Assembly: GCA_028693705.1 (NCBI GenBank)
Contig: JAQUUX010000002.1
Location: forward strand, 19,598-83,597
Direction: 5' to 3'
DNA from: Lachnospiraceae bacterium
GTDB lineage: Bacteria > Bacillota > Clostridia > Lachnospirales > Lachnospiraceae
Length of the DNA stretch: 64,000 nucleotides
Numbering within the stretch: the first letter of the stretch is position 1; each line of letters starts with the position of its first letter. A program made the position numbers and the translations under genes. Positions 1-64,000 of the stretch are shown here, one piece after another. Below the pieces are notes generated by a model. The model ran no database searches. It was given only the letters and a program-made list of their open reading frames with translations, and was not told the origin of the DNA.

Positions 1-600
1 TAAAGTCAGTTTATCAAAATCTGTAATCTGACCAACTCGGGTATTTTCAATAGTTACATTTACTCTCTCTACTGGTGTGTAGATAGAATCAATGGCAATT
101 ACACCGATTGGAAGGTCATCATTTTTGTTCTTATCAGCGCTTACATAACCTCTTCCCTTGGTAATAGTAAGTTCAATAAATAATTTATAATCCTTACCAC
201 CACTTAAGGTAGCGATTACCTGATCCGGATTTAAGATTTCAATATCCTGATCACACTGAATATCGGAAGCTTTTACAACACCTTCTCCTTCATACTCAAT
301 GTATGCTGTTTTTGGTGCATTCGCATCACTGTTATTACGAATAGCAAGACTCTTGATATTCATAATGATCTCAGAAACATCTTCCTTTACGCCAGGGATG
401 GAACTAAACTCGTGTAAAACGCCCTCGATCTTGATCTGGCTTACTGCTGCTCCCGGTAAAGAAGAAAGCATAATTCTTCTTAAGGAGTTACCAAGTGTAA
501 TACCATAACCTCTTTCCAATGGCTCCACGATGAACTTGCCATACTTCTTATCTTCAGAGATTTCTGCAACCTCAATATTAGGTCTCTCAAAATCAAACAC
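1..600 (-). CDS. rpoA: RNA polymerase alpha subunit, C-terminal part cut by window edge
   Basis: Alpha dimerises and scaffolds beta and beta-prime in RNA polymerase; its C-terminal domain contacts UP elements and activators. The first 200 codons are visible and open to the window edge; the N-terminal domain includes the motif [14 protein letters not shown] followed by a LSSLPGAAV stretch, diagnostic for alpha. I chose a GTG start at 598-600 because GGAGGG lies 8-9 bases upstream and the next residues read [10 protein letters not shown], as in Clostridia alpha subunits. It is the last visible gene of the rpmJ-rpsM-rpsK-rpsD-rpoA unit. rplQ would be expected next but lies outside the window. 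Confidence 0.97.
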
Positions 601-636
601 TGCAAATACCCTCCTTTACAAATGTTAACTAAGTCA

Positions 637-1227
637 TTATTTGGAGTACAACTCGACGATAAGCATCTCATTTACAGGAATGTCGATCTGTTCTCTGCTA
701 GGAAGCGCTTTTACAGTTCCTTTTAAAGCTTCACTGTCTACATCAAGCCATTCTGGAATTAATCTGCCACCTGTTACTTCAATAATATCTTTGTATCTCT
801 GTAAAGATTTGGATTTTTCTCTGATTTCAATAACATCGCCAGCTTTTACAAGATAAGATGGAATGTTAACTACCTTACCGTTTACTGCTACATGCTTATG
901 TCCAACAACCTGTCTAGCTTCTCTTCTGGTTCTTGCAAATCCCATACGGAAGATGATGCTGTCAAGTCTGCTTTCCAGGATGATCATCAGGTTTTCACCA
1001 GTCTGACCTTTCATTCTATCAGCTCTTCTGTAGTAGTTTCTGAAAGGCTTCTCTAATACGCCATAGATAAACTTAGCTTTCTGTTTTTCTCTTAACTGAA
1101 GACCATACTCACTAACCTTTTTGCCACCCTTAGGTGCTCTGTTAGACTTTTTGTCATAGCCTAAATATCCTGGCTCTAAGCCAAGTGCTCTACATTTTTT
1201 TAATACTGGAACTTTATTAACTGCCAT
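637..1227 (-). CDS. rpsD: 30S ribosomal protein S4
   Basis: S4 is a primary 16S rRNA binder that nucleates 30S assembly at the 5' domain, and in many bacteria represses its own operon. The 196-residue product starts [16 protein letters not shown], preceded by AGGAAA; a longer reading with 14 extra residues lacks a good ribosome site. The S4 RNA-binding domain (about residues 85-150, [20 protein letters not shown] then GHKHVAVNG) is intact. The N-terminal zinc cysteine cluster is absent (single Cys), so this is the zinc-free form. In Bacillus rpsD stands alone; here it lies inside the alpha operon between rpsK and rpoA, as in E. coli. Confidence 0.97.
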
Positions 1228-1298
1228 TTTTTGTTTTCCTTTCTTATAAGAAGCAATTGTTTTCGTCATAGCGAAAACAAATTATGCTTGAATGTGCA

Positions 1299-1388
1299 GC
1301 AGATCATCTTGATCTGTCGGTTGTTTACAATACGAATTTACGCAGTATAATACCACGTTAACCTACGCCAGTATAAACTGGCGTAGGT
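1299..1388 (-). promoter_or_regulatory. Two stem-loops in the rpsK-rpsD gap
   Basis: The 194-base gap holds a perfect 12-bp stem with a 4-base loop (ACCTACGCCAGT at 1361-1372, its complement at 1377-1388) and a 7-bp stem CAGATCA/TGATCTG at 1300-1316. Neither is followed by a T-run on the minus strand, so they are not ordinary terminators. They could be an S4-binding translational operator, an RNase processing site or a 3'-end stabiliser of the rpsM-rpsK message. Function is inferred from position only. Confidence 0.5.
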
Positions 1389-1421
1389 CGTATTTTCATC
1401 CAACATTAACGGAATTCGGAA

Positions 1422-1826
1422 TTAAACTCTACGACGCTTAGGTGGGCGACATCCATTGTGAGGTACTGGGGTAACATCAGTAATACTGGTTACTTCAAGT
1501 CCACATGCAGAGAGTGCACGGATTGCTGCTTCACGACCTGAACCAGGTCCTTTTACCATAACATCAACAGATTTTAAACCATGTAACAAAGCTGCCTTTG
1601 TTGCTGTTTCAGCTGCCATCTGTGCTGCATATGGAGTAGATTTCCTTGAACCTCTAAAACCAAGACCACCAGCACTTGCCCAGCTAAGAGCATTTCCTTC
1701 AGTATCTGTCAAAGTAACAATTGTATTGTTAAAAGATGACTGAATATGTGCCTGTCCACGTTCAACGTTTTTCTTTACGCGCTTCTTTGTAACTTTCTTT
1801 GCGCCTGCTTTTTTGTTTGGTGCCAT
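1422..1826 (-). CDS. rpsK: 30S ribosomal protein S11
   Basis: S11 sits on the 30S platform next to S7 and S18 and helps shape the E-site mRNA path. The 134-residue product has a lysine-rich N-terminal tail (about 20 residues), then the S11 signature with [19 protein letters not shown] and the C-terminal [10 protein letters not shown] tail expected for the family. Length is normal. It follows rpsM by 106 bases and is separated from rpsD by an unusually long 194-base gap carrying stem-loops. Confidence 0.98.
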
Positions 1827-1932
1827 TTAAACTAACCTACTTTCTCATATAATCAACATTATTAATAGTTGCCAGTGCCTTATTTCTTCTTATTTGCTAC
1901 TGTACGCTGAAGAGAACGTCATGCGCTAATTA

Positions 1933-2301
1933 TTATTTTTTCTTGTTAGCAACAGTTCTCTTTGGACCCTTGCGAGTTCTTGCGTTTGTCTTTGTCTTCT
2001 GACCACGAACTGGAAGTCCTTTTCTGTGACGGATACCACGATAGCAGCCGATTTCCTGTAATCTCTTAATGTTAAGAGCAGTATCTCTTCTTAAATCACC
2101 TTCTACCATGTAACCAGCATCAATTACTTCACCAATTCTCTTAACTTCATCATCAGTTAATTCTCTACAACGAGTGTCTGGATTAACTTTTGCTTCTGCT
2201 AAGATTTTTGTTGCGCTTACCCTTCCAATACCATAGATATAGGTTAAACCTATTTCTACTCGTTTTTCTCTAGGTAAGTCTATGCCTGCGATACGAGCCA
2301 T
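1933..2301 (-). CDS. rpsM: 30S ribosomal protein S13
   Basis: S13 lies in the 30S head, contacts L5 across bridge B1 and touches the P-site tRNA through its basic tail. The product is 122 residues starting [24 protein letters not shown] lies upstream of this ATG, whereas an 11-residue longer reading would overlap that site. The helix-two-turn-helix region ends in the conserved [17 protein letters not shown] and the tail is Lys/Arg rich. First gene after a 296-base leader-like gap downstream of rpmJ. Confidence 0.98.
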
Positions 2302-2597
2302 TTTACGTTTTCCTCCATTATTCTTTCTACGCAATAATTTTTGCGTCTCTCATCCTGCTCTTTGGCTGGATGTGCGTCTGCGATGCAGATGCAGTTACTA
2401 ATTGACTGAGGTGAATACCTTTTCTTGATAAACACCCAACCGGAACTCAAATCCGATCTTTCCGACCCATTTAACAACTTTCGTTGTCGGTATCAAAAAG
2501 TAATTTCCCGTAGGCTCTCTACGTTCAATTATGTCAACACATTTCGATCAGCGTCAAACAACGGATAGCACGATTTACGTACCATCCTGATGCTTTA
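2302..2597 (-). promoter_or_regulatory. Long rpmJ-rpsM gap: candidate structured leader with possible promoter
   Basis: This 296-base stretch encodes no credible protein. A possible sigma-A promoter lies at 2528-2557 (TTGACG, 18 bp, CATAAT on the minus strand), which would give a ~220-nt leader for rpsM. Small stem-loops occur at about 2328-2345 (ACGCAA/TTGCGT) and around 2470-2486 (AACAAC/GTTGT). In E. coli the analogous position, ahead of S13, carries the S4-binding alpha-operon pseudoknot. I cannot confirm a pseudoknot by eye. Confidence 0.35.
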
Positions 2598-2711
2598 TTA
2601 ACCCTGTACCTGTTTGTGTTTTGGATTCTCACAGATAACTCTGACTTTTCCTTTTCTCTTAATAACTTTGCACTTCTCGCAAATCGGTTTTACTGATGAT
2701 CTAACCTTCAT
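2598..2711 (-). CDS. rpmJ: 50S ribosomal protein L36, zinc-binding type
   Basis: L36 is the smallest large-subunit protein and stabilises 23S rRNA near the L6/L16 region. The 37-residue product reads [14 protein letters not shown] and has Cys11, Cys14, Cys27 and His32, the zinc-binding set of the C+ form. A GGAGGG ribosome site precedes the ATG. It heads the alpha operon: a strong promoter sits 33-61 bases upstream. Confidence 0.96.
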
Positions 2712-2743
2712 GTTAAACCCTCCTTTCAAAAAGACCGTTTTAC

Positions 2744-2772
2744 ATTATAACACGCTACTGCTATGTTAGCAA
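2744..2772 (-). promoter_or_regulatory. Sigma-A promoter for rpmJ-rpsM-rpsK-rpsD-rpoA
   Basis: On the minus strand TTGCTA (2767-2772) and a perfect TATAAT (2744-2749) are separated by exactly 17 bp, in the infA-rpmJ gap. The predicted start lies about 25 bases before the rpmJ ATG. A GAAA-tetraloop hairpin (2784-2803, stem AAATTTTC/GAAAATTT) lies just upstream; it lacks a T-run on this strand. Confidence 0.7.
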
Positions 2773-2849
2773 GTACCGCTTCCAAATTTTCTTTCGAAAA
2801 TTTAAAACAAATTTTACACCGTTTTGCCGGCTTTTCATGGGCAATCTGC

Positions 2850-3068
2850 TTATTTGTCTCTCCAGATGATTCTGCCCTTGCTCAGATCGTATGGAGACAA
2901 TTCTAATGTTACTTTATCTCCCGGTAAGATACGAATAAAGTTCTGTCTTAACTTACCACTAATATGTGCCAATACCTTATGTCCATTTTCCAGTTCTACC
3001 TGAAACATGGTGTTTGGTAATTTCTCGATTACAGTTCCTTCAATTTCAATTACATCAGCTTTAGACAT
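2850..3068 (-). CDS. infA: Translation initiation factor IF-1
   Basis: IF-1 occupies the 30S A site during initiation and assists IF-2 and IF-3. The 72-residue protein is a complete S1-like OB fold starting [19 protein letters not shown] and ending GRIIWRDK, the usual family length. The reading frame overlaps the end of the upstream KOW-domain gene by 8 bases, suggesting translational coupling. It lies between map/KOW and rpmJ, the standard Firmicutes order. Confidence 0.98.
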
Positions 3069-3321
3069 TTTCCATTACCTCCTGGACTATCTTTCTTATT
3101 TCTTCATTATTCAAAGGTTGCTTGGTTACAAGTTGTTCTTTTATGGTCTGGTTTCCATATTTTAGAATGGGCTGTATATGTTTTCTGTTCTTTTTTTTGG
3201 GGTTCTCACAAGTTCTGTGAAATCCGTCAATCAAATAAACATATTCGCTTTCTTCATTTATTATGAGATATATTTTGCCTTTATCGTGGCCTGCTTTAAC
3301 CTTAGCGAAGCTTCCTATCAT
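3061..3321 (-). CDS. KOW-domain RNA-binding protein (L14e/L27e-like)
   Basis: The 86-residue product begins [18 protein letters not shown], a KOW motif as found in NusG and eukaryote-type L14e/L27e proteins, followed by a basic centre ([11 protein letters not shown]) and an acidic-amphipathic C-terminal helix. Genes of this type between map and infA are common in Clostridia, but their role is not established; ribosome association is an inference from family and position. Two adjacent ATGs are possible; I chose the second because it is better spaced from GGAG. The end overlaps infA by 8 bases. Confidence 0.85.
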
Positions 3322-3337
3322 CATAATCTCCGTTTCC

Positions 3338-4090
3338 TTAATAAAGTGTCAAAATTTCCGGCTCTCCATCAGTGATCAGAACAGTGTTCTCATAATGTGC
3401 TGACAAAGATCCGTCTCTGGAAACAACTGTCCAGTCATCATCCAGCCACTCTACCTCGGCAGTTCCCATATTGATCATGGGTTCAATTGCCAGTGTCATA
3501 CCCGGCTCTAATCGGATGCCACGTTTTTTCTGTGCAAAATTTGGTATCTGTGGATCCTCGTGTAAATGAGTTCCAATACCATGTCCTACCAAATCCCTGA
3601 CAATTCCATATCCGAAACCGGAAACATAGGCATCGATTGCACCTGAAATATCGTACAGATGATTTCCCGCCTTTGCCATCTTGATGCCTTCAAAAAAGCT
3701 TTGTTTGGTAACATCAATCAGTTTTTGCGCTTCTGGCTTAATCTTTCCCACTGCGTGGGTTCTGGCAGCATCTGAGTGATACCCTTTGTAGATCAGGCCA
3801 GCATCAAAACTTACGATGTCACCCTCCTCTAAGTATCTTGTATCTGATGGGATACCATGTACTACTTCATCATTTACAGAGACACAAATGGATGCCGGAT
3901 AACCATTATAATTTTTAAAATTAGGAATACATCCCATATCCCGGATCAGCTTTTCTCCAAGCCTGTCAATATCTAAAGTTGTGATACCAGGTTTTACAGC
4001 ATACTCAAGTTCCTGATGTACTTTTGCAAGTAATCTGCAGGATTCCCGCATAAGCTCTATTTCTCTAGCTGATTTTATTGTCACTGCCAT
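3338..4090 (-). CDS. map: Methionine aminopeptidase, type I
   Basis: Removes the initiator methionine from nascent proteins after deformylation; a cytosolic dimetal enzyme. The 250-residue protein shows the full pita-bread ligand set: the two aspartates in VSFDAGLIYKGYHSDAART, the histidine in GHGIGTHLHEDP, the glutamate in LAIEPMINMG and the final glutamate in HYENTVLI. No N-terminal SH3/zinc extension, so type Ia. Starts 14 bases after adk ends, so the two are co-transcribed. Confidence 0.97.
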   Translation of the reverse strand: MAVTIKSAREIELMRESCRLLAKVHQELEYAVKPGITTLDIDRLGEKLIRDMGCIPNFKNYNGYPASICVSVNDEVVHGIPSDTRYLEEGDIVSFDAGLIYKGYHSDAARTHAVGKIKPEAQKLIDVTKQSFFEGIKMAKAGNHLYDISGAIDAYVSGFGYGIVRDLVGHGIGTHLHEDPQIPNFAQKKRGIRLEPGMTLAIEPMINMGTAEVEWLDDDWTVVSRDGSLSAHYENTVLITDGEPEILTLY

Positions 4091-4104
4091 TTGCTCAACC
4101 TAAT

Positions 4105-4746
4105 TTAACCCAATATGGAAACGATAGCAGCAAATACATCGTTCATATCTACAGTACCATCAACAGTCTTTAAAACACCCTTCTTGGTATAGAAGTCAAT
4201 CAAAGGCTGTGTCTGCTCATGGTAAACAGACAAACGATTCTTTACAGTTTCCGGTTTATCATCATCCCTTAAAACAAGTTCAGCACCACATCTGTCACAG
4301 ATGCCTTCTTTTTTTGGTGGGACATGTACAATATGATAAGTTGCACCACAGGCCAGACAAGCACGTCTGCCACCCATTCTGTTAATGATGTTTTCATCCG
4401 GAACATCTACATCGATAGCATAGTCAATTTTATCTCCAAGCTCTGTTAACGCTTTATCAAGCACTTCTGCCTGCGGAATGGTTCTTGGAAAGCCATCCAG
4501 GACATAACCATTCTTACAATCTTCCTGTGCTACACGATCTAACAGGATCTTAACAGTCAGTTCGTCAGGTACCAAAAGCCCCTGATCCATATATTTCTTT
4601 GCTTCTTTTCCCAGTTCTGTGCCATTTTTGATATTGGCACGGAAAATATCACCAGTGGATACGTGTGGAACTTTATATTTATCTGCTATCATTTTAGCCT
4701 GCGTACCTTTACCGGCACCAGGTGCACCTAACATAATAATTTTCAT
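4105..4746 (-). CDS. adk: Adenylate kinase with zinc LID
   Basis: Interconverts ATP+AMP and 2 ADP. The 213-residue product starts [18 protein letters not shown], giving the P-loop at residues 7-15; GGAG lies upstream of this ATG, and the 14-residue longer reading overlaps it. DGFPRT and the AMP-binding region are intact. The LID carries two Cys pairs (CLAC and CDRC), the zinc-binding Gram-positive form. A terminator-like hairpin ends 29 bases before the start codon, so adk-map-infA expression may be partly uncoupled from secY. Confidence 0.97.
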
Positions 4747-4774
4747 TTTTAGTCTCCGTCCTTTTTCCATAACG

Positions 4775-4808
4775 CAAAAAACGAGCAAGTCTTTGACAGA
4801 CCACTCGT
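4775..4808 (-). terminator. Terminator/attenuator between secY and adk
   Basis: On the minus strand ACGAG pairs with CTCGT and GGTCT with AGACT (small internal loop, 5-base loop), immediately followed by six T. This is a complete Rho-independent terminator located inside the spc operon, directly ahead of adk. Partial read-through or regulated antitermination would set the adk-map-infA level. No strong promoter is visible between it and adk. Confidence 0.7.
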
Positions 4809-4827
4809 AAAACCAAGTTGCATTTAT

Positions 4828-4887
4828 CCAATCCAGGGCCGGCTGACAATTTTTATAAAAAAAACTGTAGCCAGCTGCCTGTATTGG
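4828..4887 (-). promoter_or_regulatory. Long hairpin just downstream of secY
   Basis: The 60 bases fold into one long stem: CCAAT/ATTGG, CAGG/CCTG, a seven-pair GC-rich block and a run of A-T pairs closing on a short loop. Two of the pairs are G-U on the minus-strand RNA but would be C-A mismatches on the plus-strand RNA, which argues that the secY message is the functional strand. It precedes the terminator at 4775-4808 by 20 bases. Confidence 0.6.
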
Positions 4888-4899
4888 TTTGTTTTACAA

Positions 4900-6213
4900 T
4901 TAATCGTCTAAGAATCCTTTGTAGTTGAATGTAGCCATCTGCGTTTCAACCTGTTTTAAGGTTTCCAAAATAACACTGACGATAATGATCAAGCTGGTTC
5001 CACCAAAGGAAACACTTGCGTTAAACACTCCATTAAAGAAGTAAGGAATAATACCAATAAGGGTAAGTCCTACTGCTCCAATAAAGATAATGTAATTCAA
5101 AATGCCTGCGAGATACTCACTGGTCGGCTTACCAGGTCTGATACCCGGGATAAATCCGCCTGCCCGTTTCATATTCTCGGCAACTTCCAATGGATTAAAA
5201 GTAATGGATGTATAGAAATATGCAAAGAAAATAACCAATGCAATATAGATTACCAAACCAATGGAATATACTAACTGGGTAGGATCACACCAGTTTGAAG
5301 AATTCAATGCTCTTAATACCTTTGCTCCAAATCCACTTCCCTGAATTCCAAATAAGGAACAGATGATAAGTGGAAACTGTAAAATAGACTGTGCAAAGAT
5401 AATTGGAATAACACCGGCTGTATTAATCTTTAACGGAATGTTTGAAGACTGTCCGCCTACGGATCTTCTACCACGAACTTTCTGTGCGTATTCTACCGGA
5501 ATTCTGCGGATACCATCATTTAAGATGATAACCATGATAATCAGTGCAAGAATAATTGCAATGATGATTGCTGCTGCAACAACGCCGACAGCAATTGGTT
5601 TGCCTAACACGAACTGCTGGAACAAACTCGCGATATCCTGCGGCATACGGGAAATAATATTAATAACCAGGACAATGGAAATACCATTGCCTACACCATT
5701 TTCTGTAATCTGCTCACCAATCCACATAAGGAATGCACTACCTGCTGTTAAAGCAACAATGACCGTAATAACGTTCAATGCATTGTAGTTTTCCAGCAAA
5801 CCCTGTCGACCAAAGCCGATTGCCATTGCTGCTGATTCGATAATAGAAAGAGCAACTGTTACATATCTTGTAATAGAAGCGATTTTCTTTCTACCATCCT
5901 CGCCATCCCTCTGCATTTCTTCCAGCTTAGGAATAGCAATTGTCAACAGCTGCATGATAATGGATGATGTGATATACGGAGTAATGTTCAAAGCCAGGAT
6001 AGACATGTTCAAAAAGGATCCACCTGTGAACGCATCAAAAAAGTTAAATGCGTCTCCAGTCTGGGCTGCAAACCAGTTTGCGAAATATGCTCTGTTTACA
6101 CCTGGCACTGGAAGCTGTGATCCGAGACGGATCACAACTAACATTGCAAATGTAAAGAAGATTTTCTTTCTTAAGTCCTTAATCTTGAATGCGTTCCTGA
6201 GAGTTGTAAACAT
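4900..6213 (-). CDS. secY: Protein translocase channel subunit SecY
   Basis: Forms the membrane channel for Sec-dependent export with SecE and SecG. The 437-residue protein has ten hydrophobic segments, starts [18 protein letters not shown], contains the plug-region signature GGSFLNMSILALNITPYI and the cytoplasmic loop with RRIPVEYAQKVRGRR, and ends in a short Asp-rich tail. Length is normal. The start codon overlaps the stop codon of rplO by one base (TAATG), indicating coupled translation in the spc operon. Confidence 0.98.
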   Translation of the reverse strand: MFTTLRNAFKIKDLRKKIFFTFAMLVVIRLGSQLPVPGVNRAYFANWFAAQTGDAFNFFDAFTGGSFLNMSILALNITPYITSSIIMQLLTIAIPKLEEMQRDGEDGRKKIASITRYVTVALSIIESAAMAIGFGRQGLLENYNALNVITVIVALTAGSAFLMWIGEQITENGVGNGISIVLVINIISRMPQDIASLFQQFVLGKPIAVGVVAAAIIIAIILALIIMVIILNDGIRRIPVEYAQKVRGRRSVGGQSSNIPLKINTAGVIPIIFAQSILQFPLIICSLFGIQGSGFGAKVLRALNSSNWCDPTQLVYSIGLVIYIALVIFFAYFYTSITFNPLEVAENMKRAGGFIPGIRPGKPTSEYLAGILNYIIFIGAVGLTLIGIIPYFFNGVFNASVSFGGTSLIIIVSVILETLKQVETQMATFNYKGFLDD

Positions 6214-6653
6214 TACATCACCTCTGCTGTTCCACCAAGAGCCTCAATTTTTTCTTTTGCAGATGCACTGTATGCATTTACTTTAACATTGAGTTTTTTG
6301 GTAAGTTCTCCGTTTCCAAGGATCTTAACGCCATCTTTAGGATTCTTTACGATTCCACTCTCTAATAACAGATCAACTGTTACCTCTGTACCATTTTCGA
6401 ATACTTCCAGAGCGCTTACATTGATTCCAACAATAGTCTTGGAATTTCTGTTAGTAAAGCCTCTCTTAGGGATTCTTCTGTATAATGGCATCTGACCACC
6501 TTCGAAACCTGGTCTTGGTGCTCCTGAACGAGCTTTCTGACCTTTATGTCCCTTACCGGCTGTTTTTCCATTTCCTGAACCGTGTCCACGACCTCTTCTA
6601 AAATTATCACTATGTGTAGAACCTTCTGCAGGTCTTAAGTTTGATAATTCCAT
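6213..6653 (-). CDS. rplO: 50S ribosomal protein L15
   Basis: L15 is a late-assembly 23S rRNA binder with a long glycine/arginine-rich extension. The 146-residue product shows the N-terminal basic extension ([19 protein letters not shown]) and the globular C-terminal domain with [20 protein letters not shown]. Length is typical. It overlaps secY by one base and follows rpmD by 24 bases. Confidence 0.98.
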
Positions 6654-6677
6654 GCTGACACCTCCTTATCTTATTAT

Positions 6678-6860
6678 TTATGCTTCTTCAACTTTAACTA
6701 AGTGATTAACTCGCTGAATCTGACCTCTTGTAGCTGCGTTATCAGGCAGTTCAACTGTCTGATGCATCTTTCTTAAGCCCATAGCTGCTACGGTAGCTTT
6801 CTGCTTTGGTACAGCTCCAATAGGAGATTTCACTAAAGTAATCTTTAATGTGTTAGCCAT
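6678..6860 (-). CDS. rpmD: 50S ribosomal protein L30
   Basis: A single-domain large-subunit protein near 5S rRNA contacts. The 60-residue protein MANTLKITLVKSPIGAVPKQ with the family motif LGLRKMHQTVELPDN-like segment (here MGLRKMHQTVELPDN) and terminal RGQIQRVNHLVKVEE is complete. The bacterial short form is about 60 residues. Lies between rpsE and rplO. Confidence 0.98.
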   Translation of the reverse strand: MANTLKITLVKSPIGAVPKQKATVAAMGLRKMHQTVELPDNAATRGQIQRVNHLVKVEEA

Positions 6861-6887
6861 TGTCTTTTTCTCCTTTCAATGATCGAA

Positions 6888-7397
6888 TTAAGCCAAGATT
6901 TCGTCTACTGATTTGCCACGGTTCTTAGCTACTTCTTCTGGAGTCTTTAACTGGCTTAAGCCTGCGATTGTAGCAAGTACAACATTCTGTTTGTTGTTAG
7001 ATCCCAAACATTTTGTACGGACATTTTTGATACCTGCAAGTTCACAAACAGTACGAGCAGGACCACCAGCGATAATACCAGTACCTTCAGGAGCTCTCTT
7101 TAAGAGAACCTCTGCAGAACCGAATTTACCAATAAAGTCATGTGTAATACTCTTATTATCATCTAATGCAACTTCGATTAAGTTCTTGGTTGCATCTTCT
7201 TTACCTTTACGGATAGCGTCAGGAATTTCAACTGACTTACCTAATCCTGCACCAACATGACCATTGTTGTCACCAACTACTACTAAAGCTGTGAAACGCA
7301 TGTTACGTCCACCTTTAACAACCTTAGTAACTCGTTTGATGGAAACAACTTTTTCATTGATCTCCATATTGGTTGTATCTATGATTGTATGTCTCAT
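6888..7397 (-). CDS. rpsE: 30S ribosomal protein S5
   Basis: S5 contacts the 30S decoding region with S4 and S12 and influences fidelity. The product is 169 residues starting [23 protein letters not shown], with GGGAG upstream; a 16-residue longer reading would run into rplR and has no ribosome site. The double-stranded RNA-binding domain ([18 protein letters not shown]) and the C-terminal domain ([19 protein letters not shown]) are intact. Confidence 0.97.
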
Positions 7398-7413
7398 GTG
7401 ACGTTCTCCCTTC

Positions 7414-7782
7414 CTAGAATTCCAAGCCAGCTTCTCTGGCTGCATCAGCTAATGCTGAAATTTTACCCTGGTATATAAAGCCGCCTCTATCAAAAACAAC
7501 TGCCTTGATACCTTTTTCCATTGCTCTCTTAGCAATGATGGTTCCTAAATATGCTGCTGCATCAACGTTATTTGTCTTCTCTACTTCAGCCTTTACTTCT
7601 TTTTCAAGAGTAGATGCTGCGACTAAAGTTTTGCCGACTGTATCGTCAATAATTTGAGCATACATATGATTATTACTTCTGAACACTGCAAGACGTGGTC
7701 TTTCAGCGGTGCCGCTAAAACGGTTACGCTGTCTGCTGTGCTTATTTACACGTACTTCTGATCTAGATTTCTTACTAACCAT
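7414..7782 (-). CDS. rplR: 50S ribosomal protein L18
   Basis: Binds 5S rRNA with L5 and delivers it to the large subunit. The 122-residue protein has the basic N-terminus ([20 protein letters not shown]), the family core [20 protein letters not shown] and the terminal motif [28 protein letters not shown]. Full length. Between rplF (21 bases) and rpsE. Confidence 0.98.
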
Positions 7783-7803
7783 TTTTTACACTCTCCTTAT
7801 CTC

Positions 7804-8346
7804 TTATTTCTTACCAGTCTTACCAACTTTACGTCTGATGGTTTCATCAACATACTTAATACCTTTGCCCTTGTAAGGTTCAGGTCTTCTCTTGTCTCTG
7901 ATTTCAGCTGCGAATTGGCCAACTTTTTCTTTATCAATACCCTTAACAATAATAAGGTTCTGACCATCCAGAACAGTTTCAATACCTTCTGGATCTGTCA
8001 TTTCAACTGGATGAGAATATCCTAAGTTCAGAGTTAAAACTTTACCAGCTTTAGATGCTCTGTAACCTACACCGTTAACTTCCAGTTTCTTTTCGAAACC
8101 ATCAGTTACACCAACAACCATGTTGTGGATCAGTGTTCTGGTCAAACCATGTAAGGATTTCATTTTCTTTAAATCATTTGGTCTGGAAACAGTAAGTTCT
8201 GCTCCTTCGATCTTCAGTTCCATTTCAGATGGTAATACTCTTTCCATGGTTCCTTTAGGACCTTTAACGGTCACTTTGTTATTTTCTGCAATTTCCACTG
8301 TAACGCCAGCTGGAATTGCGATTGGCATTCTACCTATACGTGACAT
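7804..8346 (-). CDS. rplF: 50S ribosomal protein L6
   Basis: L6 lies at the factor-binding site near the sarcin-ricin loop. The 180-residue protein has two tandem L6 alpha-beta domains; it begins [19 protein letters not shown] and ends with the family signature [13 protein letters not shown]. Full length. A 110-base gap with two tandem hairpins separates it from rpsH upstream. Confidence 0.98.
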
Positions 8347-8402
8347 GCCCGTACCTCCTATAATTTCTATGGGACTAAATATTAATAGTTACTGCGATTG
8401 GC

Positions 8403-8451
8403 ATTTTGCTCTGCAAGAGCAAAATTTAATGAAGATTTCATCGAAATCTTC
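8403..8451 (-). promoter_or_regulatory. Two tandem hairpins between rpsH and rplF
   Basis: Two perfect stems lie back to back: ATTTTGCTC/GAGCAAAAT with a 5-base loop (8403-8425) and GAAGATTTC/GAAATCTTC with a 3-base loop (8431-8451). Neither is followed by a T-run on the minus strand. They start 5 bases after the rpsH stop codon, so a role in mRNA processing or 3'-end protection is plausible; an S8 operator is another possibility that I cannot test by eye. Confidence 0.5.
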
Positions 8452-8456
8452 TATGA

Positions 8457-8858
8457 TTACCAAACGAATGCTAATACTTCGCCGCCAACCTGCAGCTGTC
8501 TAGCTGTTTTGTCAGTTACAACGCCCTGGTTTGTAGAAATGATTGCAATTCCTAAACCACCAAGAACTTTTGGAAGATCTTCTCTACCAGCATAGACACG
8601 AAGTCCTGGCTTAGAGATTCTCTTAATACCGGAAATGATCTTGTCATTCTTATCCATACCGTATTTTAAGGTAATGTGGATAGTCTTGAAACTTCCTTCA
8701 TCAACGATATCGAATTTCTTAATATATCCTTCGTCTAAAAGGATCTGCGCGATTGCTAACTTCATTTTAGATGATGGAACATCTACTGTATCATGTTTTG
8801 CAGTATTTGCATTACGGATTCTTGTAAGCATATCTGCAATTGGATCGCTCATTGTCAT
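8457..8858 (-). CDS. rpsH: 30S ribosomal protein S8
   Basis: Primary binder of the 16S central domain; represses the spc operon in E. coli. The 133-residue protein begins [20 protein letters not shown] and closes with [19 protein letters not shown], then GGEVLAFVW, the family ending. Full length. Downstream of rpsN by 101 bases. Confidence 0.98.
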
Positions 8859-8959
8859 GATTTTGCCTCCTTATTGATTATCTATTACGCACTCTCAGAT
8901 TTTTGGAGCACCTGTGCGAATGCCATTGCATCCCGCATCAGGTCTTGCTCTTTTAAATC

Positions 8960-9145
8960 TTACCAACTTGCTTTTTTAACACCTGGGATCTGACCTTTAT
9001 ATGCCAATTCACGGAAGCAAACTCTGCAAATTCCGTATTTTTTCAACACTGAGTGAGGACGACCACAGATCTTACAACGTGTATAAGCTCTTGTAGAGAA
9101 CTTAGGTGTACGCTGCTGTTTAATCTTCATTGATGTCTTTGCCAT
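8960..9145 (-). CDS. rpsN: 30S ribosomal protein S14, zinc type (type Z)
   Basis: S14 sits in the 30S head near S3 and S10. The 61-residue product is the short zinc-binding form: CKIC (residues 24-27) and CRVC (40-43) provide four ligands. It ends [19 protein letters not shown], the typical type Z terminus. Located between rplE and rpsH, the standard position in the spc operon. A zinc-independent paralogue, if any, is not in this window. Confidence 0.98.
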
Positions 9146-9178
9146 GAATGAAAAACCTCCTTATAATCGAACAGATTA

Positions 9179-9721
9179 CTATTTTGCGAATGGCATATTG
9201 AAACATGTCAATAATTCACGGGCTTCTTCGTCTGTCTTTGCTGTTGTTACGATGATAACATCCATACCTCTTACTTTATCAATCTTGTCGTATTCAATTT
9301 CAGGGAAGATAACCTGCTCTTTAATACCCAGTGCATAGTTTCCTCTGCCATCAAATGCATTTGGATTAATACCTCTAAAGTCACGTACACGTGGCAGAGC
9401 AAGGTTTACAAGACGATCAAGGAATTCGTACATCTTGTCGCCACGAAGAGTAACCTTACAACCAATTGGCATGCCTTCACGGATCTTAAAGTTTGCAATA
9501 GCGTTTTTTGCCTTTGTAAGAACTGGTTTCTGACCGGTAATGGTCTCCATTTCCTTTGCAGCTACTTCCAAAACCTTTGCATTATCTTTAGCTTCGCCAA
9601 CGCCCATGTTAATAACGATCTTAGCGATCTTAGGAACTTCCATGACGTTTTTGTAGCCGAACTTCTTAGTCATCGCTTCCACGATTTCATCATTATACAT
9701 ACTTTTAAGTCTACTACTCAT
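9179..9721 (-). CDS. rplE: 50S ribosomal protein L5
   Basis: Binds 5S rRNA and makes the B1b bridge to S13. The 180-residue protein begins [20 protein letters not shown], carries the family motif [18 protein letters not shown] and ends [17 protein letters not shown]. Full length; follows rplX by 22 bases. Confidence 0.98.
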
Positions 9722-9743
9722 TGCTTAAACGACCTCCTTCCTC

Positions 9744-10058
9744 TTATTTATCGATTACGTCGCCAGTTGATTTAGCGAAACGTACTTTTTTGTCTCCATC
9801 CATCTTGAAGCCTACTCTTGTTGCTTTTCCTTTATGAACGTACATTGCGTTGGAAGCATCAAAAGGAGCTTCTTTCTGAATAATACCACCCTCTTGGTTG
9901 GTAGCTGAAGGTTTCTCATGCTTTGTAATCTTGTTGACGCCTTCAACGGTAACTTTACCATTTTTGTGGTCAATTGCGGTTACTTTACCTTCTTTGTCCT
10001 TATCCTTACCAGCGATTACTTTAACTGTATCGCCTACTTTAATCTTCATTGTTGACAT
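9744..10058 (-). CDS. rplX: 50S ribosomal protein L24
   Basis: Early large-subunit assembly factor near the exit tunnel opening. The 104-residue protein has an N-terminal KOW motif ([20 protein letters not shown]) and the L24 core [12 protein letters not shown]. Start chosen at the ATG eight bases after GGAGG. Follows rplN with a 11-base gap. Confidence 0.98.
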
Positions 10059-10069
10059 ACTGGCACCTC

Positions 10070-10438
10070 CTATAATACTTCTGGAGCCAGTGAAACAATT
10101 TTCATAAACTGTTTTTCACGAAGCTCTCTTGCTACTGGTCCAAAGATACGAGTTCCTCTTGGAGTGTTATCGTCTTTGATAATAACAGCAGCATTTTCGT
10201 CAAATTTGATATAAGAACCGTCTTTACGACGAGCACCTTTTACAGTACGTACAACTACGGCTTTTACAACGTCGCCTTTTTTAACAACGCCACCTGGTGT
10301 TGCATCTTTGACAGAAGCAACGATTACATCGCCGATCTGTGCATATCTTCTTGTAGATCCGCCCATAACTCTGATGCAAAGTAATTCTTTGGCACCGGTA
10401 TTATCAGCAACCTTAAGTCTGGTCTCCTGTTGTACCAT
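10070..10438 (-). CDS. rplN: 50S ribosomal protein L14
   Basis: Binds the 23S rRNA at the subunit interface (bridges B5 and B8) and is the docking site of RsfS. The 122-residue protein begins [20 protein letters not shown], has the signature [21 protein letters not shown] and ends [17 protein letters not shown] (here [12 protein letters not shown]). Full length. Confidence 0.98.
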
Positions 10439-10459
10439 GCTAATTCTCCTTCCAATTCG

Positions 10460-10717
10460 TTATTTAACTTTTTCAACGACTTCAACAAGTCTCCATCTCT
10501 TATCTTTAGATAATGGTCTTGTCTCCATAACCTTTACGGTATCACCGATGTTGCATTCATTATTCTCATCATGAGCCTTTAACTTTACAGTTCTCTTAAC
10601 GATTTTGCTGTAAAGAGGATGCATAACATTATCCTGGATTGCTACAACGATTGTCTTATCCATTTTATTACTTACGACCTTACCGACACGGGTCTTTCTT
10701 AAATTTCTTTCTTCCAC
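10460..10717 (-). CDS. rpsQ: 30S ribosomal protein S17
   Basis: Primary binder of the 16S 5' domain. The 85-residue OB-fold protein reads [20 protein letters not shown] and contains the S17 motif [20 protein letters not shown]. Full length. A 60-base gap to rpmC upstream is the only sizeable spacer here and contains a short GC-rich stem around 10745-10765. Confidence 0.98.
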
Positions 10718-10777
10718 GATTTTGTCTCCTTTCTAGGTTTCCACCACCGGCCTGTAAACAGGCGAGTGCAACGATGC

Positions 10778-10984
10778 TTAGTTTTCTTTAGCAATAGCGG
10801 TAATAGCAGTCTGAATTCTTGCGATGTTCTTACGAACCTCACGGATTCTTGCTGTATTATCCAGCTGGTTTGTTGCATTCTGGAATCTCAGATTGAAAAG
10901 CTCTTTCTTAGCAGAAGTTAATTCATCTGCTAATTCAGCAGCATTCTTTGCTTTTAATTCTTCATAATATTTATTAGTTTTCAT
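10778..10984 (-). CDS. rpmC: 50S ribosomal protein L29
   Basis: Lies by the exit tunnel and contributes to the docking site of trigger factor and SRP. The 68-residue two-helix protein begins [20 protein letters not shown] and has the family motif [18 protein letters not shown]. Its start overlaps the end of rplP by 11 bases, indicating coupled translation. Confidence 0.98.
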
Positions 10985-11411
10985 CTAATGCACCGCCTTC
11001 CAATGTTGCTTTAGAAACGATCTTGCATCTACATGGAAGCTTGTGTGTTGCAAGACGTAATGCTTCTTTGCAGGTCTCATCATCTACACCAGAGATCTCA
11101 AATAACACACGGCCCGGTTTAACAACTGCTACCCAGTATTCAAGAGTACCTTTTCCGGAACCCATACGTGTTTCTGCTGGTTTTGCTGTTACTGGTTTAT
11201 CAGGAAAAATCTTAATCCAAACCTGACCACCACGCTTGATATAACGTGTCATAGCAACACGGGCTGCCTCGATCTGATTTGATTTAATCCAACATGGCTC
11301 TAATGCTACGATACCCCAATCACCATAAGTGATCTTATTACCACGGGTAATCTTACCTGCCATAGATCCACGGAACTGTTTACGACGTTTTACTCTTTTT
11401 GGCATTAACAT
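10974..11411 (-). CDS. rplP: 50S ribosomal protein L16
   Basis: Contacts the elbow of A-site tRNA and completes peptidyl-transferase centre assembly. The 145-residue protein starts [15 protein letters not shown], as in other Firmicutes L16, with the conserved arginine in [20 protein letters not shown] and the final [17 protein letters not shown]. Full length; begins 2 bases after rpsC ends. Confidence 0.98.
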
Positions 11412-11413
11412 AA

Positions 11414-12091
11414 TTATTTATCGCTCCCTTCCTTGGAAGTTGCTCTTGCTTCGGCATTTCCTTTCGTAGGAAGTACTTCGCCCTTATAGATCCAAACCTT
11501 GACACCTACTTTGCCATAGGTTGTATCTGCTTCTGCAAATCCATAATCGATATCAGCACGTAATGTCTGAAGTGGAATAGTACCTTCGCTGTAGAACTCT
11601 GTACGGGCCATATCAGCACCGCCAAGACGTCCGGAACAACATGTTTTGATACCCATTGCACCAGATTTCATGGTTCTACCCATGCAAGACTTCATTGCTC
11701 TTCTGAAAGATACACGGTTCTCTAACTGACCAGCGATATTTTCAGCTACTAACTGAGCATCTTTATCAGGTCTCTTGATTTCTTTGATATCAACGATAAC
11801 CTTTTTGTCAGTTAATTTAGCAAGCTCATTTTTGGTTACTTCGATTTCTGCGCCACCCTTACCGATGATAACACCAGGCTTAGCGGTGAAGATGATAACC
11901 TTTACTCTGTCAGATGCTCTTTCGATCTCGATCTTAGAAACACCGGCAGCAAATAATTTTTTCTTTAAGAATTTTCTAATGTTGTAATCTTCAACTAAGA
12001 AGTCGGAGAAATCAGCATCAGCATACCATTTGGAATCCCAGTCTTTAATGACTCCGACTCTTAAGCCATGTGGATTTACTTTCTGTCCCAT
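11414..12091 (-). CDS. rpsC: 30S ribosomal protein S3
   Basis: Forms part of the mRNA entry channel and its helicase activity. The 225-residue protein begins [18 protein letters not shown], has a KH type II domain with the GxxG loop [10 protein letters not shown] and a C-terminal S3 domain ending in [15 protein letters not shown]. Full length with a short acidic tail. Confidence 0.98.
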
Positions 12092-12103
12092 TACTCTTCC
12101 TCC

Positions 12104-12490
12104 TTATCTTTCATCCAATACTACAGTAATATTGCTCATTCTCTTTTCGATTCTATAAGCTCTACCCTGTGCTCTTGGACGTACTCTCTTCATGATAGGT
12201 CCACAGTTTGCATAGCATTCTGCAACATAAAGATTCTCAGCATTCATGCCATTATTGTTTTCAGCGTTTGCTGCTGCTGAATTTACTAATTTTAATACAA
12301 CGCTAGAAGCATATCTTGGGTTGTATGTTAAGATTGCTCTTGCTGTTTCTACATCTTTGCCTCTGATGGCATCTAATACGAAACATGCTTTCTGGACTGA
12401 AACTCTTGCATAAGATAACTTAGCGGAAGGTCTCTTGTCACAATTTGCATTTCTTTCTCTTTTTATTTGGGATCTATGTCCTTTAGCCAT
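12104..12490 (-). CDS. rplV: 50S ribosomal protein L22
   Basis: Lines the peptide exit tunnel with L4 through its beta-hairpin. The 128-residue protein has the usual core SYARVSVQKACFVLDAIRGKD and the tunnel hairpin region ending RVRPRAQGRAYRIEKRMSNI. Full length; a 20-base gap to rpsS upstream. Confidence 0.98.
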   Translation of the reverse strand: MAKGHRSQIKRERNANCDKRPSAKLSYARVSVQKACFVLDAIRGKDVETARAILTYNPRYASSVVLKLVNSAAANAENNNGMNAENLYVAECYANCGPIMKRVRPRAQGRAYRIEKRMSNITVVLDER

Positions 12491-12510
12491 TGATGAAGCC
12501 TCCTTTCCTA

Positions 12511-12792
12511 TTATCTAACACCGGATTTTTTGTCGTCCTTACCATGACCTCTAAAGGTTCTGGTAGCAACGAATTCGCCAAGTTTATGTCCAACCATATC
12601 TTCTGTAACATATACAGGAACATGCTTTCTTCCGTCATGAACTGCAATTGTATGTCCAACAAAGGACGGGAAAATTGTAGAACGACGGGACCAGGTCTTA
12701 ATAACCTGCTTCTGTCCTGCAGCATTCATAGCATCTACTTTTTTCAGTAAGCTAGCGTCTGCGAAAGGTCCTTTTTTAAGTGATCTTGCCAT
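12511..12792 (-). CDS. rpsS: 30S ribosomal protein S19
   Basis: Binds the 16S head with S13 and contacts the A-site tRNA side of the B1a bridge. The 93-residue protein starts [20 protein letters not shown] and includes the family motif [20 protein letters not shown]. Full length. Confidence 0.98.
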
Positions 12793-12823
12793 TGTCTTTC
12801 CTCCTTATTTAATCGCGAAGCCA

Positions 12824-13666
12824 TTATTTAATGGCTTTTCCATCACGTCTTCTTACGATCAGCTTGTTAGACTTGTTTTTCTTCTTACGTGTCTTTAAGC
12901 CAAGTGCAGGTTTGCCCCAAGGTGTACATGGACCTGGACGACCGATAGGTGCTTTACCTTCACCACCACCGTGTGGATGGTCATTAGGGTTCATAACAGA
13001 ACCACGAACTGTAGGTCTAATACCCATATGACGTTTACGTCCTGCTTTACCCAGATTAATAAGGTTGTGATCAACATTACCAACACTACCGATTGTTGCA
13101 CGACAGATGATTGGTACCATTCTCATTTCGCCTGAAGGAAGTCTTAATGTTGCATATTTTCCTTCTTTTGCCATCAGCTGTGCGCTGTTTCCTGCGGAAC
13201 GAACCAACTGGCCGCCCTTGCCAGGATATAATTCAATGTTGTGTACCTGAGTACCAACAGGAATGTTCTCCAGAGGTAAGCAGTTACCAACTCTAACTTC
13301 TGCTGCAGCACCATTCATGATCTTCATGCCATCAGTTAAACCTTCCGGAGCAAGGATATATGTCTTTTCTCCATCTGCGTATGCGATCAATGCAATGTTT
13401 GCTGTTCTGTTTGGATCATATTCGATACCAACTACAGTTGCAGGAATGTTATCTTTGTATCTCTTGAAATCGATGATTCTGTATAACTTTCTGTTTCCAC
13501 CGCCGTGGTGTCTAACAGTGATTTTACCCTGATTATTACGGCCTGCTGTCTTTGCAAGGGATTTGCAAAGTGATTTTTCAGGAGTTGTCTTAGTGATCTC
13601 AGAAAAATCAGATCCAGTCATATTACGTCTGGAAGGTGTATATGGGTTATATGTCTTAATTCCCAT
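12824..13666 (-). CDS. rplB: 50S ribosomal protein L2
   Basis: Essential for subunit association and peptidyl-transferase activity. The 280-residue protein begins [20 protein letters not shown] and holds the conserved C-terminal loop [20 protein letters not shown] with the functionally important histidine. Full length. Gap of 57 bases to rplW. Confidence 0.98.
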
Positions 13667-13723
13667 TTTCGTATCTCCTTTACTTATTTATTATCGCACT
13701 TGTCTGTGCATATTGTCTGACAA

Positions 13724-14023
13724 TCAAAGTCCTGTGAAGATCTCAATTTCTTTGCTGTCTTCTGTTAATTTTACGATTGCTTTTTTTGTCTTAGCAGTCT
13801 GACCAAATGTCATTCCACGTCTCTTTGTCTTACCATCAGAATTGATAGTATTAACAGAAGCAACCTTTGTTCCTTCAAACATTTTTTCAACAGCTTCCTT
13901 GATCTGAGTCTTGTTAGCTTCCGGATGAACTAAGAAAGTATATTTCTTTTCGCTCATGCCTGCCATGCTCTTCTCGGTTACTACTGGTTTGAGGATTACA
14001 TCATAATATTTTACGTCTGCCAT
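13724..14023 (-). CDS. rplW: 50S ribosomal protein L23
   Basis: Located at the exit tunnel mouth; docking point for trigger factor. The 99-residue protein starts [20 protein letters not shown] and contains the L23 core [20 protein letters not shown]. Start overlaps the rplD stop by one base (TAATG). Confidence 0.98.
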
Positions 14024-14643
14024 TATGCGTACACCTCCTCGATCTTTGTAACAGCATCCTTTGTAAGAACTACTGTGTTAGCTTTCATTACATCATATAC
14101 ATTGATTGTGCTTGTGCTGGCTGTCTGAACAGTAGGAATGTTCTTTGCGGACATAATTACGTTCATATCATTGTCAATAACAACCAGTGCAGTTTTCTCA
14201 ATCTTTAAGTTTGTTAAAACATTCTGGAAATTCTTTGTCTTGATTTCATCAAATTTCAGATCATCAATTACGATTAACTTGCTGTCCTGAACTTTGCTGG
14301 TTAAAGCAGACTTTAATGCTGCTCTCTTTTCCTTCTTGTTCATCTTGAAGGAGTAATCTCTTGGAACTGGAGCGAATACAACACCGCCGCCGGTCCACTG
14401 TGGAGCTCTTGTTGAACCCTGTCTAGCATGACCGGTTCCCTTCTGTCTCCAAGGTTTTCTTCCGCCACCGGCTACTTCAGAACGAGTTTTTGCTTTCTGA
14501 GTTCCCTGACGATTGTTTGCAAGCTGCTGTACGACTGCCATGTGTACCAGGTGTTCATTAACTTCAACACCAAAGATTGCATCGCTTAAGTCGATTTTAC
14601 CAACTTCCTTGCCTTCCATATTATAAACAGATACGTTTGCCAT
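14023..14643 (-). CDS. rplD: 50S ribosomal protein L4
   Basis: Lines the exit tunnel with L22; in E. coli it also represses the S10 operon through the leader RNA. The 206-residue protein begins [20 protein letters not shown], holds the tunnel loop [20 protein letters not shown] and the globular domain. Full length; translationally coupled to rplW. Confidence 0.98.
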
Positions 14644-14664
14644 CTGAATGGTCCTCCTTTCCTA

Positions 14665-15348
14665 TTAAGCCTCAGTCCTTGTAGTTTCTTTAATTGTTAC
14701 TAAAGCTTTCTTAGGTCCTGGTACTGCACCTTTTACTAACAGTAAATTCTTCTCAGCATCTACTCTTACAACTTCAAGGTTCTGTACGGTTGCCTTTACA
14801 TGACCCATATGGCCAGGCATTCCTTTTCCCTTAAATACACGGCTTGGTGAAGAGCAAGCGCCGTTGGAACCCTGATGACGATGGAATTTAGAACCATGCT
14901 TCATAGGTCCTCTGTGCTGACCAAGTCTCTTGATAGCGCCCTGGAATCCTTTACCTTTAGTAATAGCGGTTGCATCAATCTTATCTCCAGCTGCAAAAAT
15001 GTCAGCTTTGATTTCCTGTGCTAATGCATATTCGGAAACATTTTCAATTCTGAATTCTTTTACAAATCTCTTAGCTGAAACGCCAGCTTTTGCAAAATGT
15101 CCCTTCTGTGCTTTGTTAACGCCATGTCTGTGAGCGATCTGTGTCTTTCCGCCCTTGTCTTTTGAAATTACTTTTTCTGCTTTGTCAGCAAATCCAACCT
15201 GGATTGCTTCGTAACCATCGTTCTCTTCAGTCTTGATCTGTGTTACTACACAAGGACCAGCTTCCAGAACTGTTACCGGAACAAGTACACCATCTTCATT
15301 GAAGATCTGTGTCATACCGACTTTTGTTGCTAAAATAGCTTTCTTCAT
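14665..15348 (-). CDS. rplC: 50S ribosomal protein L3
   Basis: Reaches the peptidyl-transferase centre through a long loop and helps start 50S assembly. The 227-residue protein begins [20 protein letters not shown] and has the extended loop [20 protein letters not shown] with glutamine methylation context upstream ([10 protein letters not shown]). Full length. Confidence 0.98.
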
Positions 15349-15435
15349 TTCTTACCTCCTGTTATTCTACAGCGGCCCAGTCTCAAGAACTGTGCATACT
15401 AGTAGGGGTTTGTTGTTATTGTTTCATCGTCAAAA

Positions 15436-15756
15436 TTAGTTTGTCTTCATTTTGATATCGATGTAAACACCGGTTGGCATTTCCAGTCTCTGCAATGCAT
15501 CAACGGTTTTCTGTGTTGGTGCAATGATATCGATCAGTCTCTTGTGGGTTCTCTGTTCGAACTGTTCACGAGAATCTTTGTACTTGTGAGTAGCTCTTAA
15601 GATCGTAACTACTTCCTTCTTAGTTGGAAGTGGTACCGGTCCGCTAACCTGAGATCCGTTCTTCTTTACTGTTTCGATGATTTTTTTGGCAGACGCATCA
15701 ACTAACTGATGTTCGTAAGCTTTAAGTGTAATTCTCATTACCTGCTGATTTGCCAT
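15436..15756 (-). CDS. rpsJ: 30S ribosomal protein S10
   Basis: Member of the 30S head and, as NusE, partner of NusB/NusG in antitermination. The 106-residue protein reads [20 protein letters not shown] and includes [20 protein letters not shown] and the end of the family core [19 protein letters not shown]. First gene of the S10-spc-alpha cluster, preceded by GGAGG, a structured leader and a strong promoter. Confidence 0.98.
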
Positions 15757-16022
15757 AAAAAAAGTCGCCTCCTTTTCGCACTTTTTAGATTAAGTACGAC
15801 AAGCGGTGACTGTACACTCTCCCGTGTGTGTCCTGCAAAAGCACTTCACATACGTCGTTTCTACAACTTCATTTCTGTAGACGTTTTTACTGTACAGTGA
15901 CTTGTCGTCAGTTTCCTGGGTACCTTACGGCCCCTTGACATTCGCTCCACGGAAAACCTGCTTTAGAATTATTGTTTTTTCTAAGCAGCAACCTCACGCT
16001 TCATAGCTATCATGCCACAGCA
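15757..16022 (-). promoter_or_regulatory. Structured leader RNA upstream of rpsJ (candidate S10-operon leader)
   Basis: From the predicted start near 16022 to the rpsJ ATG is about 265 nt without a gene. A long-range helix joins CTTGTCGT (15901-15908) and TGTACAGT (15891-15898) with ACGACAAG (15796-15803) and ACTGTACA (15809-15816), with an internal loop between. It encloses a further stem (ACGT and CTACA at 15852-15865 with TGTAG and ACGT at 15876-15884). Candidate leader RNAs before S10 have, as I recall, been proposed in Clostridia; whether this is that class needs a covariance search. Ligand would most likely be a ribosomal protein such as L4. Confidence 0.6.
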
Positions 16023-16028
16023 AGGATT

Positions 16029-16057
16029 AGTATACAGTAAATATTTCGGTTGTGCAA
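16029..16057 (-). promoter_or_regulatory. Sigma-A promoter of the S10 operon
   Basis: TTGCAC (16052-16057) and TATACT (16029-16034), read on the minus strand, are spaced by 17 bp. The predicted start near 16022 gives the ~265-nt leader described above. Confidence 0.8.
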
Positions 16058-16109
16058 GTGGTTTTGAAGAAATATTGTATTTTTTTTAGTACAAAGTGAT
16101 AGTGGGTAT

Positions 16110-16400
16110 TTGGAAGTGATTTTTGTTGGAAATGGGTGTAATTCGCAATAGATGGAATGTATTTCTGCGGCGTTGTGCGGGAATAAGATGTTCTAAGTAT
16201 TCCGGTTAACTTTCTTGTTGCTTTCGCAATCGGCTTATAGGTGCCATCCGGGCACCATAAGCCTTTTTCGGACATCCTTGTCCGAAAATTGCTGGTATCC
16301 GGATCGGAATGCTAAGAACATCTAATTCCCTGCCAAAGCTGCAAAAATATATTCTATCTATTGTGATAACATCTATTGCAATTATTCACTTCAAATCACT
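16110..16400 (+). ncRNA. Large structured element E1 (candidate non-coding RNA or palindromic repeat)
   Basis: Two ~60-base arms (16144-16203 and 16306-16365) pair almost throughout, centred at 16254. Several of the mismatched positions in the arms are G-U on the plus-strand RNA, favouring the plus strand. The arms enclose a 112-nt core (16199-16310) with a GCTTTCGC hairpin, a two-part stem closed by GCC-ATCCG-GGC, a stem closed by CATCCTTG, and a CTGG/CCGG hairpin. Element E2 at 19568-19887, read on the minus strand, has the same core order with compensating base changes. A 15-base tandem repeat (ATCTATTG twice, 16356-16379) occurs in the right arm. No ORF is credible. Confidence 0.65.
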
Positions 16401-16667
16401 GCCTGTGTGGTTATCAGCAATAGTTGGAGTATTACCTCTATATTCTAACTATATATTATAGAAGAAACACGTTTTTATTTCTACTGATTCTTTTCTATAT
16501 TATTTTCTATATTATAATGAATACTCTCTTTTTACCTACGCTGCTTTTCAATGAAATGATAACTTGTCCTTATCAGATTGGTATTGACAGTATGTCGTAC
16601 AACGAAGTTGCATGACATACTGCCAATGCAATCCACTAAGTACACATTTTTATTTCATTAGAAAACC
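16401..16667. other. AT-rich gap downstream of putP with a 45-nt hairpin
   Basis: No gene seen. The stretch is AT-rich and contains one notable fold at 16583-16627: ATTGACAGTATGTC pairs with GACATACTGCCAAT, continuing as an inner stem around a TTC/GAA loop. It begins about 40 bases beyond the putP stop codon but no T-run follows on the minus strand, so it is at best an imperfect terminator. Confidence 0.45.
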
Positions 16668-18203
16668 TTACTCCACATTGCGATTCTTTACATCCTCAAA
16701 TTCCTGCAGAATTTCTGCACTTGGTTCAGGAGTAGCAAGGCTGACTACGATAATAAATACCAAACTGATTACAAAACCGGAAGCCAGAGAATATAATCCG
16801 GTAACAGTTCCAATAGTCTGTCCTCCTATAATAGGAAGATAATCCCACACCAGAACTGTTAATGCTCCGCTGGCAATACCTGCAACAGCCCCCTGGAGAT
16901 TGGTTCTCTTCCAGAACAAAGATAACAGTACTGTTGGTCCAAACGCTGCGCCCAGACCTGCCCATGCGTTAGATACCAGGCCCATGATGGAGCTGTTAGG
17001 GTTTAAAGCAATTATGTACGCCAGAACTGCAATAACAACAACTGTGATTCTGCTGATGCGTAAAACTGTTTTGTCATCTGCATCTTTACGGATAATACCT
17101 TTATAAATATCTTCTGCCATACTGGAGGCTGATACTAAAAGCTGTGAATCTGCGGTTGACATAATTGCAGCCAAAATACCACAGAGGAATATACCTCCAA
17201 TAACAGGTGCATTAATATCCTGGGTAAATACCTTTATAATCATCTGAATAAATACTTTTTCTTCTGCACCACCGGTTAAAACTTCCGGATACAGATACGC
17301 TCTTCCCACAACACCAATAATACATGCAAACACTAAGGACAGTGCAACCCAGATAATAGCAACTCCTTTGGATTTGTTTAATTCTTTTTCATCTCTGACT
17401 GCCATGAAACGAACCAGAATATGAGGCATACCACAGTAACCAAGTCCCCATGCCAGCTGTGAAATAATATCAACGGCTGAATATGTACCGGAACCGCTGT
17501 TCATCACTGCCAGATAAGCTGCTGAACCGCCTTCTACTCCACTTGCATCCAGAAGAGATACAATATCACCGCCAATGAAACCATATGCAACCAAAGGAAC
17601 AATCAGTAATCCGATTAACATCAATGTCCCCTGGATAAAATCGGTAGCACAAACGGCCATAAATCCACCCATGAATGTATAAGTCAAAATAACGATTGCA
17701 CCGATAGTCAATGCAATTTTATAATCAAGACCAAATACTGAATTAAATAATTTTCCACCGGCAGCCAAAGCTGATGCTGTATATACCAAAAAGAAAATTA
17801 CAATTGTAATAGAAGAAATCAATAACAATATTCTCTTCTTATCATGAAATCTGTTTTCAAAATAGGTTGGCAACGTCAATGCGTTATTTGCGCGAATGGT
17901 ATATCGGCGTAATCTTCCGGAAATAAAAAGCCAGTTACAAACTGTACCAATAAACAAACCAACAGCTATCCAGATCTGTCCGGTTCCCATTGCATATACT
18001 GAACCCGGTAAGCCCATCAAAAGCCAGCCACTCATGTCAGATGCCTGAGCAGATAAAGCTGCCACAAAGCCACCCAGCTTTCTTCCTCCCAGGAAATAAT
18101 CCTCCGCATTACTATTTTTCTTGGCATAAATAGCACCTACAACAACCATACACAGCAGGTATAGCACAAATGCTACTATGATCCATCCTATAGAATCACT
18201 CAT
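16668..18203 (-). CDS. Sodium/solute symporter, PutP-like (SSS family)
   Basis: Na+-coupled uptake carrier of the solute:sodium symporter family, probably for proline. The 511-residue product starts MSDSIGWIIVAFVLYLLC (GAGGGAG upstream); a 29-residue longer reading is unlikely. About 13 hydrophobic segments are visible, with the SSS motif region LSAQASDMSGWLLMGLPGSV (residues about 40-60) and AIMSTADSQLLVSASSMAED, where the ADSQL-type serine/aspartate contribute to the Na+ site. The pattern closely follows PutP, but substrate is inferred. Single-gene unit with its own promoter, divergent from the methyltransferase at 18415. Confidence 0.88.
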   Translation of the reverse strand: MSDSIGWIIVAFVLYLLCMVVVGAIYAKKNSNAEDYFLGGRKLGGFVAALSAQASDMSGWLLMGLPGSVYAMGTGQIWIAVGLFIGTVCNWLFISGRLRRYTIRANNALTLPTYFENRFHDKKRILLLISSITIVIFFLVYTASALAAGGKLFNSVFGLDYKIALTIGAIVILTYTFMGGFMAVCATDFIQGTLMLIGLLIVPLVAYGFIGGDIVSLLDASGVEGGSAAYLAVMNSGSGTYSAVDIISQLAWGLGYCGMPHILVRFMAVRDEKELNKSKGVAIIWVALSLVFACIIGVVGRAYLYPEVLTGGAEEKVFIQMIIKVFTQDINAPVIGGIFLCGILAAIMSTADSQLLVSASSMAEDIYKGIIRKDADDKTVLRISRITVVVIAVLAYIIALNPNSSIMGLVSNAWAGLGAAFGPTVLLSLFWKRTNLQGAVAGIASGALTVLVWDYLPIIGGQTIGTVTGLYSLASGFVISLVFIIVVSLATPEPSAEILQEFEDVKNRNVE

Positions 18204-18269
18204 AGTCTCCCTCTTTCTGCCGTGGAAACGACATTTTATTATTGTATACGAAAATACAACTTGTTGTTC

Positions 18270-18298
18270 ATTATAATAGAGGATTGTCATTTCGTCAA
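18270..18298 (-). promoter_or_regulatory. Sigma-A promoter of the symporter gene
   Basis: TTGACG (18293-18298) and a perfect TATAAT (18270-18275), minus strand, with 17-bp spacing. An inverted repeat ACAAC/GTTGT at 18256-18267 covers the probable start site and might be an operator. Confidence 0.75.
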
Positions 18299-18354
18299 CT
18301 TATTGCATAATTCCATTTTGTTATATCTTGTATGCCTATCTTCAACTAAACTTG

Positions 18355-18382
18355 TTGTACTAAGTCTGTTTTATGGTAAAAT
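18355..18382 (+). promoter_or_regulatory. Promoter of the methyltransferase gene
   Basis: TTGTAC (18355-18360), 16 bp, TAAAAT (18377-18382) preceded by TG, i.e. an extended -10. It lies 33 bases before the ATG at 18415. Confidence 0.5.
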
Positions 18383-18414
18383 AAATGCAGTAAAGTTTCA
18401 ACAAGGAGAAAATT

Positions 18415-19278
18415 ATGTGGATTGCTGATCAGTGGAAAGACTATGAAGTACTTGATACTTCTGAAGGAGAGAAATTAGAGAGATGGGGAAAATACCTATT
18501 GGTACGTCCTGATCCCCAGGTTATCTGGAACACTCCCAAGAAGTTACCGGACTGGAAAAAAATGAACGGCCATTATCATAGAAGTGCAAAAGGCGGTGGT
18601 GAATGGGAGTTTTTTGATCTGCCAAACGAATGGAGCATCAGTTATAAAGAACTTACTTTTCATTTGAAGCCCTTCAGTTTCAAGCATACTGGTTTATTTC
18701 CTGAGCAAGCAACCAACTGGGACTGGTTTTCTTCTTTAATAAAAGGTGCAAGCAGACCGATTAAAGTACTAAACTTATTTGCCTATACCGGTGGCGCCAC
18801 CCTCGCTGCCGCAGCTGCGGGTGCAACTGTAACTCATGTGGATGCTTCTAAAGGTATGGTTAACTGGGCTAAAGAAAATGCTGCCGCCAGTGGTTTGGAG
18901 GATGCACCGATTCGTTGGCTGGTCGACGATTGTGGCAAGTTTGTAGAACGTGAAATCCGTCGTGGCAATCGTTACGATGCCATTATCATGGATCCGCCCT
19001 CCTATGGACGCGGTCCTAAGGGAGAAATCTGGAAAATTGAGGACAGCATTTATCCCTTCATCGAGCTGACCACACAGATCTTATCAGACAAACCGCTTTT
19101 CTTCCTGGTTAATTCCTATACCACAGGATTACAGCCTGCTGTTTTATCTTATATGATAAATACTGCTCTTGTTGGAAAGTTCGGTGGTCACGTAACAGCT
19201 TCTGAAATCGGACTGCCGGTTAGTTCCAATGGGTTGGTGCTGCCATGCGGAGCTTCAGGGCGGTGGACAAATAACTAA
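18415..19278 (+). CDS. Class I SAM-dependent methyltransferase, RlmI/RlmK-like catalytic domain
   Basis: Probably an RNA or protein methyltransferase. In the 287-residue product the Rossmann motif I is LNLFAYTGGATLAAAAAG (about residues 120-137), the acidic residue ending beta-2 is in THVDAS, and motif IV is IIMDPPSYGRG, as in the 23S rRNA m5C methyltransferases RlmI/RlmK; the PUA domain of RlmI is absent. The N-terminal ~80 residues are a separate small domain. AAGGAG precedes the ATG. The stop codon coincides with the left end of palindrome E3, so the gene ends exactly where the repeat begins, but the C-terminus (GLVLPCGASGRW) is of normal form. Confidence 0.85.
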   Translation: MWIADQWKDYEVLDTSEGEKLERWGKYLLVRPDPQVIWNTPKKLPDWKKMNGHYHRSAKGGGEWEFFDLPNEWSISYKELTFHLKPFSFKHTGLFPEQATNWDWFSSLIKGASRPIKVLNLFAYTGGATLAAAAAGATVTHVDASKGMVNWAKENAAASGLEDAPIRWLVDDCGKFVEREIRRGNRYDAIIMDPPSYGRGPKGEIWKIEDSIYPFIELTTQILSDKPLFFLVNSYTTGLQPAVLSYMINTALVGKFGGHVTASEIGLPVSSNGLVLPCGASGRWTNN

Positions 19279-19493
19279 ACTGCAGATTAAAGGAATAAAG
19301 ATTGATGTAAAGGGACGGTTCAGCCGTGTATCATATGCTCACAAGCCCGTTTTCACTACGGTAAACACGTAGCTGTACATAAGTTCGCACAAGACGCGAA
19401 CTAAGTACAGACGCGTTTACAGTGCTTGTTCGCATACGATACACGGCTGAACCTCGTTTTACGGTAATGTTTATTTCCTTTAAGCTGCAATTT
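19277..19493. repeat. Long imperfect palindrome E3
   Basis: A 217-bp imperfect palindrome centred near 19385. The outer arms share AAACTGCAGATTAAAGGAA on the left and the near-identical complement on the right; GGTTCAGCCGTGTATC (19317-19332) pairs perfectly with 19438-19453; inner stems are CTGTAC/GTACAG and AGTTCGC/GCGAACT. An extra small hairpin (CCG/CGG) bulges from the left arm. Open frames through it are by-products of the palindrome. The terminal AACTGCAG sequence is shared with E2. Confidence 0.75.
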
Positions 19494-19567
19494 GTGGTGC
19501 TAGTGCATAGACCCCAGTTACGGCAAATGAATAGTTGCAATAGTTTAGCCTTGGCTACAGACCGGGC
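19494..19567. other. Spacer between palindromes E3 and E2
   Basis: 74 bases separate the two palindromes. I see no gene, promoter or repeat that I can support here. Confidence 0.4.
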
Positions 19568-19887
19568 CAACTGCAGATTGGCAACTTGAAAAGAATAGCG
19601 AATGTAACGAACAGGCAGTGGTGCGGGTGTGTATTCTTCCATTGCCTGTGAACATGTATTAAAGCCACTTAATCATTCCCAGCTGTTACCACAGCTATTC
19701 CGGGCAAGGATGCCCGGAAAGGAACCTCAGAGCCAGGATGGCGATTGGTTCCGTTAGCGTAAGCTGCTGCAATCTAACTGGAATGATCTAGTGGTTTTTA
19801 TACGTGCGAGCGGCAATGGAAGGATGCACACCCGCACCACTGCCGTCTCGTTATAATTATTATTTGCAAGTTTCTAACCTACAGTTT
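19568..19887 (-). ncRNA. Large structured element E2, same core as E1
   Basis: Arms 19568-19679 and 19780-19887 are complementary over about 100 bases with interruptions; the block starting GGCAGTGGTGCGGGTGTG (19614) matches 30 of 33 positions with its partner. The core 19675-19784, read on the minus strand, runs ATTCC, AGTTA, a GCTTACGC hairpin, a GGAACC/GGTTCC stem closed by GCC-ATCCT-GGC, a CCGGGCA/TGCCCGG stem closed by TCCT, then AGCTGT/ACAGCT, GGAAT. This is the E1 order with different stem bases and the same loops. The right end overlaps the stop codon of the EamA gene. Confidence 0.65.
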
Positions 19888-20772
19888 ACCACTTGATTCC
19901 GGCATCTGCGCCAGAATCACTGCTGCAAAAACGATTGCACATCCCAGGAATTCCCTTACCGTCATTTGATCCTTTAAGATCAGCCAGCCTGCCAACGCGG
20001 AGAATACTGACTCCAAACTCATTAACAAAGTTGCAACAACAGGTGCAACATCCTTTTGTGCAATGATCTGTAGTGTATAAGCTACTCCACTGGATAATAC
20101 ACCTGCGTATAAGATACATTCCTTCGCATCCCATATTGCGCTCCATGAAGGCGTTTCAAAAAAGAACATTAAGATACAGCTGATCACTCCGCAAACCAGA
20201 AACTGTATGCTGGATAATCTAACGCCATCTACTCTTGGAGAAAAATAATCCACGACAAGAATATGACCTGAAAACAGCACGGCACATATTAAAACCATCA
20301 TATCGCCATATCCAATAGAAAAGTCCTCTTTAATACAAAGCAGATAAAAACCTATAACAGCAACAACTACGCTGATCCATGCCAGGTTGGATACTTTTTT
20401 ATGTAGAAACAATCCGAAAAGTGGAACCAGGATGATATACAAAGCTGTGATAAATCCACCTTTACCTGCCGTTGTATACTGCAAGCCTATTTGCTGAAAG
20501 ATACTTCCACCAAACAAAAACAAACCACAAAACAGGCCACCGGTTAAAAGGCTCTTCTGATTTAACTTCATCTTTCTTTTTTCATCTTCACTGCGGAAAT
20601 GATCCTGCACAAGAATAACCGGTATCAGCACCGCACTTCCTATTAACATACGAATGCCACAATAGGTAAAAGGACCAACATAGTCCATTCCTTTTTTTTG
20701 AGCGACAAAAGCGCTGCCCCAGATCATTGCTGTCAGCAGCAGTAGTAGGCTTCCACGAATCTGTTTTTTCAT
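19879..20772 (-). CDS. EamA-family transporter (DMT superfamily)
   Basis: Membrane exporter-type protein with ten predicted TM helices formed by two EamA repeats (about residues 8-145 and 155-290). I chose the start MKKQIRGSLLLLL because GAGGAAC lies just upstream; an ATG/TTG 22 residues earlier lacks a ribosome site. The motif MIWGSAFVAQKKG in TM1 and SLESVFSALAGWLILKDQM near the end are family hallmarks. Substrate unknown; related proteins export amino acids or metabolites. Its stop codon lies in the right arm of E2. Confidence 0.88.
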   Translation of the reverse strand: MKKQIRGSLLLLLTAMIWGSAFVAQKKGMDYVGPFTYCGIRMLIGSAVLIPVILVQDHFRSEDEKRKMKLNQKSLLTGGLFCGLFLFGGSIFQQIGLQYTTAGKGGFITALYIILVPLFGLFLHKKVSNLAWISVVVAVIGFYLLCIKEDFSIGYGDMMVLICAVLFSGHILVVDYFSPRVDGVRLSSIQFLVCGVISCILMFFFETPSWSAIWDAKECILYAGVLSSGVAYTLQIIAQKDVAPVVATLLMSLESVFSALAGWLILKDQMTVREFLGCAIVFAAVILAQMPESSGKL

Positions 20773-20849
20773 AATGTTCCTCATACTGACGATTTTCATA
20801 CTTTTGCAACCTGCAGTTGCACTATTTTCGCCAAGCAATAGTTTAACCC

Positions 20850-20921
20850 AAAATGAGACAGGTTACAATCCAAAATCATCAGCTTTTCACCAATTATTCC
20901 ATCTGCAACCTGCCTCATTTT
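20850..20921 (-). terminator. Inverted repeat between the rubrerythrin remnant and EamA gene
   Basis: AAAATGAG and CAGGTT (20850-20865) pair with AACCTG and CTCATTTT (20906-20921); the loop is about 40 bases. On the minus strand it lies 25 bases beyond the rubrerythrin stop codon and ends in four T. A weak terminator is the simplest reading, but the long loop is unusual. Confidence 0.4.
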
Positions 20922-20946
20922 TAATTTTTTGTCTTATGGTCTGCTA

Positions 20947-21404
20947 TTAAAAGTTTTCAGCCTTGATCTCAAAATAGCTCTGTGGATGTGCACATACAGG
21001 ACATACACTTGGAGCATCTTTTCCAATTACAATGTGTCCGCAGTTACGGCAGATCCACATCTTCTCTCCATCTCTTGAGAAAACAATTGCATCTTCAATA
21101 TTCTTTAACAGCTTTTTATATCTTTCCTCATGCTCTTTTTCAATTGCTGCTACCATTTCAAATAATTTAGCAATATCATCAAAGCCTTCCTCTTTTGCTT
21201 CCTTGGCGAAAGTAGAATACATTTCAGTCCATTCGTAATTCTCACCTTCAGCTGCATCCTTTAAGTTTGTCATAGTGTCGGCAACACTGCCACCATGTAA
21301 GAGTTTAAATCAGATCTTTGCATGTTCGTTTTCATTGCCTGAGATTCTCCAGCAAAAGCAGCCATTAAATTTGCTTCCGTTTTTGTTCCTTTTAAATCTG
21401 CCAT
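20947..21404 (-). pseudogene. Rubrerythrin, damaged by internal deletion and a stop codon
   Basis: Rubrerythrin detoxifies peroxide in anaerobes using a diiron four-helix bundle and a C-terminal rubredoxin-like FeS4 domain. The start (21404) reads MADLKGTKTEANLMAAFAGE with a GGGG site, then after ESQA about 30 codons are missing and the frame changes; the next piece reads NENEHAK, a TGA where Trp is expected, then [12 protein letters not shown], in frame with the intact second half ([12 protein letters not shown] to the end). CRNCG and CPVCAH iron ligands remain. The second-helix glutamate ligand is lost. A 108-residue fragment could be made by re-initiation at the internal ATG, but would lack half of the diiron site. 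Confidence 0.85.
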
Positions 21405-21518
21405 TTCAAATACCCCTTTCGTTCTCTACCATTATGGTAGGCTTTTCTTTTTTCATCCCTAAATTGTTGTTTTAGCTTTCGTCTCTATAGTTCTGCTATA
21501 TATTACCAACATATCTTT

Positions 21519-21546
21519 ATTATAGAGTTGTTCTGAGGGTTTTCAA
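21519..21546 (-). promoter_or_regulatory. Promoter of the rubrerythrin remnant, with operator-like palindrome
   Basis: TTGAAA (21541-21546) and TATAAT (21519-21524) with 16-bp spacing on the minus strand. Between it and the start codon lies a perfect 15-base palindrome, CTACCAT-T-ATGGTAG (21426-21440). It differs from the PerR box, so its regulator is unknown; it could also fold in the 5' leader. Confidence 0.6.
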
Positions 21547-21552
21547 GTAGTA

Positions 21553-22911
21553 CTAAAGTACCTCCTGTTTTCTGGTTAGATCTTTTACCCATGCATATTT
21601 CCAATAATGATGGAATTCCACGGGAATCTTAATGATTTCATCCAGATTCAGTACAAAATAAACTACCAGAACCGGAAGTTTAAAATAAAAGGCTGCCAGC
21701 AATCCCATAGGCACTACAATGCACCACATATTTACAAAATCGCAAATCAACCCGAATCTCGTATCTCCTCCCGCGCTAAATATACCAGATATAATCGTTG
21801 CATTGATAGACTTTCCCACAAGATAATAAGAACAGATCATAAGCATTACTTTTAAATATCCTCTGGCTGTATCGCTTAAATTTACATGCTGTAAAATCAC
21901 CGGACTACAAGCTAATAAAATCAAGCCTGATACGACACCGCTAACAGCTGCCAGTTTCCAAATACGATCGCCATACTCTCTGGCACGTTTCAAAGCATCT
22001 TTTCCCAATTCATTTCCAATCATGATACTGGCACCACTGGCGATACCAAGACAAAAGCAGGAAATCAGGTTTTTCACAATATTTGCAATGGAATTGGCAG
22101 CAACTGCGTCACTCCCCAGGTGTCCCATAATAACAGTATACATGGTAAAACCACATCCCCAAGCTAATTGATTGCCCAGTACCGGCAACATATAATGTGT
22201 AAAATCTTTTCGCAGTACCGGATCTGTTCTCATCAAATATTTTCCTTGCAGCTTAATTCTATTTTTTCTATACGAATCTGCCACTACCCAAACAAATTCT
22301 ACCAGCTTTGATATCACTGTTGCTATTGCTGCACCTGCAATTCCCATTGGTTTTACCCCTAACAGTCCAAAAATCAAAATTGCATTTAGAACAATATTTA
22401 ATATCATGGAAATAGAACTAATCATTGTGCTTTTTAGGGTAAATCCACTGTTTTTCATAATACACAGATAACCTTGGGACAATCCTGCCAGCAAATAAGA
22501 GATTCCCACTATTTTCAAATACTCTGATCCCATTTCAATCAGCACCGGATCTGTTGTAAATATACGCATTAACAAACCGGGGGTAAAGCTGGCTGCCAGA
22601 CAGAAAGTTAATGAAATAGCTCCTGATAATTTCAATGCTATCACCAGAATTTTAGAAATAGCTTCCCTGTTTCCTTTTCCCCAATACTGCGCTGCCAGGA
22701 TTGTGGTTCCTGTTGTAATGGCATACCAGAATAGATTCAGCACGAACTGTATCTGTCCCGCCAATGATACCGCTGAAAGTGAATCCTGGTTTAATACCCC
22801 CAGCATAATCGCATCTGAAGCGCTCACTGCTGCTACCATAAAATTCTGAATAGCAATAGGCACCACCAATCCGCTTATTTTTTCATAAAAAATTGCTTTT
22901 TCCTCTGTCAT
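21553..22911 (-). CDS. MATE-family efflux transporter
   Basis: Multidrug/toxin exporter coupled to Na+ or H+. The 452-residue protein has twelve hydrophobic helices in two halves; MatE repeats cover about residues 14-175 and 235-400. Hallmarks include GLVVPIAIQNFMVAAVSASD at the start and AWGCGFTMYTVIMGHLG at the opening of the second half. It starts MTEEKAIFYEKISG. Divergent from the flavin reductase remnant; no neighbour suggests a specific substrate. Confidence 0.92.
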   Translation of the reverse strand: MTEEKAIFYEKISGLVVPIAIQNFMVAAVSASDAIMLGVLNQDSLSAVSLAGQIQFVLNLFWYAITTGTTILAAQYWGKGNREAISKILVIALKLSGAISLTFCLAASFTPGLLMRIFTTDPVLIEMGSEYLKIVGISYLLAGLSQGYLCIMKNSGFTLKSTMISSISMILNIVLNAILIFGLLGVKPMGIAGAAIATVISKLVEFVWVVADSYRKNRIKLQGKYLMRTDPVLRKDFTHYMLPVLGNQLAWGCGFTMYTVIMGHLGSDAVAANSIANIVKNLISCFCLGIASGASIMIGNELGKDALKRAREYGDRIWKLAAVSGVVSGLILLACSPVILQHVNLSDTARGYLKVMLMICSYYLVGKSINATIISGIFSAGGDTRFGLICDFVNMWCIVVPMGLLAAFYFKLPVLVVYFVLNLDEIIKIPVEFHHYWKYAWVKDLTRKQEVL

Positions 22912-23031
22912 ATACTCCTCCGTACCGGTACTACGCTTTTCCGGTCAGGTATAATTTCTATTACATCTCACATACTAAATATCACTATTATAACGATAGT
23001 TACCTCATTTGAAAAGAAAGGAATTCATATT

Positions 23032-23544
23032 ATGGAACAAATTCCTGCCACACAACAGTTATTGCAAAAAATGTCCTACGGTGTATATATCATCACCACC
23101 ATGGATGGAAATACCCCGACAGGATGTATCGCTAACAGCGCAATGCAGATTACCAGCAAGCCATCCACAGTTGCCGTCAGTATCAATCATAAAAATCACA
23201 CTTATGATTGTCTGGTAAAAAATGGCAGATTTGCTCTTCATATTCTATCTGTAAAATCTGACGTTTCTCTGATAGGACGTTTTGGATTTTAATCCGGAAA
23301 TGATATCAAAAAATTTGAAGGATTGTCTTATCATGTGAAATCAGATCTTCCTGTTCTGACAGATTGCTGTGGATATGGGATTTTTCAAATCAAGACCAGT
23401 TTGGATGCCGGTACTCATACAATTTTTCTGGGTGAACTACAGGATGCTGTCATGATCCATGATGAGATTCCTATGACTTATGCCTATTATCATCAGGTTA
23501 TCAAAGGAGCTACGCCACCTCACGCACCTACCTATGTTCAATGA
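23032..23544 (+). pseudogene. Flavin reductase-like FMN-binding protein with one in-frame stop
   Basis: Two same-frame pieces form one FMN-binding split-barrel protein: MEQIPATQQLLQKMSYGVYI... ending RFGF, then TAA at 23290-23292, then SGNDIKKFEGLSYHVKSDLP continuing to PPHAPTYVQ. The only lesion is a single nonsense codon where relatives carry a sense codon. Family members use FMN/NAD(P)H or feed rubredoxin-type partners; a C-terminal rubredoxin domain seen in some relatives is absent. Read-through or re-initiation at 23323 cannot be excluded. Confidence 0.8.
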
Positions 23545-23576
23545 TTTTATCAAATAACCCCTCGGAATGTTTTCGT

Positions 23577-23617
23577 AAAAATAGATCCGCTTCTATAAAT
23601 GAAGGGGATCCATTTTA
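23577..23617. terminator. Bidirectional terminator between flavin reductase remnant and yitT-like gene
   Basis: Stem GATCC-CTTC/GAAG-GGATC (23584-23610, one G-G mismatch) flanked by five A on the left and CATTTTAT on the right, so a T-run follows on either strand. It separates convergent genes. Confidence 0.6.
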
Positions 23618-23640
23618 TGTTCAAAAATATTATTGTAATG

Positions 23641-24501
23641 CTAATCTGCCGGACGCTGATAAAAATGTCCTGCCAGCTGTTCTGTTTTCACAACATTTAC
23701 AAATGCCTGGGGATCAGTTTCCCTAATTGCTTTCATGACATGTTTTCCTTCTGCACTTGAGACTACAGAATAGACCACATTCCTTTCACAATGTCCGTAG
23801 GATCCTTCTCCTTCTAATACTGTTGCTCCATGATTGCTAACCAGAGAAATTGCTTTACATACTTCTTCAGCTTTATTGGTTACAATAAACAGGGTTTCCT
23901 GCTGGTACTTCTTATACAATACATGTAATACCTGTGTAGATGCATATTGGAAAATAATGGAATATAAAGCCTTATCCCAGCCAAATAAAATACCTGCGGC
24001 CGATAAAATAATGATATTAAGCCCCAGCACCATGTTAAAGGAATCCATGCCTTTCTTCTCGGACAAATATATGGCAATAAAATCTGTTCCTCCGGTTGTG
24101 GCATTCATTAACAGGCACATACTAATCACCAGACCATTTATCATTCCTCCGAATACACTGATTAACAGAGTATCATAAGTAATAACATAGCCCGGGATCA
24201 TATCCGTTAATACACTGGTCAGTACAATCATCAGACAGGAATAAATAGTAAATTTCTTTCCAATGAAACGAAATCCTATATATACAGGTATCGCATTTAG
24301 TAACAGGTTAACAATTGTATAAGGAATCGTTACATCAAAAAACAGCTCCGCAACTCGTTGTATCAAAATCGTCAGACCCGTTGCCCCGCCCGGATATAAA
24401 CCGCCGGTACGCACAAATGTTTTAATATTGGTCGACATAATCAAAGATGCGATGCAAATAATAATGATTCTTTTCACATCTTTTTTATAATCAAATTTCA
24501 T
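23641..24501 (-). CDS. YitT family membrane protein (DUF161/DUF2179)
   Basis: The 286-residue product has five to six hydrophobic segments (about residues 10-170) with the YitT hallmark GGLYPGGATGLTILIQR, and a C-terminal soluble DUF2179 domain (ALYSIIFQYASTQVLHVLYK onward). I chose the start MKFDYKKDVKR because the alternative five residues upstream lacks a ribosome site while GGAG precedes this one. The family's function is not established. An extended -10 (TGCTATAAT, 24540-24548) is a likely promoter element. Confidence 0.88.
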   Translation of the reverse strand: MKFDYKKDVKRIIIICIASLIMSTNIKTFVRTGGLYPGGATGLTILIQRVAELFFDVTIPYTIVNLLLNAIPVYIGFRFIGKKFTIYSCLMIVLTSVLTDMIPGYVITYDTLLISVFGGMINGLVISMCLLMNATTGGTDFIAIYLSEKKGMDSFNMVLGLNIIILSAAGILFGWDKALYSIIFQYASTQVLHVLYKKYQQETLFIVTNKAEEVCKAISLVSNHGATVLEGEGSYGHCERNVVYSVVSSAEGKHVMKAIRETDPQAFVNVVKTEQLAGHFYQRPAD

Positions 24502-24656
24502 TTTCCTAATCTCCATAGATTATTTATTACTTTATTCTGATTATAGCATGAATACTGTCGATTTAGTATCCGGAGTATTTCATGTTTTTACTCTTTTTCA
24601 TGCAATTATTATTTGCGATTTTTTTCTTAATATTTCTAAATTCTTTCTTACTTACC

Positions 24657-24685
24657 TTGCCATTCGTATTGTTTCCCTTTACAAT
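24657..24685 (+). promoter_or_regulatory. Promoter of the 24715 gene
   Basis: TTGCCA (24657-24662), 17 bp, TACAAT (24680-24685), 29 bases ahead of the ATG. A strong GGGGG ribosome site follows. Confidence 0.6.
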
Positions 24686-24714
24686 GTAGAGAATCATAAA
24701 GGGGGTATTAGCTT

Positions 24715-25530
24715 ATGGAAGAAAAGATCAAAGAATATGATGTTTTACAGTCGGAATCTATCCAATACAATGAAACTTTTGACCCAGATAAGGAAACCCG
24801 TAAGAAACCAGAGCCAAGTAAACGGATTCCAAATAAAAATAATTCCATTAATAAGAAATTAGTAAAAAGAAATTCTAGTATAAATCATTCTAACTGCAAG
24901 CACTCTAAAAGAAAAAATTCCAAAAGTAAGCATTCTTTTGCTTCATTTTACAAATCAGCGGCCAAGTTCACCGGAAGTACGGTTAAAGCCGGCATAACGA
25001 TTTCTCAGAACACCATTCAGCTGATCGGTTCAATTGCTAAATCAATATTTAAGTTGATTACTCTGGGATTGATCCTTCTCATAATGGTAATCTTCGGAAT
25101 ACACTTTTGGCAAGCGTATCCAGCACTGGGTACTTTGGAATCTATTCCAAATGATTACAATTATGCGCTTGCTGCATACTTTGGGGTCGCCGTATTATTG
25201 CTATTGTTTGAGTTGCTGGCTTTCTGGCGAGCCTCCACTACTCTCAAACTGCTTGATAATGGACATGTTTATCACTACGACAATGGACGAGGGCTTTTTT
25301 CTTTTATCATCATATATGTCGGTGCATACTTTTCATTACACTACGCAGATTTAATACCTGAGATTTCCCTCTATCCCGCCTTAACCGGTATTCGTTTTGC
25401 TCTGAATATATACGGATCCATGTTACAGGAAATACAGGGTATCTGCATACTCGGCGTGATCAGCTGCTTTATTCGGTGGGGCTGTACGAAGCTTGTTATT
25501 ATGACTCGACATCATGATAGAATCAGATAA
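24715..25530 (+). CDS. Unrecognised membrane protein with lysine/asparagine-rich N-terminal tail
   Basis: I do not recognise this 271-residue protein. Residues 1-75 are soluble and strongly basic with repeated Lys, Asn and Ser (SINHSNCKHSKRKNSKSKHS), then come about five hydrophobic segments (roughly residues 110-130, 142-165, 195-215, 225-250). A KFTGSTVKAGITISQNT stretch precedes the first membrane segment. A basic cytoplasmic tail suggests contact with nucleic acid or an acidic partner, but that is only a guess. Single-gene unit with its own promoter and terminator. Confidence 0.7.
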   Translation: MEEKIKEYDVLQSESIQYNETFDPDKETRKKPEPSKRIPNKNNSINKKLVKRNSSINHSNCKHSKRKNSKSKHSFASFYKSAAKFTGSTVKAGITISQNTIQLIGSIAKSIFKLITLGLILLIMVIFGIHFWQAYPALGTLESIPNDYNYALAAYFGVAVLLLLFELLAFWRASTTLKLLDNGHVYHYDNGRGLFSFIIIYVGAYFSLHYADLIPEISLYPALTGIRFALNIYGSMLQEIQGICILGVISCFIRWGCTKLVIMTRHHDRIR

Positions 25531-25554
25531 TAAATCAATACAAATTTACTCATA

Positions 25555-25603
25555 AAATAAGCCATAGCAACCGGATATCATCCGACGCTATGGCTTATTT
25601 TTA
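25555..25603. terminator. Strong terminator after the 24715 gene
   Basis: AAATAAGCCATAGC pairs with GCTATGGCTTATTT around an inner CCGGAT/ATCCG stem, followed by TTTTTAT. The A-rich left flank makes it work for the minus-strand GNAT remnant too, whose stop codon (25601-25603) lies within it. Confidence 0.85.
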
Positions 25604-26140
25604 TATGATATCTATTGCGTAATACATGGGAATACACTTAAGTTCAGAATCTTCCTTTGAAAAACTCATATCCGCTTCCAGTTTTTCAAAATCATTTCTT
25701 TTGTAAAGACTGTAGCCCTCTTCTGTTGAATTCAATGTAATGAAAGCAAACCCTACATAATTATTTCTTAGCTCCTGAATCTAATCCATGCAATCCATTA
25801 GCAAAACATCAGATAGATTGATAATCTCACCATCTTCTGTCTTTGCCTGCAATATTCCATGGTATTTTTCATCCAGTGCAAAACAATTTATATGTATCGA
25901 ACCACCCATCTTTTTTCTAATACCGGAATCGTCATATTCCACATCACCAGTTCCAATATTATAATAGCCGATGATTGTATCATTTTCATCAGATAAGAAT
26001 ACAAAAGTTTTTCAGATATTCTTATCAAAGGCATATTCGCTTCGCAAGAAATTATCCAAATATGAATTGCCAGAGTGAAAAAACAATGCCAGCTTTTGCA
26101 GGCTGGCATTATACTCTAAAACATTAAGCTTATTTCCCAT
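25601..26140 (-). pseudogene. GNAT-family acetyltransferase remnant with two in-frame stops
   Basis: A 180-codon frame starting MGNKLNVLEYNASLQKLALF contains TGA after AFDKNI and TAG after LLMDCMD, but otherwise stays in frame to its TAA. Visible GNAT features are the central strand FVFLSDENDTIIGYYNIGTG, INCFALDEKYHG and the C-terminal NNYVGFAFITLNSTEEGYSLY followed by YKRNDFEKL, a typical GNAT ending. The start overlaps the upstream small gene's stop (TAATG). Relatives include GNAT toxins paired with a small upstream protein; whether this was one is inference. Confidence 0.8.
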
Positions 26141-26316
26141 TATGCTTTCCTTGTAACCTTTACTTCTTTTTCATTTGTCAGAGGATTAGTCACTACAGAA
26201 AAATCATGTGATTGTATGAAATTCTTTCTTGACCTTGCACCTTTTGACATCTGTTTTTTTACTACAAGTTTTCCTTTTGCCACAAATGGTTTATCCGTCA
26301 TACATGCATAATTCAT
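26140..26316 (-). CDS. Small basic protein coupled to the GNAT remnant (hypothetical)
   Basis: A 58-residue product starting MNYACMTDKPFVAKGKLVVK, with a perfect GGAGG site; a longer reading of 20 extra residues ignores that site. It is basic and ends with a beta-like segment SVVTNPLTNEKEVKVTRKA. I do not recognise the family. Its stop overlaps the GNAT start by one base, so the two were made together; an antitoxin or partner role is possible. A -10 element (TATAAT, 26393-26398, minus) lies upstream. Confidence 0.6.
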   Translation of the reverse strand: MNYACMTDKPFVAKGKLVVKKQMSKGARSRKNFIQSHDFSVVTNPLTNEKEVKVTRKA

Positions 26317-26540
26317 TGTGATTCCTCCTTCCTGTATGATTTTAAAACTTTTATCGTGTAATAACACGAAAGACATTTCTGTCTGTACAGTTATTATATG
26401 TTATTTTTGTAGAAAATGCATTAACAATTTTTCTCAATGAAACTGTTCTTTTTTCAAAAGTACAGCGCAAATTCATTGGATTTTTTTATTTATGGCACCG
26501 TTTTGGCACCGTTCAGCCTTTTTCCTCAATCATTGTTTGT

Positions 26541-26573
26541 AAAAAGGCTTCTAGGGAAAACCCCAGAAGCCTT
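26541..26573 (-). terminator. Terminator of the str operon (after tuf)
   Basis: On the minus strand AAGGCTTCT-GGGG pairs with CCCT-AGAAGCCTT around a TTTT loop, then five T. It starts 22 bases after the tuf stop codon. Confidence 0.9.
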
Positions 26574-26595
26574 GATTTTACTGTATTATTTACAA

Positions 26596-27783
26596 TTACT
26601 CGATGATTGTAGCAACACGTCCTGAACCTACAGTACGTCCACCTTCACGGATAGCGAAAGTAAGACCCTGCTCCATAGCGATTGGATGGATCAGTTCGAT
26701 AGTCATTTCTACGTTATCACCAGGCATACACATTTCAACACCAGCTGGAAGATCACAAACACCTGTGATATCAGTTGTTCTGAAGTAGAACTGTGGTCTG
26801 TAGTTGTTGAAGAAAGGAGTATGACGTCCACCTTCATCTTTTGTTAAAACGTAAACCTGAGCTGTAAATTTCTTGTGGCAGGTAACTGTACCTGGTTTAG
26901 CAAGAACCTGACCTCTTTCGATATCAGTTCTCTGGATACCACGAAGAAGAACACCGATGTTATCTCCAGCTTCAGCTTCATCCAATAATTTACGGAACAT
27001 TTCGATACCAGTTACAACAGACTTCTGGTTCTCTTCTTTGATACCGATGATTTCTACTTCATCAGACATGTGTAACTGTCCACGCTCTACTCTACCAGTA
27101 GCAACAGTACCACGACCTGTGATAGAGAATACATCTTCGATAGGCATTAAGAAAGGCTTATCTGTATCACGCTGAGGATCTGGAATATAGTCATCTACAG
27201 TAGACATAAGTTCCATGATCTTGTCACCCCATTCGCCAGTAGGATCTTCAAGAGCTTTTAAAGCAGAACCTTTAACGATTGGGCAGTCATTGAATCCGTA
27301 CTCTTCAAGCTGTTCTGTAACTTCCATCTCAACCAGCTCGATAAGTTCTGGATCATCAACCATATCACATTTGTTCAAGAATACTACGATATAAGGTACA
27401 CCAACCTGACGGGACAGAAGGATATGCTCCTTTGTCTGAGCCATAACACCATCAGTAGCAGCAACAACAAGGATAGCACCATCCATCTGTGCAGCACCGG
27501 TGATCATGTTCTTTACATAATCAGCATGGCCAGGGCAGTCAACGTGAGCGTAATGTCTCTTGTCTGTTTCGTACTCAACGTGAGCTGTAGAGATAGTGAT
27601 ACCTCTTTCTCTTTCTTCTGGAGCCTTATCGATATTTGCGAAATCTACCGCTGCGTTACCAGCAACTCTTTCGGATAATACTTTTGTGATTGCAGCTGTT
27701 AAAGTAGTTTTACCATGATCTACGTGACCGATGGTACCAATATTACAATGTGGTTTGTTTCTTTCAAATTTAGCTTTAGCCAT
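26596..27783 (-). CDS. tuf: Elongation factor Tu
   Basis: GTPase delivering aminoacyl-tRNA to the ribosome. The 395-residue protein has the G1 motif GHVDHGKT (residues about 18-25), G3 DCPGHADY, G4 NKCD and domain 2-3 through the end [12 protein letters not shown]. Length and sequence are standard. It has its own promoter between fusA and tuf in addition to any read-through from the str operon. Confidence 0.99.
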
Positions 27784-27856
27784 TTCTAAAGTCCTCCTTA
27801 TTTTGATAAAAATTAGTTTTCATTTTAGATTAAAAAAGTTTTCCTGCGTACCTATG

Positions 27857-27885
27857 ATTATATTAAAAAACCATAGCTTTTTCAA
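27857..27885 (-). promoter_or_regulatory. Sigma-A promoter of tuf
   Basis: TTGAAA (27880-27885), 17 bp, TATAAT (27857-27862) on the minus strand, beginning 4 bases after the fusA stop codon. It allows tuf to be expressed above the level of fusA. Confidence 0.75.
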
Positions 27886-27888
27886 GTA

Positions 27889-30012
27889 TTATTTACCAGC
27901 TTTAGCAGCAAGTACTTTTTCCTGAACATTCTTTGGTACTGGCTCATATTTCTCGAAGAACATTGAGTAGTTACCACGTCCCTGTGTCTTAGAACGTAAG
28001 TCTGTGGAATAACCGAACATTTCAGCAAGTGGTACATAACCTTTAACCATCTTACCGCCACCGATATCTTCCATACCTTCAATACGTCCACGACGGGAGT
28101 TGATATCACCGATTACATCGCCCATGTATTCTTCAGGCATTGTAACTTCGACTTTCATGATAGGCTCTAATAATACCGGAGCTGCTTTCTTCATAGCTTC
28201 CTTGAATGCCATGGAACCGGCAATGTGGAATGCCATTTCAGAAGAATCGACTTCATGGTAAGAACCATCATATACGTTAGCGTGAACACCAAGTACCGGA
28301 AATCCTCCAAGGATACCAGCCTTAGCAGCTTCTTCGATACCTTCACCAACTGGTGCAATATATTCCTTAGGAATAGCACCACCGACTACAGTAGACTCAA
28401 ACTTGAATGTCTCTTCGCCGTTAGGATCCATAGGATCGAATTTAACTTTACAGTGTCCGTACTGTCCACGTCCACCGGACTGCTTAGCGTATTTGTATTC
28501 CTGATCAACAGGCTTTGTAAAGGTTTCTTTGTAAGCAACCTGAGGTGCTCCTACATTAGCCTCTACCTTAAACTCTCTTAACAAACGGTCAACGATGATT
28601 TCCAGATGTAACTCACCCATACCAGCGATGATGGTCTGACCAGTTTCCTGATCAGTGTGAGCACGGAAAGTAGGATCTTCTTCTGCTAACTTAGCAAGAG
28701 CTTCACCCATCTTGTCCTGACCAGCTTTTGTCTTAGGCTCGATTGCCAGCTCGATAACTGGTTCAGGGAATTCCATAGACTCCAGAATAACCGGATGCTG
28801 TTCATCACAGATTGTATCACCTGTTGTGGTGAACTTAAATCCTACTGCAGCTGCGATATCACCGGCGAATACTTCGTCCAGTTCCTTACGCTTGTTAGCA
28901 TGCATCTGTAAGATACGTCCAACACGTTCTTTTTTGTCCTTTGTAGCATTTAATACATAAGAACCAGCTTTCATAGTACCAGAGTAAACTCTGAAGAATG
29001 CAAGCTTTCCAACGAATGGATCGGCCATAATCTTAAATGCAAGAGCTGCGAAAGGTTCGTCATCGGAAGAATGTCTTTCAACTTCGTTACCATCTAAGTC
29101 AACACCTTTGATATCAGGGATATCGGTAGGAGCCGGCATGAATTCGATGATAGCATCCAATAACTTCTGTACACCCTTGTTTCTGTAAGCTGTACCACAG
29201 CAAACAGGAATAGCTGTACATTCGCAGGTACCTTTTCTCAAAGCAGCTTTCATTGCTTCAACGGTAGGTACTTCACCTTCCAGATACTGCATCATCAGAT
29301 CATCGTCTAATTCACAGCACTTTTCAATCAATTCTTCATGATAGAGTTCTGCATCATCCTTCATATCCTCTGGGATATCTGTGATGGAGATGTCTTCACC
29401 CTTCTCATCATTATAGATATATGCTTTCATTTCAAACAAATCAATGATTCCCTTGAAATCGTCTTCTTTACCAATTGGTAACTGAAGACAGATAGCATTT
29501 TTACCTAATCTTGTTTTAATCTGATCAACTGCGCCATAGAAATTTGCACCTAAGATATCCATCTTGTTGATGAATGCCATACGAGGTACATTGTAGGTGT
29601 CAGCCTGACGCCATACGTTTTCTGACTGTGGCTCAACACCACCTTTTGCACAGAATACGCCGACAGCGCCATCCAGTACACGGAGAGAACGCTCTACTTC
29701 TACAGTAAAGTCAACGTGGCCAGGGGTATCAATGATATTGATACGATGCTCAAGAGCACCCGGCTTTGCCTTGCAATTCTCTTCCAATGTCCAGTGACAT
29801 GTGGTAGCAGCTGATGTGATTGTAATACCTCTTTCCTGCTCCTGCTCCATCCAGTCCATGGTAGCAGTGCCTTCATGAGTATCACCGATCTTATAGTTTA
29901 CGCCAGTGTAGTAAAGAATACGCTCGGTAAGCGTAGTCTTACCAGCATCGATATGCGCCATGATACCGATGTTTCTGGTTCTCTCTAAGGGATATTCTCT
30001 CTCTACAGCCAA
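27889..30012 (-). CDS. fusA: Elongation factor G
   Basis: Translocation GTPase. The protein (707 residues) shows G1 AHIDAGKT, G3 DTPGH, G4 NKMD and domains II-V to the end VLAAKAGK. I chose a TTG start at 30010-30012, giving [23 protein letters not shown] lies eight bases upstream within ATGGAGGAAAAAGCT, and family members begin just before [17 protein letters not shown] 15 codons earlier has no good ribosome site and would overlap the UUCG hairpin. Follows rpsG after 131 bases. Confidence 0.97.
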
Positions 30013-30036
30013 AGCTTTTTCCTCCATATAATAATC

Positions 30037-30056
30037 TGCAGGACCGAAGTCCTGCA
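30037..30056 (-). promoter_or_regulatory. UUCG-capped hairpin before fusA
   Basis: TGCAGGAC-TTCG-GTCCTGCA on the minus strand: a perfect 8-bp stem capped by the extra-stable C(UUCG)G tetraloop, 24 bases ahead of the fusA TTG. No T-run follows. A processing or mRNA-stabilising role is likely. Confidence 0.6.
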
Positions 30057-30087
30057 CAACATCTAAAAATAAATTCTACAAATCTGG

Positions 30088-30668
<581 letters not shown>

Positions 30669-30709
30669 TCAATGTGTTCGTGCGGTATATCTGAAAATTT
30701 TAAAATAAA

Positions 30710-30823
30710 AAGTAATCAGAATCCAACACTAAAAACTTAGTCCCTTTTGTGGTACATGCTGTTTTTCACAGCAACAGCTCAAATGAACTGCCTAAGCATC
30801 TTGATCTTGCGACCTGATTACTT
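30710..30823 (-). promoter_or_regulatory. Closed long-range stem in the rpsL-rpsG gap
   Basis: AAGTAATCAG at the end of rpsL (30814-30823, minus) pairs with CTGATTACTT (30710-30719), leaving a 94-base loop that contains a TGCTGT/ACAGCA hairpin; TTTATTTT follows the right arm. E. coli keeps its S7 operator in the same intercistronic region, so an S7-responsive element or partial attenuator is plausible, by position. Confidence 0.4.
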
Positions 30824-31237
30824 AGAAGCCTTAGGTCTCTTAGCGCCATATTTGGAGCGGGCCTGTCTTCTGTTAGCGACACCTGCAGTATCAAGGGTAC
30901 CTCTGATGATATGGTATCTTGTACCTGGTAAGTCCTTAACACGGCCGCCACGAATAAGAACAACACTATGTTCCTGTAAGTTATGTCCTTCACCTGGAAT
31001 GTAGCTTGTTACTTCGATTCCGTTGGAAAGACGAACTCTGGCGATCTTTCTAAGAGCTGAGTTAGGTTTCTTAGGAGTTGCTGTCTTAACAGCTGTACAA
31101 ACACCTCTCTTCTGCGGAGCAGCGCTATCGATGGATCTCTTCTTTAAAGAATTGAAACCCTTCTGTAATGCTGGTGCAGTAGACTTCTTTACAGATGTCT
31201 GACGTCCTTTTCTTACTAACTGGTTAAATGTTGGCAT
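30818..31237 (-). CDS. rpsL: 30S ribosomal protein S12
   Basis: Decoding-centre protein; mutations confer streptomycin resistance. The 139-residue protein begins [19 protein letters not shown] and carries the conserved [11 protein letters not shown] and [14 protein letters not shown] loops; both lysines that mutate in resistant strains are present in wild-type form. First gene of the str operon. Confidence 0.98.
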
Positions 31238-31338
31238 TCCGATTCACCTCCTGTGTGTAATATAATGGTTGTTGTTTCTGATTTCTCAGAAATTTGTTAT
31301 GCAGCAAAAAAGAAATGCATTTGCATGCACACTAGAAG

Positions 31339-31367
31339 ATTATACGTGCTTGCAAATGCATTGTCAA
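31339..31367 (-). promoter_or_regulatory. Consensus sigma-A promoter of the str operon inside an inverted repeat
   Basis: Perfect TTGACA (31362-31367) and TATAAT (31339-31344), 17 bp apart, minus strand. A 12-base inverted repeat AATGCATTTGCA/TGCAAATGCATT (31314-31325 and 31351-31362) brackets the -10 and the start site. Because transcription begins inside the repeat, RNA folding cannot use both arms; a DNA-binding site is likelier. Confidence 0.85.
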
Positions 31368-31420
31368 CATTTATTTTGCTGCTTTCGCAGCGTTTTTGTG
31401 TATCTTTTTTAGCTATATTT

Positions 31421-32107
31421 TTAGTTCTGCTCTTTTTTCTTGCGGAACTTCAGTGTTACGTAAACGCCTGCTGCTGCAGATCCTGCCATAGCTACCACAT
31501 AAGGTACCATGTTAGTATCATCTCCGGTCTTCACTGCACCAAGAACGTCTCCTCTGTTTGCACCTAATACTGCGCCAAGTGCAACCGGTTCGTCAGCGAT
31601 GGTTCTGGTAGCACCAAGAACGCTTGCTGTACCGGTGGTCATTGCAGGACCATCCAGTTCTGCATTGTAGTTATCATCGTTACCACCTGTAGACGGCTGA
31701 GCTGGGGTAGGTGCTACAACCGGGATGAAAGAATCACGGATTTCGGTAATCTCTGTTACCTTTCCATCAATTTCATCCAGTGCACCTTCAGCTGTGACGA
31801 GCTGTGCTGCCAAGTTATTATATCTTTCCCAAGCTGCATCTAAGGCTGCTTTTGCTGCTGCCAGTTCTTCTGCTTTAACACCAATGCTTAATTTTAATTT
31901 TTTCAGATATTCTTCTGCTTCTAAAGCTTCCTGATAAGCGCCATCTGTTTTACCCTTTAAGTACTGGATCTTTTCATTCAAGCAATTGGTAAGCTTTTCT
32001 GTTAGCTCTGCAAAAGCTGTCATCGGTATTGAACTTGTCATAGTTGCTACTGCAAGACCAATTGCCATAGCCTGTTTTACTTTTCTTCCACCTAAATTTC
32101 GTCTCAT
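31421..32107 (-). CDS. VLGA-repeat cell-surface protein, small
   Basis: The 228-residue product has a signal peptide (basic MRRNLGGRKVKQ, hydrophobic stretch, AFA cleavage site near residue 32), a coiled coil rich in Ala/Glu/Lys (about 35-120), a Pro/Thr-rich linker, and a tail of VLGATR, VLGANR and VLGAVKTGDDTN motifs followed by a hydrophobic segment and RKKK. The end resembles a sortase substrate with a KTGD-type signal rather than LPXTG. The tail is nearly shared with the 1185-residue neighbour. Role unknown; surface adhesin or stalk is likely. Confidence 0.8.
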   Translation of the reverse strand: MRRNLGGRKVKQAMAIGLAVATMTSSIPMTAFAELTEKLTNCLNEKIQYLKGKTDGAYQEALEAEEYLKKLKLSIGVKAEELAAAKAALDAAWERYNNLAAQLVTAEGALDEIDGKVTEITEIRDSFIPVVAPTPAQPSTGGNDDNYNAELDGPAMTTGTASVLGATRTIADEPVALGAVLGANRGDVLGAVKTGDDTNMVPYVVAMAGSAAAGVYVTLKFRKKKEQN

Positions 32108-32185
32108 TTGTTTTCTTCCTGCATAATTTTCTGTTGTATGGGGTTCTTTTACATATCATGGTACTTTAGAACCACCGTATAGAAA

Positions 32186-32218
32186 ACTATACAATATTTT
32201 GGTCACACAGCGGTCACA
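32186..32218 (-). promoter_or_regulatory. Pho-box-like promoter of the small VLGA protein
   Basis: Minus strand: TGTGACC, 4 bases, TGTGACC, 9 bases, TATAGT. The repeats sit at 32212-32218 and 32201-32207 (period 11 bp), the -10 at 32186-32191, and no good -35 is present. This copies the layout of the promoter at 35961-35993. Confidence 0.6.
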
Positions 32219-32257
32219 CGGGAGACTTTCATGTCTTCTCATCTAACAAGTGGAACA

Positions 32258-32301
32258 AAAATAGAGAAATTGTGTCTTATTTTACACAATTCCTCTATTT
32301 T
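32258..32301. terminator. Bidirectional terminator between the two VLGA genes
   Basis: AAAATAGAG-AAATTGTGT pairs with ACACAATT-CTCTATTTT. Terminal A/T runs allow termination on either strand; the minus-strand use follows the 1185-residue gene. Confidence 0.75.
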
Positions 32302-32342
32302 GTATAGAGACGTTTATATGAAGTTTAGTTGAAAGCTGTTAC

Positions 32343-35300
32343 TTAGTCTTCTTTTTTCTTACGGGATGTTACTACACAACCTGCTCCAACTGCTGCTGCG
32401 CCTGCCATTGCCAGTACGAATGGAAGTGCATTAGTATCATCACCAGTCTTAACTGCTCCAAGAACTGCTCCTTCTCTGTTTGCACCAAGTACCATGCCTT
32501 CTGCTGGTGTAGTTGCTGTTCTGGTTGCACCAAGAACTTCTGCCGTTGTAAATCCACCAGTCATTGCCGGGCCATCTAAATCAGGATTGTAGTTATCATT
32601 GCCGCCACCTTCGCCAGGTTCTGTTGGCTGTGTTGGAACGGTTGGTCTTGTATAGTTAAATACAAATCCATCTAAGTGATAACCTACTGTGCCGATATCA
32701 GATTCTCTCTTCAATGTATATGCAATAAAGTAAGTACCATTTGGCATACCTTCTGTAGATAAATACTTATCACCTGTCAATACATAGTTTCCATTTTCAT
32801 CTAACACAGCAACCCAGTAAACAGGACTCATTGTTGCACCGGTTACGGTAGGATCTACATTATATGCAATACCGCTTCCGTTCTTTTCTGTAACCTTCGG
32901 GGTTCCAGCCGGAGCAGTCACACCATTGTAGAGTGCCTCAACATACTGACGATACATGGTATAAGGAATTTCAATGCTCATCTTACCATCAGAAATCATC
33001 ACAAAGTTTGCAGTTGGACGAGATATTACAGTACCATCTGTCTGATCATATTCTGTAAAATACTTATCTCCCATCGCAATACCGGCTTCTGCTTTCTGTG
33101 CAAATGCAGTGGCAACCTGTTCATTAACCAGGTTCTCTGCCCATCTGCTATAGGTTTCTGCTACTTTTGCAGATGCAGCAGCTTCTTTCAGTTTATCTGC
33201 TGCCTTTGCCAGTTTTGCTTCTGCTGCATCAATCGTAGCCTGTAAATCTGCCAACTTGATTGCATCTAATTTCAGGTTTTCTACTTTTGCTTTTGCTGCT
33301 GCCAGATCATCTGCTGCATTTTTATATGCTTCCTGTGCATCTGCTAAAGTACCTTTTGCTGCATCTGTTGTTACTTTTGCAGCTGCGGCTGCATCAACAT
33401 AAGGTTTCAGCAATGCTACCTGTGCTTTTGCTGCTTCAAAATCAGCACTTGCGTCAGCTGATGCAAAATAGGATTCTACAGTTGCCATCTTTTCTTCATA
33501 TGTTTTCAGATTGGATCTATATGCTGTAACAATGGCATTCATCAGTTCATCTGTCTTCTCTGTAGATACTGCCCACTGGGAAAGCCCCAGGCGATTGAAT
33601 ATCTGCTGTGCTTTTCCTACATCATAGGTTTTATCCATATCTGTTCTGATATCTTTGGAATCTGAATAGGTTGCATAGATTTGTTCAACAGTCTCCCAAT
33701 CCCAATTCCAATCCACATCCTCATATTTATCAAAAGTGGTGTTAGCCCATGCATTTAAGTCCTGATCGAATTCAACCTGATTGATTCCGTTAGAATTTGC
33801 CTGGATCAACTCCTTGATTGCTCCAAGAGTTGCTTTTTGTGCATCTTTTTCATATGCGTCTTTGGCTGCTTCAAGATATTTGTCACGTGTTTCTTCAGCA
33901 GCTTTAAGAACTGCTTCCAGCTGTGGAATCTCTTCTTCTACTTTCACTCTTTTAGCTTCATTTGCGGCCTCTACTGCAGCAGCTGCATCTTCTTTTGCCT
34001 GTTTTGCTTCCTGAATTGCAGATGTGGCAGCATTTTTTTCATTTTCTAACTCCGTTAATGATTTGTTGTTAGTGATGATATCATTCGCATCCTCATATTT
34101 CTTCTTAACAGCATTAGCCTTATCTAAATCGTACTGTGTGTTACCAACCCAGACTTTACCCACAAATAGTACATTTATAAAATAACCCAGACCGTCTTCA
34201 ATTGTTTCCTCTGCTATTTCAAGTTTTGATGGAATCCATCCGGTAATTCCCTTGTATGTCAAATCCTCGACTGTATCTTTTGCATTTTTAACCGTTTGAA
34301 TTGTGGTTTGTAATGTTTTTTCTTCCTCTTCTTTCTGAGAAATCAAAGCATCTTTTTCGGTATCAATTGCTGTCTGATTATCTTTTGCTGTTTGAATTGC
34401 AGTATCCAATGCAGGAACTTCACCTTTTGCGGCATCTACTGCTTCTTTAGCAGGTGTTACATAATGTTCTGCAACCAAACCTGCTGATGTACTGGCAGCC
34501 TGTGAAAAAGCACCAATACCAGGTACATAATCACCATTTTCATCAATATAACCGTTTACTGCCTTATCAACAGCTTTATTTGCATCCTGTGCTGCCTGGT
34601 CGGCTGCTTCGACTTTACCTGCTGCGGTATTTACAGCAGTTGTCTTGTCTGCAATATCTTTTTCCAGCTGAGTAAGATCTTTATCTAATACAGTATCAAT
34701 TTTATCCTGTACAATTACTGCATTTACAGTTGCTGCAAGTGTAAGTTTATCAGATACCTTTTCAGGATCACTGGTCAAGCCTAATTTATTTAACTGATCC
34801 TCTGTATAAGATACTGTAACTGTTTCTACAGGAGTAAGTTTTCCAATTTCTACTGCCTTCTCATCATCAGTCAGAGTTGCATCATTTTCAATTGCTGCTT
34901 TTTTCTCATTATATACCTTCTGCTGTGCTTCTACTTCAGCCTTCTTGGTTTCAATAGCAGCTTTCTGTTCATCTGTATACTCGATATCAGTTGTTCCTGT
35001 ATATAAAGGAAGACCGTAACTCATAGCGTATTTATTATAAGTAGTAATTGCATCATCAGCATCTTCTTTTACTTTATCATATTGTACTTTAGCTGCTGTT
35101 GCTGCCCCTGTTGCTGTTGCTGCTGCTGCTCTTACTTCATCAACCTTAGCTAATACTTCCGGAGTTACAACATCACTCTTTTTAGCTTCTTCGATTGTCT
35201 CACCGAGCTTATCATATGCAAGATCTTTTGCTGCTTCAGCTTCATCGGCTTTTTCAGCTACAAAATCTTCAATTTCAATCTTCGTATCATTACCATTTTC

Positions 35301-35900
35301 ATCTGTCGCTGGCACAGTTGTATCAATTTCTTCTTTTTCTTTATCGATTGCAGCCTGGTCTTTTGCAACTGTCTGATTAAAGCTCTCTGCTCCGGCTACT
35401 GCCTCGTCTGTAATTTCTTTTATTTCATTACTTGCATCCGTTACATCCTTAACCACTTCGCCAGCTGCTGTCTGTGCATCTCCTGCTAGAGTTCCCAGTC
35501 CAGTAATCGGATCTACAGGATTACCCTCTGCATCCTTTACTCCTTCAACTGCTTTATCTACTGCTGCTACAGCATCTTCAACATCTTTATAAACACCTTT
35601 TGCTGCCTCTGTTTCTGTTGAAGGGCTTCCCAGCAAATCTGCTGCTGCATCTGCTGCCTCTTTTGCATCTGCTGCATCTTCCTGCATCTGAGCAGCATCT
35701 GCATTTCCGGATGTTTCATCATTAGTATACTCAGGTTCATCTTCATCTACATAATCATAATTATGATCATTGACACTTTCATTATTTCCTTTGTTTGGTT
35801 CTTCTGCAAATACAGGTAACACGCTGCTGGTTGCCATCATTGCTGCCATTGCAAAAGCAATACTCTGTGTAACAACTTTTTTCCCAATATTCCTCTTCAT
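32343..35900 (-). CDS. Large coiled-coil VLGA-repeat surface protein
   Basis: 1185 residues: a signal peptide (MKRNIGKKVVTQSIAFAMAA, cleavage near VFA), an acidic Asp/Asn/Glu region (about 35-60), then about 950 residues of Ala/Lys/Asp/Glu-rich coiled coil with a few hydrophobic interruptions, a beta-like domain (about 960-1080), a Pro/Thr linker with a DGPAM motif, the VLGATR, VLGANR and VLGAVKTGDDTN repeats, a hydrophobic segment and RKKKED. This is a cell-wall-anchored rod protein. It shares its last ~60 residues with the protein at 31421. Function unknown. Confidence 0.8.
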   Translation of the reverse strand: MKRNIGKKVVTQSIAFAMAAMMATSSVLPVFAEEPNKGNNESVNDHNYDYVDEDEPEYTNDETSGNADAAQMQEDAADAKEAADAAADLLGSPSTETEAAKGVYKDVEDAVAAVDKAVEGVKDAEGNPVDPITGLGTLAGDAQTAAGEVVKDVTDASNEIKEITDEAVAGAESFNQTVAKDQAAIDKEKEEIDTTVPATDENGNDTKIEIEDFVAEKADEAEAAKDLAYDKLGETIEEAKKSDVVTPEVLAKVDEVRAAAATATGAATAAKVQYDKVKEDADDAITTYNKYAMSYGLPLYTGTTDIEYTDEQKAAIETKKAEVEAQQKVYNEKKAAIENDATLTDDEKAVEIGKLTPVETVTVSYTEDQLNKLGLTSDPEKVSDKLTLAATVNAVIVQDKIDTVLDKDLTQLEKDIADKTTAVNTAAGKVEAADQAAQDANKAVDKAVNGYIDENGDYVPGIGAFSQAASTSAGLVAEHYVTPAKEAVDAAKGEVPALDTAIQTAKDNQTAIDTEKDALISQKEEEEKTLQTTIQTVKNAKDTVEDLTYKGITGWIPSKLEIAEETIEDGLGYFINVLFVGKVWVGNTQYDLDKANAVKKKYEDANDIITNNKSLTELENEKNAATSAIQEAKQAKEDAAAAVEAANEAKRVKVEEEIPQLEAVLKAAEETRDKYLEAAKDAYEKDAQKATLGAIKELIQANSNGINQVEFDQDLNAWANTTFDKYEDVDWNWDWETVEQIYATYSDSKDIRTDMDKTYDVGKAQQIFNRLGLSQWAVSTEKTDELMNAIVTAYRSNLKTYEEKMATVESYFASADASADFEAAKAQVALLKPYVDAAAAAKVTTDAAKGTLADAQEAYKNAADDLAAAKAKVENLKLDAIKLADLQATIDAAEAKLAKAADKLKEAAASAKVAETYSRWAENLVNEQVATAFAQKAEAGIAMGDKYFTEYDQTDGTVISRPTANFVMISDGKMSIEIPYTMYRQYVEALYNGVTAPAGTPKVTEKNGSGIAYNVDPTVTGATMSPVYWVAVLDENGNYVLTGDKYLSTEGMPNGTYFIAYTLKRESDIGTVGYHLDGFVFNYTRPTVPTQPTEPGEGGGNDNYNPDLDGPAMTGGFTTAEVLGATRTATTPAEGMVLGANREGAVLGAVKTGDDTNALPFVLAMAGAAAVGAGCVVTSRKKKED

Positions 35901-35960
35901 ACTATACGTTCTCCTTTTATTTAACTAAATTACCTTCGTTTTCTGTTCTCTATGATACTT

Positions 35961-35993
35961 AGTATAAACACCATTGGTCACATAATGGTCACA
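35961..35993 (-). promoter_or_regulatory. Pho-box-like promoter of the large VLGA protein
   Basis: Minus strand: TGTGACC (35987-35993), 4 bases, TGTGACC (35976-35982), 9 bases, TATACT (35961-35966). No convincing -35 hexamer exists, so an activator bound to the direct repeats probably takes its place. Identical spacing occurs at 32186-32218. Confidence 0.6.
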
Positions 35994-36094
35994 CAGAAAA
36001 AACTTTTTATCCTTTTGGCGAAAGTATCTTACTTTTTCATTTAATTTCATGACATGATTTCATTTTTCGACAAAAACACTTATAATAGGAAGTA

Positions 36095-37072
36095 ATGAAA
36101 TCAAAAATTCTTTTTTGTAAAATTACAACTGCATATCTATTAGCCGCTATGTGTTTCTCCGGCTGTGGTTCCACCAATACAACTGCTGTGACCAGCGTTG
36201 ATACAAACCAGCCGCAGGAAACTGATGAAACCTTCGAGATCTCTACCACAAAAGGAAGTCGTGACAATGCAATTCAGGCTTTGGAGGTTCTGGCAGATGG
36301 TACAGAAGTTTACAGCTGTGATGTTGCTGTCATTGATGCTTCCCACAAGAATGAAGGATATCTCTGTGTGAAATACACCGGAACCTGTCAAAAGGTCAAA
36401 CTGCAGATCTCTGGCAGCACCGGCGGTACCTATACTTACAATCTGCTTGGAAGCGAGTTTGAATCATTTCCGCTGTCCGTTGGCAGTGACACCTATAAGG
36501 TAGCTGTTTATGAGAACATTGCCGACAGCCAGTATTCCACTGCTTTTAGCGAGGATATTGATGTGACTATAGAAAATGAGTTTGGTCCTTTTCTATATCC
36601 GAATCAGTATGTTTCTTTTACAGCCGATTCCGAAACGGTGACTCTGGGTGCAGATCTGGCTTACTCTGCCAACAGCGATCTGGATGTGGTATCCAATGTC
36701 TACAACTATGTAGTTCATAATATTTCCTATGACCATGACAAGGCAAACACTGTGGCCAGCGGATACACTGCTGATGTAGATGAGATCCTGGAAAAAGGAA
36801 ACGGTATATGCCTGGACTATGCTGCCGTTATGGCAACTATGCTTCGCAGTCAACGCATTCCCACCAAGTTGGACGTGGGTTATGCCGGTACGGAATATCA
36901 CGCCTGGGTAAGTACTTATATTGATGATGTGGGCTGGGTAGACGGCATTATTCAGTTCGATGGACAGAACTGGCAGATGATGGATCCTACGTTCGCTGCC
37001 AATACAGATGAAAAAGCGTTTGAAGAATTTTTCAAGGATTCTACCAATTACAATGTAAAATACGTTTATTAG
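36095..37072 (+). CDS. Transglutaminase-like lipoprotein
   Basis: 325 residues with a hydrophobic N-terminus ending in FSGC, a probable lipobox, then a Ser/Thr-rich linker and a beta-rich region; a transglutaminase-like core follows with the cysteine in GNGICLDYAAVMATMLRSQ, the histidine in EYHAWVSTY and the aspartate in MMDPTFAANTD (Cys-His-Asp triad). Such domains act as peptidases or crosslinkers outside the cell. Gene begins the plus-strand pilus-like operon by proximity: 63 bases separate it from the GspF-like gene. A TATAAT at 36080-36085 lies very close to the start. Confidence 0.75.
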   Translation: MKSKILFCKITTAYLLAAMCFSGCGSTNTTAVTSVDTNQPQETDETFEISTTKGSRDNAIQALEVLADGTEVYSCDVAVIDASHKNEGYLCVKYTGTCQKVKLQISGSTGGTYTYNLLGSEFESFPLSVGSDTYKVAVYENIADSQYSTAFSEDIDVTIENEFGPFLYPNQYVSFTADSETVTLGADLAYSANSDLDVVSNVYNYVVHNISYDHDKANTVASGYTADVDEILEKGNGICLDYAAVMATMLRSQRIPTKLDVGYAGTEYHAWVSTYIDDVGWVDGIIQFDGQNWQMMDPTFAANTDEKAFEEFFKDSTNYNVKYVY

Positions 37073-37135
37073 TAATTACCTGTATTATCATAATTACTTA
37101 TATATATAGAAGAAAGTTCCTTAGAGGAGGACTAT

Positions 37136-38182
37136 ATGAAATCAAAACATATGCTTAGTAATGCAGAAATAGCATCTTTCAGTGAGCAGGTAGCACTTTT
37201 ATTTCACGCCGGTATTACGCCTACAGAGAGTATGCGTATCTTATTAGAGGATACGGACGATCATTTTGGAAAGGATGTCATTCAATCCATTCTGGATGTC
37301 TGTGAACAGGGTGAAAGTTTCTATAAGGCAATGTCTACTGCAGAAGTTTTCCCCAATTATGTGTTACACATGGTTTCTCTTGGCGAGGCATCCGGTAATC
37401 TGGATGATGTCATGCAATCCCTTGCAGACTACTATGAGCATGAAAATCAGATCAATGAAAGTCTTAGAAGTGCGATCTCTTATCCTCTGGTGATGATCCT
37501 CATGATGTTACTTGTCATTATCGTCCTGATCACAAAGGTTCTTCCTATTTTCAATCAGGTATTCGTACAATTAGGAAATGAAATGACGGGGCTGGCTGCT
37601 AATATGATGCAGCTTGGCAATATTCTAAAGCAGTATTCTATTGGATTTGCTGCCTTTCTGGTAATCCTCCTTATTACTTTCTTCTACTGCACCAAAACGA
37701 TGCACGGAAAAGAACTGGCACACCGTGCACTGGCTCACTTTGGTCCTATGAAATCCTTTTACCGTAATGTTGCCGCCGGTCGTTTTGCCAGTGGTATGGC
37801 GCTTGCCCTGAGCAGCGGTATGGATACTTACGAAAGTCTGGATCTGGTAGCTGAACTGGTAAATTATCAGGAAGTGCATGACAAGATTATGTCCTGTAAA
37901 AAATCCATTGAAGACGGGGATAATTTTACGGAGTCTCTTCTAAAATGTGGCATTTTTAACAATTTGTATTCCCGTATGGTTGCCGTTGGTTTTAAGAGCG
38001 GTTCCATGGATAAGGTAATGTCCAGGATTGCTGCCGGATATGATAAGGAAACAGATCAGCGTATTCATTCCATTATTTCTGTTTTGGAACCTACCTTAGT
38101 TATTGTTTTATCACTGATCGTTGGTTTGATCTTACTATCTGTTATATTGCCATTAATGGGTATCATGTCCAGTATTGGTTAG
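37136..38182 (+). CDS. Type II secretion/type IV pilus platform protein, GspF/PilC-like
   Basis: Inner-membrane platform of type II secretion or type IV pilus systems. The 348-residue protein has the T2SSF repeat twice (about residues 12-135 and 215-338) with hydrophobic segments near 118-140, 165-190 and 320-345; the signature SLGEASGNLDDVMQSLADYYE, a known part of the repeat, is intact. RBS AGAGGAGG precedes the ATG. No GspE/PilB ATPase or prepilin peptidase lies in this window, so the motor must be elsewhere or lost. Confidence 0.82.
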   Translation: MKSKHMLSNAEIASFSEQVALLFHAGITPTESMRILLEDTDDHFGKDVIQSILDVCEQGESFYKAMSTAEVFPNYVLHMVSLGEASGNLDDVMQSLADYYEHENQINESLRSAISYPLVMILMMLLVIIVLITKVLPIFNQVFVQLGNEMTGLAANMMQLGNILKQYSIGFAAFLVILLITFFYCTKTMHGKELAHRALAHFGPMKSFYRNVAAGRFASGMALALSSGMDTYESLDLVAELVNYQEVHDKIMSCKKSIEDGDNFTESLLKCGIFNNLYSRMVAVGFKSGSMDKVMSRIAAGYDKETDQRIHSIISVLEPTLVIVLSLIVGLILLSVILPLMGIMSSIG

Positions 38183-38219
38183 CTGTGAATTCTTTATTTC
38201 CACAGGATGGGAGTTATTT

Positions 38220-38567
38220 ATGAATTGTTTTGCACATCAAAAGTCAAAACTGCATATTTTATCGAAGATTAAGATTCCGGTAATTTTATTTCTGCTGTTG
38301 TTTACATTCATCTGGCAGGGTATAGATTCCGTCAGTTCCACCAGTCTGGATAAACAGCAGGAAAGTCTGGAAACAGCCCTTAGTCGGGACATTGCCCAAT
38401 GCTATGCTGTAGAAGGTACTTATCCTCCCAGTCTGGAATATCTGCGAGAGCATTATGCATTAACCTATAATGACAAGCTTTTCTTTGTAGACTATCAGGC
38501 GCAGGGGGCTAATATTATGCCGGACGTGACTGTGATCAGGAAAGGCGGTGATCCAAGTGCACAATAA
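38220..38567 (+). CDS. Pilin-like protein with N-terminal hydrophobic helix
   Basis: The 115-residue product begins MNCFAHQKSKLHILSKI (GGGAG upstream) and has one hydrophobic segment (about residues 20-40, IPVILFLLLFTFIWQGI), then a helix and a small globular end with ALTYNDKLFFVDYQ. It matches the outline of minor pilins without a clear type III cleavage motif. Overlaps the next gene by 20 bases. Confidence 0.6.
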   Translation: MNCFAHQKSKLHILSKIKIPVILFLLLFTFIWQGIDSVSSTSLDKQQESLETALSRDIAQCYAVEGTYPPSLEYLREHYALTYNDKLFFVDYQAQGANIMPDVTVIRKGGDPSAQ

Positions 38568-39063
38568 ACGTGAAAATTCTTATATGGTTGACGTGTTGTT
38601 TATCCTGGTTTTATTTTTCACCTTTGCCTTCTCCTCTCTGCTGCTGGTCATCATCGGTGCTAATATCTACGAACATACTGTATCAGACATGTCTGTTAAC
38701 TTTAACAGCCGTACTGCTTTTGCCTATGTCACAGAAAAAATCAGGCAGGGCGACCAGACTGGTGCCGTAGAAGTTGGAACCTTAGACGGACAGGATGCTT
38801 TGCAGATACGAGAAGAAATAAACGGTGATTCTTACACAACATCCATTTATTTCCATGAGGGTAATCTGATGGAATTATTTTCCAGATCAGATGCTGATCT
38901 TTCTGCTTCTGCCGGTCAGAAGATCATGAAATGCAATGATTTTCAGGTAGAATCTGTTTCAGACCATCTGTATCGTATCCGATTAACGACAGAAGACTCC
39001 AAGGAGATGTCACTATTTGTCAGCACCCATTCTGCACCGGTGGAAACCGCCCCTGCTAACTAA
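38548..39063 (+). CDS. DUF4860 protein (pseudopilin-like)
   Basis: 171 residues starting at a GTG (AGGAAAGG upstream). One membrane segment near residues 15-40 (VDVLFILVLFFTFAFSSLLL) precedes a soluble beta-rich domain typical of the DUF4860 proteins I recall beside GspF-like genes in Clostridia. The family role is not established; the context points to pilus-like assembly. Confidence 0.6.
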   Translation: MIQVHNKRENSYMVDVLFILVLFFTFAFSSLLLVIIGANIYEHTVSDMSVNFNSRTAFAYVTEKIRQGDQTGAVEVGTLDGQDALQIREEINGDSYTTSIYFHEGNLMELFSRSDADLSASAGQKIMKCNDFQVESVSDHLYRIRLTTEDSKEMSLFVSTHSAPVETAPAN

Positions 39064-39086
39064 AGAAAAGGACTCAGGTATTTATT

Positions 39087-39542
39087 ATGAAGCATTCCAA
39101 ATCAAGCCTTTTTTTGATGGAAATGATTATCAGCATAATGTTTTTCTCCCTTGCCAGTGCCGCATGCATTCAGCTTTTCGTCAAGGCTCATTTTCTGGAT
39201 AAGGACAGTATCGCCCAAAATAATGCCGTAGTTCAGGCGCAAAATCTCGCAGAAGGTTTTGGGGGCTGTGATGGTGACCTGGCTACGATGAAAAGTCTGT
39301 TTCCCTCCGATGCAATTACACCCACTGATCATGAGCTTTTCATCTATTTTGATGCTGAATGGAAATATATCGATGCTGAAGATGCAGTTTATTGTGCTGC
39401 ATTGTCGATTACCGGCGAACGTTCTCCCGGTTCCATGCTCCATGGTCATATTGCAGTAACAGAGCTGGACGCTCCAGATTCCGATCCTATTTATACACTG
39501 GACTTGGATCAATATTTTCCGGAAAGGAGTGCTGCTAAATGA
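39087..39542 (+). CDS. Minor pilin-like protein (PilV/PulG-type outline)
   Basis: 151 residues: MKHSKSSLFLMEMIISIMFF is a basic start followed by a hydrophobic helix containing a glutamate at about the position of the conserved E5 of prepilins. A soluble domain follows. No typical G|FT cleavage site is visible, so maturation is uncertain. The stop overlaps the next start by four bases (ATGA). Confidence 0.6.
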   Translation: MKHSKSSLFLMEMIISIMFFSLASAACIQLFVKAHFLDKDSIAQNNAVVQAQNLAEGFGGCDGDLATMKSLFPSDAITPTDHELFIYFDAEWKYIDAEDAVYCAALSITGERSPGSMLHGHIAVTELDAPDSDPIYTLDLDQYFPERSAAK

Positions 39543-39979
39543 ACAATAAACGACGTACCGATTTTGGCGTTAATACAGGTTCTGCCTCTTTGCTGATGAT
39601 CTTCGTTGTCCTTTGTCTGGTATCCTTCGCCGCGCTTAGCATTGTCAGTGCCAATGCAGATTATAAATTAAACCAAAAGGTTGCGGATCGTACTACAGCT
39701 TATTATAGTGCCTGTAACGAGACCGAAACTGCTATTGCAGATATTGATAAGACATTGAAAACCACTTATGAAACGGTTTCTACCAGACATGAATACTTTG
39801 ATCTGGTAGGACATGATATTCACTATGCCATTCCGATCTCTGACCTGCAGACTTTGAAAATCACACTGAATGTCCTATATCCCAGTGCTCCGGATCAGCC
39901 TTTTTATGAGATTACCAGTTGGGAAGTAAAGACTACCGGAGATCTGGAATACGATAGTTCTTTACCCGTTCCAAAATAG
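39539..39979 (+). CDS. Minor pilin-like protein
   Basis: 146 residues with a basic leader (MNNKRRTDFGVNTGSASLL), a membrane helix, and a soluble helix-rich region with two-repeat character (ETAIADIDKTLKTTYETV). It is the last gene of the operon; the overlap with the gene before it suggests coupled translation. No closer family recognised. Confidence 0.55.
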   Translation: MNNKRRTDFGVNTGSASLLMIFVVLCLVSFAALSIVSANADYKLNQKVADRTTAYYSACNETETAIADIDKTLKTTYETVSTRHEYFDLVGHDIHYAIPISDLQTLKITLNVLYPSAPDQPFYEITSWEVKTTGDLEYDSSLPVPK

Positions 39980-40013
39980 AATTTCAAGCACAATACATAG
40001 TTTTCATACTGCA

Positions 40014-40061
40014 AAAAAGAACCGATGAACAACAGTTAACTGTCATCATCGGTTCTTTTTT
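40014..40061. terminator. Bidirectional terminator between pilus-like operon and rpoC
   Basis: AAAGAACCGATGA pairs with TCATCGGTTCTTT across a short loop, with A6 on the left and T6 on the right. It ends the plus-strand operon and the minus-strand rpoBC unit. Confidence 0.88.
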
Positions 40062-40107
40062 ATTTCGATTTGGTATTTGATGCAATATTGCAATACCTTC
40101 TCAAATA

Positions 40108-43100
40108 TTATTCTTCAGTGGTTGTAACTTCTTCTGTAGCTTCGTCTTCAACAGCGATATCAATTGCATCAACTGTATCGTCCTCATCCATTCCGAAGTC
40201 ATCAGACAATGTAAATTCATCGTCCAGACTCAAAGTAGCTTCCAGATTGTTATCTGTATTCAGTCTGGTACCACGATATCTCTTCATACCTGTTCCGGCC
40301 GGAATCAGCTTACCAAGGATAACGTTTTCTTTCAGACCAATCAATGGATCAATCTTACCCTTAATAGCAGCTTCTGTCAGAACCTTTGTAGTCTCCTGGA
40401 AGGAAGCAGCTGACATGAAGGAGTTAGTTGCAAGAGCTGCCTTGGTAATACCAAGCATTACCCGCTTACCTTCTGCAGGTCTCTTACCTTCTTCAACCAG
40501 TTTCTCGTTGCTATCTTCGTAATCCAGAATTTCTACCAGAGATCCAGGTAAGAAATCGGTATCTCCTCTTTCTTCGATTCTGATTCTCTTAAGCATCTGA
40601 CGAACGATAACTTCGATATGCTTATCAGCGATATCAACACCCTGCAGACGATATACACGCTGTACTTCACGAAGCATGTAATCCTGAACCGCACGGATAC
40701 CTTTGATCTTTAACAGATCATGAGGATTTACGGAACCTTCTGTCAGTTCTTCACCAGCCTCTAATTCCTGACCGTCCAGAACCTTGATACGGGAACCATA
40801 AGGGATCAGGTATGCTTTGCTTTCGCCTGTTTCGTTGTTGGTTACTACAACTTCACGTTTCTTCTTGGTATCACGGATTTCTACTTTACCGCCAAACTCT
40901 GCGATAATAGCAAGACCCTTAGGCTTACGTGCTTCAAACAATTCCTCTACACGGGGAAGACCCTGTGTGATATCATCACCGGCAACACCACCGGTATGGA
41001 ATGTACGCATGGTCAGCTGGGTACCAGGTTCACCGATGGACTGTGCAGCGATAATACCAACTGCTTCACCAACCTGAACGCCTTCACCTGTTGCCATATT
41101 AGCACCGTAACATTTTGCACAGATACCGTTGTGGCATCTACAGGTCAGAATCGTACGAATCTTCACTGCTTCTACCGGCTCACCCTTTTCGTTTACACCA
41201 ACAGTCATGATCTTAGCTGCACGACTAGGTGTAATCATATGGTTTGCCTTAACCAGAACGTTTCCGTCTTTATCTTTCATATCCTCACATGCATATCTGC
41301 CTGTGATACGATCCTGTAAACCTTCAATTGTTTCTCTACCATCTGTGAAAGCCTTAACAACCATGCCAGGGATCTTTCCAGTACCTTCGCAACAATCAAT
41401 CTCACGAATGATCAGTTCCTGTGATACATCGACCATACGACGGGTCAAGTATCCGGAATCGGCTGTACGAAGAGCGGTATCGGACAAACCTTTACGAGCT
41501 CCATGAGCGGACATAAAGTATTCCAGTACATCCAGACCTTCACGAAAGTTTGACTTGATAGGCAACTCGATTGTTCTACCGGTTGTATCAGCCATCAAAC
41601 CACGCATACCTGCCAGCTGTTTGATCTGCTGGTTGGAACCACGGGCTCCGGAATCGGCCATCATGAAGATGTTATTATATTTATCCAGACCATCTAACAG
41701 GTCTTTGGTAACTCTTCCATCGATTTCATTCCAGGTCTCAACTACGGCTCTGTAACGTTCTTCATCTGTGATCAGACCACGTCTGAAGTTCTTGGTGATC
41801 TTATCAACAGTGTCCTGTGCCTCTGCTAACAGTTCCGGCTTGCTGGCAGGAACGGTCATATCAGAAATGGAAACGGTCATGGCAGCCTTAGTAGAATAAT
41901 GATAACCAGTGGACTTGATCAGATCCAGTACTTCTGCTGTTTTAAATACACCATGTGTATTGATAACCTTCTCCAGGATCTGCTTTAGCTGCTTCTTAGC
42001 AACCAGGAAGTCTACTTCCAGTTTTAAGAAGTTTTCAGGATCAGTTCTATCTACATAGCCTAAATCCTGTGGCAGTATCTCATTGAACAGAAAACGTCCA
42101 ACTGTGGATTCTACGTTACCGGTGATTTCCTCACCTTTTTCATTCTTCTTGGTCACACGAATAGTTACACGGGAATGCAATGTGCAGACACCATTTTCGT
42201 ATGCAAGAATTGCTTCATTTAAGTTCTTGAAGAACTTACCTTCACCAGGTGCACCAGGTCTTTCCTGTGTCAGATAATAGATACCCAGAACCATATCCTG
42301 TGAAGGAACGGCTACAGGACCACCATCTGATGGCTTTAACAGGTTGTTCGGAGATAACAGTAAGAAACGACATTCTGCCTGAGCTTCCTGTGTTAATGGA
42401 AGATGGACAGCCATCTGATCTCCATCGAAATCGGCATTGAAAGCGGTACAAACCAAAGGATGCAGCTTAATAGCCTTACCTTCTACGAGGATAGGCTCAA
42501 ATGCCTGGATACCTAATCTATGCAGTGTGGGGGCACGGTTTAACATAACCGGATGCTCCTTAATAACTTCTTCAAGTACATCCCAAACCTGGGTATCAAG
42601 TCTTTCTACTAATTTCTTAGCATTCTTGATATTCTGTGAGATGCCTCTGGCAACAAGCTCTTTCATAACGAAAGGCTTGAATAATTCGATTGCCATTTCC
42701 TTTGGCAGACCACACTGGTAAATCTTTAATTCCGGTCCTACAACGATAACGGAACGTCCTGAATAGTCAACACGCTTACCTAACAGGTTCTGACGGAAAC
42801 GTCCGCCCTTACCTTTTAACATATCGGATAAGGATTTTAATGCTCTGTTACCTGGTCCTGTTACAGGACGGCCACGACGACCATTATCAATCAAAGCATC
42901 AACAGCTTCCTGGAGCATTCTCTTCTCATTACGAACGATGATGTCAGGTGCACCCAGCTCTAACAGTCTCTTCAGACGGTTATTACGGTTGATGATTCTT
43001 CTGTATAAATCATTTAAATCAGATGTAGCAAATCGACCACCATCCAGCTGTACCATAGGACGTAAGTCCGGAGGGATAACCGGTACTGCATCCAGGATCA

Positions 43101-43800
43101 TCCATTCAGGTTTGTTGCCGGATTCACGGAAAGCTTCTACAACTTCCAGTCTTTTGATGATTCTGGCTTTTTTCTGACCAGAAGCATCTTCCAGATCAGC
43201 CTGCAGTGTCTGATGCTCTGCTTCCAGGTCAATACCTCTCAGCAACTCTTTTACAGCTTCAGCACCCATTCCTGCACGGAACTTATTACCATATTCATCT
43301 TTTGCATCCTGGTATTCCTTTTCAGATAATACCTGCTTGTATTCCAAATTGCTTTCGCCTGGATCCAATACAATATAAGATGCAAAGTACAGAACTCTCT
43401 CCAAAATTCTTGGAGAAAGATCCAGGATCAGACCCATACGGCTTGGAATTCCCTTAAAATACCAGATATGGGAAACCGGTGCAGCCAGTTCGATATGACC
43501 CATACGCTCTCTACGAACAGATGCTTTGGTTACTTCTACACCGCATCGATCGCAGACAACGCCTTTATATCTAATCTTCTTGTATTTACCACAATGACAC
43601 TCCCAATCTTTACTGGGTCCAAAGATCTTTTCACAGAAAAGACCATCTTTCTCAGGTTTAAGAGTTCTATAGTTAATGGTTTCCGGCTTTAATACTTCTC
43701 CGTGGGACCATTCTCTGATTTTCTCAGGTGACGCAAGACCAATTTTGATTGCATCAAATGTCATTGGCTGATACGTTTGTTCTTGTTTTGTTTCGGACAT
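40108..43800 (-). CDS. rpoC: RNA polymerase beta-prime subunit
   Basis: Catalytic large subunit. The 1230-residue protein has the N-terminal zinc finger ([20 protein letters not shown]), the active-site motif [12 protein letters not shown] near residue 460, the bridge helix and trigger loop region, and a second zinc site ([13 protein letters not shown]). Ends in an acidic Thr/Glu tail. Full length. Starts 53 bases after rpoB; no stop or frameshift. Confidence 0.99.
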
Positions 43801-43853
43801 TTTGGCACTCCTTCCAATTTTAGTAATGCACTTCTAACCTATCGATGGTTTAG

Positions 43854-46800
43854 TTATTCTTCATCAGGGGAATCAATTGCTTCTTCGTCAAGTACGAAGT
43901 CCTCTTCCTCTTCCAGCTCTTCCTCGTCTGCTACGAGTTCTCCGCTTTCAGGATCAAACTTCTCTTTCTGAAAACCGTCAAAGGATTCATTTTCCTGGTG
44001 GAAATTCTTGGAATCACCTTCCAGTTCAGTACGGTATTCTGTATCGCCGTAATCAACATTTTCCACGATTTCAACTTCTTCGCCATCCTCACGAAGTACT
44101 CTTACATCCAGACCAAGGGACTGTAATTCTTTTAACAATACCTTGAAGGATTCAGGGATACCAGGTTCAGGGATGTTGTCACCCTTGATAATTGCTTCGT
44201 ATGTCTTAACACGGCCCACTACATCATCGGACTTAACAGTTAAGATTTCCTGCAGAGTATAAGCAGCACCATAAGCTTCCAGTGCCCAAACTTCCATTTC
44301 ACCGAAACGCTGTCCACCGAACTGGGCTTTACCGCCAAGTGGCTGCTGGGTTACTAAGGAGTAAGGACCGGTAGAACGTGCATGGATCTTATCATCTACC
44401 AGATGATGGAGTTTCAGGTAATGCATGTGTCCGATTGTGACCGGGCTGTCAAAATACTCGCCGGTACGACCATCGCGAAGTCTTACCTTTCCATCACGGG
44501 AAATTGGAACACCCTTCCAAAGTTTTCTGTGCTCTCTATTATCGGATAAATACTGCATTACTTCCGGCAGTAATTCATTTTTATATTTCTTTTCAAACGC
44601 ATCCCACTCAAGGTTTACATAATCATTTGCAAGATCCAGAGTGTCCATGATGTCATTTTCTTTTGCTCCATCGAATACAGGTGTTGCTACATTAAAGCCA
44701 AGTGCCTTTGCAGCAAGTGAAAGATGGATCTCCAATACCTGTCCGATGTTCATACGGGAAGGTACACCCAGAGGATTCAATACGATATCCAGAGGACGAC
44801 CGTTTGGCAGATAAGGCATATCTTCAACAGGTAATACACGGGAAACTACACCCTTGTTACCATGACGACCAGCCATCTTATCACCAACAGAGATCTTTCT
44901 CTTCTGTGCGATGTAGATACGAACTGCCTGATTTACACCAGGAGATAATTCATCACCATTTTCTCTTGTAAATACCTTAGCATCTACAACGATACCATAT
45001 TCACCATGAGGTACTTTCAAAGAAGTATCTCTTACTTCTCTTGCCTTTTCACCAAAGATAGCTCTTAAGAGTCTTTCTTCAGCTGTCAGTTCTGTTTCTC
45101 CCTTAGGAGTTACTTTACCAACCAGAATATCACCGGCACGAACCTCTGCACCGATACGGATAATACCGCGATCATCCAGATCTTTTAATGCATCGTCACC
45201 AACACCAGGTACGTCACGGGTGATTTCTTCCGGTCCTAATTTGGTGTCACGTGCTTCTGCTTCGTATTCTTCGATATGAACAGATGTATAAGCATCATCT
45301 CTTACAAGTCTCTCGCTTAACAGTACAGCATCCTCGTAGTTGTAACCTTCCCAGGTCATGAAACCGATCAGAGGGTTTTTACCAAGTGCTAATTCACCCT
45401 GTGATGTGGAAGGACCATCTGCGATTACTTCTCCTGCTGCTACACGGTTGCCCTTGAATACAATTGGCTTCTGATTATAGCAGTTGGACTGATTGGATCT
45501 GGAGAATTTGGTGAGACGGTATTCCATTTCCTTACCGTCATCATCACTCTTGATCTTAATCATGTTAGAGCATACATAAGTAACGGTACCAGCCTTTTTA
45601 GCAAGTACACACACGCCTGAATCGACAGCTGCCTTTGGTTCCATACCGGTACCAACTGCAGGTGCCTCTGTAAACAGAAGCGGTACTGCCTGACGCTGCA
45701 TGTTGGATCCCATCAGCGCACGGTTAGCATCATCATTCTGTAAGAATGGAATCAGTGCTGTTGCAACAGAGAATACCATTCTTGGAGATACATCCATGTA
45801 TTCAAACATTGTCTTCGGATATTCCTGTGTTTCATCCAGGAAACGACCGGAAACAGAATTTCTTAAGAAGTGTCCTTCTTCATCCAGTGGCTCGGAAGCC
45901 TGTGCTACATGGTAATTATCTTCTTCGTCAGCTGTCATATAAACAACTTCTTCAGTAACACGTGGGTTTGCAGGATCAGTTCTGTCTACCTTACGGTAAG
46001 GTGCTTCTACAAAACCATATTCATTAATTCTTGCATAAGATGCAAGAGAGTTGATCAGACCGATGTTAGGACCTTCAGGAGTCTCGATAGGGCACATTCT
46101 GCCGTAATGGGAGTAATGTACATCTCGAACTTCGAATCCGGCTCTATCTCTGCTCAGACCACCAGGACCTAATGCAGATAAACGTCTCTTATGAGTTAAC
46201 TCACCAAGCGGGTTATTCTGATCCATGAACTGTGACAGCTGGGAAGAACCAAAGAATTCCTTTACAGCAGCCTGTACAGGTTTGATATTGATCAGAGCCT
46301 GTGGGGATACTTCCTCAGAATCGTGTGTTGTCATTCTTTCACGAACAACTCTTTCAAGTCTGGACAGACCGATACGATACTGGTTCTGTAACAATTCACC
46401 TACGGCACGGATACGTCTGTTGCCCAAATGATCGATATCATCGTTATTTCCGATACCATATTCCAGATGCATATTATAATTAATGGAAGCAAAAATATCT
46501 TCCTTAGTGATATGCTTTGGAATCAGCTCATGTACATTCTTACGAATTGCATCAGCAAGGGCTTCCGGATCTTCGGAGAACTCTTCTAAGATCTGAGCCA
46601 GCACAGGATAATAAACCAGTTCTGTGATGCCCAATTCCTTAGGATTGCAATCTACAAAATGAGTCAGATCAACCATCATATTGGAAAGAACCTTCTCATT
46701 CTTTTCTTCTGTCTGAATATATACAAAAGGAACAGCAGCATTCTGGATCTGATCTGCCATTTCAGCAGTAACCTTTGTGCCGGCTGCAGCAATCATTTCA

Positions 46801-47711
46801 CCTGTTAATGTATCAATTACATCCTCAGCCAGAATATGATGTCTGATTCTGTTACGTAACATTAACTTCTTATTAAATTTATATCTACCAACCTTCGCCA
46901 AATCATATCTTCTGGGGTCAAAGAACATGGCATTGATTAAGCTTTCTGCACTATCAACACTCAAAGGCTCGCCTGGACGGATTTTTTTGTATAACTCTAA
47001 CAGACCCTCCTGATAATTTTCAGCAGTGTCTTTTGCGAATGTAGCTTCAATCTTAGCTTCATCACCGAAATACTCTCTAATCTCGTCATTTGTACCCAAT
47101 CCCAAAGCTCTGCAAAGTACAGTTACCGGGACTTTTCTGGTTCTATCAACACGAACGTAGAAAACATCGTTGGAGTCAGTCTCATACTCAAGCCATGCGC
47201 CACGGTTAGGAATAACGGTACAAGAGTACAGTTCCTTACCAATTTTGTCATGTGCGATATCATAATAGATACCAGGAGAACGAACCAACTGACTTACAAT
47301 AACACGTTCTGCACCGTTAATTACAAAGGTACCGGTTTCTGTCATTAAAGGAAGATCACCCATGAAGATCTCGTGTTCACTGATCTCTTCTTTTTCCTTA
47401 TTATACAGACGCACCTTTACTTTTAACGGAGCTGCGTAAGTAGCATCTCTTTCCTTACACTTCTCAATAGAATACTTGACGTCATCTTCGCACAATTCGA
47501 AGTCAACAAACTCAAGACTCAAGTGTCCGCTATAGTCTTCAATTGGAGATATATCATCAAAGACTTCCTTTAAGCCTTCATCGAGAAACCACTGATAAGA
47601 GTTCTTCTGAACCTCGATCAGGTTGGGCATCTCCAAAACCTCTTTTTGCCGCTGATAACTCATACGCATGCTTTTGCCGGAAGCAATAGGACGTATTCTG
47701 TTTTTTTCCAT
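43854..47711 (-). CDS. rpoB: RNA polymerase beta subunit
   Basis: Beta forms the other half of the RNA polymerase cleft. The 1285-residue protein starts [15 protein letters not shown] prefer this ATG because GGGGTG lies eight bases upstream, whereas the one two codons earlier is too close. The rifampicin region reads [20 protein letters not shown] with wild-type Gln, Asp, His and the following [10 protein letters not shown]. The C-terminal part has an acidic tail ([11 protein letters not shown]). Preceded by its own promoter and a hairpin leader. Confidence 0.99.
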
Positions 47712-47783
47712 TGACATTTCACCCCATTCTTATGATTTAATGCGAATGTTTATATGCATAATGCATTGCTCACATTCAAAGTT

Positions 47784-47812
47784 GCCATTTTACGATAGTA
47801 TCGCAAAATAGC
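47784..47812 (-). promoter_or_regulatory. Perfect hairpin in the rpoB 5' leader
   Basis: A 13-bp stem with a 3-base loop, GCTATTTTGCGAT/ATCGTAAAATGGC on the minus strand. Two of the thirteen pairs are G-U and only pair on the message strand. It lies about 25 bases downstream of the predicted start and 72 bases before the rpoB ATG. Possible regulatory or processing element. Confidence 0.55.
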
Positions 47813-47839
47813 ATACCACACCACAATAGTGCACTATCC

Positions 47840-47868
47840 ATTCTACAACAAGGATTTTGGTTAGTCAA
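47840..47868 (-). promoter_or_regulatory. Sigma-A promoter of rpoBC
   Basis: TTGACT (47863-47868), 17 bp, TAGAAT (47840-47845) on the minus strand. It follows the rplL terminator, so rpoBC has its own start in addition to read-through. Confidence 0.65.
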
Positions 47869-47981
47869 GGATAACTTGTAAAAGTTTTTCAAAAAACTTC
47901 TACAATTAATTTTTTCATTTAATTGGGAATATTAGAATCCGGAGAACCCAGGATTTAAGCGTGTGTTGTCTGTTTTCTTTG

Positions 47982-48015
47982 AAAAAAGGACCGGGTATGT
48001 TACCATACCCAGCCC
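47982..48015 (-). terminator. Terminator/attenuator after rplL
   Basis: On the minus strand GGGCTGGGTATG-GTAA-CATACCCGGTCC followed by six T. It begins 18 bases beyond the rplL stop codon; partial read-through would supply rpoBC. Confidence 0.85.
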
Positions 48016-48032
48016 TGCTTTTGCTCTCAAAA

Positions 48033-48407
48033 TTATTTAAGAGTAATCTTAGCGCCTTCTGCTTCAAGCTTAGTCTTAAGATCGTTAGCTTCGTCTTTAG
48101 AAGCACCTTCCTTTAATACCTTAGGAGCTGCGTCTACTAAATCCTTAGCTTCTTTTAAGCCAAGACCAGTTGCTTCACGAACAACTTTGATAACCTTAAC
48201 TTTGTTAGGACCAACTTCTGTTAATTCAACATCGAAGGAATCCTTTTCTTCTTCTGCTGCTCCTGCTGCGCCAGCTGCTGCTACTACAACACCTGCTGCT
48301 GCGGATACACCAAATTCTTCTTCACAAGCTTTTACTAAGTCGTTTAACTCTAATACGGTTAACTCTTTGATAGCGTCGATTAATTCGCTAGTAGATAATT
48401 TTGCCAT
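48033..48407 (-). CDS. rplL: 50S ribosomal protein L7/L12
   Basis: Stalk protein recruiting GTPase factors. The 124-residue product has the dimerisation domain (about 1-30), a flexible Ala-rich hinge and a C-terminal domain with [20 protein letters not shown], the factor-binding surface. Full length. Follows rplJ by 66 bases. Confidence 0.98.
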
Positions 48408-48473
48408 TATAATTTACCTCCATGATAAGTTTTGTTTTTTGTTAGTTATGGGACATTGCTGTCCGGGTTTTCT

Positions 48474-49067
48474 TTATTCTGCCGGTGTTTCAGCTACTGC
48501 TTCTGCCGGAGCTTCTGCAACTGCTTCTACTGTTTCAGCCGGTGCTGCTTCTTCAACTGCAGGTGCAGCAGTTTCTCCTGATGCGCCGCCTTTTTCAGCA
48601 AGCTGATTCATGACACGAGCGAAGTTGGTAATAGGAGACTGAATGCTGCCAAGGAACTTGGACAGTAATTCTTCTCTTGAAGGGATAGCTGCTAACTGTG
48701 CGATTCCCTTTGCGTCATAAGCAACGCCATCAACTACACCACCCTTAACTTCAAGCTTCTCTGCTGTTTTTGCAAACTTGTAAAGAATTCTTGCAGGTGC
48801 TGTTGCATCTGTTGTGGAAATAGCAATTGCGCTAGGTCCTTCCAGATATGGAGCAAGTGCTTCAAAATCTGTACCCTTGAACGCGAAGTTCATAAATGTG
48901 TTTTTGTAAACCTTGTAGGTAATGCCTGCTTCACGCAGCTGTTTACGAAGTGCTGTATCCTGTTCTACAGTAAGACCACGATAGTCTACTAAGACAACAG
49001 ACTGTGCATCTTTGATGCCTTCAGCGATTTCGTCTACGATAGGTTTCTTTAATTCAACCTTTGCCAT
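48474..49067 (-). CDS. rplJ: 50S ribosomal protein L10
   Basis: Anchors the L7/L12 stalk and, with it, represses its own mRNA. The 197-residue product begins MAKVELKKPIVDEIAEGIKD and ends in an extended Ala/Glu-rich acidic tail of about 30 residues, longer than the usual ~166-residue family length. An L10-type leader and terminator precede it. Confidence 0.97.
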   Translation of the reverse strand: MAKVELKKPIVDEIAEGIKDAQSVVLVDYRGLTVEQDTALRKQLREAGITYKVYKNTFMNFAFKGTDFEALAPYLEGPSAIAISTTDATAPARILYKFAKTAEKLEVKGGVVDGVAYDAKGIAQLAAIPSREELLSKFLGSIQSPITNFARVMNQLAEKGGASGETAAPAVEEAAPAETVEAVAEAPAEAVAETPAE

Positions 49068-49131
49068 TTTACTTTTCTACCTCCTTATAGATTTTGTTTG
49101 AGGTTTCTCAAATGAACCGCAAGGCAATCCA

Positions 49132-49290
49132 AATAAAAAAACCTCCCTGAAGACAGGAAGGTTAATAGTCTATTAACTCTCATCCTCGGTAGGCGACTAA
49201 GCTTACGTTCTGTTTCCAGAACACCTACTGTCTTCGGCATGGCGATCAAATATTGTAACCATAAATGGTTTTATCTCTGAACGACCTTAG
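49132..49290 (-). promoter_or_regulatory. L10 leader RNA with terminal attenuator
   Basis: From the start near 49287 the minus-strand RNA carries the features of ribosomal L10 leaders: a GTTCTGG/CAGAAC stem region, CCTACCGAGG, the TTAATAG/TATTAA helix, then a perfect AACCTTCCTG/CAGGGAGGTT terminator stem (49140-49163) followed by seven T. L10-L12 binding favours termination. Assigned from position and the visible layout, without a database comparison. Confidence 0.75.
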
Positions 49291-49292
49291 AT

Positions 49293-49321
49293 AGATTACC
49301 ACAAGGTCAGGTGCATGTCAA
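49293..49321 (-). promoter_or_regulatory. Sigma-A promoter of rplJ-rplL
   Basis: TTGACA (49316-49321), 17 bp, TAATCT (49293-49298), minus strand. It lies between capA and the L10 leader, explaining how rplJL is expressed independently of rplKA. Confidence 0.65.
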
Positions 49322-49328
49322 TAGTTTT

Positions 49329-50600
49329 TTATGGTAATTGTAGATATCCGTCAGCGTCAATAGTTACGTTTGTGGATATCTGCTGCATATAGGAAAGCAC
49401 TCTTTCTTTTTCGAAGCCATCTAACAAGGTCGCATGGCAGCCTTCCTGCAATACCGGCACAAACTGGAAAGATTGCAGTTTGTCATTTGCTATTTCTACT
49501 TTTACCAAACAGGTATCAACTTTTTTAGAATTAAATAAGTAATTTCCAAGGCTGTAAATCACCGGAACGCCATCCACAATATCAATCTGCTGCAATACAT
49601 GAGGATGATCTCCTATAATCAAATCTGCTCCTGCGTCTGCGATTTTCCCCACCTGGTCCAACTGTGCCCAATCAGGCGCTGCATCATTTTCAGTACCCCA
49701 ATGTACATATACTACAACGAAATCACTGTTTTGTTTTGCCTCTCCAATAACTTCCAAAAGTTTTGTAGGATCCCAGCACCTGAACACACCAGGGGTAACA
49801 GCTGTGGCTCCCTTTGTATCCGGGATATCCAGTCTTTCAATCTGAGTGGCTGACACAACAGCAATTTTTGTATCATTTATAATAAAATATGCAGGATGGG
49901 AAGCCTCTTCCAGATTTCTGCCTGCACCCACATGAGGCATTCCCAGTGCATCCAGAGTATCCAGACTATCTAGAAGGGAAACCTCTCCAAAATCGCTTGC
50001 ATGATTATTAGCAAGTGTAACAATATCTACTCCCATTTCCTGCAGATAAGAAGCTGTTTCCGGAACAGCACGAAAGGTATACAATTTTCCCTCCAGAGGT
50101 GTGCCTCTCTCAGTATATGGAAATTCATTATTTAACATAAAAATATCTGCAGCCTGCATTTCTTCCCATAAAGGAGCAGAAAATGCTGATTTAATTCCAT
50201 TTCCGGATCTTTCTATAGTTGACATAACTGCATATTGTTTATCAAATAAAATATCTCCGGCAAAAGCCATAGTGATCTTATCCGGATCGGCTGCTTCTTT
50301 TGCATATATATGATTCTCTGCCATCTTTTCCGTGTCTTTTAAGACCGCACCATAGCGAGAGTTATCTTCTTCTTTTAATTTTTCTTCTACTTTTTCAATT
50401 TTTTCTCCAACCACCTGTATAATATTTTCGCCGGCGCTTCCACCGGATTCCTCACCGGCCTGATTAATCGCTGCCACCAATTCAGACGGGCCAATCCACA
50501 CTACCAGTAAGATGCAGCCAAGTGTCAATACGCCCAGCAGGCTAAACCAGAATACCAGCAGAAAATCTATTTTACTTTTCTTTTTATGATTATTTGTCAT
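49329..50600 (-). CDS. CapA-family metallophosphatase-like protein (poly-gamma-glutamate capsule type)
   Basis: 423 residues with one N-terminal membrane anchor (about 10-35), an acidic linker, then a PGA_cap domain: the motif FAGDILFDKQYAV near residue 113, NNEFPYTE, LANNHASDFGE, GDHPHVLQQIDIV and YSLGNYLF, a calcineurin-like layout. Members are linked with poly-gamma-glutamate capsule synthesis, but a pgsBCA set is not here and the fold is shared by other phosphatases, so the role is inferred. Unusual location: between rplA and rplJ, interrupting the normal rplKAJL order. Probably its own transcription unit. Confidence 0.82.
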   Translation of the reverse strand: MTNNHKKKSKIDFLLVFWFSLLGVLTLGCILLVVWIGPSELVAAINQAGEESGGSAGENIIQVVGEKIEKVEEKLKEEDNSRYGAVLKDTEKMAENHIYAKEAADPDKITMAFAGDILFDKQYAVMSTIERSGNGIKSAFSAPLWEEMQAADIFMLNNEFPYTERGTPLEGKLYTFRAVPETASYLQEMGVDIVTLANNHASDFGEVSLLDSLDTLDALGMPHVGAGRNLEEASHPAYFIINDTKIAVVSATQIERLDIPDTKGATAVTPGVFRCWDPTKLLEVIGEAKQNSDFVVVYVHWGTENDAAPDWAQLDQVGKIADAGADLIIGDHPHVLQQIDIVDGVPVIYSLGNYLFNSKKVDTCLVKVEIANDKLQSFQFVPVLQEGCHATLLDGFEKERVLSYMQQISTNVTIDADGYLQLP

Positions 50601-50682
50601 GTAGTCCTCACAGGTGCCTGACTATTTTTAGTCTTATTCTTTATTTATGGCTTTCTATATTTACAGTTATCCTTATTATAAC

Positions 50683-50713
50683 AAAAAAGAGCACGGTATG
50701 CACCGTGCTCTTT
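50683..50713 (-). terminator. Terminator after rplA
   Basis: AAAGAGCACGGT-GCAT-ACCGTGCTCTTT on the minus strand followed by T6. It closes the rpmG-secE-nusG-rplK-rplA unit. Confidence 0.88.
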
Positions 50714-50724
50714 CAACTCTTGGA

Positions 50725-51414
50725 TTAGAATTTTGATGTGTTAACTTTAACACCAGGTCCCATTGTGGAAGTTAAGGTAATGCTTCTTAAATACTGACCT
50801 TTTAAGCTGCTTGGTTTAGCCTTTACAATAGCGCCCATTAAAGCATCGAAGTTCTGCTGTAACTGTTCCTCAGTAAAGGAAACTTTTCCAACAGGAACGT
50901 GGATGATGTTTGCTTTGTCAAGTCTGTACTCAATCTTACCAGCTTTGATATCGTTAATAGCTTTGGTTACATCCATTGTTACTGTACCAGCTTTTGGGTT
51001 TGGCATTAAGCCTTTTGGTCCAAGGACTTTACCTAAACGACCAACAACACCCATCATATCAGGAGTAGCAACAACTACGTCGAAATCTAACCAGCCTTCA
51101 CCCTGAATCTTAGGGATCAGATCTTCTCCGCCAACGAAATCTGCGCCTGCAGCTTCTGCTTCGTTCAGTTTATCACCTTTAGCGAATACTAAAACCTTTA
51201 CAGATTTACCTGTACCGTTTGGTAATACAACAGCGCCACGAACCTGCTGTTCAGCGTGACGTCCGTCACAACCTGTTCTGATATGAGCTTCTACAGTCTC
51301 ATCAAACTTAGCAGTTGCAGTCTTTTTTACTAATGCGAGGGCATCAGCAGGATCATACATAGTTGCACGATCTACCTGTTTAGCAGCCTCGGTATATTTC
51401 TTTCCATGTTTCAT
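50725..51414 (-). CDS. rplA: 50S ribosomal protein L1
   Basis: Forms the L1 stalk and controls its own operon in several bacteria. The 229-residue protein begins [26 protein letters not shown] lies upstream of this ATG, so I reject a 16-residue longer reading. The RNA-binding motif [18 protein letters not shown] and the C-terminal [15 protein letters not shown] are intact. Confidence 0.97.
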
Positions 51415-51471
51415 TTCAAATCCTCCTAGTGGTTCTATCGGTACCTTAAAGATACCTCCCATTTGATATTA

Positions 51472-51897
51472 TTAGTCTTCTACTGTGATACCCATACTTC
51501 TTGCTGTACCAGCGATCATGCTCATAGCTGATTCAATGCTTGCTGCATTTAAGTCAGGCATCTTAGTCTCTGCGATTTCTCTGATCTTATCTTTAGAGAT
51601 GGTTGCAACCTTATCTTTGTTAGGCTGGCCTGATCCAGATTTCAGATTACATGCTTTCTTCAGAAGTACTGCAGCAGGTGGAGTCTTCGTAACGAAGCTG
51701 AAACTTCTGTCTGCGTATACTGTGATGACTACTGGGATGATCAGATCACCCTTATCAGCTGTCTGTGCGTTGAACTGTTTTGTAAATTCAACGATGTTAA
51801 CACCGTGCTGTCCAAGTGCAGGACCAACTGGTGGTGCTGGTGTAGCTTTGCCAGCAGGAATCTGTAACTTAATATATCCTTCTACTTTCTTTGCCAT
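51472..51897 (-). CDS. rplK: 50S ribosomal protein L11
   Basis: Binds the GTPase-associated rRNA; binding site for thiostrepton and trigger of stringent response. The 141-residue protein has the proline pair in [17 protein letters not shown] and the C-terminal RNA-binding domain ending ARSMGITVE. Full length. Next to rplA as usual. Confidence 0.98.
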
Positions 51898-52004
51898 GAT
51901 GGCTACCTCCTAAATAATGTGGTTAGGCGCATTTCTGCTCCCACTATGAAAAAGCAATTCTCACAGTATAAATACCATGATCCTGCGTTTTTCCGTGTAT
52001 AGTA

Positions 52005-52529
52005 TTAGTTCATCTTACGAACTTCTGCAAAACTAATCTCAACAGGTGTTTCTCTGCCGAACAGTTCTACATTGATTGTTGCAGTCTGTTTACCGAAGTC
52101 AATTCTCTGAACAACTCCGACGGTATCTTTCCAGACACCTGCTACAACTGAGATTGTGTCGCCTTCTACGAAATCTACGGAAACATTGTCCGAACGGATT
52201 CCAAGCGGTTTCACATCTGCATCGCTAAGTGGTACCGGTTTACTTCCGGGTCCAACAAAGCCTGTAACGCCTCTGGTATTTCTGACAACATACCATGTGT
52301 CATCATTCATCACCATATTGATCAAAACATAACCAGGGAACATTTTCTTGGAAACATTCTTTCTGGCACCGTTTTTCATCTCATAACTATCAACCATCGG
52401 TACTCTGACTTCCAGGATCTCTTCCTGCAGGTTTCGGTTTTCAATGGTCTTCTCAATATTGGCTTTTACTTTATTCTCATATCCAGAGTAGGTATGCACA
52501 ACATACCATTTTGCTTCTGATTCTGCCAT
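52005..52529 (-). CDS. nusG: Transcription antitermination factor NusG
   Basis: Elongation/pausing factor with a conserved KOW domain. The 174-residue product starts MAESEAKWYVVHTYSGYENK; the ATG two codons earlier sits too close to GGGG. NGN domain to about residue 115 (FPGYVLINMVMND), KOW from about 123 (VEGDTISVVAGVWKDTVGVV). Full length. Confidence 0.97.
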   Translation of the reverse strand: MAESEAKWYVVHTYSGYENKVKANIEKTIENRNLQEEILEVRVPMVDSYEMKNGARKNVSKKMFPGYVLINMVMNDDTWYVVRNTRGVTGFVGPGSKPVPLSDADVKPLGIRSDNVSVDFVEGDTISVVAGVWKDTVGVVQRIDFGKQTATINVELFGRETPVEISFAEVRKMN

Positions 52530-52548
52530 ATTCATCGACCCCGCTTAT

Positions 52549-52749
52549 TTACATTGTTAAGAAATTTACGCCATACTGGATTGCAAAATCAAGTACAGCA
52601 ATAATTGCTCCTGTCACAAGTGATACAACCAAAACTGCAACTGATTGCTTTACAAGTTGGTCTTTATCTGGCCAGATAATCTTTTTGAACTCTGCCTTTA
52701 CGCCCTTCCAAAAGTTAGGCTTAGCAGTTTTCTTAGAAGAATTTGCCAT
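52549..52749 (-). CDS. secE: Preprotein translocase subunit SecE
   Basis: Small clamp subunit of the SecYEG channel. The 66-residue product begins MANSSKKTAKPNFWKGVKAE and has one membrane segment (about 32-56) after the cytoplasmic motif FKKIIWPDKDQL. GGAG precedes this ATG; a longer TTG reading is possible but unlikely. Next to nusG, the usual arrangement. Confidence 0.95.
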   Translation of the reverse strand: MANSSKKTAKPNFWKGVKAEFKKIIWPDKDQLVKQSVAVLVVSLVTGAIIAVLDFAIQYGVNFLTM

Positions 52750-52774
52750 TTTAATCAATCTCCATTCTTGTCGG

Positions 52775-52832
52775 CGACCGCAAACTTTGGGCCGACAGGC
52801 ACAAATTTGCGTGCGAAAATTTATTTTCGCAC
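52775..52832 (-). promoter_or_regulatory. Two hairpins between rpmG and secE
   Basis: TGTCGGC/GCCGACA (52775-52797, ~9-base loop) and GTGCGAAAAT/ATTTTCGCAC (52811-52832, 2-base loop). No T-run follows on the minus strand, and no tRNA is present here although tRNA-Trp occurs at this site in some Firmicutes. Probably processing or stability elements. Confidence 0.45.
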
Positions 52833-52851
52833 TATCTCCAATTCTGGGAAC

Positions 52852-53001
52852 TTATTTGGTTTCCTTATGCAGTGTATGAGCCTTGCAGAAAGGACAATAT
52901 TTCTTGGTTTCCATTCTGTCCGGATGATTCTTCTTTTCTTTTGTAGTATTGTAGTTACGCTGTTTGCATTCTGTACATGCTAAAGTAATTTTTGTACGCA
53001 T
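52852..53001 (-). CDS. rpmG: 50S ribosomal protein L33, zinc type
   Basis: A 49-residue zinc-ribbon protein with Cys9, Cys12, Cys36 and Cys39, reading [25 protein letters not shown] precedes the ATG. It is the first gene of the rpmG-secE-nusG-rplK-rplA unit; its length puts it below many gene-finding cutoffs. Confidence 0.96.
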
Positions 53002-53098
53002 TCCATTCCACCTCCAAGTGCTGATTTCTCTTCAAAAGGTCATTTTTTTGCATAAAAAAGAGCATAAAAAAAAGACCTAATTGTCATCTCGTTTCTCA

Positions 53099-53127
53099 AA
53101 TATATCATAAGAGGGAAGACTCGTCAA
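53099..53127 (-). promoter_or_regulatory. Sigma-A promoter of rpmG-secE-nusG-rplK-rplA
   Basis: TTGACG (53122-53127), 17 bp, TATATT (53099-53104), minus strand, 98 bases before the rpmG ATG. Confidence 0.75.
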
Positions 53128-53205
53128 TGTCTTTTTCAAGCTTTTTCAATTTTTTCTTTTTCTTCTTTAATATATAGTATATCATAGTTTCTGCACTAAA
53201 TCTTC

Positions 53206-53234
53206 TTGTTTTTTTAATGCTCGCGTGGTAAGAT
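53206..53234 (+). promoter_or_regulatory. Possible promoter of the FliD-like gene
   Basis: TTGTTT (53206-53211), 17 bp, TAAGAT (53229-53234) preceded by TGG. It lies 119 bases before the chosen ATG. Confidence 0.4.
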
Positions 53235-53353
53235 TTATGTATAAAAGTAGGTTTTTATGCCCTGCACGCATTTGGTTTATTTCTGCAAGGAAGCAGAATG
53301 TATCAATCACATCTGATATGCGTGTTATTTCAAGGAAGAAAGGAGGGGCAGTT

Positions 53354-54670
53354 ATGGCTGGCTTGAACACTAATACCACTGCTTTAAATAATGTCTATAA
53401 TTTCTATCTGACTACCTATGCGCCAAAAGCCAGCAGTCCGTATGATACGCATAAGAAAAGCGAACTGCGTAACGTTTATAATTCCATCGTCAAACTGAAT
53501 AAAGAATCCCCCTTATATCTTCCGGACAAGGACAAAATCACTCAGGGATTTGCTGTTGGCATGAAGGAAAACGCCAGAGAACTCCGTAATACCATCGTGT
53601 CACTGGGCGGTTTAAATGAAGCGGATCTTTTGAATAAAAAAGCAGCCTACTCCAGTAATGAAGATATTGTTTCTGCTGAATATATCGGGGAAGATGCCGG
53701 CTCTGCTATTGCCCCTTCCTTTGAAATAGAAGTAAACTCCCTGGCTTCCAGCCAGACCAACATGGGAAAATTCTTACCAAATGAAAAAGCAGATATCCCT
53801 GCAGATACCTACTCATTTGATGTGAATATTAATGATCTGAACTACGAATTCCAGTTCAATATTAATGACGGGGAATCCAACCAGGATATTCAGAACCGCC
53901 TGGCAAGACTGATCAATAATGCCAATATCGGTTTAACAGCTGACGTACTGACCAATGATAATGGAGACACTTCCTTGAAATTGGAATCTACTGCAACAGG
54001 CTTGTTCAATGGTAAATCTTCTATCTTCACGATATCTGATGATAAAACCAGCAAGGCTTCCGGCTCTGTGGATTATCTGGGAATAGATTTTACTGTAAAA
54101 AATGCTACCAACGCAGAATATCTGTTGAATGGTGAGGAACGAACTTCTTACAGTAATGATTTTACTGTTGGTAATCAATATAATGTACATTTAAAAAACA
54201 TTGCAAAGGGTGAATCCATTACAGTCGGTTTGAAAACTGACGTGGAATCTTTAACAGATAATATTTCCCAGCTGGTACGCGGATATAATTCTTTTATCAA
54301 AGCTGCTTCTGAATATAATGAACAGGCTACAAAGGGAACCCGCCTGGCAGGCGAATTAACCAGTATTGCAGGATTGTATCAAAATGATCTTGAAAACGTT
54401 GGCTTGAATATCGGAGAAGATGGTACTATTTCCGTTGATGAAGAAGCATTAAAGGAATCTGCTTTGGATGAAAATGCCGGTGAGCATTTCGCCAGTGTGA
54501 AGAATTTCACCAACTCCCTGCTTCGTAAATCCAGTCAGGTTTCTATTGATCCTATGCGATATGTGGATCAAAAGATCGTGGCTTATAAGAACCCATATGC
54601 TACCAATAATTTTGCAAGTCCGTATATTACCAGTTCTTATAGTGGGATGATGTTTAATAGTTATTGTTAA
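53354..54670 (+). CDS. FliD-like (flagellar cap/hook-associated) protein without flagellar neighbours
   Basis: 438 residues starting MAGLNTNTTALNNVYNFYL with AGGAGGGG upstream; a longer reading of 43 residues ignores that site. The C-terminal half reads like FliD_C: ITVGLKTDVESLTDNISQLV, then YNSFIKAASEYN and LNIGEDGTISVDEEALKE. No flagellar gene is near, and no other FliD feature confirms a cap. It may be an orphan relative used on the surface. Its 3' end overlaps the convergent glf gene by 17 bases. Confidence 0.65.
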   Translation: MAGLNTNTTALNNVYNFYLTTYAPKASSPYDTHKKSELRNVYNSIVKLNKESPLYLPDKDKITQGFAVGMKENARELRNTIVSLGGLNEADLLNKKAAYSSNEDIVSAEYIGEDAGSAIAPSFEIEVNSLASSQTNMGKFLPNEKADIPADTYSFDVNINDLNYEFQFNINDGESNQDIQNRLARLINNANIGLTADVLTNDNGDTSLKLESTATGLFNGKSSIFTISDDKTSKASGSVDYLGIDFTVKNATNAEYLLNGEERTSYSNDFTVGNQYNVHLKNIAKGESITVGLKTDVESLTDNISQLVRGYNSFIKAASEYNEQATKGTRLAGELTSIAGLYQNDLENVGLNIGEDGTISVDEEALKESALDENAGEHFASVKNFTNSLLRKSSQVSIDPMRYVDQKIVAYKNPYATNNFASPYITSSYSGMMFNSYC

Positions 54671-55766
54671 GTTCTTTTGCTACAGTTTCCAGTGCTGCAG
54701 CAATGACTTTATCCATGTCATAGTATTTGTACTGTCCCAGTCGGCCGCCAAAGATCACATTCTTTTCTGATGCGGCAAGTGTTGCATACTGTTCATACAG
54801 GGAATTGTTGCGTTCATTATTAACCGGATAGTATGGCTCATTACCCGGCTTCCATTCTGATGGATATTCCTTGGTTATTACGGTTCCCGGCTGCTTGCCA
54901 AACTCAAAATGTTTGTGTTCAATGATTCGGGTGTATGGGATTTCCCTTTCAGTATAATTTACAACTGCATTTCCCTGATAGTTTTCCTCTTCCGGGAGTT
55001 CCTCTGTTTCAAAACGAAGGGAACGATATTCCAGATTCCCCAATTTATAATCAAAATACTCATCGATCATACCGGTATAAAGAATTTTCGTGAACGTGTC
55101 CTTTGTGTTCTGCAGAAATGCTTTATACTCTGTATTCAATTGTACCGGTATACCTTCCAAAAGTTTCTCCACAATAGCGGTATAACCACCTTTGGGAATG
55201 CCCTGATAAGGATCATTAAAATAATTATTGTCAAATGTGAAACGGAGCGGAAGTCTCTTAATGATAAATGCCGGCAGATCTTTGCAATCCCTGCCCCACT
55301 GCTTTTCTGTATAGCCTTTGACCAGTTTTTCGTATACATCCTTTCCTGCAAGGGAAAGTGCCTGTTCTTCTAAATTCTGTGGTTCTTCTATATGAAGTTC
55401 TGCAATCTGTTCCGCAATCTTCGCTTTGGCTTCTGCCGGCGTTATGATTCCCCACATTTTAGAAAATGTATTCATATTAAAAGGAAGATTGTAAAGTTCA
55501 TCCTTATATCTGGCAATCGGAGAATTGATATAATGATTGAATTCCGCATATTGGTTTACATAATCCCATATCTTTTTGTCTGATGTATGGAAAATATGGG
55601 CCCCATATACATGTACCTGAATATCCAGCTGTTTTCTGGTATAAATATTACCGGCAATATGATCCCTTTTGTCGATAACCAGACAGGTCTTTCCTTTTTT
55701 CTTACATTCATTTGCAAATACTGCGCCGAATAAACCGGCACCCACGATCAAATAATCATACTGCAT
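54654..55766 (-). CDS. glf: UDP-galactopyranose mutase
   Basis: FAD enzyme converting UDP-galactopyranose to UDP-galactofuranose for surface polysaccharides. The 370-residue product opens with the dinucleotide fold YDYLIVGAGLFGAVFANE, then AGNIYTRKQLDIQVHVYGAHIF, with the conserved GAHIFHT and YTEKQWG. Full length. Overlaps the next gene (55756) by 11 bases, so it is part of a small operon with glycan-type neighbours. Confidence 0.95.
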   Translation of the reverse strand: MQYDYLIVGAGLFGAVFANECKKKGKTCLVIDKRDHIAGNIYTRKQLDIQVHVYGAHIFHTSDKKIWDYVNQYAEFNHYINSPIARYKDELYNLPFNMNTFSKMWGIITPAEAKAKIAEQIAELHIEEPQNLEEQALSLAGKDVYEKLVKGYTEKQWGRDCKDLPAFIIKRLPLRFTFDNNYFNDPYQGIPKGGYTAIVEKLLEGIPVQLNTEYKAFLQNTKDTFTKILYTGMIDEYFDYKLGNLEYRSLRFETEELPEEENYQGNAVVNYTEREIPYTRIIEHKHFEFGKQPGTVITKEYPSEWKPGNEPYYPVNNERNNSLYEQYATLAASEKNVIFGGRLGQYKYYDMDKVIAAALETVAKELNNNY

Positions 55767-56529
55767 CTTTCTTTTCTTCCTTCTGTGTTATTAGGATTTT
55801 GTTTACGCCCATGTTTGGTCTCCCGCATAAATGCTCCTGACAATTCATGCAGCGCAGGTTTTCATTTGCTTCCTCCAGGAAACGTTCAGGATATCGATAA
55901 AATCTGTATTCCCATACGATGAAAATGGCTGCCGCCACGGATAACAACGACCAGGTATAAAATCCCGGCAGCATCAGAAATGGAACGAACATCATCAAAT
56001 GATCCCAATTAAAGATTCGACAGGTTACGCAACAACGATTTTTCATAAATAAGCGAAACGGGCAAAAAAACAATACGCATATAGTATCGGATACATAGAA
56101 AAAAACTGCAATTACCATCATCATGCTATTGGAGAATATTTCCTGAGAATAAAGCACTGCACATATGAATGCAACCAGTGACCAAGCTGCACCTATGATC
56201 AGGGTATCTCTTCCACCTTTAGTAACTTGCTGAAGTATTTTTCGTTCCTGCCCTGAAAATGCTTCTCTTTTTTGGTAGTACCTTGCAAACTGCTTTCTAG
56301 AGCCCAGTGGCCAATATCCCTCCACAGGCAAAAGCTGCATTATCATATCAAACATCCAGCAAATCCATAAAATATGAAAAAATGTAAATCGATCAAAGAA
56401 GTGAAATCCCATCATGATCTCAAAATCAGTATTTCCTGTTAGAAAAAAATAAACCGTGATCACAAACACCGCTACCCGAAACAGGAAACGAAGCATATAC
56501 AGTGTTCTGAATTTTATCTTACCAGACAT
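55756..56529 (-). CDS. Unrecognised membrane protein next to glf
   Basis: 257 residues with about six hydrophobic segments and short Cys clusters, notably CCVTCRIFNWDH and CMNCQEHLCG. I prefer the start MSGKIKFRTLYMLRFLF (GGCGG upstream); a GTG 16 residues earlier is possible. The family is not recognised. Position upstream of glf and near a glycosyltransferase suggests a role in surface polysaccharide, unproven. Confidence 0.6.
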   Translation of the reverse strand: MSGKIKFRTLYMLRFLFRVAVFVITVYFFLTGNTDFEIMMGFHFFDRFTFFHILWICWMFDMIMQLLPVEGYWPLGSRKQFARYYQKREAFSGQERKILQQVTKGGRDTLIIGAAWSLVAFICAVLYSQEIFSNSMMMVIAVFFYVSDTICVLFFCPFRLFMKNRCCVTCRIFNWDHLMMFVPFLMLPGFYTWSLLSVAAAIFIVWEYRFYRYPERFLEEANENLRCMNCQEHLCGRPNMGVNKILITQKEEKKDAV

Positions 56530-56610
56530 GGTAACCGCCTTATATATGTAGTATTTGTGAGCATACGAGTCTGACACCCACCGTGATATTGTAACATAAA
56601 TAAAAGAAAG

Positions 56611-57789
56611 CTAACAGAACAGTGTCAACAATTCCTGAAGTCTTTTTTCAAGCGAATGCTGCTGCACTTTTCTAAAACCGTTTAATGCAATCTGTTCCCG
56701 TTCCTCTTCATGTGACAGGTAATAATCTACTTTCTCACGCAAATCATCCAGCCCTTCGTAAATAACCAGATCCTTTCCATTTTCAAAATACTGTAACAGC
56801 TCCGGTCGATAATTTGTCAGACAGAACCCGCCTGCCGCCAGAATATCCCACACTCTGAGAGGAATCCCGCTGGATATATTCGGAATCGTTATGTTCAGAT
56901 TAATCTTACTATCATGGAAAACATGTGGCATCTCCTGCCAGTAATCTACCGGTCCGGCTTGTTCTATCCGAAGCTGCTCCGGTGCAGGCTCGCTGGAATA
57001 TAATGTAACCATGTGTTTCCGTCCCAAAATCTGTAAAGCTCGAAATCTTTCTTCTGCTGCCACTTTATAACCCAATACGCTTCTGGAAAAATACATTGCC
57101 AGATTTGCTTCTGATTCCGGCTGTTGTTCTAGTTTATAGTGTGTTTCGATTTCTTCCAGAATCCCCGGTGTTAATAAGGTTTCGATCAGGTTTCCGCCGG
57201 ATACGTTTAGCTGTGCTTCAATCACTGCATCCAGGTAACCCTTTAAATAGGGCGAAAAACTGTCTACCATAGTGTCATACTTATTTTTACCATATAAGGT
57301 TCCGACAAAGGAAATGTCGTGGGCGTATTTCTTTTGTACCAGGGTCAGTTCGTCAGCATTGTCCGGATTTGAATGTATCACCTGCTGTGTTCGCTCTAAA
57401 GCCGGTGCCAAGGGAAGATAATAAACGTGCGCCAGACCTTTATCCGCAAATTCCAGATAATCTACTTTATCAAACAGGAATAGATAATTGCAGGTATTAT
57501 AAATGGAACGATTATACATAGATGTCAATGCTGCATCACAGCTCCAACTGACATAGCGGATATGATGCTGTTCACAGACATTGGAAATCAACGTGAAATA
57601 ATCCACTGAAAATACCATATCGTACTTATCTGCTGTGAAATATTCACTTAACTGCTGTTCAAACGCTGAATCCCTGTTGGCATCCTTGAAACGTGCCTTA
57701 AAATCTGTCACCCGGTGACCGAGTGCGAGAAATGTGGCACGAATATCGGGACCGTTATAGGCATTCCATTGGTACATGAGGATTTGCAT
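56611..57789 (-). CDS. CgeB-like glycosyltransferase
   Basis: 392 residues: an N-terminal DUF3880-like half (about 1-180; LGHRVTDFKARFKDANRDSA, then RYVSWSCDAALTSMYNR) and a C-terminal GT-B half with INLNITIPNISSGIPLRVWD, the CgeB hallmark for the donor-binding region. Members decorate spore or surface glycans. The substrate is unknown. Confidence 0.8.
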   Translation of the reverse strand: MQILMYQWNAYNGPDIRATFLALGHRVTDFKARFKDANRDSAFEQQLSEYFTADKYDMVFSVDYFTLISNVCEQHHIRYVSWSCDAALTSMYNRSIYNTCNYLFLFDKVDYLEFADKGLAHVYYLPLAPALERTQQVIHSNPDNADELTLVQKKYAHDISFVGTLYGKNKYDTMVDSFSPYLKGYLDAVIEAQLNVSGGNLIETLLTPGILEEIETHYKLEQQPESEANLAMYFSRSVLGYKVAAEERFRALQILGRKHMVTLYSSEPAPEQLRIEQAGPVDYWQEMPHVFHDSKINLNITIPNISSGIPLRVWDILAAGGFCLTNYRPELLQYFENGKDLVIYEGLDDLREKVDYYLSHEEEREQIALNGFRKVQQHSLEKRLQELLTLFC

Positions 57790-57798
57790 GGTTTTCTC

Positions 57799-58866
57799 CT
57801 ACGCCTTTATTGCCCAGCGCATCTTCGTGGAACGTGCTCTACTGTTTCGTACACATTCCTCTGCCGATGGTCGGATAACATCTTTTGCTATTTCTTTATA
57901 AAGTCCTGCTCTAAGTCCTTCTTTTAACGCTTTCTTTACCAGTTTATCTTCACCGGAATGGAAAGTCAGTATCGCTGCCCTTCCATTTGGTGCAAGGGCA
58001 TTTGGCAATTTATCCATAAATTGATAAAGCACTTCAAATTCATTATTCACATCGATACGCAAGGCCTGAAATACTCTGGCACTGGTTTTCTTAACCAACT
58101 CTTTCTGGTCTGTGTTTGACAGCTTTCGTGTTTCCGGAAGTCGTAAAATTGTTTCTTCGATTAATTGTTTCAAGCTGCCAGTGGTATCAAAGGTTTTTCC
58201 CTTACGCTGTGCTTCTTTTAAAGCTGCTGATAGTTCATAGGCATATGGTTCGTCGGAATTTTCCTCCAACATCCCCTGAAACTCCTCCCGTGTAATCGTT
58301 GCAAGTCTCTCTGCTGCGGAAATACCAGTTTCCGGATTCAGTCGTAAATCAAGAGGGCCTTCTACCTTATAGGAAAAGCCTCTTTCCGGATTATCGATCT
58401 GCATGGAAGAAACCCCAAGATCAGCCAGAATAAAATCAAAGGGACCAACTTCTTCTACAAGTTTATCCATATCGGCAAAGTTCATTAATTTAATGGTCAG
58501 GAAATCCTCATCATATCCCTTGCTTTTCAGACGCTCTTTCGTCTTTGCTGACTCGATAGGATCCACATCCGTTGCATACATATGTCCCTCATGATTCATG
58601 CAATTCATCATGGCAAGGGTATGACCACCATATCCCAAAGTGGCATCGTATCCAATCTGTCCGGGTTTGATATCCAGAAATTCCAGAATCTCATTTACCA
58701 TAATTGAAATATGCATACCCGCAGGCGTGCTGCCCTTGCTGATTACTTTTTCAATAGTGTCTCCGTATTTTTCCGGATTTAATTCTTTATATTTTTCATT
58801 ATATTTTTTTGGATGAGTTCCTCTATAGCGAACGCGTCTCGTATGTTTTTCATTTTGCTGATCCAT
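57799..58866 (-). CDS. rsmH: 16S rRNA m4C1402 methyltransferase RsmH, with N-terminal extension
   Basis: 355 residues against a usual ~310. The first ~48 residues are a basic, low-hydrophobicity extension (HTRRVRYRGTHPKKYNEKYK). The SAM-binding motif DATLGYGGHTLAMM lies near residue 79, GVSSMQIDNPERGFSYKVEG near 150 and FHSGEDKLVKKALKEG near 305. Normal RsmH lies in the mra/dcw cluster; here it is alone. A second copy elsewhere in the genome is possible, and this may be a divergent paralogue. Confidence 0.85.
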   Translation of the reverse strand: MDQQNEKHTRRVRYRGTHPKKYNEKYKELNPEKYGDTIEKVISKGSTPAGMHISIMVNEILEFLDIKPGQIGYDATLGYGGHTLAMMNCMNHEGHMYATDVDPIESAKTKERLKSKGYDEDFLTIKLMNFADMDKLVEEVGPFDFILADLGVSSMQIDNPERGFSYKVEGPLDLRLNPETGISAAERLATITREEFQGMLEENSDEPYAYELSAALKEAQRKGKTFDTTGSLKQLIEETILRLPETRKLSNTDQKELVKKTSARVFQALRIDVNNEFEVLYQFMDKLPNALAPNGRAAILTFHSGEDKLVKKALKEGLRAGLYKEIAKDVIRPSAEECVRNSRARSTKMRWAIKA

Positions 58867-59084
58867 TTGTGGACTCCTTTGGTTGATTGCATTCCTCTGT
58901 TTATTCTCTGTTCATTGTATGTTAATTTAAGTTTGCTGTAAATATATCTTAGATCAAATAAAAGAAGATAAAAAATAGACCAGACATCTCCCAAATATTT
59001 ATGTAATGATTTAGATAATGATATTAAAGAATTTTTGATTTGTGCCCGTAAGGCATAGATTAGATATTAGAAACAATAAAAGAA

Positions 59085-59924
59085 CTACATTTTTGAACAA
59101 AATTCATCGATGCCGTTAACATCTGCGGCAATTTCCAGCCACTTTCTCAGAACAGATTCATCGCTTTGAGCCAAAATAGATGAACGCAGTTTTTCCGGAA
59201 TCTCGCCTTTTCTTTCAAGGAGCATCAAAATAGATTCCATTCTACCCTCGGTTCTTCCCACGTTTTCCCTTTGCTGCATCAATTCTTCAAATCGCATATA
59301 TCCTGCCTCCAATTCGCGGCTTTCTTTTAGCTTTTTCACCCGCGCATGAATCCGGTTCACTATATCGTCCGGTTCATTCTCAACTGTCTCATCAGAACTG
59401 TTTTCTACATAATGCAAAAAATGAACCAATTCACTGGGAACATCCGCTGCATTTTGCCCTTTTGTATTTAGGAAAATACGCTGTGAACCGTCTTCCAACT
59501 ATAATTCCGCATCTTTGCAATAGGGTTCGAACACATACCGATACAGTCCCTTTCCAAAAGGATCAAATGTGCAGATAAAAATAATATAGCAAGGCTTCAA
59601 TTTGCTAAAATCCTCGCCTGGCTTTAAGGATGTAACATCCATTTCAGCCTGATAGAACCTACTACGTTTTGCCAAATTTTTCTCGTCTGTATTCTGCATT
59701 TCCAGATTATAAGAAACCTCTGCATCATCTTCAGCATATACATCCAATCTTACGCTTCGAAAATCTGAGCTAAACAAAATAGAATGCTCGGCTCTTACTT
59801 TCATTTCGCGTAACTTTTTTCCAATAATCAGCTGTACAATCAATTTACAGGTTTCCGGATCTTCCAATGCTACTGCAAACAGGAAACTGTTATTTAAGCT
59901 TAAATCTTGAAATCTTATACTCAT
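59085..59924 (-). pseudogene. Rpn-family PD-(D/E)XK nuclease (transposase-like), broken by one stop
   Basis: The frame begins MSIRFQDLSLNNSFLFAVAL and runs to CKDAEL, meets TAG at 59499-59501, then continues in the same frame as LEDGSQRIFLNTKGQNAADV to the end. Visible nuclease motifs are RLDVYAEDDAEVSYNLEMQN (D and the ExQ of the catalytic core) and PCYIIFICTFDPF. Members move or promote recombination. The lesion is a single codon, but the downstream 137-residue piece has no ribosome site of its own. Confidence 0.78.
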
Positions 59925-60019
59925 AGAACCTCCTGGTCTTTTTACAGGAGATGTCTGTCTATAATGAAATTATAAAAGATATCATATTCTTATTCAATAG
60001 AGTTTTGATTCCTGACTAT

Positions 60020-60721
60020 TTAAAATAATGACATTTGCTCATATAGCTTATCCTCTCGGACTTCTTTAAAGAAAAGATTCAGATCATCTTTTTCATGTAG
60101 AATCTTCACTTCGTTCTTACATGCTAAAGCCCTATTTCCTGATGCTTTTTCCAAAAGCTTTTCAGAATAGCAGGCTAATCGCTTATATTGTTTCAATGCA
60201 AAATCAGCCGTGTGCATTGTTCCGCTTTGTTCTTCTGCTTCAATAATGACTACACCACTACTGATTCCACTTTGTATTTTGTCCCGCTCCACATATTGAT
60301 ATCGTCTCGGCGGAACCGATATCGCATATTCACTAATCAGACATCCTTTATTCTTTAAAATTTCCTGAACCAGCCATTTATTTTCTTTAGGTACAATCTG
60401 ATCAAGTCCACACGGCATAACCGCAATACATTTTCCTCCGATGCTCAGTGCACCTTTCAGTGCTTCAGTATCACATCCAATGGCTAAACCATTCACAAGA
60501 TTGAATCCTGCTTCACACACTGCCTTACCTGTTTGATAGGATAAATCCAAACCTTTCAAAGACGCGTTTCTACTTCCCACAACAGCAATACTTTTTTGTT
60601 GCTTCAAAATCGAAATGTCTCCCATATAATAGAGAAGCGACGGACATTTTTTCATATGCAATAAAGCATCTGGAAATTCTATATTCTCCTGTTTACAAAC
60701 CTCTATAGTATACTGTGACAT
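60020..60721 (-). CDS. DprA-like Rossmann-fold protein (possible ShosA-type partner)
   Basis: 233 residues against ~360 for DprA. The DprA core is present: IAVVGSRNASLKGLDLSYQT, then LVNGLAIGCDTEALKGAL, KCIAVMPCGLDQIVP, GCLISEYAISVPPRRYQYVE and IQSGISSGVVIIEAEEQSGT. The N-terminal SAM-like domain and C-terminal winged helix are missing. This short form, placed 24 bases downstream of a phosphoribosyltransferase gene, matches the arrangement I recall for ShosTA. Function is therefore probably defence, but that is inference. Confidence 0.72.
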   Translation of the reverse strand: MSQYTIEVCKQENIEFPDALLHMKKCPSLLYYMGDISILKQQKSIAVVGSRNASLKGLDLSYQTGKAVCEAGFNLVNGLAIGCDTEALKGALSIGGKCIAVMPCGLDQIVPKENKWLVQEILKNKGCLISEYAISVPPRRYQYVERDKIQSGISSGVVIIEAEEQSGTMHTADFALKQYKRLACYSEKLLEKASGNRALACKNEVKILHEKDDLNLFFKEVREDKLYEQMSLF

Positions 60722-60745
60722 AAAATTTGTCTCTTTTCTTTTATA

Positions 60746-61286
60746 TTATATGGCCTTGCCAAGTGCAAACATCTCTACATTTTCAGCGCCATGTTCCAGC
60801 AAAATTTGCTTACAGGCATATAAGGAATTCCCTGTTGTAGTGACATCATCCATTAATAGGATTATATCATTTTTTACAGACATACCATGTAATGTTTCTA
60901 TCGTTTCTAAATGAATATGCCTTTCCCGGCACCCACCTGTTGCAAGCTTTTCAATGGTCTTAGTACGTTTTAAATAATAAACTTTATTAAATGCGATTAT
61001 TCAGCGCCAATTGCTCTCCTAACTGCGTTATCCCTGTCACATGCTTTTCCACATTACTGGATGGAACCACGAAAATCGTTACTCCATCACAAATTTCAGC
61101 ATCCACTAAATTATAGAAATAATTGATTGCTGACGACTTGCCCTCTTTCAAATCTAAAATTTTTCCACTAAAAACATCAAACAAAGGACTTTTAATCTTT
61201 CGTTCTCGATCCAGCCAATACTTATGGTAATTACTATAAACCACTATATCTCCTGTATGGTTCCACGTTTCATTTCTAAATACCAT
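60746..61286 (-). pseudogene. Phosphoribosyltransferase (ShosT/ComF-like) with a frameshift
   Basis: The 99-residue frame from 61286 (MVFRNETWNHTGDIVVYSNY) ends at TAA 60987-60989. A second frame continues as AFNKVYYLKRTKTIEKLATG and ends with NDIILLMDDVTTTGNSLYAC and GKAI-stop at 60746-60748. The acidic PRPP motif lies in MDDVTTTG, the hallmark of type I phosphoribosyltransferases. The two parts join with a one-base frame shift near 60987-61000. The protein is probably not made intact. Confidence 0.7.
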
Positions 61287-61515
61287 AGTATGTCCTCCAA
61301 TTTTTATTGACTGCTATTCACGTTTTCCTTATTATAATTTGGTTTTCTGCTAAAAGAAACCAGTCATAAAAATCTTTGGTACTATTGCACAATAATTTTA
61401 TCTGTGTGCTATCTACGGTATTCCTTGACACTTCCACTCCAACTCGTCAAAATAAAGATAGTTTTAAAAATCAGGGTATTAAATACCACCATTGTTTTAT
61501 AAAGAAAGGCACTCC

Positions 61516-62589
61516 ATGCTCCCAATTTCTGTTTGTATCATTGCTAAAAATGAAGAAAAAAGAATCGAAAAATGTCTACAGTCCCTGGTTCCATACGATT
61601 TTGAAATTGTTCTGGTGGACACGGGATCAACCGACAGGACAGTAGAAATTGCGGCTAATTATACAAAACATATTTATGATTTCACCTGGTGTGATGATTT
61701 CTCTGCTGCCAGAAACTTTTCTCTTGAGAAAGCCAGTAATGAATTCATCTTTATGATGGACTGTGATGAATGGATTACCTCTATTGATGCGGAGGAGATG
61801 ATATATTTTATTCAAAATCTTGGGACACAGGTTGGTGTTGTGACAAGGCAGAACATGATCAGACAGCATGTATCTGGATCAGATAGTGAGCAAACCAATT
61901 ATGTTATCTCCGGCTGTGATCAGACAGAACGATTGTTTTCCAGGAAACTCTACCATTATGTTGGACTTATTCATGAACAGTTGAGTCCCATTGAAGGTCA
62001 AGAGCTTCCTTGTCTATTACTGCAGACTACCATTGGACATTCCGGCTACGATATGACCGATGAAGAAAAGACAGCTAAGGCCGTTCGTAATGGAACCTTA
62101 TTAGAAAAGGAACTGCTTGTCAATCCCAATGATCCCTATCTGTATTATCAGCTCGGCAAAAACTCGGAGCTTATGGGAGAGTTTGAAAAAGCACTTACTT
62201 TTTATCTCAAGGGAATGGAATTTCAATTAGATCCAACTCTTGCCTATGTGGAAGCTATGGTCATTCGCTATGGCTCCCTTCTTTTACAGCTAAACAAAAA
62301 AGAGGATGCCCTACAACTGGAAGGCATCCTGGAACTTTTCCCTGATTCGGCAGATTTTACTTATCTAATGGGGTGTATCTATAAGCAAAACCAAATGTTT
62401 AAAAAGGCGGTAGAACAACTCATCCATGCTGTAAAATTTGAGCATGCAAACTTAAATGGTGCTAACAGCTTTTTAGCTTATCATATGCTTGGAGAGATTA
62501 TGGAAGAAATCGGTAATCCAACCGAAGCCAGTTCCATGTATGAAATAGAGCAAAAACTGATTAAATCTGCAAATTTTCGGCATATCTAA
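61516..62589 (+). CDS. Glycosyltransferase family 2 with TPR-like C-terminal half
   Basis: 357 residues. GT-A catalytic part in residues 1-200: MLPISVCIIAKNEEKRIEKC, VDTGSTDRTVEIAANY, and the DCDEW (DxD) in MMDCDEWITS. Residues 210-350 are helical repeats of TPR type (ELLVNPNDPYLYYQLGKNSE). GAAAGG precedes this ATG; the longer reading of 8 residues lacks a site. Related to SunS-type peptide or surface glycosyltransferases; substrate unknown. Confidence 0.85.
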   Translation: MLPISVCIIAKNEEKRIEKCLQSLVPYDFEIVLVDTGSTDRTVEIAANYTKHIYDFTWCDDFSAARNFSLEKASNEFIFMMDCDEWITSIDAEEMIYFIQNLGTQVGVVTRQNMIRQHVSGSDSEQTNYVISGCDQTERLFSRKLYHYVGLIHEQLSPIEGQELPCLLLQTTIGHSGYDMTDEEKTAKAVRNGTLLEKELLVNPNDPYLYYQLGKNSELMGEFEKALTFYLKGMEFQLDPTLAYVEAMVIRYGSLLLQLNKKEDALQLEGILELFPDSADFTYLMGCIYKQNQMFKKAVEQLIHAVKFEHANLNGANSFLAYHMLGEIMEEIGNPTEASSMYEIEQKLIKSANFRHI

Positions 62590-62823
62590 ATGGAATAATA
62601 TCTCTTGGTGGAGTCTCAATATAGGCTTGTTCTCTATGCATAAAATTGACAATTTCAGCCTTGCTCATTGACCCTAATTATAATATACCCATAAGGGTGG
62701 ACACTTTCAATTCTTGAACCCCACCCTTTAGACAGATTCAAAAATCATGTAACCTCATAAAAAGACATCTGACTTTTTGAGTCTGATATGGTACTCTAAT
62801 ACAAAGAAAAGGAGTACCAGTTT

Positions 62824-63255
62824 ATGAGCAGAAGTCAATTTACAGATGAGCAGATTGCGCTCTTAAAAGCAAACTCATACACCTACCATGTGACCGCTCG
62901 CCAGATTGCGTTCACGAAAGAATTCAAGGAGATATTCTGGACGGAATACCAGAACAGAATGACTCCACGCAACATTTTTAAAAAGTATGGTTATGATACG
63001 GATATCCTTGGTGCGACCCGTATCACCGGTTTTCAGCAGTCACTAAAACGGGAGACCGAAGCAGGATTACCATTCTATGAGGGTTCCCGCCCACCAGGAC
63101 TGAAAAAAGAGCTGATCTCGAATGATGATGGCTCGCCAACGGCTGAAACATTCAAGGACATGCAACACCGGCTGGAGTACCTTGAACAGGAGATGGACTT
63201 TTTAAAAAAAATTATATCGACCAGAAATACAAGGAAGCAGGTGCATTGCTCATGA
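62824..63255 (+). CDS. IS3-family transposase OrfA (helix-turn-helix)
   Basis: 143 residues beginning MSRSQFTDEQIALLKANSYT. N-terminal HTH (about 5-75), then a C-terminal coiled coil with MQHRLEYLEQEMDFLKKI. The last codons overlap orfB. A run of eight A after TTTTT (about 63199-63212) is a likely -1 slippage site; in the -1 frame the sequence continues NYIDQKYKEAGALLMNDSSS into OrfB, giving the fused transposase. Confidence 0.85.
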   Translation: MSRSQFTDEQIALLKANSYTYHVTARQIAFTKEFKEIFWTEYQNRMTPRNIFKKYGYDTDILGATRITGFQQSLKRETEAGLPFYEGSRPPGLKKELISNDDGSPTAETFKDMQHRLEYLEQEMDFLKKIISTRNTRKQVHCS

Positions 63256-63947
63256 ATGATTCTTCCAGCGTATTCGAGGTGATACATGAATCTGTCTCCA
63301 ACGGCAGTACAAAGCTTTCCGTAGCACGCATGTGTGAGTATGCCGGTGTATCAAGAAGCGGCTACTATGCGTGGGTCGCAGCTGCACCCATAAGAGCGGC
63401 ACAGGAACAGCAGGATCGAGACGATTTCGAATTGATCCTATGGGCATACCAGCAAAGGGGATATTCCAAAGGTGCCAAAAGCATACATATGCGTCTTCTT
63501 CATCGGGACGAGCCTGTGATAATGAATTTGAAAAAGATCCGACGTCTTATGAAGAAATTCAATCTCGTATGTCCAATCAGAGCGGCCAATCCTTACAGAC
63601 AGATGGCTAAGGCACTGAAGACCAGTAATGTAGCAGATAACCTGTTGCAGCGTGAATTCGAGCAATACGGTCCACGTATGGTATTACTGACTGATATCAC
63701 CTATCTGCCCTATAATGGCATCTTTGCCTATTTGTCAACCATACTGGATGCATTTACCAAACAGATTCTGGCTTATGTGCTCAGCGAATCTCTGCAGGTG
63801 GATTTTGTACTGGAAACAGTTGAAACCCTCGTCAGAGACCACGGTATCTCATTAACAGCTGAGACTATTCTGCACAGTGACTATGCCGAAGAAAAAACTA
63901 TGCCGAAATTATTCTTTTTATTTAGGTGCTTATTTATTTCGCAATAA
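63252..63947 (+). pseudogene. IS3-family transposase OrfB (integrase domain), disrupted after the HSD motif
   Basis: The rve-type integrase part begins at MNDSSSVFEVIHESV and includes the first catalytic Asp in VLLTDITYLPYNG and the second in TILHSD. The frame runs on for 22 codons into foreign sequence (YAEEKTMPKLF) instead of the usual QG that follows HSD. The last catalytic Glu is missing, so the enzyme is dead. Interruption at about 63882. Confidence 0.85.
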
Positions 63948-63960
63948 TTCTTCGGCATAG
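63881..63960. repeat. Inverted repeat of a nested insertion
   Basis: CTATGCCGAA occurs at 63881-63890 and 63898-63907, and as its complement TTCGGCATAG at 63951-63960, with ATTATT/AATAAT also paired. These ends lie exactly where OrfB stops matching. A small palindromic element or the end of another insertion sequence is likely. The window closes 40 bases later. Confidence 0.6.
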
Positions 63961-64000
63961 TATTTTTGCTAATCTAATGAGTAAAGAAGTTTTTTTATTT

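Follow-up and report, generated by a model that had tools for sequence, protein, structure and literature searches.

The RNA family TwoAYGGAY (Rfam RF01731) was first listed in 2010 (PMC2864571), in a table of which it is entered as "probably not" cis-regulatory; its Rfam type is "Cis-reg". A CsrA-binding role was predicted for it in 2014 (PMC4333381), and the CsrA SELEX consensus is given as RUACARGGAUGU in a review (PMC7652899). Among the systems that it resembles, the CsrA-sequestering sRNAs CsrB/CsrC and RsmX/Y/Z present GGA in hairpin loops, one gene carrying many sites, in CsrA-encoding genomes. REP/REPIN elements are described in PMC3733652 as palindromes of 20-40 bp, and MITEs have short inverted ends.

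E1 and E2, two elements of the window (the whole 64-kb stretch of Lachnospiraceae DNA that was analyzed), are members of the known family TwoAYGGAY. In a covariance-model search both covered positions 1-168 of the 168 model positions and exceeded the gathering score of 43 (Table 1), which rules out the undescribed family suggested in the preliminary description; the strands given there (E1 plus, E2 minus) are the reverse complement of the Rfam strands. The two homologous multi-hairpin elements were otherwise found in place as described, with a shared motif order, kept loops, compensated stem pairs and long outer arms. A GCTTWCGC hairpin had also been proposed; its letters are present on the Rfam strand (GCGAAAGC in E1, GCGTAAGC in E2), but the Rfam consensus leaves that part unpaired. 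Both elements have AYGGAY-type loops in two hairpins within an outer stem, AAGGAT and CCGGAT in E1 and AAGGAT and CAGGAT in E2, the fit to AYGGAY being loose. When 15 copies were used to make a further covariance model, E1 and E2 were its sole matches in the window at E <= 0.01. The predicted RNA folds reached -101 kcal/mol for E1 (z -13.4, equalled by 0 of 200 shuffles) and -170.7 kcal/mol for E2 (z -14.3, equalled by 0 of 100).

Table 1. Features of E1, E2 and the adjoining genes, in positions of the window.
Feature	Position	Strand	Evidence
E1 whole hairpin	16143..16366	-	Arms 16143-16204 and 16305-16366; inverted repeat 62 nt, 81% complementary; RNA fold
E1 TwoAYGGAY match	16172..16337	-	RF01731, 120.6 bits
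E1 two-hairpin tip	16225..16293	-	Model R1, 73.3 bits
E1 loop 1 GGA (ACA-AGGA-TGT)	16275..16277	-	Sequence
E1 loop 2 GGA (GCC-CGGAT-GGC)	16247..16249	-	Sequence
Methyltransferase gene	18415..19278	+	ORF, Pfam Methyltrans_SAM, end analysis
E2 repeat, 612-bp dispersed, sharp ends	19277..19888	+	blastn among 40 own-genome loci
E2 repeat end sequences	TAAACTGCAG 19276-19285; CTACAGTTTA 19879-19888		
E2 repeat left hairpin module, without TwoAYGGAY	19277..19493	+	Inverted repeats I3 and I7
E2 repeat spacer with CTTGGCTACAGACCGG	19494..19566	+	16-mer pattern count
E2 whole TwoAYGGAY hairpin module	19567..19888	+	RNA fold; arms 19594-19646 and 19812-19864 (53 nt, 81% complementary)
E2 TwoAYGGAY match	19646..19813	+	RF01731, 90.1 bits
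E2 two-hairpin tip	19693..19759	+	Model R1, 63.4 bits
E2 loop 1 GGA (GCA-AGGA-TGC)	19708..19710	+	Sequence
E2 loop 2 GGA (GCC-AGGA-TGGC)	19736..19738	+	Sequence
EamA transporter gene, convergent on E2	19879..20838	-	ORF, Pfam EamA, end analysis

The covariance-model search, as the preliminary description had proposed, also found further homologues: 40 matches occur in the single 3.1-Mb genome, E1 and E2 among them. In two wider draws of genomes, copy numbers are lower bounds, at most 17 candidates having been scored per genome in the family draw and 7 in the class draw. Among 108 copies from eight genomes, counted without loci L039 and L040 and without copies whose flanks run off the contig, 106 had their closest relative in sequence within the same genome; therefore, TwoAYGGAY amplifies separately in each lineage. 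Both the 40 matches in one genome and the separate amplification are new here, and the family of E1 and E2 is likely a mobile palindromic DNA repeat that multiplied within this genome. Rather than the leader implied by its Rfam type, the family appears here as a multi-copy, lineage-amplified repeat without a fixed sense to genes.

This is the behavior of REP/REPIN elements as described in PMC3733652, which are likewise high-copy, intergenic and genome-specific and form inverted pairs; the 40 matches and the own-genome nearest neighbors make TwoAYGGAY a high-copy dispersed palindrome in the same sense. Inverted copy pairs were present in two of the genomes examined, and 10 of 11 close pairs ran minus-then-plus, like REP doublets, several regions having been chosen for their two close matches. 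However, TwoAYGGAY hairpins measure 220-320 nt with a forked tip, and we found no Y1_Tnp (PF01797, RAYT-type) transposase in the own genome (controls were positive in 5 of 14). For want of a RAYT we do not file TwoAYGGAY as REP/REPIN, and a RAYT-driven REP was rejected. Searches of E1 against phages and of E2 against plasmids gave no match.

We also found that E2 is one module of a larger repeat, unlike RF01731 as such. The 612-bp E2 repeat was common, whole or in part, to 30 of the 40 own-genome loci by blastn; these are called E2-type. The spacer 16-mer had 48 genome matches with at most two mismatches, against 0 for a control pattern, and 40 of the 69 candidate places of the left hairpin module in the genome were scored. 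The left-end pattern was found in one other record of a database of genome contigs, from which the own genome's records are possibly absent. Locus L166 suggested that the modules might be integron-like cassettes. The methyltransferase stop TAA (19276-19278) is completed by the bases with which the E2 repeat opens, and the stop of the EamA gene falls within its right end. More generally, stop codons adjoin 18 of the 24 left ends and 26 of the 29 right ends of E2-type copies, counted without L039 (poorly aligned) and L040 (below the cut-off). What is new here is a modular repeat that holds E2, lies between convergent genes and ends sharply at their stop codons. Most E2-type ends carry the terminal inverted repeats AAACTGYAG / CTRCAGTTT, as in a MITE, and TA, a possible target duplication, stands at most of them; a search for a true empty site gave none. 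In contrast to MITEs the repeat is modular, and no DDE_3 transposase was found in the own genome, so an IS630-type MITE was rejected. The copies may nevertheless be non-autonomous mobile DNA of a REPIN- or MITE-like kind.

The position of the copies relative to genes bears on two other explanations. At the 44 of 47 loci elsewhere with both neighbors called, 14 copies lay in the same sense as the neighboring genes, 15 antisense, 13 between convergent and 2 between divergent genes; there was no sense bias towards neighbors and no fixed sense upstream of a gene class among these 44 loci, such as a leader RNA should have. A cis-regulatory leader agrees with the Rfam type and with the place of E1, upstream of an S10 leader on the same strand. 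Nevertheless, orientation is random, most E2-type right ends face a converging rather than a downstream gene, and no match was found in three relatives' loci with a complete S10 leader; given also the 2010 table entry, we consider a leader very improbable, and orientation and the relatives' S10 loci led us to reject it as the main reading. A bidirectional terminator or mRNA stabilizer at the 3' ends of convergent genes would suit the E2-type copies at such stops and the scarcity of divergent loci elsewhere. In relatives, moreover, the same methyltransferase gene is followed by other sequence, in several of them with a terminator-like hairpin recognized by eye. Consensus scans, confined to copies with flanks within the contig, nevertheless gave no difference in T-runs on either strand (116 rows, some doubles), and such a 3'-end element would not account for the conservation of two GGA loops a fixed distance apart or for an association with csrA (see below). 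We therefore think it unlikely. The same scans showed no excess of promoters over shuffles around 109 distinct copies, and the candidate of a unit with its own promoter and terminator was dropped, there being no signal around the copies.

Covariation between E1 and E2, which the preliminary description proposed to check, extends to 59 aligned copies, in which 22 of 24 pairs changed on both sides. Cells with both sides changed numbered 439, where shuffles gave 135, and the covariation score was 0.683, compared with 0.150 for shuffles. Despite this massive covariation, G-U and A-C mispairs in the long arms were nearly equal, which is new here: 388 against 366 in 141 distinct copies. That count left out L039, L040, copies with flanks running off the contig and three own copies taken as doubles, because near-identical copies are indistinguishable by its test. 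The 6S RNA control had 57 G-U against 17 A-C; it took the place of a tRNA control that was set aside, with four badly registered tRNAs. Because the arms, unlike 6S RNA, have no clear excess of G-U over A-C, a DNA-level origin accounts better for their covariation, and the long-arm pairing looks DNA-made. Much of the compensating change may have come from copying between the arms by template switching, while the loops would be kept by selection. A mild G-U excess (87 against 58 A-C) was seen in 37 further single copies, from 33 other genomes and including doubles, so the arms may be under some RNA selection.

The near-equality of arm mispairs, together with genome-specific amplification, sharp ends, random orientation, the absence of a promoter signal and the arrangement of close pairs, also suits the main rival, a purely selfish palindromic DNA repeat. 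Here a transposase or recombinase would recognize the folded single strand and its loops, and neither RNA nor CsrA would be involved. Against it stand the lack of Y1_Tnp and DDE_3 in the own genome and the loops. GGA was present in loop 1 of 52 of 59 and 66 of 71 copies in two copy sets (absent from 7 and 5), and in loop 2 of 53 and 66 (absent from 6 and 5). Copies with GGA in both loops numbered 49 of the 59 and 65 of the 71, two GGA per copy as the several sites of CsrA-sequestering sRNAs require, and the two lay 27-31 nt apart in 48 of these 49 (L039 and L040 left out of the own set) and in all 65. The loops of both hairpins fit the CsrA consensus across many taxonomic families. Furthermore, in the family draw csrA was found in 20 of 20 TwoAYGGAY holders against 80 of 150 genomes overall (p 9.7e-7); in the class draw 31 of 36 holders had it against 125 of 391 genomes overall (p 2.2e-12), none being found in the other 5 holders; csrA follows motility and descent, and both effects are mixed into these counts. 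The GGA spacing and the csrA association of holders are new here. The selfish repeat is, in our judgment, possible but rather doubtful. The own genome has two CsrA genes, the canonical one beside fliW. A second, divergent CsrA was considered as part of the element and rejected, a TwoAYGGAY match lying near 1 of 7 such loci (5 genomes). Beside 6 of these 7 loci stood a tyrosine-recombinase-like ORF and at 5 an ORF like flagellin (at 2 the contig ends first), all judged by eye except L128.

The preliminary description had left the choice between a structured RNA and a folded single-stranded DNA; the arms favor the DNA level, and the loops and csrA association favor an RNA ligand at the tip. From the sequence comparisons we give about an even chance to the reading that TwoAYGGAY is a mobile palindromic DNA repeat whose tip, when transcribed, would likely act as a two-site CsrA decoy. 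The prediction is that CsrA is captured by the two conserved loops, the transcribed tip holding a CsrA dimer on the two GGA. Where a gene runs into the element, sense read-through would place the hairpin in its 3' UTR, and many dispersed copies might jointly lower free CsrA beside the protein antagonist FliW. Such decoys would differ from CsrB/CsrC and RsmX/Y/Z in having two sites per copy on dozens of dispersed copies, without promoter or terminator signal and with fliW present; as the consensus scans gave no sign of a separate regulated transcript that starts at a promoter and stops at a terminator of its own, we do not file TwoAYGGAY as a CsrA-sequestering sRNA. More tentatively, and with rather less than even confidence, we suggest that a self-spreading palindrome has turned into a distributed CsrA sponge, in which dozens of mobile 3'-end two-site decoys per genome would act beside FliW, with DNA template switching, rather than RNA selection, keeping their stems perfect.

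For RNA discovery, the arms give reason for caution, since strong covariation of long palindromes can stem from the DNA level; the ratio of G-U to A-C mispairs is a cheap check. Here an orphan family that Rfam labels cis-regulatory shows the behavior of a mobile repeat. According to the review PMC7652899, whether FliW and sRNAs jointly act on CsrA is still to be determined in any species, and this could be tested in a genome that combines csrA and fliW with dozens of candidate decoys.

The two multi-hairpin elements of the window, E1 and E2, lie where the preliminary description had placed them, and a sequence check recovered the stems and loops as described. Both belong to an orphan family that is already known rather than to the undescribed one surmised there: the Rfam search assigned them to TwoAYGGAY (RF01731), and both matches fall on the strand opposite to that proposed. 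In the text available from a 2010 survey, TwoAYGGAY was considered a probable RNA, probably not cis-regulatory, with sources in human gut, gamma-Proteobacteria and Clostridiales (PMC2864571); in that available from a 2014 paper, CsrA binding was predicted from the loops, with validation then still awaited (PMC4333381). No report of amplification or mobility was found in the passages of literature retrieved by family name and accession. The window also carries two leaders of ribosomal-protein genes, which are listed with the other features.

Features of the window
Feature	Position	Strand	Remark
E1, TwoAYGGAY (RF01731) match	16172-16337	-	120.6 bits, gathering score 43
E2, TwoAYGGAY (RF01731) match	19646-19813	+	90.1 bits, gathering score 43
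Left hairpin module of the E2 repeat	19277-19493		40 of 69 candidate places in the genome scored
Left hairpin plus CTTGGCTACAGACCGG spacer	19277-19566		spacer 16-mer (up to 2 mismatches) at 48 places in the genome
S10-Clostridia leader, ordinary	15902-16012	-	
L10 ribosomal-protein leader	49126-49255	-	

We found 40 TwoAYGGAY matches in the window's own genome (3.12 Mb, 160 contigs), 39 of them above the cut-off; 30 were E2-type, many near-identical, 8 were diverged and E1-like, and 2 aligned poorly. TwoAYGGAY was present in 20 of 150 genomes drawn at the level of the taxonomic family and in 36 of 391 drawn at that of the class (27 of the 36 above the cut-off), and multiple copies were frequent among the holders of both draws. 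Among 108 copies from eight genomes, 106 had their nearest neighbour within their own genome, and one of the two exceptions was the sole copy taken from its genome. In contrast, 6S RNA was present in 57 of 60 genomes, with a single match in 56 of those. The same first-hairpin insert (AAAGCCATAAATGGCTTG) occurred in 11 of the 38 well-aligned copies of the window's genome, all E2-type; because it sits at one place on two different backbones, it suggests that copies may have exchanged sequence. Both GGA loops were kept in 10 of these 11 copies (L028-L038). Close pairs of copies were arranged minus-then-plus in 10 of 11 cases and never plus-then-minus (G085: L167, L169-L173, L175, L176; G008: L180, L181).

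E2-type copies share sharp ends, at window positions 19276/19277 and 19888, which enclose the left hairpin module, a spacer and the TwoAYGGAY module; at 15 further places these modules occur apart or alongside others. The left hairpin and its spacer belong, as modules, to a larger family of mosaic repeats that occurs also without TwoAYGGAY and much resembles BIMEs. The same spacer and hairpin modules surround a Phd/YefM-type antitoxin gene and the next small ORF in a Lachnospiraceae MAG (L166, JAQUYA010000092.1, 1-1550). With ORFs of at least 80 codons called by a longest-frame heuristic, 18 of 24 left ends and 26 of 29 right ends had an inward-reading ORF that stopped between -35 and +26 of the repeat boundary, and at 11 left ends the stop (TAA in 10, TGA in 1) began one base ahead of the first A of the repeat. 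In 19 relatives the same methyltransferase ended at about the same residue, and no TwoAYGGAY match above the cut-off was found in the stretch covered; these loci are not strict empty sites, because the EamA gene was found beside the methyltransferase in none of the 19.

Both elements folded into long hairpins far better than did shuffled sequences. A model of the two-hairpin tip, built from 15 copies, gave 59 matches in 54 sources, 2 of them in the window, and the compensating stem changes noticed earlier were borne out, with double changes in 22 of 24 pairs. In this alignment, which is fitted to the structure and hence biased towards pairing, 86.6% of cells were paired (55.2% in shuffles) and the covariation score reached 0.683, compared with 0.150 for shuffles and no more than 0.141 when partners were slid. 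The MAFFT alignment of the 15 seed copies, from which the structure was drawn, scored 0.506 against 0.149.

Selection on one RNA strand would tolerate G-U but not A-C pairs. The long arms held 388 G-U and 366 A-C at 13,620 aligned positions of 141 distinct copies (p 0.44); one copy per genome (39 genomes) gave 87 and 73 (p 0.30). 6S RNA treated in the same way (n=30) gave 57 G-U and 17 A-C of 846 and differed from the arms at Fisher p 2e-5 (9e-4 when each genome contributes a single copy). The 37 further single copies, with 87 G-U and 58 A-C, lean mildly towards G-U, which counts against a DNA-level reading. For the core the picture is mixed: in well-paired columns G-U and A-C numbered 14 and 6 in a diverse set and 5 and 16 in a paralogue set, and among RNAalifold pairs, a method itself biased towards G-U, 20 and 6 of 1080 (6S RNA, 237 and 9 of 1320). 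Since the copies are related, none of these counts is made up of independent observations. Where arms vary among copies (G085 and G008), each copy's arms paired best with one another in all 20 and all 6 copies, respectively; where they are alike, this held for 34% (G000), 47% (G041), 20% (G121) and 75% (G004). RNA hairpins can be created and maintained by template switching, according to the available text of PMC8794818, and we infer that it may act on these arms.

Around 109 distinct copies there was no promoter excess; the copies showed no T-run difference between strands and, by a longest-ORF heuristic, no bias towards the sense of neighbouring genes. Sense RNA over TwoAYGGAY would need read-through, and by the same heuristic an upstream gene lay in the right sense at 27 of 44 loci.

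GGA was found in the first loop of 52 and the second of 53 of 59 copies, and in each loop of 66 of 71 copies in a second set; among copies with both, 48 of 49 in the first set and all 65 in the second have the two GGA starts spaced by 27-31 nt. CsrA dimers can span a pair of sites that are some tens of nucleotides from each other. PMC7652899 gives RUACARGGAUGU as the SELEX consensus for CsrA. csrA was above the cut-off in all 20 family-draw holders (80 of 150 overall, p 9.7e-7) and was found in 31 of 36 class-draw holders (125 of 391 overall, p 2.2e-12); counting only holders with TwoAYGGAY above the cut-off, it was 23 of 27 (p 4.6e-9). Three holders (G000, G022, G059) were common to both draws, and csrA itself follows motility and descent, from which the association is unseparated. 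The csrA-negative holders were G327, G368 and G407 (80-88% complete), G425 (95%) and G469 (98%). In the window's genome csrA adjoins fliW, and its product matches solved CsrA proteins; a drum RNA (RF02958, 101.8 bits; L135, G000:C22, 197-310, +) lies about 2 kb from these genes. The loci L128 (G000:C137), L129, L130 (G041), L131, L132 (G059), L133 (G142) and L134 (G008) each carry a second CsrA gene, divergent and about 90-108 codons long. It lies beside a tyrosine-recombinase-like ORF in 6 of these 7 and beside a flagellin-like ORF in 5, an arrangement that is possibly a switchable flagellin module.

We favour, with even confidence, a tip that would act as a CsrA decoy on a mobile DNA hairpin, the binding being predicted. 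The main rival, a purely selfish hairpin, is possible but appears rather unlikely. The new finding is the genomic behaviour of TwoAYGGAY: that of a palindrome which is lineage-specific and probably mobile, and which bears two conserved loops of the CsrA type.
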